Source: Gammaproteobacteria bacterium
GTDB taxonomy: Bacteria; Pseudomonadota; Gammaproteobacteria; UBA6429; Thiohalophilaceae
Length of the DNA: 46,285 nt
Direction of reading: 5' to 3'
Assembly (NCBI GenBank): GCA_030617815.1
Contig: JAUWUS010000008.1
Coordinates: 1 to 46,285 of the forward strand
Shown here: piece after piece, positions 1 to 46,285 of the stretch
Position numbering within the stretch: the stretch's first letter is position 1
Layout: the number at the start of each line of letters is the position of its first letter
The notes under the pieces: model-generated
Databases searched by the model: none
Told to the model about the DNA's origin: nothing
The model's input: only the letters and a program-made list of their open reading frames with translations
Program-made: the position numbers and the translations under genes

Positions 1-263
1 CCCCGTTAAATCGTAGGTGCTGGACGTATCTTGATTTTAGTGCTAATGTTCTACCCATAACCAATTTGTTCTAAAACTTTAATAATCATTTCGCTCCGTT
101 ATTTAAAGATCACGGGCGACAAATTCTCAAAAAATTTCAAAAATAAACTTAAAAAACGAGTACGCCTAATATTCCGCCTTTGTGCAATTCCGTGTTGTAT
201 CCGTATTAACCTTAAAAAATAACGAACTCAATTTTCTCAATAATCGATTAAAGAATCCTCAAA
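1..263 (+). other. rho upstream leader, no gene seen
   Basis: AT-rich sequence poor in G, especially from 120 to 263. I see no confident promoter. Positions 2-16 read as four sense codons and TAG and could be the tail of an upstream gene (trxA often precedes rho), but five codons cannot be identified. The low G and relatively high C content downstream of 120 is compatible with Rho loading on its own leader; this is inference only. Confidence 0.3.
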
Positions 264-1520
264 ATGAATCTATCTGAACTCAAACAAAATCCCGTTCCCG
301 AACTCATTAAAATTGCCTCTAGCATGGGTATCGACAACCTTTCTCGCTCCCGTAAACAAGATATTATTTTTTCCATTCTAAAATCCCACGCTAAAAGTGG
401 CGAAGATATTTATGGTGATGGTGTATTAGAAATCCTTCAGGACGGTTTTGGATTTTTACGTTCTGCCGATAGTTCATACCTTGCCGGTCCCGATGATATT
501 TATGTTTCACCCAGCCAAATTCGACGTTTTAATCTACGTACCGGCGACACGGTAGCCGGAAAAATTCGCCCACCTAAAGACGGTGAGCGTTATTTTGCTT
601 TACTTAAGGTTAATGAAATTAATTTTGAGCCGCCTGAAAATGCTAAACACAAAGTATTATTTGAAAACCTGACACCCTTACACCCGAATAAGCGTCTTTT
701 TCTCGAAGTTGGCAATGGCAGCACAGAAGATATGACCGCTCGCGTGATTGACCTCACTGCACCGATTGGCAAAGGTTCACGTGGCCTCATTGTCTCACCA
801 CCTAAAGCCGGTAAAACCATGATGTTGCATGATATAGCTCATGCCATCACCCATAATAATCCTGATTGTCATTTAATCGTATTACTGATTGATGAACGTC
901 CTGAAGAAGTAACTGAAATGTCGCGCTCTGTTCGCGGCGAAGTCGTTTCATCAACCTTTGACGAACCTGCCAGCCGCCACGTACAAGTGGCTGAAATGGT
1001 CATCGAAAAAGCCAAACGCCTGGTTGAACATAAAAAAGACGTAATCATTCTACTCGATTCCATTACCCGTCTTGCCCGCGCCTATAACACCGTTATTCCT
1101 TCATCCGGAAAAGTATTAACCGGTGGTGTTGATGCTAACGCCTTACACCGCCCAAAACGTTTCTTTGGTGCAGCACGAAATATTGAAGAAGGTGGTTCTC
1201 TAACTATTATCGCCACGGCTCTGGTTGAAACAGGCTCACGTATGGATGACGTCATTTACGAAGAATTTAAAGGCACCGGTAACCTGGAAATCCATCTGGA
1301 TCGAAAACTCGCAGAAAAACGTATTTACCCTGCTATTAACATTAATCGTTCAGGCACACGCCGTGAAGAACTCCTCACTAAACCTGACGAACTGCAAAAA
1401 ATGTGGATCTTAAGAAAAGTGGTTCATGACATGGATGAAATTGGCGCCATGGAATTCTTGCTCGACCGTCTCAGAACCACTAAAACCAACAACGACTTCT
1501 TTGATTCCATGAAGAAATAA
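264..1520 (+). CDS. rho: Transcription termination factor Rho
   Basis: Hexameric RNA-dependent ATPase that releases transcripts from RNA polymerase in the cytoplasm. The 418 residues match the usual length (E. coli 419). Seen in order: Rho N-terminal helical domain (about 1-45), cold-shock-like RNA-binding domain (about 50-120, with DGFGFLR at 60-66), RecA-type ATPase with Walker A PPKAGKT (179-185), Walker B region ending [14 protein letters not shown] (about 261-275) and the Q-loop segment [11 protein letters not shown] (284-294). The ATG at 264 has no good Shine-Dalgarno; it follows a 263-nt AT-rich, G-poor leader, which would suit the Rho autoregulation known in E. coli (inference). A strong intrinsic terminator follows at 1562. 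Identification is very secure. Confidence 0.98.
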
Positions 1521-1561
1521 GATCAAGATCAAAAAAAGCAAAAATCAAGCTAATTCTCACA

Positions 1562-1596
1562 AAAAACAGGGGTAATCTTCAATTGCCCCTGTTTTT
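1562..1596 (+). terminator. Intrinsic terminator of rho
   Basis: An 11-bp perfect stem, AAAAACAGGGG at 1562-1572 pairing with CCCCTGTTTTT at 1586-1596, closes a 13-nt loop and ends in a T-run. It lies 42 nt after the rho stop. The A-run before and T-run after would let it work in both directions. Confidence 0.9.
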
Positions 1597-1688
1597 CTCT
1601 TACATTATTTAATTCTCAACTTCCCCTTTTTTCTTAAGAAGATAAGCCCCAAACCTCAAGCCATCTCTATACAAATTGTGCGTGAATT

Positions 1689-1717
1689 TTGACAAATTAG
1701 TAAAAATACAACATTAT
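1689..1717 (+). promoter_or_regulatory. Sigma-70 promoter for the DUF3135 gene
   Basis: Perfect -35 TTGACA (1689-1694), 17-nt spacer, -10 CATTAT (1712-1717, 4/6). Transcription would start near 1724, about 100 nt before the gene. Between the rho terminator and this promoter (1597-1688) nothing else was recognised. Confidence 0.6.
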
Positions 1718-1822
1718 TTAACTGGAAATAAGATGCTATTCACTGTTTGAGGCATTTTTCTCACGTAGTCTGGTTTCGCTCTTATATGTTTTATTTCGTT
1801 CGATATAACAAGGATGAATCAC

Positions 1823-2173
1823 ATGACCGATATCTCAATTTGTGAAATAGATTTTGAAGTGTGGGCATCCCTGGCTTCTTCAGAACCTCAAAGTTTTGAG
1901 AAACTAAGACGGGATAAAATATCTGCATTAATTAATAATTCAGCAAAATGCAATCAACATCGCCTGCGATGCTTACAATGGCGCATTGATAAAATCCGTG
2001 ACAAAAATAAAGACTCCCCCATGGCTTCCTGTCTCGCTATTTCAGAACTCATGTGGGATACGTTCCAACACCTCAGTGATTTGCTTCAGGATAAAGCTGA
2101 AAATGGCCTATCTGCTCATACACCAGCAATGCAGGCGAACATCATCCCTTTTCCTGCTAAACCTGAAATCTGA
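1823..2173 (+). CDS. DUF3135 family protein
   Basis: Small cytoplasmic protein of 116 residues with the DUF3135 pattern: an N-terminal LASSEPQSFEKLRR stretch, a central CNQHRLRCLQWRIDKIR and the MASCLAISELMWDTF segment. No biochemical function is known for this family to my knowledge. I chose ATG 1823 because AAGGA at 1810-1814 lies 8 nt upstream; the in-frame ATG at 1814 overlaps that ribosome binding site. It has its own promoter at 1689 and no operon partner; rpmE follows behind a separate promoter. Confidence 0.75.
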   Translation: MTDISICEIDFEVWASLASSEPQSFEKLRRDKISALINNSAKCNQHRLRCLQWRIDKIRDKNKDSPMASCLAISELMWDTFQHLSDLLQDKAENGLSAHTPAMQANIIPFPAKPEI

Positions 2174-2210
2174 AGGTAAATAATAAATAAGCGCTAATTT
2201 CGATTAAAGC

Positions 2211-2239
2211 TTGCTGCCGCACAGCCTTTTCCGTATGAT
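2211..2239 (+). promoter_or_regulatory. Candidate sigma-70 promoter for rpmE
   Basis: -10 TATGAT (2234-2239, 5/6) with a 17-nt spacer from a weak -35 TTGCTG (2211-2216, 3/6). Start expected near 2246, leaving a leader of about 75 nt before rpmE, whose AGAGG site is at 2308-2312. Confidence 0.5.
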
Positions 2240-2320
2240 CGCCCGTCCAATAATGTGCATGGTGCTGATTTAAGAAATATTTAAACAGAGGGCGATGCTC
2301 GAAATATAGAGGTTTTTAAA

Positions 2321-2524
2321 ATGAAAGCTGACATCCATCCAGCCTACGAAGAAGTTACAGTAACGTGCAGTTGTGGCAACGTTTTTAAAACACGCTCAGC
2401 AAGCTGCCAAGATCAAACTATTGAAGTTTGTTCTCAGTGCCATCCCTTTTTTACAGGTAAACAAAAATTACTTGATACTGCAGGACGTGTTGATAAATTT
2501 AACCAAAAATACGGCAAAAAATAA
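2321..2524 (+). CDS. rpmE: 50S ribosomal protein L31, zinc-binding type
   Basis: Ribosomal protein L31 of the large subunit, 67 residues. It starts [12 protein letters not shown] and carries the cysteine-rich zinc form: CSCGN near 16-20 and [10 protein letters not shown] near 37-46, ending in the [11 protein letters not shown] tail typical of L31. The zinc-containing form is normally the one used when zinc is sufficient (family knowledge). AGAGG lies 8 nt before the ATG. An intrinsic terminator follows 33 nt after the stop, but inside the predicted reading frame of the next gene. Confidence 0.96.
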
Positions 2525-2525
2525 T

Positions 2526-3341
2526 TTGTCCTATCTACCTGCTATTCTGCATACAATAAAGGCGTCCAAATGGGCGCCTTTTGTGTTTCTAACACTAGTA
2601 TTTTTTACACCGGCAATTTATGCAAATAATTGTACCGTTAACCAATTTGACGAAACGGTACAAGTCGCACATGTCTATGATGGCGACACCATTAAATTAA
2701 CGGATGGACGCAAGCTTCGTCTGATTGGTATTAACACCCCTGAACGTGGCCGCGATGGCAAAAAAAATGAGCCTTTTTACCTGGCGGCAAAAAATCAACT
2801 ACAAAAAATTATTAAAAAAAATGCCTCATCAATAAAAATATTTTTTGGGAAAACAAGACGCGACCGTTACAAACGTTTGCTTGTGCATATTTTTACCCTG
2901 GATAATGAAAATATTACCGCAACATTACTAAAAAAAGGGCTCGGGTTTACCATTGCCATTCCACCCAATATCCAGCTCTTAAGTTGTTACCAAAAAGCCG
3001 AACGTGAAGCACAAAAACAAAAAAGAGGGATCTGGAATCACCCGTATAGCAATGCTATCGATGTTAATTTACTGAACAAATCAGCGCGTGGCTTTCATCG
3101 CATTACTGGAACAGTACAACGCGTAGGCGAAAGTCGTAGCTCTTTTTGGCTCAACCTCAATACAAAGTCAGAAACAAAATTTGCTTTACGTGTTCTGAAA
3201 AAAAACCTGCCTTACTTCACTCAGTTTCACCCTGAAGACTTAATTGGACGTCACCTTATTGCCCGTGGCTGGATATACCAAATCAAAAATGAACAACGTA
3301 TGACTATTCATCATCCCGCTTCTTTGCAATTACTAAACTGA
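2526..3341 (+). CDS. Secreted thermonuclease-family (SNase-like) nuclease
   Basis: Staphylococcal nuclease-like endonuclease expected outside the cytoplasm. The open frame extends back into rpmE, but a TTG at 2526, one nt after the rpmE stop, gives 271 residues beginning with a plausible signal peptide (hydrophobic 17-31, cleavage after IYA at 31-33). Catalytic-type motifs follow: YDGDTIKL (51-58), RLIGINTPERG (65-75) and RRDRYKRLLVHIF with the third arginine. An OB-like C-terminal region follows the nuclease core. Adjacency to rpmE is also seen in Pseudomonas (from memory). The start is uncertain: no good Shine-Dalgarno for TTG 2526, and an upstream ATG at 2373 would overlap rpmE heavily. 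Its signal-peptide codons contain the rpmE terminator. Confidence 0.85.
   Translation: MSYLPAILHTIKASKWAPFVFLTLVFFTPAIYANNCTVNQFDETVQVAHVYDGDTIKLTDGRKLRLIGINTPERGRDGKKNEPFYLAAKNQLQKIIKKNASSIKIFFGKTRRDRYKRLLVHIFTLDNENITATLLKKGLGFTIAIPPNIQLLSCYQKAEREAQKQKRGIWNHPYSNAIDVNLLNKSARGFHRITGTVQRVGESRSSFWLNLNTKSETKFALRVLKKNLPYFTQFHPEDLIGRHLIARGWIYQIKNEQRMTIHHPASLQLLN
2558..2581 (+). terminator. rpmE intrinsic terminator inside the nuclease frame
   Basis: Ten-pair stem AAAGGCGTCC (2558-2567) / GGGCGCCTTT (2572-2581) with one G-T wobble and tetraloop AAAT, followed by TTGTGTTTCT. It lies 34 nt after the rpmE stop. Because the nuclease reading frame is open across it, it would also attenuate read-through into the nuclease. 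Confidence 0.75.
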
Positions 3342-3397
3342 CTAAGCACAATTCAACTGTTACACTTAATTTATAATTTTAGAACGAAAGGTAAATC

Positions 3398-4633
3398 ATG
3401 GCAGATAAAAAACTCACTGCAGAACAACTCAAACAAGCAGCGCTTGATTATCATGCCCGCCCCGTTGCCGGTAAAATAGCAACAGCACTGACCAAAGCCT
3501 GTGATACTCAGAATGATCTCAGTCTTGCCTATACACCTGGCGTTGCGGCACCAGTACGAGCTATTGCAGAAGATCCGGAAGCCGCTTATCAATACACCAA
3601 CAAAGGAAATCTCGTTGCGGTTATCACTGATGGCTCCGCCGTTTTAGGCTTGGGTAACGTTGGTGCACTCGCAGGCAAACCTGTTATGGAAGGTAAAGCA
3701 GTTTTATTTAAAAAATTTGCCAATATTGATGTCATGGATATTGAAGTTAATGCTGATTCAGTAGAAGACTTTGTTAAAACAGTAAAAAATATTTCTCCTA
3801 CCTTTGGCGGCATTAATCTTGAAGATATTGCCGCACCTCGATGCTTCGAAATTGAGAAGGCGCTGGAAAAAGAACTTAACATTCCTGTTTTTCATGATGA
3901 CCAGCACGGTACCGCCATTATTATTGCCGCAGGTTTATTGAATGCGCTTGAAATAACAGGCCGTGAAATTGAAAAAGCACACATTGTTTGTCTCGGTGCA
4001 GGTGCCGCCGGTATTGCGGCAATGCGCATGTTAAAAAGTTTAGGCGCACGAAAAATATATCTGGTAGACCGAAAAGGTGTGGTTTACAACGGCCGTGAAG
4101 AAGTGAATAAATATAAACAGGAATTCTCACGTGAATCCTCTCGCCGGACTTTAAGTGATGCCATGCAAGGTGCAGATGTTTTCATTGGCGTTTCTGGCCC
4201 CAACTTATTAAAACCGGAAATGCTTAAAGCCATGGCTCCTGAGCCAATTGTTTTTGCTTTGTCCAATCCCGATCCTGAAATTGATCCTGAGCTGGCAAAA
4301 CAAACACGTAATGATATTATTTTAGCAACTGGTCGTAGCGATTATCCAAACCAGGTTAATAACGTTTTAGGTTTTCCGTTTATTTTTCGTGGCGCCCTGG
4401 ATGTACGAGCAACCTGCATTAATACTGAAATGCAAATAGCTGCGGTTAAAGCGCTTGCTGCTTTAACTAAAGAAACAACACCACAAAGCGTAATAGATAC
4501 TTACGCTGTTGATAAGCTTGAATTTGGTCGCGATTATATTATTCCAAAACCTTTTGACACACGTTTGCAAGACTATGTGCCCAAGGCTGTGGCCGAAGCG
4601 GCGATTGATACGGGCGTTGCTAAAGATCGCTAA
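3398..4633 (+). CDS. maeB: NAD(P)-dependent malic enzyme, short form
   Basis: Oxidatively decarboxylates malate to pyruvate, giving NAD(P)H, in the cytoplasm. The 411 residues hold only the malic enzyme domains; the phosphotransacetylase-like C-terminal domain of long MaeB (about 760 residues) is absent. Motifs: YTPGVA with catalytic Tyr45, DGSAVLGLGNVG (78-89), MEGKAVLFKKFA with Lys100, metal-binding GINLEDIAAP (138-147), FHDDQHGTA (165-173), Rossmann CLGAGAAGIA (198-207) and ALSNPDPE (287-294). AAAGG precedes the ATG. A TATAAT at 3372-3377 may serve as its -10, but no matching -35 is clear. Cofactor choice cannot be decided by eye. The symbol is by similarity to the maeB family. Confidence 0.93.
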   Translation: MADKKLTAEQLKQAALDYHARPVAGKIATALTKACDTQNDLSLAYTPGVAAPVRAIAEDPEAAYQYTNKGNLVAVITDGSAVLGLGNVGALAGKPVMEGKAVLFKKFANIDVMDIEVNADSVEDFVKTVKNISPTFGGINLEDIAAPRCFEIEKALEKELNIPVFHDDQHGTAIIIAAGLLNALEITGREIEKAHIVCLGAGAAGIAAMRMLKSLGARKIYLVDRKGVVYNGREEVNKYKQEFSRESSRRTLSDAMQGADVFIGVSGPNLLKPEMLKAMAPEPIVFALSNPDPEIDPELAKQTRNDIILATGRSDYPNQVNNVLGFPFIFRGALDVRATCINTEMQIAAVKALAALTKETTPQSVIDTYAVDKLEFGRDYIIPKPFDTRLQDYVPKAVAEAAIDTGVAKDR

Positions 4634-4646
4634 AAAAATAAAAAAT

Positions 4647-5249
4647 TTATTCCTGCTGATTTAATAATAGTTCAACTTCGGCTAAATCCGCACGTTTCAT
4701 TGGCTTACCATCAATCGGACTCAAAGGGATTTGTTTTTGTTTAGGCAAAAACAAAATTAGCTCAACCTGGTTTCCATCAACAACAAACTCATAGGTTGAA
4801 TAATTTTGGTATTGATCAATACCAATTCTTAAACGTCGCTCGCTAAGCTCATGAGGGATATTTTTATCTGATAAATAAAAACCAATACTTTCAACCGTAT
4901 CGGGAAACAAATGAATTCTAATCACTGAATGTTCATCAGCTGTACCGCTTAAAACACTTCCGACTAAACGTGGCTTAAAATCAGTTAAAAACTGCATTGC
5001 TTCAATTGCAATTTCGCGTAGTCGATTCAGGTGTTCAGGTTGACTCGAGGCACGAAAAAGTCGCTGGTATTCACTTAAAGCTAGTTCAATTTCAGAGTTA
5101 CTAGGCAAACTTTTTGTATCAACAGCGCCAAGTTGTTGTGCCGCTTTATGTTTGGCGGCATGAAAATCACGCGTACCACTATCAAGTAAAATTTGTGCTG
5201 TTTTCTGCGCCAGACGTTGGCGCATATGATCATAACCACGTTGCGACAT
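4647..5249 (-). CDS. Conserved hypothetical protein, possible nucleotidyltransferase-like fold
   Basis: A 200-residue soluble protein. The N-terminal half (1-100) is helical and charged. The C-terminal half has RLVGSVLSGTADEHSVIRIHLF (starts near residue 94), which weakly resembles the GS-x-x-x-G start of nucleotidyltransferases, followed by strand-rich sequence and EFVVDGNQVELILFL. I do not see the expected acidic catalytic pair, so the fold assignment is tentative. It sits 24 nt downstream of PBP1a on the same strand and may be co-transcribed; it converges on the malic enzyme gene 13 nt away with no terminator between. Function unknown. Confidence 0.6.
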   Translation of the reverse strand: MSQRGYDHMRQRLAQKTAQILLDSGTRDFHAAKHKAAQQLGAVDTKSLPSNSEIELALSEYQRLFRASSQPEHLNRLREIAIEAMQFLTDFKPRLVGSVLSGTADEHSVIRIHLFPDTVESIGFYLSDKNIPHELSERRLRIGIDQYQNYSTYEFVVDGNQVELILFLPKQKQIPLSPIDGKPMKRADLAEVELLLNQQE

Positions 5250-5273
5250 ACAAAAAACCTTACTGTATAAAAA

Positions 5274-7928
5274 TCAGAAAATATCTTCGGTTATATCTGC
5301 TGGGCTCACTTCAGCTGGAATATCCATTTGTTCACCTTCAACTGAATCGCTCTGTTCTGTTGGCACTTGATCGGCCAGAAAAAATTCAAAAATAGCATCT
5401 TTTGTTGTTGCATTAGCTAATAGCCCTGTTTTTGGATCAATCCGTACCGAAACCAAACCAGGTGGTTGCTCAAGCTCTTTCTCTTTTACGCCATCTAATG
5501 CCTCACGCATGTAATCGATCCACATCGGCAATGCCGCTCGCGCACCTGTTTCCCTGTCACCCAGTGGTCGTGGATTATCAAACCCCACCCATGCAATCGT
5601 CGCTAAATCAGCGTTAAAACCGGTAAACCATGCATCACGTTGATCATTCGTTGTTCCCGTTTTCCCGGCCAAATCTTTACGGCCAATAGCCAGTGCACGT
5701 CGCCCCGTTCCCTGACGAATCACGTCTTGCATCATGGTATTAATTAAAAAAGCTGTTTGTGGTGATAGCAGCTGTTTCGCCAATTTTAATTGCACCGGCC
5801 CCTGGGTAACCTGTAGTTGTTCCGATTCATCCATTAATGAAAGAAATGATTCACTTAAATCAGGCAATGAAGCCGGCGTGGTTTCTTTAACTTTTTTATT
5901 TTGCAGTGACTCATCTTTTTGTTTTATTCCCTCTTTACGTTCATTATTATCCGGGTATGTTTCAGCTTTTCGACAGGCACGGCAAACCTGCTCTGGTTGC
6001 TCCATAAAAACAATTTTATCCTTTGCGCCAACAACATAATCAATAAAGTACGGTTTAACGCGATAACCACCATTAGCAAAAACAGTATAACCAGTCGCCA
6101 AATCATAAGGCGTTAAGGAGCCACTGCCTAAAGCTAGAGATAAATTACGAGGTAACATTTTTCGGGTAAAACCAAAGCGCTTTATATAACGAATAGCATA
6201 ACCAATCCCTATATCTCGCAATAAACGTATTGAAACCAGGTTACGTGATTTAATTAACGCCAGACGTAAACGTGTATCACCATAAAATTTTCCACTGTAA
6301 TTTTCAGGACGCCAGGTATCTTCCAGACCTGGTGCATCAAAGACCACCGGGGCATCCGCAATAATACTGGCAGGGGTGTAACCTTTATCTAACGCAGCGG
6401 TATATATAAAAGGTTTGAAACTTGATCCTGGTTGACGTAAAGCTTGTATTGCACGATTAAACTTGCTTTCAAAATAATTAAAACCGCCAGACAGCGCTTC
6501 AACTGCACCATCTTCAGGTGACAAAGAAACTAATGCGCCATTCACTGTTGGTTTTTGTGCCAACCAGCTACAACCCGGTTTTGCTGAAGGCACGGTATAA
6601 ATAATGTCGCCTTCTTTTAAACGCTGATGTGCTGAAGTAAGTTTAGCCTCAACAGTATTATCATCAACATACGTTCGGGCCCATTCAATATGCTCCCAGG
6701 GCAAATACACAATCTTATTTTCAGCTGTATAAGCATAAGCTTCTTTGTCATTAACCTGAAAAACCAGTGAAGGAATAAGATTACCAAACGTTGAAATTTT
6801 ATTTAACTCTTTTCGCCATACCTCAAATTCACCTAATTCCTTAACTTCCGCTTTTGTAACAACACTGTTTTCACCAATTTCAGCCTGAAGCGCTTCTGCT
6901 GCCGCCATTGCCTCTGTATTTATTTTTTCATCTGCGTCTAAATCAAAAAATCCTAAATGACCGCGATAACCATGGCGACGGTCATAACCGAGTAAAGCGT
7001 TACGTAATGCATTATTTGCAGACTGCTGCCTGGCAGCATTGATTGTTGTATAAACACTGTAACCGCCGGTATAAGCCACTGAACCATATCGCGCAACCAT
7101 TTCAGTACGTACCATTTCAGCAATATAGGGCGCTTCAAGCTCGATGTCCTGCCCGTGTACCGTGGCTAAATCAGCTGAATTAAGCGCAGCCTGATACACT
7201 TCTTCATCAATGTAATCCAGTGTACGCATACGCCCTAAAACATAATTTCGACGAATTAAGGCACGTTGTGGATTATTAATGGGGTTGTAGCTTGAAGGTG
7301 CTTTTGGCAAACCCGCTACCATCGCGTATTCCGCCACACTCAAGTCATGGATTTCCTTGCCGTAATAAACCTGTGTCGCTGCAGAAAAACCGTAAGCTCG
7401 CTTGCCCAGATATATTTTATTCAGATATAAGGCCAGAATATCTTCTTTTGTTAAAAGCTCTTCAATTTTAAAGGCAAGAAAAATCTCATTAAGTTTACGT
7501 AAATAGGTTTTTTCACGACTAAGGAAAAAATTTCGTGCCACCTGCATAGTAATGGTGCTGCCACCCTGGCCTTTTTTGCCGGTACGAATTAAATGTACAA
7601 CCGCACGCAAAATACCTTGGTAATCAACGCCCGGATGCTCAAAGAAACGATCATCTTCTGCTGCTAATACCGCATTAATAAGATGTTGAGGAAATTCTGC
7701 ATATTTAAGAGGAGTACGCTTCATTTCACCAAATTCGGCAATTAATTCACCACTTTTCGCGTAAACACGCAAAGGAACCTGTAATTGCACATCCTTAAGC
7801 GTTTCTATATTGGGTAAACGAGGGGAAAGGTATAAATAAGCGCCGCCAATAAATAAAGCCGCCAAAATTCCGCCTGCTAACACCAAAATCCCAAGAATTG
7901 TGATGGACTTCTTATAAAGTAACTTCAT
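5274..7928 (-). CDS. mrcA: Penicillin-binding protein 1A, bifunctional peptidoglycan synthase
   Basis: Class A PBP (also called ponA) that polymerises glycan strands and cross-links peptides on the periplasmic face of the inner membrane. 884 residues: short cytoplasmic tail and TM anchor (about 9-31), glycosyltransferase-51 domain with AAEDDRFFEH (Glu91) and GGSTITMQVARN (122-133), an OB-type insertion (about 310-450), then the transpeptidase with SSFK (S502-K505), SRN (561-563) and KTGTT (756-760). A low-complexity charged insertion at 648-710 begins CRACR and is rich in Lys/Glu. Divergent from pilM, as in Pseudomonas ponA. A good promoter lies at 7987-8015. Confidence 0.97.
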   Translation of the reverse strand: MKLLYKKSITILGILVLAGGILAALFIGGAYLYLSPRLPNIETLKDVQLQVPLRVYAKSGELIAEFGEMKRTPLKYAEFPQHLINAVLAAEDDRFFEHPGVDYQGILRAVVHLIRTGKKGQGGSTITMQVARNFFLSREKTYLRKLNEIFLAFKIEELLTKEDILALYLNKIYLGKRAYGFSAATQVYYGKEIHDLSVAEYAMVAGLPKAPSSYNPINNPQRALIRRNYVLGRMRTLDYIDEEVYQAALNSADLATVHGQDIELEAPYIAEMVRTEMVARYGSVAYTGGYSVYTTINAARQQSANNALRNALLGYDRRHGYRGHLGFFDLDADEKINTEAMAAAEALQAEIGENSVVTKAEVKELGEFEVWRKELNKISTFGNLIPSLVFQVNDKEAYAYTAENKIVYLPWEHIEWARTYVDDNTVEAKLTSAHQRLKEGDIIYTVPSAKPGCSWLAQKPTVNGALVSLSPEDGAVEALSGGFNYFESKFNRAIQALRQPGSSFKPFIYTAALDKGYTPASIIADAPVVFDAPGLEDTWRPENYSGKFYGDTRLRLALIKSRNLVSIRLLRDIGIGYAIRYIKRFGFTRKMLPRNLSLALGSGSLTPYDLATGYTVFANGGYRVKPYFIDYVVGAKDKIVFMEQPEQVCRACRKAETYPDNNERKEGIKQKDESLQNKKVKETTPASLPDLSESFLSLMDESEQLQVTQGPVQLKLAKQLLSPQTAFLINTMMQDVIRQGTGRRALAIGRKDLAGKTGTTNDQRDAWFTGFNADLATIAWVGFDNPRPLGDRETGARAALPMWIDYMREALDGVKEKELEQPPGLVSVRIDPKTGLLANATTKDAIFEFFLADQVPTEQSDSVEGEQMDIPAEVSPADITEDIF

Positions 7929-7986
7929 ATACCCACGCTATATTAAGGTTGTGTCTAAAAATACCGATATATTCACACATACAGAA

Positions 7987-8015
7987 AGTATATGGGTTCA
8001 ACGAAAAGCTGTCAC
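7987..8015 (-). promoter_or_regulatory. Sigma-70 promoter for PBP1A
   Basis: Read on the minus strand: -35 GTGACA (8015-8010, 5/6), 17-nt spacer, -10 TATACT (7992-7987, 5/6). Start near 7980, with a leader of about 50 nt to the ATG at 7928. Confidence 0.7.
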
Positions 8016-8049
8016 GCCTATTTGTAATTTTTCATTAGATGTCCTATAG

Positions 8050-8079
8050 TTGACTCAACAACCTAAAGTATTATATAAA
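8050..8079 (+). promoter_or_regulatory. Sigma-70 promoter for pilMNOPQ
   Basis: -35 TTGACT (8050-8055, 5/6), 18-nt spacer, -10 TATAAA (8074-8079, 5/6); TATATA at 8072-8077 with a 16-nt spacer is an alternative. The leader to pilM is about 80 nt and contains CATTGAGA twice (8132-8139 and 8152-8159), 20 nt apart, of unknown meaning. Confidence 0.65.
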
Positions 8080-8157
8080 TAACAACTGTAACCACATGCA
8101 AAATAACGAAAAATACGTAATATTAAAGAAACATTGAGAATTTAAAAGCAGCATTGA

Positions 8158-9236
<1,079 letters not shown>

Positions 9237-9237
<1 letters not shown>

Positions 9238-9806
9238 TGGCACGTATTAATTTACTTCCATGGCGTGAAGAACGGCGCAAAGAACAACTGCGTCAATTTC
9301 TTTCTATGCTGGGTTTATCTGTGTTTATGATGGTGCTGGTAATTTTAGCGGTACATTTACAATATAACAGAATGATTAGCGCTCAAGAATCACGTAATAA
9401 CTTCATGAAAAATGAAATTACCACGGTAGAAAAACAAATACGCGAAATCAATGCGCTAGCAAAAGAAAAGAAACGCTTATTGGCTCGTATGGAAGTGATC
9501 CAACAATTACAACGTAATCGCCCAAGCATTGTTCATTTATTTGAAGAAATGGTGAAGGTCATCCCTGAAGGTGCTCATATTCAAAGCCTTAAACAAAAGG
9601 GTAAAAAGCTAACCATAAATGGTATTGCTCAATCCAATGCCCGTGTATCCGCTTATATGAGAAATATTGATGGCTCTCCCTGGTTAACCAAACCTCAGCT
9701 CAATGTTATTCAGAAAAAAGGCTCATCGAAAAAAGATGGTGGTGGCCGTAGTTTCATTTTGCGGGCAGAACAGTTAGCTCAACCTAAAAAAGCGACAACA
9801 AAATAG
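9237..9806 (+). CDS. pilN: Type IV pilus assembly protein PilN
   Basis: Bitopic inner-membrane protein of the pilus alignment complex. 189 residues. The cytoplasmic N-terminus ARINLLPWREERRKEQ carries the INLLPWR motif that docks on PilM. One TM segment (about 23-43) is followed by a coiled-coil stretch (about 50-90) and the periplasmic ferredoxin-like domain that pairs with PilO. Start overlaps the pilM stop; pilO begins 10 nt downstream. Confidence 0.96.
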
Positions 9807-9816
9807 ACTCTTAATT

Positions 9817-10449
9817 ATGGCAGACATCGATCTTAACAATCTGGATTTAAGTAATATTGGTTCCTGGCCGCTTTTGGTCAAGGCTGTAATTGTTGCTGTT
9901 GTTGCTGTTTCGGTACTGGCAGCCGGTTACTTTCTTGATGTTCAAGCGCAACAGGAAAATCTTGATCGAATCATCAGTGAAGAAAATCGTTTAAAAAGCG
10001 ACTTTGAAGTCAAACAAGCCAAAGCCGCTAATCTGGAAGCCTATAAAGCACAAATGGTAGAAATGAAAGACTCATTTGGTGCCATGATTCGTCAACTACC
10101 CAGTAAAACTGAAGTTGAAGATTTACTGGTTGACATATCACAAACGGGGCTAGCCAGTGGTATTGAATTTCAATTATTTAAACCTTTAAAAGAAAGACAC
10201 ATTGAATTTTATGCTGAACTCCCCATCACCTTAAAAATGACGGGGACTTACCATCAGTTTGGTGAATTTGTTAGCGGCATTGCAGCATTGCCCCGTATTG
10301 TAACGCTGCAAAATATTTCTATTAAACGTGCGAGCGGCAAGAAAAAAGACCTTTTAACCATGAATGTAACAGCAAAAACATACCGTTACCTTGATGAAAG
10401 TGAAGTTTCGGGAAAAAGAAAAAAACGTAAAAAGAAAAAACGCCGCTAA
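9817..10449 (+). CDS. pilO: Type IV pilus assembly protein PilO
   Basis: Partner of PilN in the inner-membrane alignment complex. 210 residues: short cytoplasmic part with NNLDLSNIGSWPLLVK, one TM (about 20-42), coiled coil (about 45-85) and a periplasmic domain with the PilO pattern QLPSKTEVEDLLVDISQTG and FYAELPITLKMTGTYHQFGEF. The tail is extremely basic (KRKKRKKKKRR), which is unusual for a periplasmic C-terminus and encoded by an A-rich run at 10411-10447. Confidence 0.95.
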   Translation: MADIDLNNLDLSNIGSWPLLVKAVIVAVVAVSVLAAGYFLDVQAQQENLDRIISEENRLKSDFEVKQAKAANLEAYKAQMVEMKDSFGAMIRQLPSKTEVEDLLVDISQTGLASGIEFQLFKPLKERHIEFYAELPITLKMTGTYHQFGEFVSGIAALPRIVTLQNISIKRASGKKKDLLTMNVTAKTYRYLDESEVSGKRKKRKKKKRR

Positions 10450-10516
10450 AGAATATAAATTAATGGTTAGTTGAAAACGAATTCAAATGAAAATATTGAA
10501 GCAAGGCACAAATAAC

Positions 10517-11071
10517 ATGACGAATGAGATTAAAACACATTCACAAAATCCAATATCTGCAATTGCAGTGTTGTGTTTATGCCTGCCCGTATTTTTAACC
10601 TCATGCACTAGTGATAACACAAGTGATCTTCGGGAGTTCGTAGACAGCGTTAAAGCGCGACCGAAAAAACGAATAAAACCGTTACCTGAAATCGTTCCTT
10701 ACGAAACTTATTTATATCAAGTTAGTCATTTACGCGACCCTTTCACACCTTTTGTTGCGCAGGAAGAAGCCAGTCTCGAAATTCAGGATTCAGGATTACA
10801 TCCTAATTTAGATCGCAAACGCGAAGAGCTTGAACAATATAGTCTTGACTCTCTAAGCTTCGTTGGTCATATCGAAAAAAATGGTAAAACCTGGGCGCTT
10901 ATTACGGCACCTGACAAAATTATCTACAGAGTACTACCCGGTAACCACATGGGTTCCAACTATGGCGAAATTTTAACTATTACTGAAGACTCAATACTGC
11001 TTAACGAAATCATCCCCAATGGTGTGGGAGGATGGACTGAACGCGAGGCCTCACTCAGTTTGAGTGAATAA
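10517..11071 (+). CDS. pilP: Type IV pilus lipoprotein PilP
   Basis: Inner-membrane lipoprotein linking PilNO to the PilQ secretin. I prefer ATG 10517 (184 residues) because AAGG lies about 8 nt upstream and the signal begins directly; an in-frame ATG at 10487 would add 10 residues. A type II signal peptide ends in the lipobox LTSC (lipidated Cys near residue 30). The middle holds LRDPFTPF and the C-terminal beta domain contains LDSLSFVGHIEKNGKTWALI and a HMGSNYGEI turn, as in PilP. pilQ follows after 18 nt. Confidence 0.95.
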   Translation: MTNEIKTHSQNPISAIAVLCLCLPVFLTSCTSDNTSDLREFVDSVKARPKKRIKPLPEIVPYETYLYQVSHLRDPFTPFVAQEEASLEIQDSGLHPNLDRKREELEQYSLDSLSFVGHIEKNGKTWALITAPDKIIYRVLPGNHMGSNYGEILTITEDSILLNEIIPNGVGGWTEREASLSLSE

Positions 11072-11089
11072 TTCGTGACGGAGATCACC

Positions 11090-13201
11090 ATGAAAAATAG
11101 CACATTTAACTATTCTTATTTTATTCGGTCACAGAAGCTAGCTGCTTTTGTTAGTGTTTGCTTGTTTGTGCTTGCAGCCATGCCAACATTCGCTACAGCT
11201 GCAGAAAATGCAATTACTGAAATAAATTACTCATCACTTCCCGGTGATCAAGTACAAATTAAAATTTCATTAGAAAATTTAGCAGCCGAGCCTGGAAGTT
11301 TTACTATCGACAGTCCTGCGCGTATTGCCTTTGACTTTCCAAATACAAAAATAAAACTATCTGAACGCTCTCAAAATATTGGAATCGGCGTTGCCCGCAG
11401 CATTAGCACTGTTGAAGCAGGGGGCCGCACCCGTGTTGTTTTAAATTTATCGCGCTTGGTCACTTATACTGCCGTTGCTGATGGGAATGACATTATTATC
11501 ACCCTCGGAGGAAGCTCAACAACAGCTATCGCCGCTAAACCTGCTAGCGCTGCCAGCACATCAACAAAATCCTCTGGTAACAATATAACCAATATTGATT
11601 TCCGTCGCGGTGAAAAGGGTGAAGGTCGCATTATTGTCGATTTAGCTGATCCTAATACCCCGGTTGACTTAAAAACTCGGGGTGAACAAGTCACTGTTGT
11701 ATTCCTCAATAGTTCGATTTCCGACGAATTGGAACGCCGTCTTGATGTAATTGATTTTGGTACCCCAGTAAAAACAATTGATGCTTTTAACCAAAATGGT
11801 AATGTTAAAATTGTGATTACCGGCATGGGTGAATTTGAACAGCTTGCTTATCAAGCGGACAATTCTTTTACTATAGATGTGAAACCTATCTTAAGAGAAA
11901 CCGCCGCAGATATACAAAAGAATAAACTCGCCTTTAAAGGTGAACGCTTATCACTCAATTTCCAAAGTATTGAAGTGCGTGCCGTATTGCAACTTATTGC
12001 CGACTTTACCGATTTAAATTTAATTACCAGTGATAGCGTAAAAGGTAATGTTACCTTACGTTTAAAAAATGTACCCTGGGATCAAGCGCTGGACATTATT
12101 TTACGCAGCAAAGGCCTGGCAATGATTAAGGATGGCAACGTGATTTCTGTTGCACCAGCTGAAGAAATTGCCGCGAGAGCAAAACTGGATCAAGCTATTG
12201 AAGACGAATCGCCACTAATTAGCGACAGCATTCAAATTAATTATGCTAAAGCGGCTGATTTTACAAAATTATTTAAAACAAAAGATAACTCTCTTTTGTC
12301 AGAACGCGGCAGTGTCAGTGTAGATACCCGAACTAATAGGTTGCTCATTCGTGATACCGCAAAAAACATCGATTCTATAACCGCTTTAGTACAGCAGTTA
12401 GATATTCCTGTCAGACAGGTTTTAATTGAAACACGCATTGTTTTAGCGACAAACGACTTCAGCAAAGAGTTAGGTGTACGCTTCGGTATTTCTCACCGGG
12501 ATGTATCAATAAATGGCGGCAATACCGATGAAATAGGTGTATCAGGTAACTCTGGTGCAGCTGAAGTAGCTCGTCTAGGCGGGGTTCCATCACAACCAAG
12601 CCGTTATAATGTTAACCTGCCCGTGACTACTCTAGCTTCTTCGGCAGGTTCAATCGGTTTAGCGTTATCACGACTACCTTTTGGCACATTAATCGATCTT
12701 GAACTCTCTGCAGCACAAACAGAAGGGCGCTCAGAAACAATATCCAGTCCGCGCGTTATTACCTCTGATCAATCAGAAGCTGTAATTGAGACGGGTACTG
12801 AAATTCCATATGAAGAGAAATCTTCAAGTGGCGCAACAGCTATCCAATTTAAAAAAGCTGTTTTAAGCCTTACCGTAACACCCCAAATCACTCCTGATGA
12901 TAGAATCATTATGGATTTAAAAGTGACTAAAGATAGTCCGGATTTTGGTAACATAACAGCAGGTATCCCACCCATCAAAACACAATCTGTTGAAACAAAC
13001 GTATTGGTTGATAATGGTGAAACAATTGTTCTTGGTGGTGTTTATGAACAAACAACAGCAAAAAGTGTGGATCGAGTTCCTTTCTTTGGTGACTTACCTT
13101 TAGTTGGATTTTTATTCCGCAGTACTTTTGAACAAAATAATAAATCCGAGCTGCTTATTTTTGTAACACCTAAACTTTTAAAAGAAAGCGCAAAACTTTA
13201 A
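11090..13201 (+). CDS. pilQ: Type IV pilus secretin PilQ
   Basis: Outer-membrane secretin through which the pilus is extruded. 703 residues from ATG 11090, chosen because GGAG (11080-11083) is correctly spaced; the GTG at 11075 lies upstream of that site. Order: signal peptide (about 1-38, ending in TAA-E), two peptidoglycan-binding AMIN domains (about 43-130 and 165-260), an STN domain with NFQSIEVRAVLQLIADFTDLN (about 283-303), NolW-type domain (about 365-435) and the secretin core with VETNVLVDNGETIVLGGVYE and the FVTPKLL end. Last pil gene, followed by a terminator. Confidence 0.97.
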   Translation: MKNSTFNYSYFIRSQKLAAFVSVCLFVLAAMPTFATAAENAITEINYSSLPGDQVQIKISLENLAAEPGSFTIDSPARIAFDFPNTKIKLSERSQNIGIGVARSISTVEAGGRTRVVLNLSRLVTYTAVADGNDIIITLGGSSTTAIAAKPASAASTSTKSSGNNITNIDFRRGEKGEGRIIVDLADPNTPVDLKTRGEQVTVVFLNSSISDELERRLDVIDFGTPVKTIDAFNQNGNVKIVITGMGEFEQLAYQADNSFTIDVKPILRETAADIQKNKLAFKGERLSLNFQSIEVRAVLQLIADFTDLNLITSDSVKGNVTLRLKNVPWDQALDIILRSKGLAMIKDGNVISVAPAEEIAARAKLDQAIEDESPLISDSIQINYAKAADFTKLFKTKDNSLLSERGSVSVDTRTNRLLIRDTAKNIDSITALVQQLDIPVRQVLIETRIVLATNDFSKELGVRFGISHRDVSINGGNTDEIGVSGNSGAAEVARLGGVPSQPSRYNVNLPVTTLASSAGSIGLALSRLPFGTLIDLELSAAQTEGRSETISSPRVITSDQSEAVIETGTEIPYEEKSSSGATAIQFKKAVLSLTVTPQITPDDRIIMDLKVTKDSPDFGNITAGIPPIKTQSVETNVLVDNGETIVLGGVYEQTTAKSVDRVPFFGDLPLVGFLFRSTFEQNNKSELLIFVTPKLLKESAKL

Positions 13202-13222
13202 ATTCGTTTTTTCTACTAAATT

Positions 13223-13249
13223 CAGGAGGTATGTTTCACATGCCTCCTG
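13223..13249 (+). terminator. Intrinsic terminator of pilMNOPQ
   Basis: Eleven-pair stem CAGGAGGTATG (13223-13233) / CATGCCTCCTG (13239-13249), one T-G wobble, loop TTTCA, followed by CTATTTTTACTTTT. It lies 21 nt after pilQ. Confidence 0.85.
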
Positions 13250-13319
13250 CTATTTTTACTTTTAACTCTGAACGCCATCATTAACTATATTGTAAATGCA
13301 TAGCTAAAATAAAAGCATA

Positions 13320-13838
13320 ATGGCAAAAAACCAAAATATATTTCTTATCGGTTTAATGGGTGCAGGCAAAACCACCATTGGCCGCCAGATTGCCAGTGAG
13401 CTATCACTTGAATTCTTCGATAGCGATCATGAAATTGAGAACCGTACCGGTGTCACCATTACACACATTTTTGATATAGAAGGTGAAACCGGTTTTCGCA
13501 AACGTGAAACTGCAATACTGGATGAATTAACGACAAAAAAAGGCATTGTCCTCGCCACCGGCGGCGGAGCCATTTTAAAAGCAGAAAACCGTCAATTTCT
13601 CATGTCCCGTGGCACCATAATATATCTTTATGCCGACATTGAAACCTTACTCGAACGAACCTCTAAAGATCGCAATCGGCCCCTCTTACAAACCGAAGAC
13701 CCTCAGGCCGTATTAAAAGAGCTATTCGAAATTCGCGATCCTCTTTACCGTGAAACAGCCGATATTATTATTGATACCGGCAAAGACAGCGCTCGTTTAG
13801 CCTTAAAAGAAATTCTGGAAAAACTCCAAAACCCATAA
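13320..13838 (+). CDS. aroK: Shikimate kinase
   Basis: ATP-dependent phosphorylation of shikimate in aromatic amino acid synthesis; cytoplasmic. 172 residues with Walker A GLMGAGKTTIGR (about 11-22), shikimate-binding FDSDHEIE (33-40), the GFRKRE arginines (58-63), ATGGGAIL (80-87) and the lid arginine in KDRNRPLL. No Shine-Dalgarno is evident before the ATG. It lies between the pilQ terminator and aroB, the conserved pilQ-aroK-aroB order. Confidence 0.97.
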   Translation: MAKNQNIFLIGLMGAGKTTIGRQIASELSLEFFDSDHEIENRTGVTITHIFDIEGETGFRKRETAILDELTTKKGIVLATGGGAILKAENRQFLMSRGTIIYLYADIETLLERTSKDRNRPLLQTEDPQAVLKELFEIRDPLYRETADIIIDTGKDSARLALKEILEKLQNP

Positions 13839-13922
13839 CGGAATATCCTTAGTAATAAAGCACTCTGCATTTTTCCTAGTTTCATTTATAATAGCTTTAA
13901 CTAACCTCTTTTAAGCGCGCAA

Positions 13923-15041
13923 ATGGGAACCGTACCGGAAATGAAAACACTGCAAGTTAAACTTGGTGAAGATGGCGAACGCAGTTACCCCATTTATATT
14001 GGTCAGAACTTACTAACTCAATCCAGACTTATTGAGCCTTACGTTAACGGCGCTCAGGTTTTGATTGTCACGAACGAAACCGTTGCACCGCTTTACCTGG
14101 AAAAAACAAAAAAAACCTTCGCTGCTTATGATGTACAAACAGTTATTCTTCCTGATGGTGAGCAATATAAAAATCTAGATGAATTAAATACTATTTTTGA
14201 CGCACTACTCACGGCTAAATTTGATCGAACCTGTACCCTGGTTGCCTTAGGTGGCGGTGTCGTCGGCGATATGACCGGCTTTGCCGCAGCTTGCTACCAA
14301 CGTGGAGTTAATTTCATTCAAATCCCCACCACGTTACTGGCGCAAGTTGATTCATCTGTTGGCGGCAAAACCGGTGTTAACCACCCTCAGGGGAAAAACA
14401 TGATTGGCGCCTTCCACCAGCCACGTTGTGTTATTGCCGATTCTGATACCTTAAATACACTGGAAGATAACCAGCTCAGTGCCGGTATTGCCGAAGTCAT
14501 TAAATATGGCCTTATTCGTGATATGGCTTTCACAAAATGGCTAGAAGAAAATATGTATAAATTATTAGCCCGGGATCCTGAGGCGCTTAGCTATGCCATT
14601 GAAGTGTCCTGTCGCTGTAAAGCTGAAATCGTGGCAGAAGATGAAAAAGAAAATGGCGTACGTGCATTACTTAATTTAGGTCATACTTTTGGCCATGCGA
14701 TTGAAACCAGCACAGGTTATGGAAACTGGTTACATGGCGAAGCAGTTGCAACGGGAATGTTAATGGCGACAGATTTATCCATGCGCCTTGGCAACCTGGA
14801 TCAAAAAGATGTAGAGCGTGTTGATAACCTGCTTGATATGGCCATGTTACCCACCCGCGCGCCCCACCACATGGACTATGAACACTTTATTGAGTTAATG
14901 GCGGTTGATAAAAAAGTCCGCGCAGGAAAAATTAATTTTATTTTATTTAAAGCGCTGGGTGATGCCTTTGTTACCAATGATTTTGATCATGATTTACTGC
15001 GAGAAACAATTGAAGCACACCGTGCAATCGACGGCCAATAA
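13923..15041 (+). CDS. aroB: 3-dehydroquinate synthase
   Basis: Second step of the shikimate pathway; NAD- and metal-dependent. 372 residues from ATG 13923, or 366 from ATG 13941, where the [10 protein letters not shown] start matches the usual family N-terminus better. Motifs: nucleotide loop [40 protein letters not shown], and the metal-binding GHTFGHAIE and [18 protein letters not shown] at 13891-13896 upstream may be a separate -10. dgt-like gene follows after 14 nt. Confidence 0.96.
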
Positions 15042-15055
15042 AAGGATAAAGATGG

Positions 15056-16207
15056 ATGTCAGAACTTGCACCCTACGCGGCAAATAACGAGTCGTCTTTA
15101 GGCCGACGTTTTCATGAAGACCCTCCCAAACACCGCAGTGAATTTCAACGCGACCGAGACCGCATTATTCATTCAACTGCATTTAGACGGCTCGAATATA
15201 AAACCCAGGTTTTTGTTAATCACGAAGGCGATTTATTCCGCACCCGCTTAACCCACTCCATTGAAGTTGCGCAAATGAGTCGAACCATTGCTCGCGCCTT
15301 ACACCTTAATGAAGACTTAAGTGAAGCCATCGCGCTGGCACATGATCTTGGCCACACCCCTTTTGGTCATACCGGTCAGGATGCGCTCAATGAGTGCATG
15401 AAAAACTACGGTGGCTTTGAACACAACCTGCAATCATTACGCGTGGTTGATGAACTCGAAGAAAAGTATGCAGAGTTTAATGGACTCAACCTCACCTTTG
15501 AAAGTCGCGAAGGTATTTTAAAACATTGTTCAATTAAAAATGCTGAAAAACTGGGTGATATTGGTTTGCGTTTTATCAATAAAACCCAGGCCAGCATTGA
15601 AGCCCAGATGGTTAACCTCGCAGATGCCATCGCTTATAACAGCCATGATGTTGATGATGGCTTGCGTTCCGGTTTTATTACTATTGCCCAATTACGCGAA
15701 ACCCGCTTATTCAAAAAACTTTATACTAAAGTTGAAAAAGATTATCCAAAACTGGATAACAAACGCACTATTTATGAAATTGTGCGCCGTATGATTGACG
15801 AACAAATCAAAGATTTAATTGCGGAAAGTTCTCAGCAAATAACAAAAGCAAACCCGCAATCCATTAACGATATTCGCCAATACAATGGCAGCCTGATTAA
15901 TTTTAGTGAAGACATGCTGGACATGCATTTAGAATTAAAACGTTTCTTGCGTGAAAACTTGTATCGCCACTATCGTGTTCATCGCATGAGTCATAAAGCG
16001 GGTAATGTAATAAGCAAATTGTTTGCTGCCATGCTCGGCGACCTGAGGCTGATGCCACCCGATTACCGTGAAAAAGCACAACAACAAGAAGAAAAAGCCG
16101 GTGAAAGTGGCCGCGCACGTATTGTTTCAGATTATATTGCAGGCATGACAGATCGTTATGCTATAAAGGAATTTAAACGTATATTTGATCCATCAGAGTT
16201 GACCTGA
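15056..16207 (+). CDS. Deoxyguanosinetriphosphate triphosphohydrolase-like HD protein
   Basis: HD-domain hydrolase of the dGTPase family, expected to split dNTPs into deoxynucleoside and triphosphate. 383 residues, the shorter dgt-like class (E. coli Dgt is about 505). Metal-site residues are visible: RLTHSIEVAQ with His67, ALAHDLGHTPFGH with His96-Asp97, and the later LADAIAYNSHDVDD with the distal Asp. N-terminal GRRFHEDPPKHRSEFQRDRD and AFRRLEYKTQVF are typical. AAAGGAT lies just upstream. It sits between aroB and the damX-like gene. Exact substrate cannot be told from sequence, so no symbol is given. Confidence 0.92.
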   Translation: MSELAPYAANNESSLGRRFHEDPPKHRSEFQRDRDRIIHSTAFRRLEYKTQVFVNHEGDLFRTRLTHSIEVAQMSRTIARALHLNEDLSEAIALAHDLGHTPFGHTGQDALNECMKNYGGFEHNLQSLRVVDELEEKYAEFNGLNLTFESREGILKHCSIKNAEKLGDIGLRFINKTQASIEAQMVNLADAIAYNSHDVDDGLRSGFITIAQLRETRLFKKLYTKVEKDYPKLDNKRTIYEIVRRMIDEQIKDLIAESSQQITKANPQSINDIRQYNGSLINFSEDMLDMHLELKRFLRENLYRHYRVHRMSHKAGNVISKLFAAMLGDLRLMPPDYREKAQQQEEKAGESGRARIVSDYIAGMTDRYAIKEFKRIFDPSELT

Positions 16208-16234
16208 CGGATTTAAACCCGTACTAATATATTT

Positions 16235-16489
16235 ATGCGTGTCTATATGCAAATACCGGCTTTCGAAGAAAAACCATCCCGTTATTACCAATTATTATTA
16301 TTGGAAGATTTACTGGACGGCTGGACATTAATCCGTGAATGGGGACAACAAGGTCGTTCCGGGCGAGTAAAACGTGACCATTTCGAAAATCGTGAAATGG
16401 CAGAGAGTGCGTTGCTGCGCGTACGCGACTCGCAACTAAAACGGGGATTCAAGGTTGTGTTTATGCAGGGGCAGGAACAACCAAACTAA
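16235..16489 (+). CDS. Stand-alone WGR domain protein
   Basis: An 84-residue protein that is almost entirely a WGR domain: SRYYQLLLLEDLLDGWTLIREWGQQGRSG (about 15-43) followed by a conserved KRDHFENREMAESALL pattern. WGR domains bind DNA ends or nucleic acids in PARPs and occur in bacterial MolR-like proteins; small stand-alone forms are of unknown function. No clear Shine-Dalgarno; an internal ATG at 16247 gives nearly the same protein. Sandwiched 27 nt after the dgt-like gene and 30 nt before the damX-like gene, so probably in one transcript. Confidence 0.8.
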   Translation: MRVYMQIPAFEEKPSRYYQLLLLEDLLDGWTLIREWGQQGRSGRVKRDHFENREMAESALLRVRDSQLKRGFKVVFMQGQEQPN

Positions 16490-16519
16490 ATTGAGTTGTG
16501 ATTTTAAGGGTAAGCACTT

Positions 16520-18655
16520 ATGACTTACGACACACATAACTATGATCAATCAAACCTGGACCAAGTTAATCAGGTTAAACCCAACTACCTTGCGGCATAT
16601 GGTTTAGCTGAAGCTCCTTTTTCGTTACAACAAGACGATCGTTTTTTCTATTCCAACACCACACTCACTGAGCGGCTCGACTTACTCAGGCACTACACCC
16701 AGTACGGTAATCTGCTGCTTATTATTACCGGCGAGCGCGGTATCGGTAAAAGCAGTCTTAAACAACGCTTTATAAATACAAAGCAGGAAGAATGGCAAAT
16801 ATGTGAAATACAAGCCCACACCATGATGGATGCAAGCCTGTTATTAAGGCAGGCCGCTGTTGGTTTTGGCCTTACCGATCCCCCACTTGAGCCTTCTTTT
16901 TTATATGACATGTTAAGTGACCAAATTGATCGCTTGCATCAGGAATCATATGTACCTATTTTAATTATTGATGATGCACATGAACTACCACAAGAAGCTT
17001 TACAAGCTTTACTCTACCTCGCGGAACATCATTCAAATCAGGAAACAGCATTACTACGCATCATTTTATTTTGCGAACCTGAAATTGAAACCATGCTGGA
17101 AGATCCGGCTATTCATCCCTTAAAAGAACACGTAACACATAACATGGAAGTTCCTTCTCTGGATGAAACACAAACCGCAGAATATTTACGTCATCGTTTA
17201 GCTGTTGCCGGACTTGATGGCACCAGTCCTTTCACACCTAAACTTATCCATAAAATTTTTAATGCATCAAAAGGCATACCCTCTAGAATAAATGAGTATG
17301 CACATAAAAATTTACTTGATGATAGTGAACCACCTGGCTTTGAAGAAATGGATTTAGATAATGAACTTTTCCATACAGAAACACGTTTTAATTTACGCAA
17401 CATGTTATTAGGTGGTTTTGCACTGGCGATCGTTATTACCGTTTTACTTTTCCAAAAGAGTATTAATAACCTCTTTACAGAACCGGAACAGGTCATTATT
17501 GAAACCAAACAGAATCAAGCGATAGCAACAGTCCAGCAAACTACTCCTGTAATAACACAAAAGATAGAAAATATTCCTGAAGTTGAACAAACAAAAATTA
17601 AAACAATAGAGTTTGAATTAGGTAAAGAGCCGCCAACAAAAATCGGGGCAGAAGAAAAACCGGCTAAAAATATTACCAACGACCCTGGCATATTAAAATT
17701 ATCCGCTATCAACCCTAGTCCGGTTTCAGGCAGCAAAAAACGTCAAATTATTTCAATCAAAGGTAGCGGTTTTCATAAACAACAAAAAATTAAAATAAGC
17801 TGGACCGGCAAAGAAAAAATCCTTTCTGCAACACAGGTCAATGTTGCCAGTGATACCTATATTAATTTAACCCTCAATGTTGGTGTACAAGCAGATACCT
17901 GGAATGTAACCGTGATTGATCCTGTGCTTAAAATAGAATCCAATACAATCAGTTTTGATGTTATTGCCACTGAAAAAGAAAACACAACAACCAAAATAGC
18001 AACAAAAAAATCAAAGAATACATCAAGCTTACATGGACAAATATGGATAACACAACAAAACAAAAATCACTTCACCATGCAGTTACTCGGCACACATCAA
18101 AAAAACACACTACCCGCTTACCTGGAAAAATTTAGCTTAAAAAATGATGCTGCAATATTTAAAACAAAGCGTGACGGCAAAGACTGGTTTACTTTAATTT
18201 ATGGTTTTTACCCAACAAAATCCGCCGCACAGGCTGCCGCTAAACAATTACCCAAAGGCGTGTCCAAACCATGGATCCGCTCATTCGCAAGTATTCTTCC
18301 TTCCTTAAGCAAAAAAAGTGCTGCAATAAACACAGTAAAAACTATTCCGCCTCCCCCTATCTCATCAAATCAAGAAGGCTGGTTATGGAGCCAGAACCCC
18401 AATCATTACACGTTACAACTTACCGCTGGCACCAATGAAAAGGCCATTCAAGCCTTTATTAAGCAGTACCATTTAGATGGCAAAGCCATCTATTTTCATC
18501 GACTCCGTGACGGCAAAAACTGGTACATCCTGATTCATGGCAGTTATTCCGATTATTCCAAAGCAAAACAAGCCATTAATCAGCTCCCATTAGCAGTACA
18601 AAAAGCCAGGCCCTGGGCGCGACAATTCAGTGCTATTCATGCCGAGCTAAACTAA
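16520..18655 (+). CDS. DamX-like AAA ATPase with IPT and two SPOR-like domains
   Basis: Bitopic inner-membrane protein probably acting at the septum. 711 residues: N-terminal ExeA/GspA-like AAA domain starting YLAAYGLAEAPFSL (23-36), Walker A GERGIGKSS (71-79), Walker B ILIIDDAHEL (147-156), one TM (about 294-311), then a periplasmic part: Thr/Lys/Glu-rich linker (320-388), an IPT/TIG-like beta domain (about 390-482, with ISIKGSGFHKQQKIKISW) and two homologous C-terminal repeats (about 514-592 and 626-706). The repeats share HFTMQLLGT / HYTLQLTAG, KRDGKDWFTLIYGFY / LRDGKNWYILIHGSY and a QLP...PW.R.F.. ending, the SPOR pattern that binds denuded septal glycan. E. coli DamX has one SPOR domain and no intact N-terminal ATPase. 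RBS AAGGG precedes ATG. Confidence 0.88.
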   Translation: MTYDTHNYDQSNLDQVNQVKPNYLAAYGLAEAPFSLQQDDRFFYSNTTLTERLDLLRHYTQYGNLLLIITGERGIGKSSLKQRFINTKQEEWQICEIQAHTMMDASLLLRQAAVGFGLTDPPLEPSFLYDMLSDQIDRLHQESYVPILIIDDAHELPQEALQALLYLAEHHSNQETALLRIILFCEPEIETMLEDPAIHPLKEHVTHNMEVPSLDETQTAEYLRHRLAVAGLDGTSPFTPKLIHKIFNASKGIPSRINEYAHKNLLDDSEPPGFEEMDLDNELFHTETRFNLRNMLLGGFALAIVITVLLFQKSINNLFTEPEQVIIETKQNQAIATVQQTTPVITQKIENIPEVEQTKIKTIEFELGKEPPTKIGAEEKPAKNITNDPGILKLSAINPSPVSGSKKRQIISIKGSGFHKQQKIKISWTGKEKILSATQVNVASDTYINLTLNVGVQADTWNVTVIDPVLKIESNTISFDVIATEKENTTTKIATKKSKNTSSLHGQIWITQQNKNHFTMQLLGTHQKNTLPAYLEKFSLKNDAAIFKTKRDGKDWFTLIYGFYPTKSAAQAAAKQLPKGVSKPWIRSFASILPSLSKKSAAINTVKTIPPPPISSNQEGWLWSQNPNHYTLQLTAGTNEKAIQAFIKQYHLDGKAIYFHRLRDGKNWYILIHGSYSDYSKAKQAINQLPLAVQKARPWARQFSAIHAELN

Positions 18656-18716
18656 AAATCGATTTCTATAACCCTGTATTTCAGTGGGTTTCAGCCCGGT
18701 TACCCTCCTTTTTGGA

Positions 18717-18745
18717 TTGAAGCTAAACGCCTCTGGCTGTATACT
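18717..18745 (+). promoter_or_regulatory. Sigma-70 promoter for gltBD
   Basis: -35 TTGAAG (18717-18722, 4/6), 17-nt spacer, -10 TATACT (18740-18745, 5/6). Start near 18752; the leader to gltB is about 130 nt. Confidence 0.6.
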
Positions 18746-18759
18746 GCTTGGCCGTTTTA

Positions 18760-18777
18760 CTCAGCGTTCCCGCTGAG
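18760..18777 (+). promoter_or_regulatory. Hairpin at the 5' end of the gltB leader
   Basis: Perfect 7-bp stem CTCAGCG (18760-18766) / CGCTGAG (18771-18777) with loop TTCC. No T-run follows, so it is not an intrinsic terminator. It begins about 8 nt after the predicted start, so it could be a protective 5' hairpin or part of leader regulation. Confidence 0.4.
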
Positions 18778-18882
18778 AATTTCCACCAAAATGGGCTGAA
18801 TTAAGGCAGTTTTACCGCTCGAGCAAAATCCACTGAGCGCCATATAGATACGTAAATACAAATGATTATCTGGTAAAGAAGA

Positions 18883-21800
18883 TTGAAGAAAAATAGACAC
18901 AACCCTGAATCAAACCACACGAACTATTCTGCTATGAATGGCGGACTTTATCGCCCCGAATTTGAACGTGATAACTGCGGTTTTGGCCTGATGGCACAAA
19001 TGGACGGCAAACCCAGTCATTGGTTGCTCAAAACATCGATTAATGCACTTGCTCGTTTAACGCATCGTGGTGCTGTGGCAGCTGATGGAAAAACAGGTGA
19101 TGGTTGTGGCTTATTACTGAAAAAACCCGATAGTTTCCTCACAGCCGTGGCGACCGAGCTCGGTTTTAGCCTGTCTGAACTTTACGCCGTTGGCATGGTT
19201 TTCCTTAATACGGATAAGAAAAAAGCCGACATAGCACGCAAACAGCTCGAAACCGAACTCAGCAAAGAAGGCCTGATACTTGCTGGTTGGCGTGTTGTAC
19301 CGGTAAATAAAGAAGCATGTGGCGAAGAAGCCTTAAAATCATTACCGCAAATTGAACAAATTTTTGTTAATGCTGCAGAAGGCATGGACAGCACCGCGTT
19401 TGAAAGGCATTTATATATTGCCCGTCGCCGCACTGAAAAAGCAATTGAAAACAACGATGAGTTTTTTTATATCCCGAGTCTTTCATCATCGGTCATTTCA
19501 TACAAAGGCCTGGTTATGCCAGAACACTTGCCCGTTTTTTATGAAGATTTGAATAATGAAAACTTTGAAACTGCTTTAGCGGTATTCCACCAACGTTTTT
19601 CAACAAATACCTGGCCACAATGGCGCCTGGCTCAGCCTTTCCGCTACCTGGCGCATAATGGTGAAATTAACACTATTCAGGGAAACCGTAACTGGTCTGT
19701 TGCCCGCGGTCACAAATTTGAAAGCCCGCATATTCCGATGGAAGATGTACGCCCACTTGTTTCAATGACCGGTTCAGATTCCAACAGCATGGATAATATG
19801 CTTGAAGCATTACTCGCAGGCGGTATGGATATTTTCCGTGCCATGCGTTTACTGATTCCGCCTGCATGGCAAAATATTGCTAACATGGACGCTGATTTAC
19901 GTGCCTTTTATGAATATAACTCCATGCACATGGAATCTTGGGATGGCCCGGCCGGTGTAGTTTTAACCGATGGTCGTCATGCCGCGTGTAGCATGGATCG
20001 TAATGGCCTGCGCCCGGCACGCTGGATGATCACCAAAGACCGCCATATTACCATCGCGTCTGAAATTGGTGTTTATCAATACGCACCTGAAGATGTTGCA
20101 CAAAAAGGCCGTCTCAAACCCGGCGAAATGCTTGCGGTTGATACCGAAACAGGTGAATTAATCTTGCCTGAAATGGTAGATCAGCGTTTAAAAAGTGCCC
20201 AGCCGTATAAAAAATGGATGAGCGAAAATGCGATCCATCTTGAGTCACAACTCGAAGCTGAAAATGGCGCAGATGCCATGGAAACGGGTACCTTAGATGT
20301 GTATCAAAAACTTTTTCAGGTCAGCTTTGAAGAACGTGATCAAATTATTCGTGTCCTGGGGGCCGCTGGACAAGAAGCCATTGGTTCAATGGGTGATGAC
20401 ACTCCGTTCCCGGTTCTATCACGTAAAGAACGTTCTGTGTTTGATTACTTCCGTCAACAGTTTGCGCAAGTTACCAATCCGCCAATTGATCCGATCCGTG
20501 AACAAATCGTTATGTCACTGGAAACCTGCTTTGGTCGTGAACGAAACATGTTCGAAGAAACCGCCGAACATGCATCACGGCTATTAGTAAATTCTCCTGT
20601 TTTATCGCACACAAAATTTATCAAACTCATTGAGCTGGGTAATAACAACAGTGATTATGCCAATGAAATAATTAGTTTAAATTATCCTAAAGATGTTGAT
20701 TTAAAATCAGCACTCATTGATATCAATAATAAAGCGACGACCGCAGTCAAAGCAGGCAAAGTCATAATTATTCTAACCGATAAAGACATTAGTGAAGACA
20801 CGCGTCCTGTTCATGCTTTACTTGCAACCGGTGCAATACATCATCATTTAATTAAAGAAGGTGTTCGTTGTGATACCAATATTGTTTTGGAAACTGCAAC
20901 CGCACGTGATCCACACCACTTCGCAACGCTCATTGGTTATGGTGCAACCGCCATCTATCCATACCTTGCGTTTGCATGCTTAAGTGACATGATTCGCAGC
21001 AAAGAAATTATCGGATTTGAAGCAAAAGAACTCGATTCAAATTTCCGTAAAGGCATAAACAAAGGTCTATACAAGATTACTTCGAAGATGGGAATTTCAA
21101 CCATATCCAGTTATCGTGGCGCGCAATTATTTGAATCGGTTGGTTTAAACCAGGACGTAGTTGATCTTTGTTTTAAAGGTACAACAAACCGTATTCAGGG
21201 TAGCCGTTTTGAAGAGCTTGAAGCTGAGCAACGCACACTTTGCAAACTGGCATGGAATGCACGTAAAAACATTGATCAAGGTGGCTTGTTAAAATTCATT
21301 CATGGTGGCGAAGATCATGCCTATAATCCTGATGTAGTGATTGCTTTACAAGAAGCCGTGAAAACGGGTGACTATGAAAAATATAAAGTGTATGCCGATC
21401 AAATTAACAATCGTGCACCCATCTCTTTACGTGATCTTTTAAAATTGCGTGATGATATAAAACCTGTCGACATCAGTGAAGTTGAACCTTTCGAAGATAT
21501 TGTTACTCGATTCGATTCCGCTGCAATGTCACTCGGCGCCTTATCACCTGAAGCGCATGAAACACTGGCACAAGCCATGAATAAACTCGGTGGCCGCTCA
21601 AATTCAGGCGAAGGTGGTGAAGATACCAAACGTTATGGCACCGACAAACGTTCTAAAATTAAACAGGTTGCTTCTGGACGATTTGGAGTAACCCCAGCCT
21701 ACTTGCGCAGTGCTGAAGTTATGCAAATTAAAGTTGCCCAGGGTGCAAAACCCGGTGAAGGCGGACAACTACCGGGTCATAAAGTAAATGAATATATTGC

Positions 21801-23382
21801 TTCATTACGTTTTTGCAAACCCGGCGTGTCATTAATTTCGCCACCACCACATCATGATATTTATTCTATCGAAGATTTGGCGCAACTTATTTATGATTTG
21901 AAACAAGTAAATCCGGATGGCTTGGTTTCTGTGAAACTTGTTTCTGAAGCAGGCGTAGGAACAATTGCAGCGGGGGTTGCTAAAGCTTATGCCGATCTCA
22001 TTACCATCTCCGGTTATGACGGCGGTACCGGTGCCTCACCTTTAACTTCGGTTAAATATGCTGGTGGCCCATGGGAACTTGGCTTAACCGAAACACATCA
22101 AATTCTGCGCGCGAATAACTTGCGCGGTAAAGTTCGTTTGCAAACAGACGGTGGCTTAAAAACCGGGCTGGATATTATTAAAGCCGCGATTTTAGGTGCG
22201 GAAAGTTTTGGCTTTGGTACCGGCCCCATGGTTGCAATGGGTTGTAAGTACTTACGTATTTGTCACTTAAATAACTGCGCCACCGGTATTGCCACGCAAG
22301 ACGATGTCTTACGTAAAAAACACTTTATTGGTGAAGTTGAAATGGTCACCAACTATTTCACCTTTATCACGCAAGAAGTACGTGAGCTAATGGCTTCGTT
22401 AGGTATTAGAAAACTCACCGACCTTATCGGCCGTACTGATTTATTAGAAATTATTGAAGGCAATACAGCAAAACAAAATGCATTGGATTTGTCTCCTTTA
22501 TTATCGGATGCCGGTGTTGCAAAAGATAAACCGACTTTTTGTATTGAAGCTAAAAACGAACCTTTTGATAAAGGTGAGTTAGCCGAACAAATAGTGAAAG
22601 ATACAATCACTGCAATTGAAAACCAAAGCGGTGGTATTTTCAATTATAAAGTTGAAAACATTAATCGCTCAATCGGTGCGCGTTTATCCGGTGAAATAGC
22701 GGCATGTCATGGTAACTTAGGTATGGAAAGTAATCCCATTACCTTGAACTTAACCGGTACTGCAGGTCAGAGTTTTGGTGTCTGGAATGCCGGTGGTTTA
22801 CACATGAATCTTGAAGGTGACGCTAACGATTATGTTGGTAAAGGTATGGCCGGCGGTAAATTATCCATTCGTCCGCCAAAAGGCAGTATTTTTAAAAGCC
22901 ATGAAACGACCATTATTGGTAATACCTGTTTATACGGTGCAACCGGCGGCAAACTCTTTGCCTCTGGTTTAGCCGGTGAACGTTTTGCCGTTCGTAACTC
23001 AGGCGCGCACGTTGTTGTTGAAGGTATCGGCGATCATGGTTGTGAATACATGACCGGTGGTCTTGTTACTGTACTGGGTGAAACCGGGGTTAACTTTGGT
23101 GCTGGCATGACGGGTGGTTTTGCTTATGTTTATGACCAGGACAATCATTTTGTCGACCGGACTAATCAGGACATTGACATCCAGCGCATTGGTGCTGAAT
23201 CAATGGAAGCATATCGCTGTCATTTACGTGACGTCATAGAAGAGCATGTTAAAGAAACCGGCAGCGAACGAGGACAACATATCCTTGATAACTTTGCCGA
23301 TGAACTTTGTTATTTCTGGTTAGTAAAACCAAAAGCCGCGTCACTCGAAACATTACTCGCTGATGTACAAAGCGCTGCATAA
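18883..23382 (+). CDS. gltB: Glutamate synthase large subunit (NADPH-GOGAT alpha)
   Basis: Transfers the amide of glutamine to 2-oxoglutarate giving two glutamates; cytoplasmic flavo-iron-sulfur enzyme with GltD. 1499 residues from a TTG start at 18883; an ATG at 18934 would shorten the propeptide. Type II glutamine amidotransferase domain begins after propeptide cleavage at Cys32 in DNCGFGL. The central domain and FMN-binding synthase domain follow, with [20 protein letters not shown] and the 3Fe-4S cysteines in [15 protein letters not shown]. The C-terminal GXGXG beta-helix is rich in Gly motifs such as [19 protein letters not shown] precedes TTG but spacing is poor. gltD follows after 64 nt. 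Confidence 0.97.
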
Positions 23383-23434
23383 TAATTTTTAAAATTTAAG
23401 TGCCGGATAACATAGCCTGGCCAATAACGAATAG

Positions 23435-24853
<1,419 letters not shown>

Positions 24854-24861
24854 ACGACTTG

Positions 24862-25011
24862 AACCACAGAGGACTCAGAGGTACATAGAGTTAAAACTTA
24901 TGTCCCTCATAACCTGTGGTTAATAATAAAATAATAATTTCTCTTTTAACAAAGAAGGCATGGTTAAATTTTATTTTGATTTCTCTGTGTACCTCTGTGA
25001 CCTCTGTGGTT
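24862..25011. repeat. Inverted-repeat element of 9-bp CAGAGG units between gltD and hemE
   Basis: Two 29-bp arms, 24862-24890 and 24983-25011, are inverted copies matching at 26 of 29 positions and flank 92 AT-rich bases. Each arm is built of three 9-bp units resembling NNNCAGAGG, after a leading AA. Part of the right arm end (CCTGTGGTTAATAATAAA) also recurs in direct orientation inside, at 24913-24930. No open frame for a transposase exists inside, so it would be a MITE-like or dispersed intergenic repeat. It ends 7 nt before the hemE ATG. Similar ACACAGAGG-type intergenic repeats are familiar from several proteobacterial genomes (memory, not checked). Confidence 0.8.
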
Positions 25012-25018
25012 AATAAAA

Positions 25019-26083
25019 ATGTCAGAACTTAAAAATGATCGTTTCTTACGTGCTCTGCTAAAAGAACCTGTAGACATGACACCGGTATGGATGATGCGTC
25101 AGGCTGGCCGTTATCTTCCTGAATATAAAGCCTCTCGTGCTAAAGCGGGTGACTTTATGACCTTATGCAAAACACCTGAGCTCGCCACGGAAGTAACCAT
25201 GCAACCACTGGACCGTTTTCCACTTGATGCGGCCATTCTGTTTTCAGATATTCTCACCGTACCCGATGCCATGGGATTAGGGTTATATTTTGCAGAAGGT
25301 GAAGGTCCACGCTTTGAACGACCGGTTCGTACAAAAGCAGATATAGATAAACTCTTTACCCCTGCAATGGATAAAGAACTTGGTTATGTTATGGATGCCG
25401 TGAGTATGATTCGTCGCGAACTCAATGGTCGCGTACCTCTTATTGGCTTTACTGGTAGCCCATGGACGCTTGCAACATACATGGTTGAAGGCAGTAGCTC
25501 TAAAGAATATGCCAAAGTGAAAGGTATGCTCTATGACCAGCCACAACTCATGCATCAACTTTTAGATAAACTGGCTGATACAATTATTGATTACCTCAAT
25601 GCACAAATTGAAAGTGGTGCACAGGCAGTGATGATTTTTGATACCTGGGGTGGTGTACTCACTACACGAGATTACAAAGAATTTTCTTTACGCTACATGC
25701 AAAAAATTATTGATGGTTTAAACCGTGAACACGATGGTCGTAAAGTACCCGTTGTTATGTTTAGTAAAGGCGGTTGCCAGTGGCTAGAAGCGCAAGCTGA
25801 AACTGGCGTAGATGCATTAGGTCTGGACTGGACACTTGATATCGGGCTCGCACGTAAGAGAGTAGGTGATAAAGTCGCATTGCAAGGCAATATGGATCCT
25901 TGTGTACTTTATGCTTCACCGGAGCGTATCCGTGAAGAAGTTGCAACGATTCTGAAAAGTTATGGCAAGGGCTCCGGTCATGTCTTTAATCTGGGTCATG
26001 GCATTCATCAGTTTGTTGATCCGGAACATGCCAAAGCTTTTATTGAAGCAGTACATGAACTTAGTCCAGCTTACCATCAGTAA
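25019..26083 (+). CDS. hemE: Uroporphyrinogen decarboxylase
   Basis: Converts uroporphyrinogen III to coproporphyrinogen III in heme synthesis; cytoplasmic. 354 residues with the signature [15 protein letters not shown] (21-35), [12 protein letters not shown], the [16 protein letters not shown] signature, FDTWGG and the C-terminal FNLGHGI. There is no recognisable Shine-Dalgarno: the right arm of the inverted repeat reaches to 7 nt before the ATG and appears to have replaced the native start region. A weak promoter (TTAACA 24946-24951, 17-nt spacer, TTTTAT 24969-24974) lies inside the repeat. Confidence 0.97.
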
Positions 26084-26100
26084 ATTTTTCTTTTTAGAAA

Positions 26101-26919
26101 ATGAAAAAAACTGGCCACATACAAAAAATGGTGACATCTCTTGAGTCACCTGTGCAGTATCAACTTCCTTTAGATGACCAGCTCATCTCTTTAAATCCTT
26201 ATATTGGCAAGACAATCAAACTAAAATATAAGGGTGAAATTCATTGCGTTGAATGTGGCCGTAAAACTAATAAAAGTTTTAACCAGGGTTTCTGTTATCC
26301 CTGTTTCAAATCACTCGCAAAATGCGACATGTGTATTATGAAACCGGAAACGTGCCACTATCATGAAGGAACCTGTCGTGAACCTGAATGGGGAGAAGAG
26401 TTTTGTATGCAGGATCATTATGTTTATCTTGCGAATTCTTCTGGCATCAAGGTTGGCATCACTCGCGGTACACAAATCCCCACACGCTGGATAGATCAGG
26501 GTGCCAGTGAAGCTCTGCCCATTTTCAAAGTGAGTAACCGCTTATTGTCCGGTAAAATTGAAATAGCCATTAAAAATCATGTTTCTGATCGTACTGACTG
26601 GCGTAAAATGCTTAAAGGTGCACCCGAGCATGTCGATTTAGCCGCTAAGCGAGACAAGTTGATAAAAGCATCAGAAAAAGAATTAAAACAAATTGAAAAA
26701 GAATTTGGCAAGTCCGAAATTGAATTGCTTGATGAAAAACAAATCAATATCAGCTTCCCTATAAAAGACTATCCGGAAAAAATAAAATCACTTAACTTTG
26801 ACAAGATGCCTGAAATTGAAGGTGTGCTTCAGGGCATTAAAGGCCAATACCTGATATTAGATATTGGTGTACTTAATATCCGTAAGTTTGGTGGTTACCT
26901 GGTTGAGTTTTCGGCTTAA
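26101..26919 (+). CDS. DUF2797 family zinc-ribbon protein
   Basis: 272-residue soluble protein of unknown function. The N-terminal third is cysteine-rich: C49xxC52, C65xxC68, C75xxC78, C85 and C92 plus C102, suggesting two or more zinc sites. Next comes HYVYLANSSGIKVGITRG (about 106-123) and the TRWIDQGA block (128-135), the family signature; the YL...KVGITR arrangement recalls GIY-YIG-type nucleases, but this is an inference. The rest contains a charged helical stretch (about 165-210) and a beta-rich tail. It lies 17 nt after hemE on the same strand and converges with the beta-barrel gene one nt away. An in-frame ATG at 26128 is an alternative start. Confidence 0.78.
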   Translation: MKKTGHIQKMVTSLESPVQYQLPLDDQLISLNPYIGKTIKLKYKGEIHCVECGRKTNKSFNQGFCYPCFKSLAKCDMCIMKPETCHYHEGTCREPEWGEEFCMQDHYVYLANSSGIKVGITRGTQIPTRWIDQGASEALPIFKVSNRLLSGKIEIAIKNHVSDRTDWRKMLKGAPEHVDLAAKRDKLIKASEKELKQIEKEFGKSEIELLDEKQINISFPIKDYPEKIKSLNFDKMPEIEGVLQGIKGQYLILDIGVLNIRKFGGYLVEFSA

Positions 26920-26920
26920 A

Positions 26921-28105
26921 CTAAAAATAATAAGCTAACTCAAGCTTAACAAAGTCATCCTGGCGTAATGAATAAAGAAGATTAGCGCTATCATTAAGTC
27001 CCTTAAATAAGCGCGCTTCAAGATTCAGTTTCCAGCTTTCACCTATACGCCGACTGGCTTCAATACTATATAAACGTGAGCTATCATCTCTGTCGGCAAT
27101 TACACCGAATAATACATTTGTGTCATTTTCATCATTAATAGTCCAGCGTAAACCGAGCATAAGATCATCGGCAAAAGGTGTTGTGGCACTATTACCTCGA
27201 TCATCATATAAATATTCCATCACCAAGCCAACATCCGAAGAGCTTTCCAGGATGCCATAAAAAGTATATTCAAAGCCACCGGTTGCTGCCATATAATTAT
27301 CATCCTGCAGGCGTCTATTAATCACTTCCAGTTTCCATAACCAGGCATCTTTAGTCGCTTGTAAATCCAGTCCGGTTTGTTGCATAAGATTGTAAACAGG
27401 TCTTAATACGAGATTGCCGCCCCCGTCTATAGCAACAATAAATAAAGGATCCCGACTTGTACCATTAAAATGACTTAAACCAATATCCCAGTCACCCAAG
27501 CTGTGCGACCAGCGCAGCGCATAATCAATATGCTTTTCTTCATCATCAGATTCATAAAGTGGGTTGTCCGTATCAACAACTAACCCGGTACGTAAACGCC
27601 CGTCTATCCCCGGAAAAGTACGTTCTCGAAAATAAGGCAAAACAAAAAAATCCAGCGTACCCCAATCCTGAATCAAGGCATAATTAATCATGGGTTGTCC
27701 GAGTTTTTCCTCACCATCCAGACTTTCAACCAGATCAGTCTGGTTAATAACATCAACAAGATGTTGTGACTCGGTAACACCCCAAAAAACTTTTCGGATC
27801 CCTACTCTTAATTCAGACTCTGCAAACACTTTTAGCCAGCTTAATTCACGAATATCCAAATGTGTTCGCTTCTCATCATGCTGATCCCAGCGGCTGAAAG
27901 GAACAAAAATAAAGCTTTGTTTGCCTCCATCCCATTCATGAAACCATTCAGGCTGAACAGAAACCGAGCCATACTGCTTAAACTGAGAAGTAGATAAAGC
28001 ATCTTTACTAAATTGAATATATTCTAATGCAACATTACCTGACCACTCATTCGCCCATAATGTTGTTGAACAAACAAACAACGCTAATATTAAAAACTTA
28101 TTCAT
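26921..28105 (-). CDS. Predicted outer-membrane beta-barrel protein of the RND operon
   Basis: 394 residues with a signal peptide (1-18, cleavage after LWA) and no other hydrophobic helix. The body is made of alternating aromatic/polar strands and ends in LELAYYF, a C-terminal phenylalanine typical of BAM-assembled outer-membrane barrels. Repeated segments with WxxxLE/LGLRW patterns suggest porin-like strands. I do not recognise a named family with certainty. Last gene of the tetR-RND-LolA-like operon, 19 nt after the LolA-like gene. Its position suggests the outer-membrane step of an export or lipid-transfer route (inference). Confidence 0.75.
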   Translation of the reverse strand: MNKFLILALFVCSTTLWANEWSGNVALEYIQFSKDALSTSQFKQYGSVSVQPEWFHEWDGGKQSFIFVPFSRWDQHDEKRTHLDIRELSWLKVFAESELRVGIRKVFWGVTESQHLVDVINQTDLVESLDGEEKLGQPMINYALIQDWGTLDFFVLPYFRERTFPGIDGRLRTGLVVDTDNPLYESDDEEKHIDYALRWSHSLGDWDIGLSHFNGTSRDPLFIVAIDGGGNLVLRPVYNLMQQTGLDLQATKDAWLWKLEVINRRLQDDNYMAATGGFEYTFYGILESSSDVGLVMEYLYDDRGNSATTPFADDLMLGLRWTINDENDTNVLFGVIADRDDSSRLYSIEASRRIGESWKLNLEARLFKGLNDSANLLYSLRQDDFVKLELAYYF

Positions 28106-28124
28106 CTTTAAAAACTAATCAGTA

Positions 28125-28904
28125 TTAACGTGCGCGTTTTAAGCTATTGCGATCAAAATCACGACTTTTAAAACCATTTTTAAATTTATAGGATACCCAT
28201 AATAATGTCGTACTTTTTCCCGTTTGGTGATTTACCATTTCCATGCGAGCTGGTCGCCAGTATTTGTTCAGGTACTGTTTATAACCATGCTGAGTTAATG
28301 TTTTCAACAGACTTTTTTTGCGATCATAAAATTCAATTTTTAAGGGTTGATACATTTTTTTATCTAACCAGGTAACCATTTTTGTGTAACCTGATTTTTT
28401 ATATTGTGGATAGCGCTCTATAATAAATGCAGCGAGGCCATTAACTTCACCATCTTTAATAAATTTATATTTATACTTTTCGACTTCTTGCGAAGAAATA
28501 TCTTCATAAGCGAACTCACTACCCATAAAAGGGCCTGACTTATTCGATGATGAAATTCTTTTCACTCTTTTTAAAGCAGGCAAATACAACCATTGCTCAT
28601 CTGCTTTAAGCGCATGAGTGAAGCTTAAAAAAGCAGTACCTTTTATATCCCTCGGCGTATCAAAAATAGTTAATGATTTATCACCATCACCTTTAACTTC
28701 CAGTGTTTTACCACGAATTTCACGCATGCTTTCTGCACCCTGACTATTACGTAAAATCATTTTCATTACTGTTGCCTGATCACTCCAGCCTTGATCTCTT
28801 TTATCCGCTTCTACCGCAATAGCCAGACCTTTTTCCTCCGGTGTTTCAGCCAGCACAGCCCCGGTAAAAGCAACCAAACTAAATAACAATGCTATTCCTT
28901 TCAT
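28125..28904 (-). CDS. LolA-like outer membrane lipoprotein-sorting protein
   Basis: 259 residues, signal peptide 1-19 (cut after VLA). It has the LolA-like fold pattern found next to RND/MMPL exporters: RDQGWSDQATVMKMIL, GKTLEVKGDGDKSLTIFDTP, DEQWLYLPALKRVKRISSSNKSG and FMGSEFAYEDI. LolA-like folds carry hydrophobic lipid moieties across the periplasm. The start overlaps the RND stop by four bases (ATGA), showing tight coupling. It is not classical LolA, which lies with ftsK/rarA and is about 200 residues. Substrate unknown. Confidence 0.85.
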   Translation of the reverse strand: MKGIALLFSLVAFTGAVLAETPEEKGLAIAVEADKRDQGWSDQATVMKMILRNSQGAESMREIRGKTLEVKGDGDKSLTIFDTPRDIKGTAFLSFTHALKADEQWLYLPALKRVKRISSSNKSGPFMGSEFAYEDISSQEVEKYKYKFIKDGEVNGLAAFIIERYPQYKKSGYTKMVTWLDKKMYQPLKIEFYDRKKSLLKTLTQHGYKQYLNKYWRPARMEMVNHQTGKSTTLLWVSYKFKNGFKSRDFDRNSLKRAR

Positions 28905-31195
28905 GATTTTTTCTCCAGTTTCATTAACAATGGTGGCAAAAAGAAAAAATCTGCCATCAATGCCAAAACGATAATAATTGACGTTAACATACCCATACCT
29001 GCATTTAATTCAAAGTGTGATTGAGCCAGGACCAGGAACCCGGCAACAAGCACAACGGATGTTGTCAACAACGCTCGTCCAACATGTTTAAATGCATAGC
29101 GCACCGCTTCAGGTGCTGAATAACCATGCTCACGTTTCGCTCGTAAATATTTACTTAAAAAATGCACCGTATCATCAACCACAATACCAAGTGTCATGGA
29201 TGTTACAATTGATAACGCTAAACCAACTTCACCAACAAATAATCCCCATACACCAAACCCCATTGCTGCCGGAACCAGGTTAGGGATAATGCTAACTAAA
29301 CCAATTTTAATTGAACGGAATGCAAAAATTAATATACCCGATATCACTATTAACGCTAAAGTTGTTCCAAGTAACATACTGGATATATTACGTTGCCCAA
29401 TGTTTGCAAACATAATGGTAGGGCCTGAACCCGTTGCCATTTTAATATAATTAGCATTTTTTTCTAACCAGCGTTGCGCGCGTTTTTCTATTTCAATAAT
29501 TTCATTACTTGAAACTGTTTTAATTGATACTGTCATGCGTAATGCTGACTTACTAACATCAAGTTGATTATTAAGATCTAATCCATACGGCAATGACATT
29601 TCATACATTAGTAAATATTGCGCTGATAAATTTCTTTCATCCGGAATTTTATACCAGCTTTTATTATCGCTATGCATGTTTTTATTGAGACGTTTTATAA
29701 TATCTGTAAGAACATTAACATGCCGTGTTTCAGGTTGCTCACGATACCAGTTAGCAAATTTTTCTACTTCTTTGAGATACCCTGGCTCGTTAATGCCACC
29801 TTCTTCTCCACTTTCAAGTGAATAATCTATAACATAAAGCCCGGTTAAATTTTTATCTACATAATCAGAATCAACTCTAAACTGTATCGTTTCATCAAAG
29901 TAATGTACAAAAACATCATTTAGTTGATTTTTAGGCAAGAAGGCAACCAGTGTGATAATTAACGCACCCATGCCCCACATCAGTTGTTTCTTTTTCTTAA
30001 CAACAAAATCGCCCAGCTTAATCATCATTTTATCCTGATCATCTTTTTGCACTTTAACTCTTACCGGTAACACTGATATTAAAGCAGGCAAAAAACTGAC
30101 CGAAAGGAAGAATGAAGCAATGACACCTATAGCAACAAAATTACCTAAATGTTGAAAAGGCGGAACTTCTGAAAAATTCATTGTTAAAAAACCCACCATA
30201 GTCGTTGCACTGGCGAGAAACACTGGCTGTAAATTAATTCGCAATGTTTCACTAATCGCACTATTTTTATCTTTGCCACTTCGCATTTCATGAATAAAGG
30301 TGGTGAGAATATGCACCGAGTTTGCTATCGCAACCGTCAAAATAATTGTTGTTGAAGAAACCGATGGCCCGGTTAATGGAAAACCAATATAACCACCTAA
30401 ACCCATCCCGGTAAGAATCGATAAAAAAATCACCAGTATTGTGCCAAAAGTTGTTGAAAAACTTTTCAACAGAAGTAACAACATCAGAAACATTACCGCA
30501 AAACTAAGCGGCACAAGACTTTTCATGTCACCCTGTGCACTTTCAGCAAAGGCATTATTCATCAACACCATACCGGACAAACGTACTTCAACATCAGGTG
30601 CAAGAAGCCTGATTTCAGCTGCCAGTTTTCTGGCAAACTCAACGACTTCCGGAACTTCTTTTGTTTCATCAAGACGTGGCAATTGAATAGTTGCTGAAAC
30701 CGAGGTGACATGACCAGTTGGAGAAACTAAACGCTGTTTTAATAAAGGTTCATTCGTTGCAATATTTTTTATTTTTTCAAGTTCAGCATTACTTAATTTA
30801 TCCGCTTCACTCACCAGGTCAGCAACAATTAAATCGTCACCTTCAGAATAGGTATGCTGAAAATTAGAAACTGAATCGACTCGAATTGAATAGGGGATTT
30901 GCCAGGCTTTTTCTGTTAACGTTTCAACAACCTTTAATGTTTCGCGGGTAAATACATTGCCATCTTTTGGGCTTAAGATAAAAAGAACATTGTCGTTCCT
31001 TGTGTATGTTTTCTCCAGTTTGTCAAAAGCTTGTAACTGCGGATTATCTTCACTAAAAAATACACGATAATCTGCTTTGAAGACTAAAAACCGGCCTCCA
31101 CTTGCCGCAGCAAAAACAAGCAACAGTGAGAACACAATAATTAACCAGCGGTATTTTATTACCCACGGTCCAAGCTTTGATTCCAGTTCACTCAT
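28901..31195 (-). CDS. RND-superfamily exporter, MMPL/HpnN type
   Basis: Proton-driven inner-membrane transporter of 764 residues. The two-fold plan is clear: TM1 near 15-33, large periplasmic loop (about 50-220), a TM bundle with TVAIANSVHIL (about 286-296), second TM near 405-420, second periplasmic loop (about 430-600) and a bundle containing GIVVDDTVHFL (about 666-676), whose Asp pair is the expected proton relay. It is half the size of AcrB-like pumps and fits the lipid/hopanoid exporter class (MMPL, HpnN). No membrane-fusion protein or TolC is nearby; LolA-like and beta-barrel genes follow instead. Start 46 nt after tetR. Confidence 0.88.
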   Translation of the reverse strand: MSELESKLGPWVIKYRWLIIVFSLLLVFAAASGGRFLVFKADYRVFFSEDNPQLQAFDKLEKTYTRNDNVLFILSPKDGNVFTRETLKVVETLTEKAWQIPYSIRVDSVSNFQHTYSEGDDLIVADLVSEADKLSNAELEKIKNIATNEPLLKQRLVSPTGHVTSVSATIQLPRLDETKEVPEVVEFARKLAAEIRLLAPDVEVRLSGMVLMNNAFAESAQGDMKSLVPLSFAVMFLMLLLLLKSFSTTFGTILVIFLSILTGMGLGGYIGFPLTGPSVSSTTIILTVAIANSVHILTTFIHEMRSGKDKNSAISETLRINLQPVFLASATTMVGFLTMNFSEVPPFQHLGNFVAIGVIASFFLSVSFLPALISVLPVRVKVQKDDQDKMMIKLGDFVVKKKKQLMWGMGALIITLVAFLPKNQLNDVFVHYFDETIQFRVDSDYVDKNLTGLYVIDYSLESGEEGGINEPGYLKEVEKFANWYREQPETRHVNVLTDIIKRLNKNMHSDNKSWYKIPDERNLSAQYLLMYEMSLPYGLDLNNQLDVSKSALRMTVSIKTVSSNEIIEIEKRAQRWLEKNANYIKMATGSGPTIMFANIGQRNISSMLLGTTLALIVISGILIFAFRSIKIGLVSIIPNLVPAAMGFGVWGLFVGEVGLALSIVTSMTLGIVVDDTVHFLSKYLRAKREHGYSAPEAVRYAFKHVGRALLTTSVVLVAGFLVLAQSHFELNAGMGMLTSIIIVLALMADFFFLPPLLMKLEKKS

Positions 31196-31241
31196 AATGA
31201 TACTCCTTGTATCTTTATCTAGCTTAACCAGATAACTTAAT

Positions 31242-31823
31242 CTATTTTTTAATTAACCCGTTCAAAATTAATGCAACAACACCTTTAGCTAATCTTTGCA
31301 ATTCTTCAATGGGATACATGGCAATAAAAAAAGGGGAAGAAAATTTTACTATTGAAGCCTGAACATATGATGCCATTTCATCAATATGCGCAACATCAAA
31401 TTCGCCACTAGCACAGCCTTTTTGCAATATAGCTGTAATAAAATGTTTATCATTTCGTACCTCTTGCTGCACCAGCTCAGGTGCTTTTTGCACAATCACA
31501 TCAACCAGTTCAGACATTTTTGGTTCTTTACTAAACTGGCTATGCATATAATTAAGTATTTCCAGAACAAAAATTTGCAACCGCTCAGCTTCGGTTATAT
31601 CTGCACGGCTTATAATCTCTTTTAAAACCAATTCCCGTCTGCCCATACAACGATCGGCCATCGCCACACCAATCGCCAGCTTATTCTCGTAATAGCGATA
31701 AAGATTTGCCGTTGACATCTCAATGTCGCCCGCAATCTCCGCCATGGTCGTCTTACCAAAACCATAAGTTCGAAAACGGACTTCTGCTGCATCAAGAATT
31801 TGTTTACTAATCTCTTCTGTCAT
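31242..31823 (-). CDS. TetR-family transcriptional regulator of the RND operon
   Basis: 193 residues with an N-terminal TetR helix-turn-helix: EVRFRTYGFGKTTMAEIAGD (about 14-33) and MSTANLYRYYENK. The C-terminal ligand domain is not assignable to a known inducer. First gene of the operon. A perfect 13-bp inverted repeat overlaps its promoter, implying autorepression together with the exporter. Confidence 0.9.
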   Translation of the reverse strand: MTEEISKQILDAAEVRFRTYGFGKTTMAEIAGDIEMSTANLYRYYENKLAIGVAMADRCMGRRELVLKEIISRADITEAERLQIFVLEILNYMHSQFSKEPKMSELVDVIVQKAPELVQQEVRNDKHFITAILQKGCASGEFDVAHIDEMASYVQASIVKFSSPFFIAMYPIEELQRLAKGVVALILNGLIKK

Positions 31824-31851
31824 ATTTCTCTTCTTTATTTATTTAGCAGTA

Positions 31852-31880
31852 TTTATAGCTTATGAATAATGAATAATCAA
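31852..31880 (-). promoter_or_regulatory. Sigma-70 promoter of the tetR-RND operon
   Basis: Minus strand: -35 TTGATT (31880-31875, 4/6), 17-nt spacer, -10 TATAAA (31857-31852, 5/6). It is overlapped by one arm of the operator-like repeat. Confidence 0.65.
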
Positions 31881-31898
31881 TTTAATATTCATTATTCA
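31863..31898. promoter_or_regulatory. Operator-like perfect inverted repeat at tetR
   Basis: TGAATAATGAATA (31863-31875) and its exact reverse complement TATTCATTATTCA (31886-31898), 10 nt apart. The proximal arm covers the promoter spacer and touches the -35, the classic geometry for TetR repression. Each arm also contains the internal direct repeat GAATAAT. Confidence 0.7.
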
Positions 31899-31943
31899 CC
31901 CAATTAAATTTATTAAGCACCTATAAATCAAAGGCTTATAATT

Positions 31944-32249
31944 TTAGCGTATTTCCATTTTGGTGTGTTTAGCCTTCTTTCCAATGCGAATTTGGCAAAA
32001 TACACGCATTTCTACACTGTTAACTTTCCAGCTACCTTTGGTTTGGTAATCGTTAAGTTGCCGAACAGTGGAAGATGACCAGTTATAAGGCTGCTGTTTT
32101 TTTCGTTTGAAATGGCGATAGGAAAGATTTTTACACCAGCCCTGGAACTGCGAGGCAGATTCAATAACCACATTTTTTTGGCTTTTTGCGGCTAATGAAT
32201 GGAACGGTGAAATAAAAAGGATGAAAAAAAAGATAGGTGAGTATTTCAT
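31944..32249 (-). CDS. Small secreted basic protein, function unknown
   Basis: 101 residues. Signal peptide 1-20 with a Phe-rich core, mature part strongly basic (many Lys/Arg) with two cysteines (Cys39, Cys85) that could form a disulfide. Sequence features include PYNW (54-57), GSWKVNSVEMRVFCQIRIGKK (starts at 72) and a KMEIR end. A strong GGAGG lies about 10 nt before the ATG, and a promoter is visible at 32303-32332, so I consider it a real gene. I recognise no family. Confidence 0.65.
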   Translation of the reverse strand: MKYSPIFFFILFISPFHSLAAKSQKNVVIESASQFQGWCKNLSYRHFKRKKQQPYNWSSSTVRQLNDYQTKGSWKVNSVEMRVFCQIRIGKKAKHTKMEIR

Positions 32250-32302
32250 TAAATTTTCCCTCCGTGGAAAATAATTTATTTTAATAATTTTAGTAATTCT
32301 AA

Positions 32303-32332
32303 ATTAACATTTTATAACACAATCGCTGTCAA
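32303..32332 (-). promoter_or_regulatory. Candidate promoter for the small secreted protein
   Basis: Minus strand: perfect -35 TTGACA (32332-32327), 18-nt spacer, -10 GTTAAT (32308-32303, 4/6). Leader about 47 nt, ending in a GGAGG ribosome site. Confidence 0.5.
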
Positions 32333-32356
32333 TCTGAAGACCAAGCTACAAATAAA

Positions 32357-33265
32357 TCACTTTTTATTTAATTTCGCTCTGGGATGCGCCGCATCATACA
32401 CTTTAGCTAAGTGCTGAAAATCCAGATGAGTATAAATTTGTGTTGTTGAAATATCGGCATGACCCAGCAATTCCTGCACTGCACGTAAATCACCACTGGA
32501 CTCCAGCATATGGCTGGCAAAGGAATGGCGCAACAAATGTGGAAAAACATTCACATCAATACCCTGTTTTTGCGCCCAGTGTTTCAACCGTTTTTGTATC
32601 ACCGAATTATGAATACGTTTGCCCTGTTTACCTACAAACAAGGCTTGTTCATTTTTATTAGCCAGCTCAGCACGCCGTAACAACCACGCCTTAATCGCAA
32701 GACCTGCTTTTTCACCTACCGGTAAATCACGTTCCTTATCACCTTTACCTCTTACCCTAATCATACCGGAAAGTATATTTTTTCCATTTTCAAGATTAAG
32801 AGAGGACAATTCAGATAAACGTAAACCGGACGAATAAAAAAGTTCCAGCATTGCACGGTCTCTTACTGTTTCAACTTCATCACCTTTAATTTCAATTAAA
32901 CGTACTACACTATCAACGTCTAATGTCGAAGGTAATTTACGAGCAGATTTAGGTGCCTGAATATTAGCAGCTGGATTACTTTTAATTTGATTTTCAATCA
33001 GCAAAAATTTAAAAAATGAACGAAAGGTCGATAACATACGTTGCAAACTTGTGCCGCCGAGACCTTGCCGATGTCGTTTTGAAATAAGTAAACGGATATG
33101 TTGCTCGTCAACATCCAGCCACTGCTCTATTTCCTGTTGTACACAGTAGGCGACCAATGACTTAAGATCACGGGAATAATTTTTTAAGGTATGAGGAGAA
33201 TAATTACGCTCATGTTGTAATTTAGCAAGAAAGGAATTTATCCATTTCATTGCCGAATCAGTCAT
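32357..33265 (-). CDS. xerC: Tyrosine recombinase XerC
   Basis: Site-specific recombinase that with XerD resolves chromosome dimers at dif. 302 residues: SAM-like N-terminal domain (about 5-90) and catalytic domain with the full set Arg149 (SSGLRLSEL), Lys174 (VRGKGDKER), His243/Arg246 (HLLRHSFASHM), His269 (LLGHADI) and nucleophile Tyr278 (TQIYTHLD). Called XerC rather than XerD because of its dapF-DUF484-xerC context. Begins one nt after the DUF484 stop. Confidence 0.95.
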   Translation of the reverse strand: MTDSAMKWINSFLAKLQHERNYSPHTLKNYSRDLKSLVAYCVQQEIEQWLDVDEQHIRLLISKRHRQGLGGTSLQRMLSTFRSFFKFLLIENQIKSNPAANIQAPKSARKLPSTLDVDSVVRLIEIKGDEVETVRDRAMLELFYSSGLRLSELSSLNLENGKNILSGMIRVRGKGDKERDLPVGEKAGLAIKAWLLRRAELANKNEQALFVGKQGKRIHNSVIQKRLKHWAQKQGIDVNVFPHLLRHSFASHMLESSGDLRAVQELLGHADISTTQIYTHLDFQHLAKVYDAAHPRAKLNKK

Positions 33266-33266
33266 T

Positions 33267-33968
33267 CTATTTTTCCAGATGGCGTTTAAGTATGCGAGTT
33301 AAAACCTGCCCTAATAATGAGAGAAAAAGTGTCCCCATATCTGAACGAAAACGTTGCGGATCATAACTACCTATCGCAATAATACCGTAACAATTTTTAC
33401 TTTTTTCATCTTCAGCTAAAGGCACAATACCCGCTGACAGAATATCGGCATCATCAAACAATGCCTGCATTTGTTCTGTTTTAAATGAACCACACACAGG
33501 CTGTCTAGCGCTCATCACTTTCTCACCAATGACCAGCGCCGGTTGTTGCCATGAGGTTAATTCTTCGTGCCCTTCTAAAAGGTCACTACCCGATGCCAAT
33601 AATTTTACCACAACCGCATCGGCTTCAAAGTCTGCACGAATACGTTGTTCAATAACATTTAAAACATCATCTAATGAAGAGGCATCCAGCAATGCCAAAA
33701 TTAAACCATTAACATTATTATTCAATTTTTCATTATTGTGTGCCGTACTAATTAAGCTCTGTAGTTTTCTTTTTTGTTCTTCTTTTTGTTCCCGTAAAAT
33801 CTGCACCTGCCGTTCAATTAACGATACCGCCGTTCCTGATTCATGCGATAAAATCATGCCTGCCAGTACATCCTGATGCGCTTCAAAAAAAGCAGGGTGA
33901 TCGCGTAAATAGCGCACTATGTCATGTTCAAATTCAGCATCTCTGGTATCGTGATTTTGAGAACTCAT
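33267..33968 (-). CDS. DUF484 family protein (GAF-like)
   Basis: 233 residues. N-terminal [23 protein letters not shown] (about 16-38), a coiled coil (about 50-75, [20 protein letters not shown]), then a GAF-like domain with [12 protein letters not shown] and [14 protein letters not shown]. This family is regularly encoded between dapF and xerC in gammaproteobacteria; its role is not established. Start overlaps the dapF stop by four bases. Confidence 0.92.
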
Positions 33969-34795
33969 ACCGTTATTTTTCCTTCAAAAACTGTTGTTGC
34001 AGGTCCTGTCATCATAACGGGCGAAGCCTCTCCTTGCCAACTGATTTGTAAACTTCCGCCAGGCAAATCAACCTGAACCTCATCCGTTAAATGCCCCTGC
34101 AAATGTCCAACTACCATCGCTGCACACGCACCGGTACCACAAGCGAGTGTTTCACCTGCTCCACGCTCAAACACACGTAAACGAATATGTCTTTCATCAA
34201 TAATTTGCATAAAACCAGCATTCACTCGATTGGGGAAAAGAGCATGATTTTCAATACCTGCGCCCAACTCATCGACCGCAACAGTATCTATATTATCAAC
34301 AATGGTCACGGCATGCGGATTACCCATCGAAACAGCACCAATTTTTAATACTTGTCCATCCACGTCCAGTGCATATTCATCCAGGCGCGTATCGGCATTA
34401 AAAGGGATATCCCATGGATTAAGCTCAGGTATGCCCATATCCACCGTGATCTGGCCATCCGGCTGAACTTGCAACTCAATCACACCCGATACGGTTTCAA
34501 CTCGAATAAAGTCTTTATCGGTTAAGCCTTTTTCACGCACAAACACCGCAAAGCAACGTGCGCCATTGCCACATTGTTCAACTTCACCACCATCTGCATT
34601 AAAAATACGATAGAAAAAATCAACCTCGTCCGTTGCTGCAGCTTCCACCAGCAACAGCTGATCACAACCTACGCCAAAATGCCGATCGGCAATAAAACGC
34701 ACCTGATCTTCCGAAAGACCAATCTCCTGATTAATCGCGTCAATAACCACAAAGTCATTTCCTAGACCGTGCATTTTTGTGAATTGAATTTCCAT
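33965..34795 (-). CDS. dapF: Diaminopimelate epimerase
   Basis: Interconverts LL- and meso-diaminopimelate for lysine and peptidoglycan synthesis. 276 residues with the two catalytic cysteines: Cys75 in [13 protein letters not shown] and Cys219 in [11 protein letters not shown]; also [12 protein letters not shown] (8-19) and SMGNPHAV. Part of the minus-strand CoA-binding-dapF-DUF484-xerC operon, but separated from lptM-lysA by the 35.3-41 kb block. Confidence 0.97.
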
Positions 34796-34815
34796 GAGCT
34801 AATTGTTACCGATTA

Positions 34816-35244
34816 TTAGTTTAAATTCAAAGTATAATAATCACGGTAAACACAGCGATCCATCACCACGGTAATCCCTGCTGCTTGTGCTCTCGCTGCC
34901 TCGGCTTCATTCACGACACCATCCTGTAGCCAGATGAGCGGTATTTTTAATTTAATACAAGCATCAATAATCGGTGTGATTTTTTCTGGTGCACGAAACA
35001 CATCCACCATGTCAATTTTTTTACGTAAATCTTCAGGGATAGACTCAAGATCAACATAGGCTTTTTCACCTAACACTTCATCAACCGCGGGGCGAACCGG
35101 AATAATCTGATAACCAAAACCCTGCATAGCTTTAGAGACACTATGGCTGGGACGTTTTGGTTTTGGCGACAAACCGACAACCGCGATTGTTTTTGTATTT
35201 TTAAGAATATCTCTTATTTCATCTAATGGCGGATTAATAAACAT
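34816..35244 (-). CDS. CoA-binding domain protein (YccU-like)
   Basis: 142-residue Rossmann-fold protein of the succinyl-CoA synthetase CoA-binding type: KTIAVVGLSPKPKRPSHSVS (18-37), GFGYQIIPVRP and IPLIWLQDGVVNEAEAARAQAAG, ending VVMDRCVYRDY. Function of these single-domain proteins is not established. First gene of the dapF operon by position, 20 nt before dapF. Confidence 0.9.
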   Translation of the reverse strand: MFINPPLDEIRDILKNTKTIAVVGLSPKPKRPSHSVSKAMQGFGYQIIPVRPAVDEVLGEKAYVDLESIPEDLRKKIDMVDVFRAPEKITPIIDACIKLKIPLIWLQDGVVNEAEAARAQAAGITVVMDRCVYRDYYTLNLN

Positions 35245-35256
35245 TTAAAGTCAGTC

Positions 35257-35293
35257 TCAGGCAACATAAGAATTAGAGTATAATTCAGCCTGA
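35257..35293. promoter_or_regulatory. Divergent promoter region with short inverted repeat
   Basis: Between the CoA-binding gene and cvfB, TATAAT at 35279-35284 (plus) overlaps TATACT on the minus strand, so -10 elements for both genes may share the same bases. TCAGGC (35257-35262) and GCCTGA (35288-35293) flank them as an inverted repeat. No good -35 is visible on either strand. Confidence 0.35.
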
Positions 35294-35324
35294 CAGAAAC
35301 CTCCCCATCTATCGAGATGAAACT

Positions 35325-36161
35325 ATGATTACGATTGGTAAAACTTACACATTAAAAGCGCTCAAAAAACTCGATTTTGGTGTTTATTTAGATGCTGAAG
35401 ATTTGTATGAAGTGCTGTTACCAAAAAAATATGTTCCCCGTGATCTCGCTATTGGCGATGATATTGAAGTATTTCTTTATCTTGATTCGGAAGACCGCCC
35501 TGTCGCAACAACGCTAATACCAAAAGCACAACTCGGTGAGTTTGCCTATTTACCCGTTATTGATGTTAATGATGCCGGCGCTTTCCTAGATTGGGGTTTA
35601 GAAAAAGATCTTTTCGTTCCTTTTGGCGAGCAACATCGTCCTATGGAAGTGGGTCGTTCTTATATTGTCTATTTGTATCTTGATAAAATAAAAGGCCGTA
35701 TTACTGCATCATCTAAAATTGATAAATTTCTTGATGATGAAAAACCACATGACTTTATACCACAACAAGCGGTTAAATTACTTATCGCAAACAGTACTGA
35801 TCTTGGATATAAAGCCATTATTAATAATAGCCATTGGGGTGTCCTATATAAAAATGATGTATTCCAACGTTTAAGTTTTGGACAAAGCATTGATGGTTTT
35901 ATTAAACGCATTCGACCTGATGGAAAAATTGATTTAAGCCTACAAGGTGGTAAAGAAACACGCGATAAATATGAAAAAATCATATTACATTACTTACATC
36001 AACAAAATGGCTTTGCGCCTGTACATGATAAAACAGATCCAAAAATAATCTTTGATTTATTTGGCATGAGTAAAAAAGCCTTTAAAAAAGCCATTGGTGG
36101 TTTATACAAACAAAAAATTATTAACATCGAAAAAGATGGTATTAATTTAGTTAAAAAATAA
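35325..36161 (+). CDS. cvfB: S1-domain RNA-binding protein, CvfB/YitL family
   Basis: 278-residue nucleic-acid-binding protein. Several OB/S1-like units: FGVYLDAEDLYEVLLPKKYV (18-37), GAFLDWGLEKDLFVPFGEQ, YKAIINNSHWGVLYKNDVF and GFIKRIRPDGKIDLSLQ, then a winged-helix C-terminus with FDLFGMSKKAFKKAIGGLYK, which is the CvfB plan known from Gram-positives and conserved in gammaproteobacteria. In S. aureus the family affects virulence gene expression; here its role is unknown. Confidence 0.9.
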   Translation: MITIGKTYTLKALKKLDFGVYLDAEDLYEVLLPKKYVPRDLAIGDDIEVFLYLDSEDRPVATTLIPKAQLGEFAYLPVIDVNDAGAFLDWGLEKDLFVPFGEQHRPMEVGRSYIVYLYLDKIKGRITASSKIDKFLDDEKPHDFIPQQAVKLLIANSTDLGYKAIINNSHWGVLYKNDVFQRLSFGQSIDGFIKRIRPDGKIDLSLQGGKETRDKYEKIILHYLHQQNGFAPVHDKTDPKIIFDLFGMSKKAFKKAIGGLYKQKIINIEKDGINLVKK

Positions 36162-36273
36162 CTATCAAGCTAATACAACTATAAATCAGAACAATATTGA
36201 AAATGAAATCATATCTGGCATTCTTTAAATTACGCTATACTTAAAAGATTTATGGCATATTTTCAGGTGAAGC

Positions 36274-37401
36274 ATGACTAAACATAACGACGCACTCGAA
36301 GGCCTTAATAAACATATTCCATTGCGTGAAAAATTAATTGCAACTCATAAATCTATTAATGAAATATTTCCTTTTATAGTACGAATTGCTATTACCATAT
36401 ATGATCATGAAACTGGCCTGCTTAAAACATATTTACACAGTAGTGGTGGTGATACCCCTCTGGAACACTACCAAACACTGCTTGACGATGCTCCATCCTT
36501 AAAAGAAATTCTAAAAAAAGGTGTGCCGCGGGTTACCAATAACCTGCTTACATTTGAAGATGGAAAACATGAACATACAAAAAGAATTGGCCGTCAAGGC
36601 TATGCTGCAAGTTATACATTACCCATGTTTAATCAGGGTAAATTTTTTGGTTTTATCTTTTTTAACTCCAATGAAACAGATGTATTTACCGAAAATGTCT
36701 TATGCCAAATAGATATTTATAGTCATATGATTTCCTTAATGGTTATAAATGAATTAACTTCTATTCAGACTTTAACAGCTGCAGTAAAAACAACAGAAAG
36801 TATTACCAATGTTCGCGATCCTGAAACAGGCAGTCATCTTGATCGTATGTCCCGTTACAGTCGCATGATTGCAGTAACACTGGCTGATAAATACAATTTA
36901 GATGATGGCTATATTGAACATTTATTTATGTTTTCTCCGTTGCATGACATTGGGAAAATAGGCATACCTGACAATATTCTGCTTAAACCTGACAAACTAA
37001 GCAAAACTGAAAAAATCACCATGGAATCACATGCTCGTATCGGACGTGAAATGATTGATGATCTTCTCAGGAATTTTGGCCTTGAAAGCATTGAATACAT
37101 GAATATGCTACGTAATATTACTGAATTCCATCACGAAACAGTTGATGGAACAGGATACCCCTCAGGGATAAAAGGTGATGAAATTCCTCTTGAAGCCCGG
37201 ATCGTAGCCGTTGCAGATGTATTTGACGCTCTCACCAGTAAACGGCCATATAAAGAAGCATGGACTAATGAAAAGGCGATTCAACATCTAAAAAAACTGA
37301 TGGGTAAAACGCTTGATCAGGATTGTGTAAATGCATTGATTAAAAATATTGACCAAATAGAGCAAATCCAGAATCAATTTAATGAAAGCCTTTATGGATG
37401 A
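36274..37401 (+). CDS. HD-GYP domain protein with N-terminal GAF-like sensor
   Basis: Predicted cytoplasmic c-di-GMP phosphodiesterase, 375 residues. The N-terminal 1-160 is GAF-like (LKTYLHSSGG, ASYTLPMFNQGKFFGFIFF). The catalytic domain has RDPETGSHLDRMSRYS (181-196), LHDIGKIGIPD (223-233 with His224-Asp225), HHETVDGTGYP (286-296, containing the GYP signature) and EARIVAVADVFDALTSKRPY. All metal ligands seem present, so activity is expected. AGG precedes the ATG. c-di-GMP turnover might influence the pili encoded in this window (inference). Confidence 0.93.
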   Translation: MTKHNDALEGLNKHIPLREKLIATHKSINEIFPFIVRIAITIYDHETGLLKTYLHSSGGDTPLEHYQTLLDDAPSLKEILKKGVPRVTNNLLTFEDGKHEHTKRIGRQGYAASYTLPMFNQGKFFGFIFFNSNETDVFTENVLCQIDIYSHMISLMVINELTSIQTLTAAVKTTESITNVRDPETGSHLDRMSRYSRMIAVTLADKYNLDDGYIEHLFMFSPLHDIGKIGIPDNILLKPDKLSKTEKITMESHARIGREMIDDLLRNFGLESIEYMNMLRNITEFHHETVDGTGYPSGIKGDEIPLEARIVAVADVFDALTSKRPYKEAWTNEKAIQHLKKLMGKTLDQDCVNALIKNIDQIEQIQNQFNESLYG

Positions 37402-37469
37402 TTTTGAATTAAATCGAAAGCATCATTACAAAATAAATTCTACCGACCAGTGAAAATTACTTACCTACA

Positions 37470-39581
37470 ATGAAACACGCTCAGACAATATTACAAAAAA
37501 CTTTTGGTTATGAAAATTTTCGTCATCATCAATCTGATATTATCCAATGCCTGTTGAATGGTGAGGATGCGCTCGTCCTCATGCCTACAGGGGGAGGCAA
37601 GTCCCTGTGTTATCAAATCCCCGCCATGGTGCGTGAAGGTGTAGGCATCATCGTTTCTCCGTTAATTGCACTTATGCAAGATCAAGTTGATGCCCTGCAA
37701 CAGCTTGGGATTAAAGCCGCTTTTTTAAATTCATCAATGGATGGTGAAGCACAAAATAAAACTGAACAGCTTTTATTAAATAACGAGATTGATCTGCTTT
37801 ATGTTGCGCCTGAACGGTTAATGACAAATAAAATGTTGTCCTTACTTGAGCGGGCAAACATTGCTTTATTTGCGATTGATGAAGCGCATTGTGTATCGCA
37901 ATGGGGACATGACTTTAGAAAAGAATATCAACAATTAAGAATTTTACATGAACGTTTTCCAAATACACCCCGTATTGCGCTGACCGCAACGGCAGATCAA
38001 CGTACACGACAAGAAATTACAGAACAACTTAATCTTCATGAAGCCCGGTTATTTATTAATAGTTTTGATCGCCCCAACATCAACTACACCATTAGTGAAG
38101 GTGCGAATGCACGAGATCGGTTATGGAATTTTTTACAACGCGAACATGAAAAAGACTCTGGAATCATTTATTGCTTGTCTCGAAATAAAGTAGAAAAGAC
38201 TGCCGATTGGTTAGTCCGACAAGGCCGCAATGCTCTGCCTTACCATGCCGGTTTATCTGCCGAAATACGCCAGGAAAATCAACGACGTTTTTTGCGCGAA
38301 GATAATATTATTATTGTTGCCACCATTGCCTTTGGCATGGGTATAGATAAACCCGATGTGCGTTTTGTCGCGCATTTAAGTTTACCTAAAAGTATTGAAG
38401 CGTATTATCAGGAAACAGGACGCGCCGGACGGGATGGTGCACCAGCAAATGCATGGATGGCCTATGGCCTGCAAGATGTCATCAGTTTGCGGCAAATGGC
38501 ACAAAGTACCGATGCCAGTGAACAGTTTAAGCGTATTTTACACAACAAGCTTGAAGCCATGCTGGCGTTATGCGAACAACGGCATTGTCGACGTCAAACC
38601 ATTCTCACGTATTTCGATGAAACATTAAAACAACCTTGCGGCAATTGCGATACCTGCATTAATCCACCCGAAGCATGGGATGCAACCGAAGTGGCACGAA
38701 AAGCATTATCATGCATACATCGAACTGAACAACGTTTTGGGGTGAATTACCTGATAGATGTTTTACTTGGTAAAGACAATGAACGCATTAAACAATTTCA
38801 GCATGACAAAGTCAGTACCTTTGGCATAGGCCAAGAACTCAGCGAACAGGAATGGCGCAGTATATTTCGTCAGCTGATTTCTCTGGGTTACATAACAACC
38901 GACATTGAAGGCCATGGTGCGCTCAAACTGATTGAAAAATCACGCCCCTTGCTACGCGGAGAAATAGAACTCACTCTACGAAAACCACAACAGAACAAAT
39001 CAGGCAAAGATAAAAAAGGCAAACGAAAAACATCTTTACGTAGCGTTGATCAATCTTTATTTGAATTACTACGCGAACATCGCCTGGAACTCTCTAACGA
39101 ATACGGCGTACCACCCTATATTATTTTTCATGACAGCACACTTGAAGAAATGGCAAAAACACGTCCGGATAATCTCGAGGCAATGCGTTATATCAGTGGT
39201 GTTGGCGAACAAAAACTCGATAAATATGGCGATTCATTTTTAACTATTATTCAGTCTTCGCCCTTACCTGACATACTAAAAAACAATTTAAGCGATACCG
39301 TTAATAAAACATTAATTTTACTCAATGATGGTCATGACATTGAAAACATTGCCAGTAGGCGCGATATAAAAATATCCACTGTCTATACACACATCGCCGA
39401 CGCTATTGAAGTCGGGCTGGTAGATGCTAAAGAGGTACTGCAACTCACCGACGATCAACATAATGAAATCATCGCCACTCTTGAAATGAACGAAGATGAA
39501 AGCCGATTAAAACCCGTCTTCGACTCACTCGAAGGACAGTATGATTATGGTGTCCTTAAATGTGTACAAGCAAGTTTTTAA
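37470..39581 (+). CDS. recQ: ATP-dependent DNA helicase RecQ, with C-terminal extension
   Basis: 3'-5' DNA helicase for recombination and fork repair. 703 residues, about 95 longer than E. coli RecQ. Motifs: PTGGGKSLCYQ (39-49), DEAHCVSQWGHDFR (137-150), QETGRAGRDG (314-323), zinc ligands Cys373, Cys390, Cys393, Cys396, winged helix (about 405-500), basic linker (KSGKDKKGKRK, 510-520) and HRDC (about 525-597). After HRDC a helix-turn-helix-like tail (about 610-703, LLNDGHDIENIASRRDIKIS) appears, as in RecQ of some other phyla. Confidence 0.96.
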   Translation: MKHAQTILQKTFGYENFRHHQSDIIQCLLNGEDALVLMPTGGGKSLCYQIPAMVREGVGIIVSPLIALMQDQVDALQQLGIKAAFLNSSMDGEAQNKTEQLLLNNEIDLLYVAPERLMTNKMLSLLERANIALFAIDEAHCVSQWGHDFRKEYQQLRILHERFPNTPRIALTATADQRTRQEITEQLNLHEARLFINSFDRPNINYTISEGANARDRLWNFLQREHEKDSGIIYCLSRNKVEKTADWLVRQGRNALPYHAGLSAEIRQENQRRFLREDNIIIVATIAFGMGIDKPDVRFVAHLSLPKSIEAYYQETGRAGRDGAPANAWMAYGLQDVISLRQMAQSTDASEQFKRILHNKLEAMLALCEQRHCRRQTILTYFDETLKQPCGNCDTCINPPEAWDATEVARKALSCIHRTEQRFGVNYLIDVLLGKDNERIKQFQHDKVSTFGIGQELSEQEWRSIFRQLISLGYITTDIEGHGALKLIEKSRPLLRGEIELTLRKPQQNKSGKDKKGKRKTSLRSVDQSLFELLREHRLELSNEYGVPPYIIFHDSTLEEMAKTRPDNLEAMRYISGVGEQKLDKYGDSFLTIIQSSPLPDILKNNLSDTVNKTLILLNDGHDIENIASRRDIKISTVYTHIADAIEVGLVDAKEVLQLTDDQHNEIIATLEMNEDESRLKPVFDSLEGQYDYGVLKCVQASF

Positions 39582-39610
39582 GTATGCAATCAATCTTGCT
39601 CTTTTAAAAA

Positions 39611-39961
39611 ATGAAACTTATTCTTGAAGATAACGATACCTTTTATCTGCATTCCCTAAAAAATTTGCTTGAGAGTAATGGGATCCCGGCACTTATTAAT
39701 GGTACTCATTCTGTACGAGTGGTCACCCCATTTTTAATCAACCAACAAAGTTTATGGGTATATTTCGACAATCAATTAGAAGAAGCAATAAAACTTATAG
39801 ACAACCCGGAATATGAAGTTAAAAATAAAGTTGATATTGCTGAATTCAACAAACAAAAAAAGACATTAAATCCAAATAAAGCACTTGTACATTTTGTGTT
39901 AACGTTATGCGGAGTAATTGCCGGTTTATATATTATAATTATGGTATTACAATGGTTTTAA
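39611..39961 (+). CDS. DUF2007 protein with C-terminal membrane anchor
   Basis: 116 residues. N-terminal DUF2007-type domain (about 1-65: LHSLKNLLESNGIPALINGT, LWVYFDNQLEEAIKLID), a charged linker, and one TM segment (about 92-114). DUF2007 is related to PII-like signalling folds and has no defined role here. Lies 29 nt after recQ and 45 nt before the gmd-like gene. Confidence 0.8.
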   Translation: MKLILEDNDTFYLHSLKNLLESNGIPALINGTHSVRVVTPFLINQQSLWVYFDNQLEEAIKLIDNPEYEVKNKVDIAEFNKQKKTLNPNKALVHFVLTLCGVIAGLYIIIMVLQWF

Positions 39962-40006
39962 GTATAACAAGCGGCTGCAGAAATTGAACAATAAGGGATA
40001 AGTACC

Positions 40007-40960
40007 ATGAAAAAAGCATTAATATGCGGAATATCCGGGCAAGATGGCGCATATCTATCCAAGCTATTATTAAGCAAAGGATATGAAGTATATGGAACCT
40101 CACGTGATGCCCAGATGTCATATTTTAAAAATTTGAAATGTCTGGATATTTACCATTCAATAAATTTTGAATCCATGTCTTTAAATGATTTCAGAAGTGT
40201 TTTACAGGTTTTAATAAAAGTTGAGCCAGATGAAGTTTATAACCTCGCAGGCCAAAGCTCTGTAGGTCTTTCATTTGAGCAACCAGTAGAAACCCTGGAA
40301 AGTATTAGTGTCGGCACCTTAAATTTGCTGGAAGCAATTCGTTTTACTGGCAAAAAAATTAAATTTTATAATGCAGGTTCAAGTGAATGTTTTGGTGATA
40401 TTGGTGAAAATGCAGCCGATGAAAATACACCATTTAGACCAAGAAGTCCCTATGCGGTTGCAAAATCTGCAGCTTTTTGGGAAGTAGCAAATTACCGTGA
40501 AGCTTATGGATTATTTGCCTGTTCCGGGATTCTTTTTAACCATGAATCTCCCTTACGACCTGAAAGATTTGTCACAAGAAAAATAATATCATCAGCTTGC
40601 CGAATTGCTGCTGGCAAACAGACTGAACTTCATCTTGGGAATATATCGATAAAACGTGATTGGGGATGGGCGCCTGAGTACGTTGATGCGATGTGGCGAA
40701 TGTTGCAGCAAAACCAGCCGGATGATTTTGTTATTGCCACAGGTGAAAGTTATTCTTTACAGGAGTTTGTAGAAACTGCTTTTCGCGAATTAAAACTGGA
40801 TTGGCAAGAGTTTGTGGTTGCTGACTCCAGTTTATTACGTCCTACTGATTTAGCTGTTAGTAAAGCGAATCCCTCAAAAGCCATGAATATACTTAACTGG
40901 CAAGCCAAAAACAAAATGAAAGATGTCGTTAGCATGATGGTAAAAGAAGAAAACCAATAA
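40007..40960 (+). CDS. gmd: GDP-mannose 4,6-dehydratase-like NAD-sugar dehydratase
   Basis: Short-chain dehydrogenase/epimerase that makes GDP-4-keto-6-deoxymannose, the precursor of fucose/rhamnose-type sugars. 317 residues, shorter than typical GMD (about 345-370). Motifs: GISGQDGAYLSKLLL (8-22), NLAGQSSVGLSFEQP (79-93), NAGSSECFG (122-130), YAVAK (Tyr149-Lys153), FNHESPLRPERFVTRKI (177-193), KRDWGWAPEYVDAMW. RHESP/HE-SPLR is the GMD hallmark. It stands alone with no mannose or fucose genes beside it, so its pathway is encoded elsewhere. AAGGG RBS present. Related RMD/GMD subtypes cannot be excluded. Confidence 0.85.
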   Translation: MKKALICGISGQDGAYLSKLLLSKGYEVYGTSRDAQMSYFKNLKCLDIYHSINFESMSLNDFRSVLQVLIKVEPDEVYNLAGQSSVGLSFEQPVETLESISVGTLNLLEAIRFTGKKIKFYNAGSSECFGDIGENAADENTPFRPRSPYAVAKSAAFWEVANYREAYGLFACSGILFNHESPLRPERFVTRKIISSACRIAAGKQTELHLGNISIKRDWGWAPEYVDAMWRMLQQNQPDDFVIATGESYSLQEFVETAFRELKLDWQEFVVADSSLLRPTDLAVSKANPSKAMNILNWQAKNKMKDVVSMMVKEENQ

Positions 40961-40992
40961 AACATGTTATTTTATTTAAATACAGTTAAAGC

Positions 40993-42237
40993 TCAGGGCA
41001 ATATTTTTTCATTAGCATATAAAGATTCAATTGTTTCGCGTTCACGCACAACATGTACTTTATCACCATCCACCATAATTTCTGCAACACGTGGACGGGT
41101 ATTGTAGTTTGAACTCATGGTAAAACCGTAAGCACCGGATGAACGTACCGCAAGCAGATCGCCTGCTTCGAGTATTAACTCACGATCTTTGCCCAGGAAA
41201 TCACCGGTTTCACATATCGGGCCAACAATATCGTAACATTCACTACGACCGTCTTTTTTATTTACCGGAATAATGTCCTGCCATGCACTGTATAACGCCG
41301 GACGCATGAGATCATTCATTGCGGCATCAACAATAGCAAAATGTTTTTCGCCATTATTTTTTAGAAACTCAACTTGTGTCACTAGTATACCCGCGTTACC
41401 TGCTATAGCTCTTCCAGGTTCAATCAAAATTTGTAATTCACGCCCTGCAAGTTTTTCCGATAATGCTTTAGCATACTCAGCAGGCAAAGGAGGAGTCTCA
41501 TCACGATATTGAATGCCCAGGCCACCGCCTAAATCAAGATGGTGAATATTAATATCCATCTCGGCAAGTTGATCAATTAAAGTCAATACGCGATCTAATG
41601 CATCGAGAAAGGGACGCGTTTCGGTTAATTGTGATCCAATATGGCAATCAACACCTTCTATTTTCAGATTAACCATTTTACTGGCGCGTTCATATATTTC
41701 TGATGCACGAGTTATATCGATACCAAATTTATTTTCTTTGAGTCCAGTCGAAATATAGGGATGTGTTTTCGCATCAACATCCGGATTCACACGTATGGAT
41801 ATTGGCGCAATACAACCCATTTCACCGGCAACATCATTTAATAAAATAAGCTCCGCTTCTGACTCTACATTAAAACAACGAATACCCACGCCTAATGCGC
41901 GGCGCATTTCTGTTGCTGTTTTGCCTACACCGGAAAATACTATTTTTCCTGGCTCACCGCCCGCAGCAAGTACCCGCTCCAGCTCGCCACCGGAAACAAT
42001 ATCAAAACCAGAACCTGTTTTTGCTAATATATTCAAAACCGCTAAATTTGAATTAGCTTTTACCGCGAAACAAACCAAATGATCATGTGCTGATAAAGCA
42101 TCGTCAAAAGCACGCCAATGGCGCTCAAACGTTGCACGCGAATAAATGTAACACGGCGAACCATGCTCTTTAATAATGTCTTCAATCGCAACATCTTCGG
42201 CAAATAACCGATTATCACGATAGCTAAAATAGTCCAT
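40993..42237 (-). CDS. lysA: Diaminopimelate decarboxylase
   Basis: PLP-dependent final step of lysine synthesis. 414 residues with the PLP lysine in CFAVKANSN (Lys60), HIGSQ, LDLGGGLGIQY, EPGRAIAGNAG and catalytic CETGD. Minus strand, downstream of lptM with 38 nt between, the usual lptM-lysA pairing. The gap contains a perfect 18-bp palindrome; only a weak GGG serves as Shine-Dalgarno. dapF, normally next, is 6 kb away. Confidence 0.97.
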   Translation of the reverse strand: MDYFSYRDNRLFAEDVAIEDIIKEHGSPCYIYSRATFERHWRAFDDALSAHDHLVCFAVKANSNLAVLNILAKTGSGFDIVSGGELERVLAAGGEPGKIVFSGVGKTATEMRRALGVGIRCFNVESEAELILLNDVAGEMGCIAPISIRVNPDVDAKTHPYISTGLKENKFGIDITRASEIYERASKMVNLKIEGVDCHIGSQLTETRPFLDALDRVLTLIDQLAEMDINIHHLDLGGGLGIQYRDETPPLPAEYAKALSEKLAGRELQILIEPGRAIAGNAGILVTQVEFLKNNGEKHFAIVDAAMNDLMRPALYSAWQDIIPVNKKDGRSECYDIVGPICETGDFLGKDRELILEAGDLLAVRSSGAYGFTMSSNYNTRPRVAEIMVDGDKVHVVRERETIESLYANEKILP

Positions 42238-42254
42238 AAAAAACCCGGAATTGC

Positions 42255-42272
42255 GACACCTACGTAGGTGTC
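42255..42272. promoter_or_regulatory. Perfect 18-bp palindrome upstream of lysA
   Basis: GACACCTACGTAGGTGTC reads the same on both strands with no loop, between the lptM stop (42276) and lysA start (42237). It could be a protein-binding site or, in RNA, a small hairpin near the lysA start. Confidence 0.6.
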
Positions 42273-42275
42273 TGT

Positions 42276-42416
42276 TTAAAGTGATTGTTGCAGCTGTTTA
42301 CCTGCATCTTTTGGTATATATAAAGGGCCTTTTTTCCCGCAGCCACTTAACATGCTGCCTATGCCCAAAATCACCACGAGTAGGATCATTATTGCCTGTG
42401 GCCAGCAAATTCGCAT
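42276..42416 (-). CDS. lptM: Small lipoprotein LptM (YifL family)
   Basis: 46 residues on the minus strand. It has a hydrophobic signal (about 8-22), lipobox LSGC with Cys26, then the family hallmark GCGKKGPLYIP (25-35). In E. coli LptM assists maturation of the LptD/LptE outer-membrane LPS translocon. A good RBS (GGGAG, 42430-42426) and a sigma-70 promoter lie upstream, and lysA follows, the conserved arrangement. Length and motifs make the call secure despite its small size. Confidence 0.93.
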   Translation of the reverse strand: MRICWPQAIMILLVVILGIGSMLSGCGKKGPLYIPKDAGKQLQQSL

Positions 42417-42459
42417 GATTTATGACTCCCTATATCGAACATGGTTTAAAATCACTAAA

Positions 42460-42488
42460 ATTATACGCGTTCCCCACCGGCTTGACTA
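42460..42488 (-). promoter_or_regulatory. Sigma-70 promoter for lptM-lysA
   Basis: Minus strand: -35 TAGTCA (42488-42483, 4/6), 17-nt spacer, perfect -10 TATAAT (42465-42460). Leader about 36 nt with RBS GGGAG. Confidence 0.7.
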
Positions 42489-42576
42489 TTTCCTGCAACA
42501 GATATTACGCGTTAAACTGAGGTTACAAAGCATTCCCGTTATACAACGGCATATTGACTAACAACAGGTTATTTTT

Positions 42577-44523
42577 TTGCGCATACACAGCCACATTTTT
42601 ATTTCCGTCTTTTTTGCCACCGTTGTGCCACTGCTGGCACTGGCTTTAGCCGCGAGCTATTACAACGAATACAGCTACCAACGTGAAATCAAACGTGAAA
42701 TTACCGCCAGTCTTAATAGTGTCACTACCGAGATTGCGCATGAATTACAAAACTCACGAAACCTGGTACTCGGTATTTCTCGCGCAACGGCGATTAAAGC
42801 ATTCATGCCTATTCTCGAATCGGTTGCTGCAGATGAAAATCATCCCAGTCTTCGTCTCTTGCGCCGAAAAATTAATAGATACCTTGAAGGTTTTCAAACA
42901 ATTATTCCGGGTGAATTTATATTACGTATACTTGACTATCGCGGCGACACTCTTGTTAAGGTAACGCATAACAAAACCGGTCAGCCGCAATATGAAAGTT
43001 TGCATGGAATTAATTATGTTGAGCATCAAATTTCCACCCCCGCTTTTATTAAAACACTGGAAAAACTACCCCGTGATGAAGTCAGTTTTTTTTCCTTACC
43101 ACACCATGCTTTAAAAAATGAAACCAACATTGCCCGACCACTGCTTGATTACGTTGTGCCCCTCTATAATAATAAGAACAAATGGTTAGGCTCTTTAGTT
43201 GTCACACTCAGCGGCGAACAAATTGATCATATCGTTAATAATGTTACCCGCTTATATAAAGGCAAGTTACTTATTGCTGAAAATAATCCTGATAATGTAA
43301 ACCGCCATAGTTTATTAATTTATGACGAAATAAATAATTTATACCTTGCACAAAATCGAACTTCTGCCAAAATTTTACAACCACAATTAAGCGCTTTATT
43401 AATTGGTGAAGATTTGCAAAATACAGAAGGATTTATTAAACAAAATAACTCCCTTATTTATTATTCTGAATTTTTTCCTTATCCCAACCGTTTAATCGGC
43501 TGGGTTATAGCAACACAAATAGATGAGAAAATATTACTGGCGCCTTTTGCAAATAATCGAATAGCAATCGGGCTTTATGCTGCAACCGCATTATTATTCA
43601 CACTAATCATGACCGGCTTTGCCGTAAGAAAAATATCACAACCTATTTGTAATTTAGCTTCGCAACTTAAAAATTTTGCTGATGGTGATTATGGGCAACG
43701 CGCTAATACACAACAAACAATCGCAGAAATTGAAACGCTCTCATCATCTTTTAACTATATGGCCGACACCCTGGTACAGACACAAAGCCAACGTGATAAA
43801 GCACAAAACATGGCGTTACAAAACAATAAACTTGCCAGCATAGGGCAAATGGCAGCGGGTATCGGCCATGAAATAAATAACCCACTCAATAATATTTTGT
43901 CATACAGCAAACTGATTAGTCGTGCAATTGCAAAAAATGCCGCAGATATTGACACAAAAAGCTTATCCAACATGCAGCAGGATATTGATTCTTTACGCAG
44001 TGAAACCTTACGCGCTTCCGAAATCATTAAAGGCATTTTAAATTTCGCACGACAAATGCCACCACAATTAGAAACTTTTTCAATTAAGGAATGGTTAGAA
44101 AAATCAATTTTACTGGTACAACAAACCGCCAAAACACACCATATCGAGATCAACTTAAATTACCAGAGTGATGAGGTTTTTCTTGGAGATAAAGCACAAT
44201 TACAACAGGTTATTATCAATTTATTACTCAATTCGATTCAGGCCAGTACAAATAATGCCATTATTAATATCAACGTTAAATGCGACAAAAATCAGCTTGA
44301 AGTATCAATACAGGATCAAGGTTGTGGTATAAACGATGAAAACATTAATAATATTTACGATCCCTTTTTTACTACTAAAGAAGAAGGTGATGGAAGTGGT
44401 TTAGGTTTATCAATTAGTTTAGGTATAATTGAATCACACAATGGAAGCCTGACCATTAAAAATAATGCTGAAAATATTAAAGGCACAACGGCCACACTTA
44501 TTTTACCTGTGCAACATCATTAA
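42577..44523 (+). CDS. Membrane sensor histidine kinase (candidate sox regulator kinase)
   Basis: Sensor kinase of 648 residues from a TTG start (AACAGG upstream). TM1 about 7-27, a large periplasmic sensing region (about 28-327), TM2 about 328-349, HAMP (about 350-402), HisKA with MAAGIGHEINNPLNNI and phosphoacceptor His431, and HATPase with N-box (about 536-557), DQGCGIN (near 583) and GSGLGLSIS. The periplasmic part looks like a dCache-type sensor, but this is uncertain. It is followed after 9 nt by its NtrC-type regulator. Adjacent to soxY, its likely role is in sensing a reduced-sulfur signal, similar in layout to TspS of Acidithiobacillus; the ligand is not visible. Confidence 0.88.
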   Translation: MRIHSHIFISVFFATVVPLLALALAASYYNEYSYQREIKREITASLNSVTTEIAHELQNSRNLVLGISRATAIKAFMPILESVAADENHPSLRLLRRKINRYLEGFQTIIPGEFILRILDYRGDTLVKVTHNKTGQPQYESLHGINYVEHQISTPAFIKTLEKLPRDEVSFFSLPHHALKNETNIARPLLDYVVPLYNNKNKWLGSLVVTLSGEQIDHIVNNVTRLYKGKLLIAENNPDNVNRHSLLIYDEINNLYLAQNRTSAKILQPQLSALLIGEDLQNTEGFIKQNNSLIYYSEFFPYPNRLIGWVIATQIDEKILLAPFANNRIAIGLYAATALLFTLIMTGFAVRKISQPICNLASQLKNFADGDYGQRANTQQTIAEIETLSSSFNYMADTLVQTQSQRDKAQNMALQNNKLASIGQMAAGIGHEINNPLNNILSYSKLISRAIAKNAADIDTKSLSNMQQDIDSLRSETLRASEIIKGILNFARQMPPQLETFSIKEWLEKSILLVQQTAKTHHIEINLNYQSDEVFLGDKAQLQQVIINLLLNSIQASTNNAIININVKCDKNQLEVSIQDQGCGINDENINNIYDPFFTTKEEGDGSGLGLSISLGIIESHNGSLTIKNNAENIKGTTATLILPVQHH

Positions 44524-44532
44524 GGACATATT

Positions 44533-45870
44533 GTGAAGCAACAACAGCCCCGTATACTTTTTGTAGATGATGATCCGAATGCCGGTGAACTCATGTTACG
44601 TTTCAGTGAAGAGGCCAGCTATTCATGCACTGTTTTTCGCCTGCCTGAAATGGCACTTGAACACTTCAAAAAAGAAGGGGCTGATTTAATTGTCAGTGAT
44701 TTACGCATGCCTAAAATGACCGGCGTTGAATTACTTAAAGCAGTTAGAGAACATACCCCTGATATTCCTTTTATTATCATTACCGGTTATGCCAATGTTG
44801 ATGATGCTATCGATGCATTACGTTTAGGTGCTTCTGACTTTATAAAAAAACCATTTGATATGGATGAACTACAAATCCTTATTGAAAAAACATTAGGCCA
44901 TTATGCCTTGCTTGCAGAAAATCGTTTTTTAAAACGCCAGCTTACTATAGAACAAAGTAGCTTTGGCATGATTGGCTCATCTAAAAATATGCTGGAGGTT
45001 TATCAGCTCATTCAAAAAATTTCAGACATTCGCTGTAATGTGATTATTCAGGGTGAATCAGGCACAGGCAAAGAACTTGCAGCACGGGCGGTACATTTTG
45101 AAAGTCAGTTTGCTGATAAACCTTTTGTTGTTATTGATTGCGGCTCATTAACAGATACCTTGCTCGAAAGTGAATTATTTGGTCATGAAAAAGGCGCGTT
45201 TACCGGTGCGCAAAAAATGAAACAAGGCTTGCTTGAAATAGCTTCGGGCGGCACGGTTTTTCTGGATGAAATCGGTAATATTTCTGATGCCATGCAAACC
45301 AAACTCATGCGTGTTATTCAGGAAAAACAACTCACCCGTGTTGGTGGCACCAGGCCCATTGATATTGATGTGCGATTTATTGTTGCCAGCAATAAAGATC
45401 TTGAACGTATGGCTGTTGCAAATGAATTTAGGCACGATTTATATCACAGGCTTAATGTTGTGAAGTTAACCATGCCGCCTTTGCGTGAACACCGCGATGA
45501 TATTCCCCTATTAACTCAACATTTTATTGCGCTCTATGCCAAAAATTTCCAGCGTGATGTAAAAAGCTTTGACAGTGATGCAATGAAAAAACTCATTGCG
45601 CATGACTGGCCAGGTAATGTGCGTGAATTACAAAATTTAATAGAACGCTCTGTTGCCCTGGCCGACACACCCATCATGAAACTGGGAGAAATTAGTAGCT
45701 TACGTTCTACCGACACCATCGACAGTGATTTACCCTGTCTCGAAGAACTTGAGAGACGCTATATTTTAAAACTACTCAATCGCTTTAATGACAGCCGGGA
45801 CAAAACAGCAGAAATATTAGGCATTAATAAATCGACCCTGTGGAGAAAATTGCAGCAATACAAAAAGTAA
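44533..45870 (+). CDS. NtrC-family sigma-54 response regulator (TspR-like by context)
   Basis: 445-residue activator of RNA polymerase-sigma-54. GTG start with AAGGA 7 nt upstream. Receiver (1-120) with phospho-acceptor Asp56 in VSDLRMP and acidic VDDDP (11-15); AAA+ domain with Walker A GESGTGKE (174-181), sigma-54-contacting GAFTGA (221-226) and Walker [10 protein letters not shown] (241-249); Fis-type HTH at the C-terminus ([19 protein letters not shown], 422-440). Paired with the upstream kinase. A sigma-54 promoter and enhancer-like repeats lie between it and soxY, so soxY is its most likely target. Confidence 0.93.
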
Positions 45871-45879
45871 ATTTTTAAC

Positions 45880-45923
45880 CGTGCATTTTTTTATTTGCAA
45901 TCTCTATCGTGCATTTTGCATGA
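45880..45923. promoter_or_regulatory. Candidate enhancer (UAS) for the sigma-54 activator
   Basis: CGTGCATTTT occurs twice in direct order, at 45880-45889 and 45908-45917, 28 bp apart. The second copy is part of a near-perfect inverted repeat TCGTGCATTTTGCATGA (45907-45923, one mismatch in the 7-bp arms). They lie about 65-105 bp upstream of the -24/-12 element, the usual distance for NtrC-type enhancers. Confidence 0.55.
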
Positions 45924-45985
45924 CATAATGTCCCTTTCCCACCACATAAATCATTTAACTCTTTGAATTAACATCTTTTTTATTC

Positions 45986-46002
45986 TTGGCCTGTTCCTTG
46001 CT
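45986..46002 (+). promoter_or_regulatory. Sigma-54 (-24/-12) promoter of soxY
   Basis: TTGGCCTGTTCCTTGCT: the GG (45988-45989) and GC (46000-46001) are separated by exactly 10 nt, the invariant sigma-54 spacing. Start expected near 46013, giving a leader of about 24 nt with AGGAGGA at 46024-46030. Confidence 0.75.
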
Positions 46003-46036
46003 CTATATTTAAATACGTTTATTAGGAGGAAACCAT

Positions 46037-46285
46037 ATGCAACGTAGAACATTTATGAAAGGCACACTCGCGGCAAGCGGTGTTGCAGTTGCTGTTAGCG
46101 CGGGTTTATTAAGCCCTCGTGCAGTATTAGCTGCCTGGCCGAAATCGGCGTTTGGCGCCAAGTCTGTCCCTGATGCTTTAAGTGGCTTAGGTGTAGACAC
46201 AACATCAACCAGTGGCGACATTAAAATCAAAGCCCCTGATATTGCTGAAAACGGCGCGGTTGTACCGGTAACAGTGTCAACATCC
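46037..46285 (+). CDS. soxY: Thiosulfate-oxidation carrier protein SoxY, 5' part only
   Basis: First 83 codons; the gene runs off the window. SoxY carries sulfur intermediates on a C-terminal GGCGG cysteine in the periplasm, as SoxYZ. Seen here: Tat signal with RRTFMKG (3-9), hydrophobic core and AxA-like cleavage near residue 32, then AWPKSAFGAKSVPDALSGLG and IKIKAPDIAENGAVVPVTV, the conserved SoxY N-terminal part. The carrier cysteine lies beyond the edge. Excellent RBS AGGAGGA. The gene follows the kinase/regulator pair and a sigma-54 promoter. Confidence 0.92.
   Translation, partial: MQRRTFMKGTLAASGVAVAVSAGLLSPRAVLAAWPKSAFGAKSVPDALSGLGVDTTSTSGDIKIKAPDIAENGAVVPVTVSTS

Follow-up and report, generated by a model that had tools for sequence, protein, structure and literature searches.

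It has long been asked by what route lipids, apart from LPS and lipoproteins, arrive at the outer membrane. Gene sets related to the operon described here have been published. The AmeABCD cassette of Castellaniella defragrans combines an HAE3 RND pump, a LolA-superfamily periplasmic protein (a 451-aa full DUF1329 shuttle), a 605-aa DUF1302 outer-membrane barrel and a fourth part, AmeC (COG4447), with no classical membrane-fusion protein or TolC, and its deletion lowers tolerance of hydrophobic monoterpenes and increases Nile Red accumulation (PMC6394551). In Thalassolituus oleivorans, TOL_3187 carries two MMPL domains and a LolA-like domain, and the adjoining TOL_3188 is a predicted porin; the pair is known from proteomic induction on the n-C28 alkane, where TOL_3187 was up 42-fold and TOL_3188 was detected solely on this substrate, and was interpreted by its authors as serving alkane uptake (PMC6304351). 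The same gene series occurs in another phylum, in the P. gingivalis PG1178-1181 operon and in the Prevotella TetR-(ABC-ABC)-MMPL-LolA-DUF1302 operons, some with two ABC genes inserted and with a hypothetical or DUF1302 protein encoded last, and a shortage of iron or hemin induces these operons strongly (PMC10434189, PMC10470040).

Here we describe a further variant of this already published kind of operon, found in a window of 46,285 nucleotides (the whole stretch of DNA analysed) from a gammaproteobacterial contig. Four genes follow one another on the minus strand: tetR, the first gene of the operon, for a TetR-family regulator (31242-31823, 193 aa; TetR_N 2.1e-08, TetR_C_27 1.9e-12); a gene for a predicted inner-membrane RND/MMPL pump, HAE3-like and with 12 TM (28901-31195, 764 aa; MMPL 1.6e-37); a gene for a periplasmic protein of the LolA/LolB fold, here termed the shuttle, with a signal peptide and no lipobox (28125-28904, 259 aa; PF17131 3.7e-63); and a gene for a predicted outer-membrane β-barrel with a C-terminal Phe (26921-28105, 394 aa). 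The TetR and pump genes are separated by 46 bp and the shuttle and barrel genes by 19 bp; the stop of the pump gene and the start of the shuttle gene overlap by the 4 bp ATGA (28901-28904), indicating translational coupling, and the same overlap is present in at least 16 related loci. This layout agrees with an earlier note on the sequence, which had given the position and order of the genes and the ATGA overlap and had reported no membrane-fusion protein or TolC. We likewise found no membrane-fusion protein or TolC-type factor in the operon or among the neighbouring ORFs, in contrast to AcrAB-TolC-type tripartite HAE1 pumps, to which both are linked. A convergent DUF2797 gene lies 1 base from the barrel gene, and upstream of tetR are a 101-aa orphan and a tyrosine-recombinase gene (XerC-like, by eye).

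Compared with AmeABCD, the operon shares the single cassette of RND pump (here HAE3-like), LolA-superfamily protein and barrel, but it has three transport parts; its PF17131 shuttle has 259 aa and its barrel, which falls below Pfam DUF1302 detection, 394 aa. An AmeC-like fourth periplasmic gene was absent from the window cassette and did not recur in related loci. Because it appears to work like AmeABCD but lacks two of its defining features, the DUF1302 barrel and AmeC, we filed the operon as a variant and not as a member. TOL_3187/TOL_3188, which we likened by description, represents the same module with pump and shuttle fused, unlike in the window, and the Prevotella pump shares 22% identity with the pump described here.

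The earlier note had called the pump an HpnN/MMPL-type exporter, of which the MMPL part stood and the HpnN part did not. The best NCBIfam model was HAE3 TIGR00921 (178.9 bits, under its 351.9 cut-off), and the protein is MmpL-like rather than AcrB-like in sequence and size. The structural model (pLDDT 86.8) had MmpL4/5, HpnN, MmpL3 and NPC1-type proteins as its closest Foldseek matches; VIA-align placed the MmpL/HpnN/NPC1 group level with Patched and AcrB-type pumps (Z 44–46), the rmsd being lower among the MmpL proteins. Identity with HpnN was rejected, the HpnN model scoring 97.8 bits against a cut-off of 751.85 and NF052374 scoring 45 bits against 1100. So was a hopanoid transporter, as the genome (93% complete) gave no SQHop_cyclase_C match and the control was positive in B. 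subtilis. HpnN, which exports lipids and belongs to the HAE3 branch of RND proteins, has the same fold (Z 43.9, 3.6 Å, 641 residues), but it operates without a barrel or shuttle partner, both of which stand alongside the pump here. The closest solved folds, mycobacterial MmpL3/4/5, export lipid or siderophore, but with actinobacterial mycomembrane partners and from operons without a LolA-fold protein or Gram-negative barrel. Within TM10, D674-D675 is invariant in 39 of 39 relatives, and within TM4, H295 is invariant and position 292 is N, D or S; because these residues are conserved, we infer that the pump is driven by protons via the TM10 Asp pair.

The shuttle belongs to PF17131 LolA_like (213 bits, gathering cut-off 30), which it matches far more strongly than DUF1329, also above cut-off (42.2 bits versus 23.1). 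Its subfamily includes the solved protein PDB 3bk5 (2.8e-95), which scores 415 bits against the profile of the subfamily and is the nearest structural match to P. gingivalis LolB and thus lies near LolB as well as LolA (PMC13103446). In one relative (G087), a single 1069-aa frame between the TetR and barrel genes encodes both pump and shuttle. The fusion of the two, there and in TOL_3187, is strong evidence that they function jointly. Elsewhere, a LolA-like domain occurs in an 891-aa protein whose N-terminus resembles a response-regulator receiver (L089:2221-4896, G233:C325).

The last protein, which the earlier note had taken to be a barrel ending in Phe, is confidently predicted to be an outer-membrane barrel. 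An AlphaFold2 model built with 33 homologues reached pLDDT 90.6 and pTM 0.84 and is porin-like. VIA-align matched it to OccAB3 (Z 23.6, 3.4 Å, 309 residues), to OprD/Occ porins near Z 23 and to AlgE (Z 22.9, 3.1 Å, 301 residues), and Foldseek too returned the porin/AlgE kind, so that the barrel is as similar to diffusion porins as to exporters. A signal peptide is present as judged by eye, there is no lipobox, and the homologues end in Phe (32 of 33) or Tyr (1 of 33). The family is unnamed and is marked by a near-invariant KVFWGVTESQHLVDIINQTD..EDKLGQP motif. It falls in no Pfam family, the best hit being a sub-threshold PelB barrel match; Pfam DUF1302 did not match the barrel and reached only one of the 33 homologues, at E 0.093. 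Since a Prevotella barrel annotated as DUF1302 matches both our family profile over its full length (E 3e-13) and Pfam DUF1302 (1.3e-13), the family is a distant relative of DUF1302. A search for a phage origin of the barrel gave no match.

The four-gene operon is real and widespread far beyond chance, its order, overlap and families being kept in many genomes, as the earlier note had expected. A pump-seeded scan of genome contigs yielded 55 loci, of which four, cut inside the pump, were left out; the shuttle adjoins the pump in 50 of the remaining 51, 40 of the roughly 48 that extend far enough have the barrel, and 35 have a TetR. The order differs in Psychromonas (shuttle-barrel-pump). In a shuttle-seeded sample across the class, 26 of 30 loci had the pump and 25 had the barrel. 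Among 274 gammaproteobacterial genomes, with the shuttle list taken down to about 160 bits and a Fisher test uncorrected for phylogeny, the barrel occurred in 97 and the shuttle subfamily in 92: 92 had both, 5 the barrel alone, none the shuttle alone and 177 neither. The shuttle lies within 3.5 kb of the barrel at 88 of 108 barrel places. Distance matrices correlated at 0.90 (pump-shuttle), 0.89 (pump-barrel) and 0.85 (shuttle-barrel), against permutation maxima of at most 0.34, with shared species history contributing to these values. The fusion, the ATGA coupling and this co-evolution indicate that pump, shuttle and barrel form a functional unit, as had been proposed. In the same genus, 7 of 8 genomes showed the barrel or some trace of it, with a patchier distribution across the family. 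Several loci lack a barrel behind the shuttle and some barrels stand apart from it, so the trio need not be obligate. At four to five loci (L038, L047, L048, L049, L053), the position downstream of the LolA-like gene is occupied by a DUF6701 protein, roughly 1244 aa long, that also carries a laminin-G-like domain. On a Pseudoalteromonas plasmid (NZ_CP118497.1, 4805-11926; L107), pump and shuttle genes have gamma-mobile-trio recombinase genes as neighbours and the barrel gene is divergent, possibly a mobile copy of the module.

Upstream of tetR, at 31863-31898 on the minus strand and 40–75 bp from the gene, lies a 36-bp palindrome (TGAATAATGAATATTAAA/TTGATTATTCATTATTCA) that scored better than all 60 mononucleotide shuffles; of 36 upstream regions, 16 have a palindrome of the TGAATA..TATTCA type that beats all its shuffles. 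It is probably the operator through which tetR regulates itself, and TetR would be the protein that binds it. A genome search with the palindrome core found a single site at one mismatch or fewer, the operon's own, so TetR is probably dedicated to this operon; a search for a wider regulon gave two genome sites at two mismatches, no more than chance. The best NCBIfam match of TetR was acyl-CoA-type FadR, below cut-off, a weak lead. In L043 and L046 a LysR regulator takes the place of TetR, and in Kordiimonas a divergent LysR-type gene was seen by eye. The regulator is exchangeable between lineages, and the transport trio is the core. Four loci (L028, L030, L031, L033) have another type of TetR, preceded by a TGACG..CGTCA palindrome that promoter-like hexamers (TTGACA and TATTAT-like) flank, beside a TesA-type esterase gene. 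In one lineage, a TesA-type esterase gene upstream was considered as an operon member and rejected, as a separate promoter-like stretch precedes tetR.

On balance, we favour as fairly probable that the operon encodes a TetR-inducible, proton-driven, three-part export route that carries a hydrophobic amphiphile from the inner to the outer membrane without a membrane-fusion protein or TolC. Bound to the palindrome, TetR would keep its own operon repressed, to be released by a ligand that is perhaps of the fatty-acid type. The RND pump would then extract cargo from the inner membrane's outer leaflet and lift it into its periplasmic domains, using the proton drive of the TM10 Asp pair; the LolA-fold protein, in contact with the pump, might receive the cargo in its hydrophobic groove and ferry or bridge it across the periplasm; and the barrel may insert it into the outer membrane or let it pass through. 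The loss of monoterpene tolerance and the raised Nile Red accumulation after AmeABCD deletion support outward transport (PMC6394551). Counting against this reading are the absence of linked lipid-synthesis genes from the window, the barrel's equal likeness to diffusion porins, the loci in which barrel and shuttle are not together, and the uptake role that the authors gave to TOL_3187/TOL_3188 (PMC6304351). More tentatively, and with some doubt, we suggest that about one-third of gammaproteobacterial genomes encode a self-contained proton-driven lipid exporter of this kind, in which a pump, a soluble shuttle and an OprD/AlgE-type barrel would deliver lipid to the outer membrane or the surface with no continuous tunnel. 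The operon would name all three stations of such a route, which the solved shuttle relative, the fused pump-shuttle form and the simple regulator make directly testable. It also offers a functional hypothesis for a widespread barrel family without a Pfam entry and for proteins named as lipoprotein-sorting by fold alone.

The main rival, which we judge unlikely, is uptake: the barrel would let in hydrophobic compounds from outside, long-chain alkanes or fatty acids for instance, which the LolA-like protein would then carry inward, and the pump would help pass them on to the inner membrane or remove the excess. In its favour, the barrel model matches substrate-uptake Occ porins at Z of about 23, and some relatives adjoin acyl-CoA metabolism genes. 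RND pumps of the HAE3 branch such as MmpL3 and HpnN are, however, outward movers to the periplasm, which counts against this direction. The induction of TOL_3187 and TOL_3188 on n-C28 alkane also fits uptake (PMC6304351), but induction by a substrate equally fits export of a toxic excess, and the characterized analogue, AmeABCD, behaves as an exporter (PMC6394551).

A second alternative holds that the LolA-like protein is a specialized Lol chaperone that delivers a lipoprotein or helps to assemble the barrel, energized by the RND pump and not by LolCDE. Besides the LolA/LolB fold itself, the NCBI name of PF17131 proteins (lipoprotein-sorting proteins) and the proposal of lipoprotein export for a Borrelia ABC-LolA-like-barrel set (PMC13078400) speak for it. 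The operon, however, contains no lipoprotein gene, as neither shuttle nor barrel has a lipobox, and Lol equivalog models score the shuttle far under cut-off (LolA1_Flavo 15.1 bits against 100, LolA3_fam 12.2 against 83). P. gingivalis LolA3, a relative of the shuttle with a solved structure (9tp6), shows hardly any binding to LolB (PMC13103446), and deletion of the F. johnsoniae protein named LolA3 was without phenotype (PMC11885536), both of which argue against ordinary lipoprotein sorting and leave this reading improbable. Ordinary drug or solvent efflux, in which TetR and the RND pump detoxify and the LolA-like protein and barrel, only loosely connected with them, serve envelope repair, would suit a TetR-first operon with a conserved palindrome, typical of efflux pumps, and a regulator type swapped between lineages, but is very improbable given the functional unit of pump, shuttle and barrel and the MmpL-like pump.

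As for the cargo of the favoured export route, the expected linkage with lipid-synthesis genes was not borne out: none is linked to the operon in the window, and the genes that recur around window-like loci, for the most part housekeeping ones (DUF2797, DUF2333, DNA polymerase IV-like, AccA, TilS, TruD), give no clear hint. Wax-ester synthase, considered as a cargo source, had 0 matches in the genome, but likewise 0 in control genomes, so this absence is uninformative. Several related loci lie beside AMP-ligase and SDR genes, and beside genes judged by eye to be of the acyl-CoA dehydrogenase, CaiB-like or biotin-carboxylase kind. On the Sulfitobacter plasmid NZ_CP085169.1 (L111:10429-27843; L108:6689-12629), a diverged pump (33% identity), shuttle (40%) and barrel are surrounded by genes for a type I PKS, two condensation-domain proteins, GalE and a Mur-ligase-type protein, which may be a glycolipid locus equipped with an export route of its own. 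Other mycobacterial MmpL genes adjoin PKS and acyltransferase genes in lipid loci, a PKS neighbourhood like that of the Sulfitobacter relative. What these hints share is a hydrophobic or amphiphilic small molecule as cargo, probably a different one in different lineages.

Two further arrangements involve PF17131 proteins. In the genome of the window, a second locus (G000:C22:7747-11735, L091) encodes a LolD-like ATPase, an FtsX/MacB permease, a PF17131 protein and a 428-aa barrel-looking protein ending in FF; Borrelia BBJ23-29 is comparable to this ABC version of the scheme (PMC13078400). At two other loci (L090, L092), distant PF17131-RND sets have a 663–792-aa protein between them and lie beside an N-acyl amino acid synthase-type acyltransferase gene (by eye).
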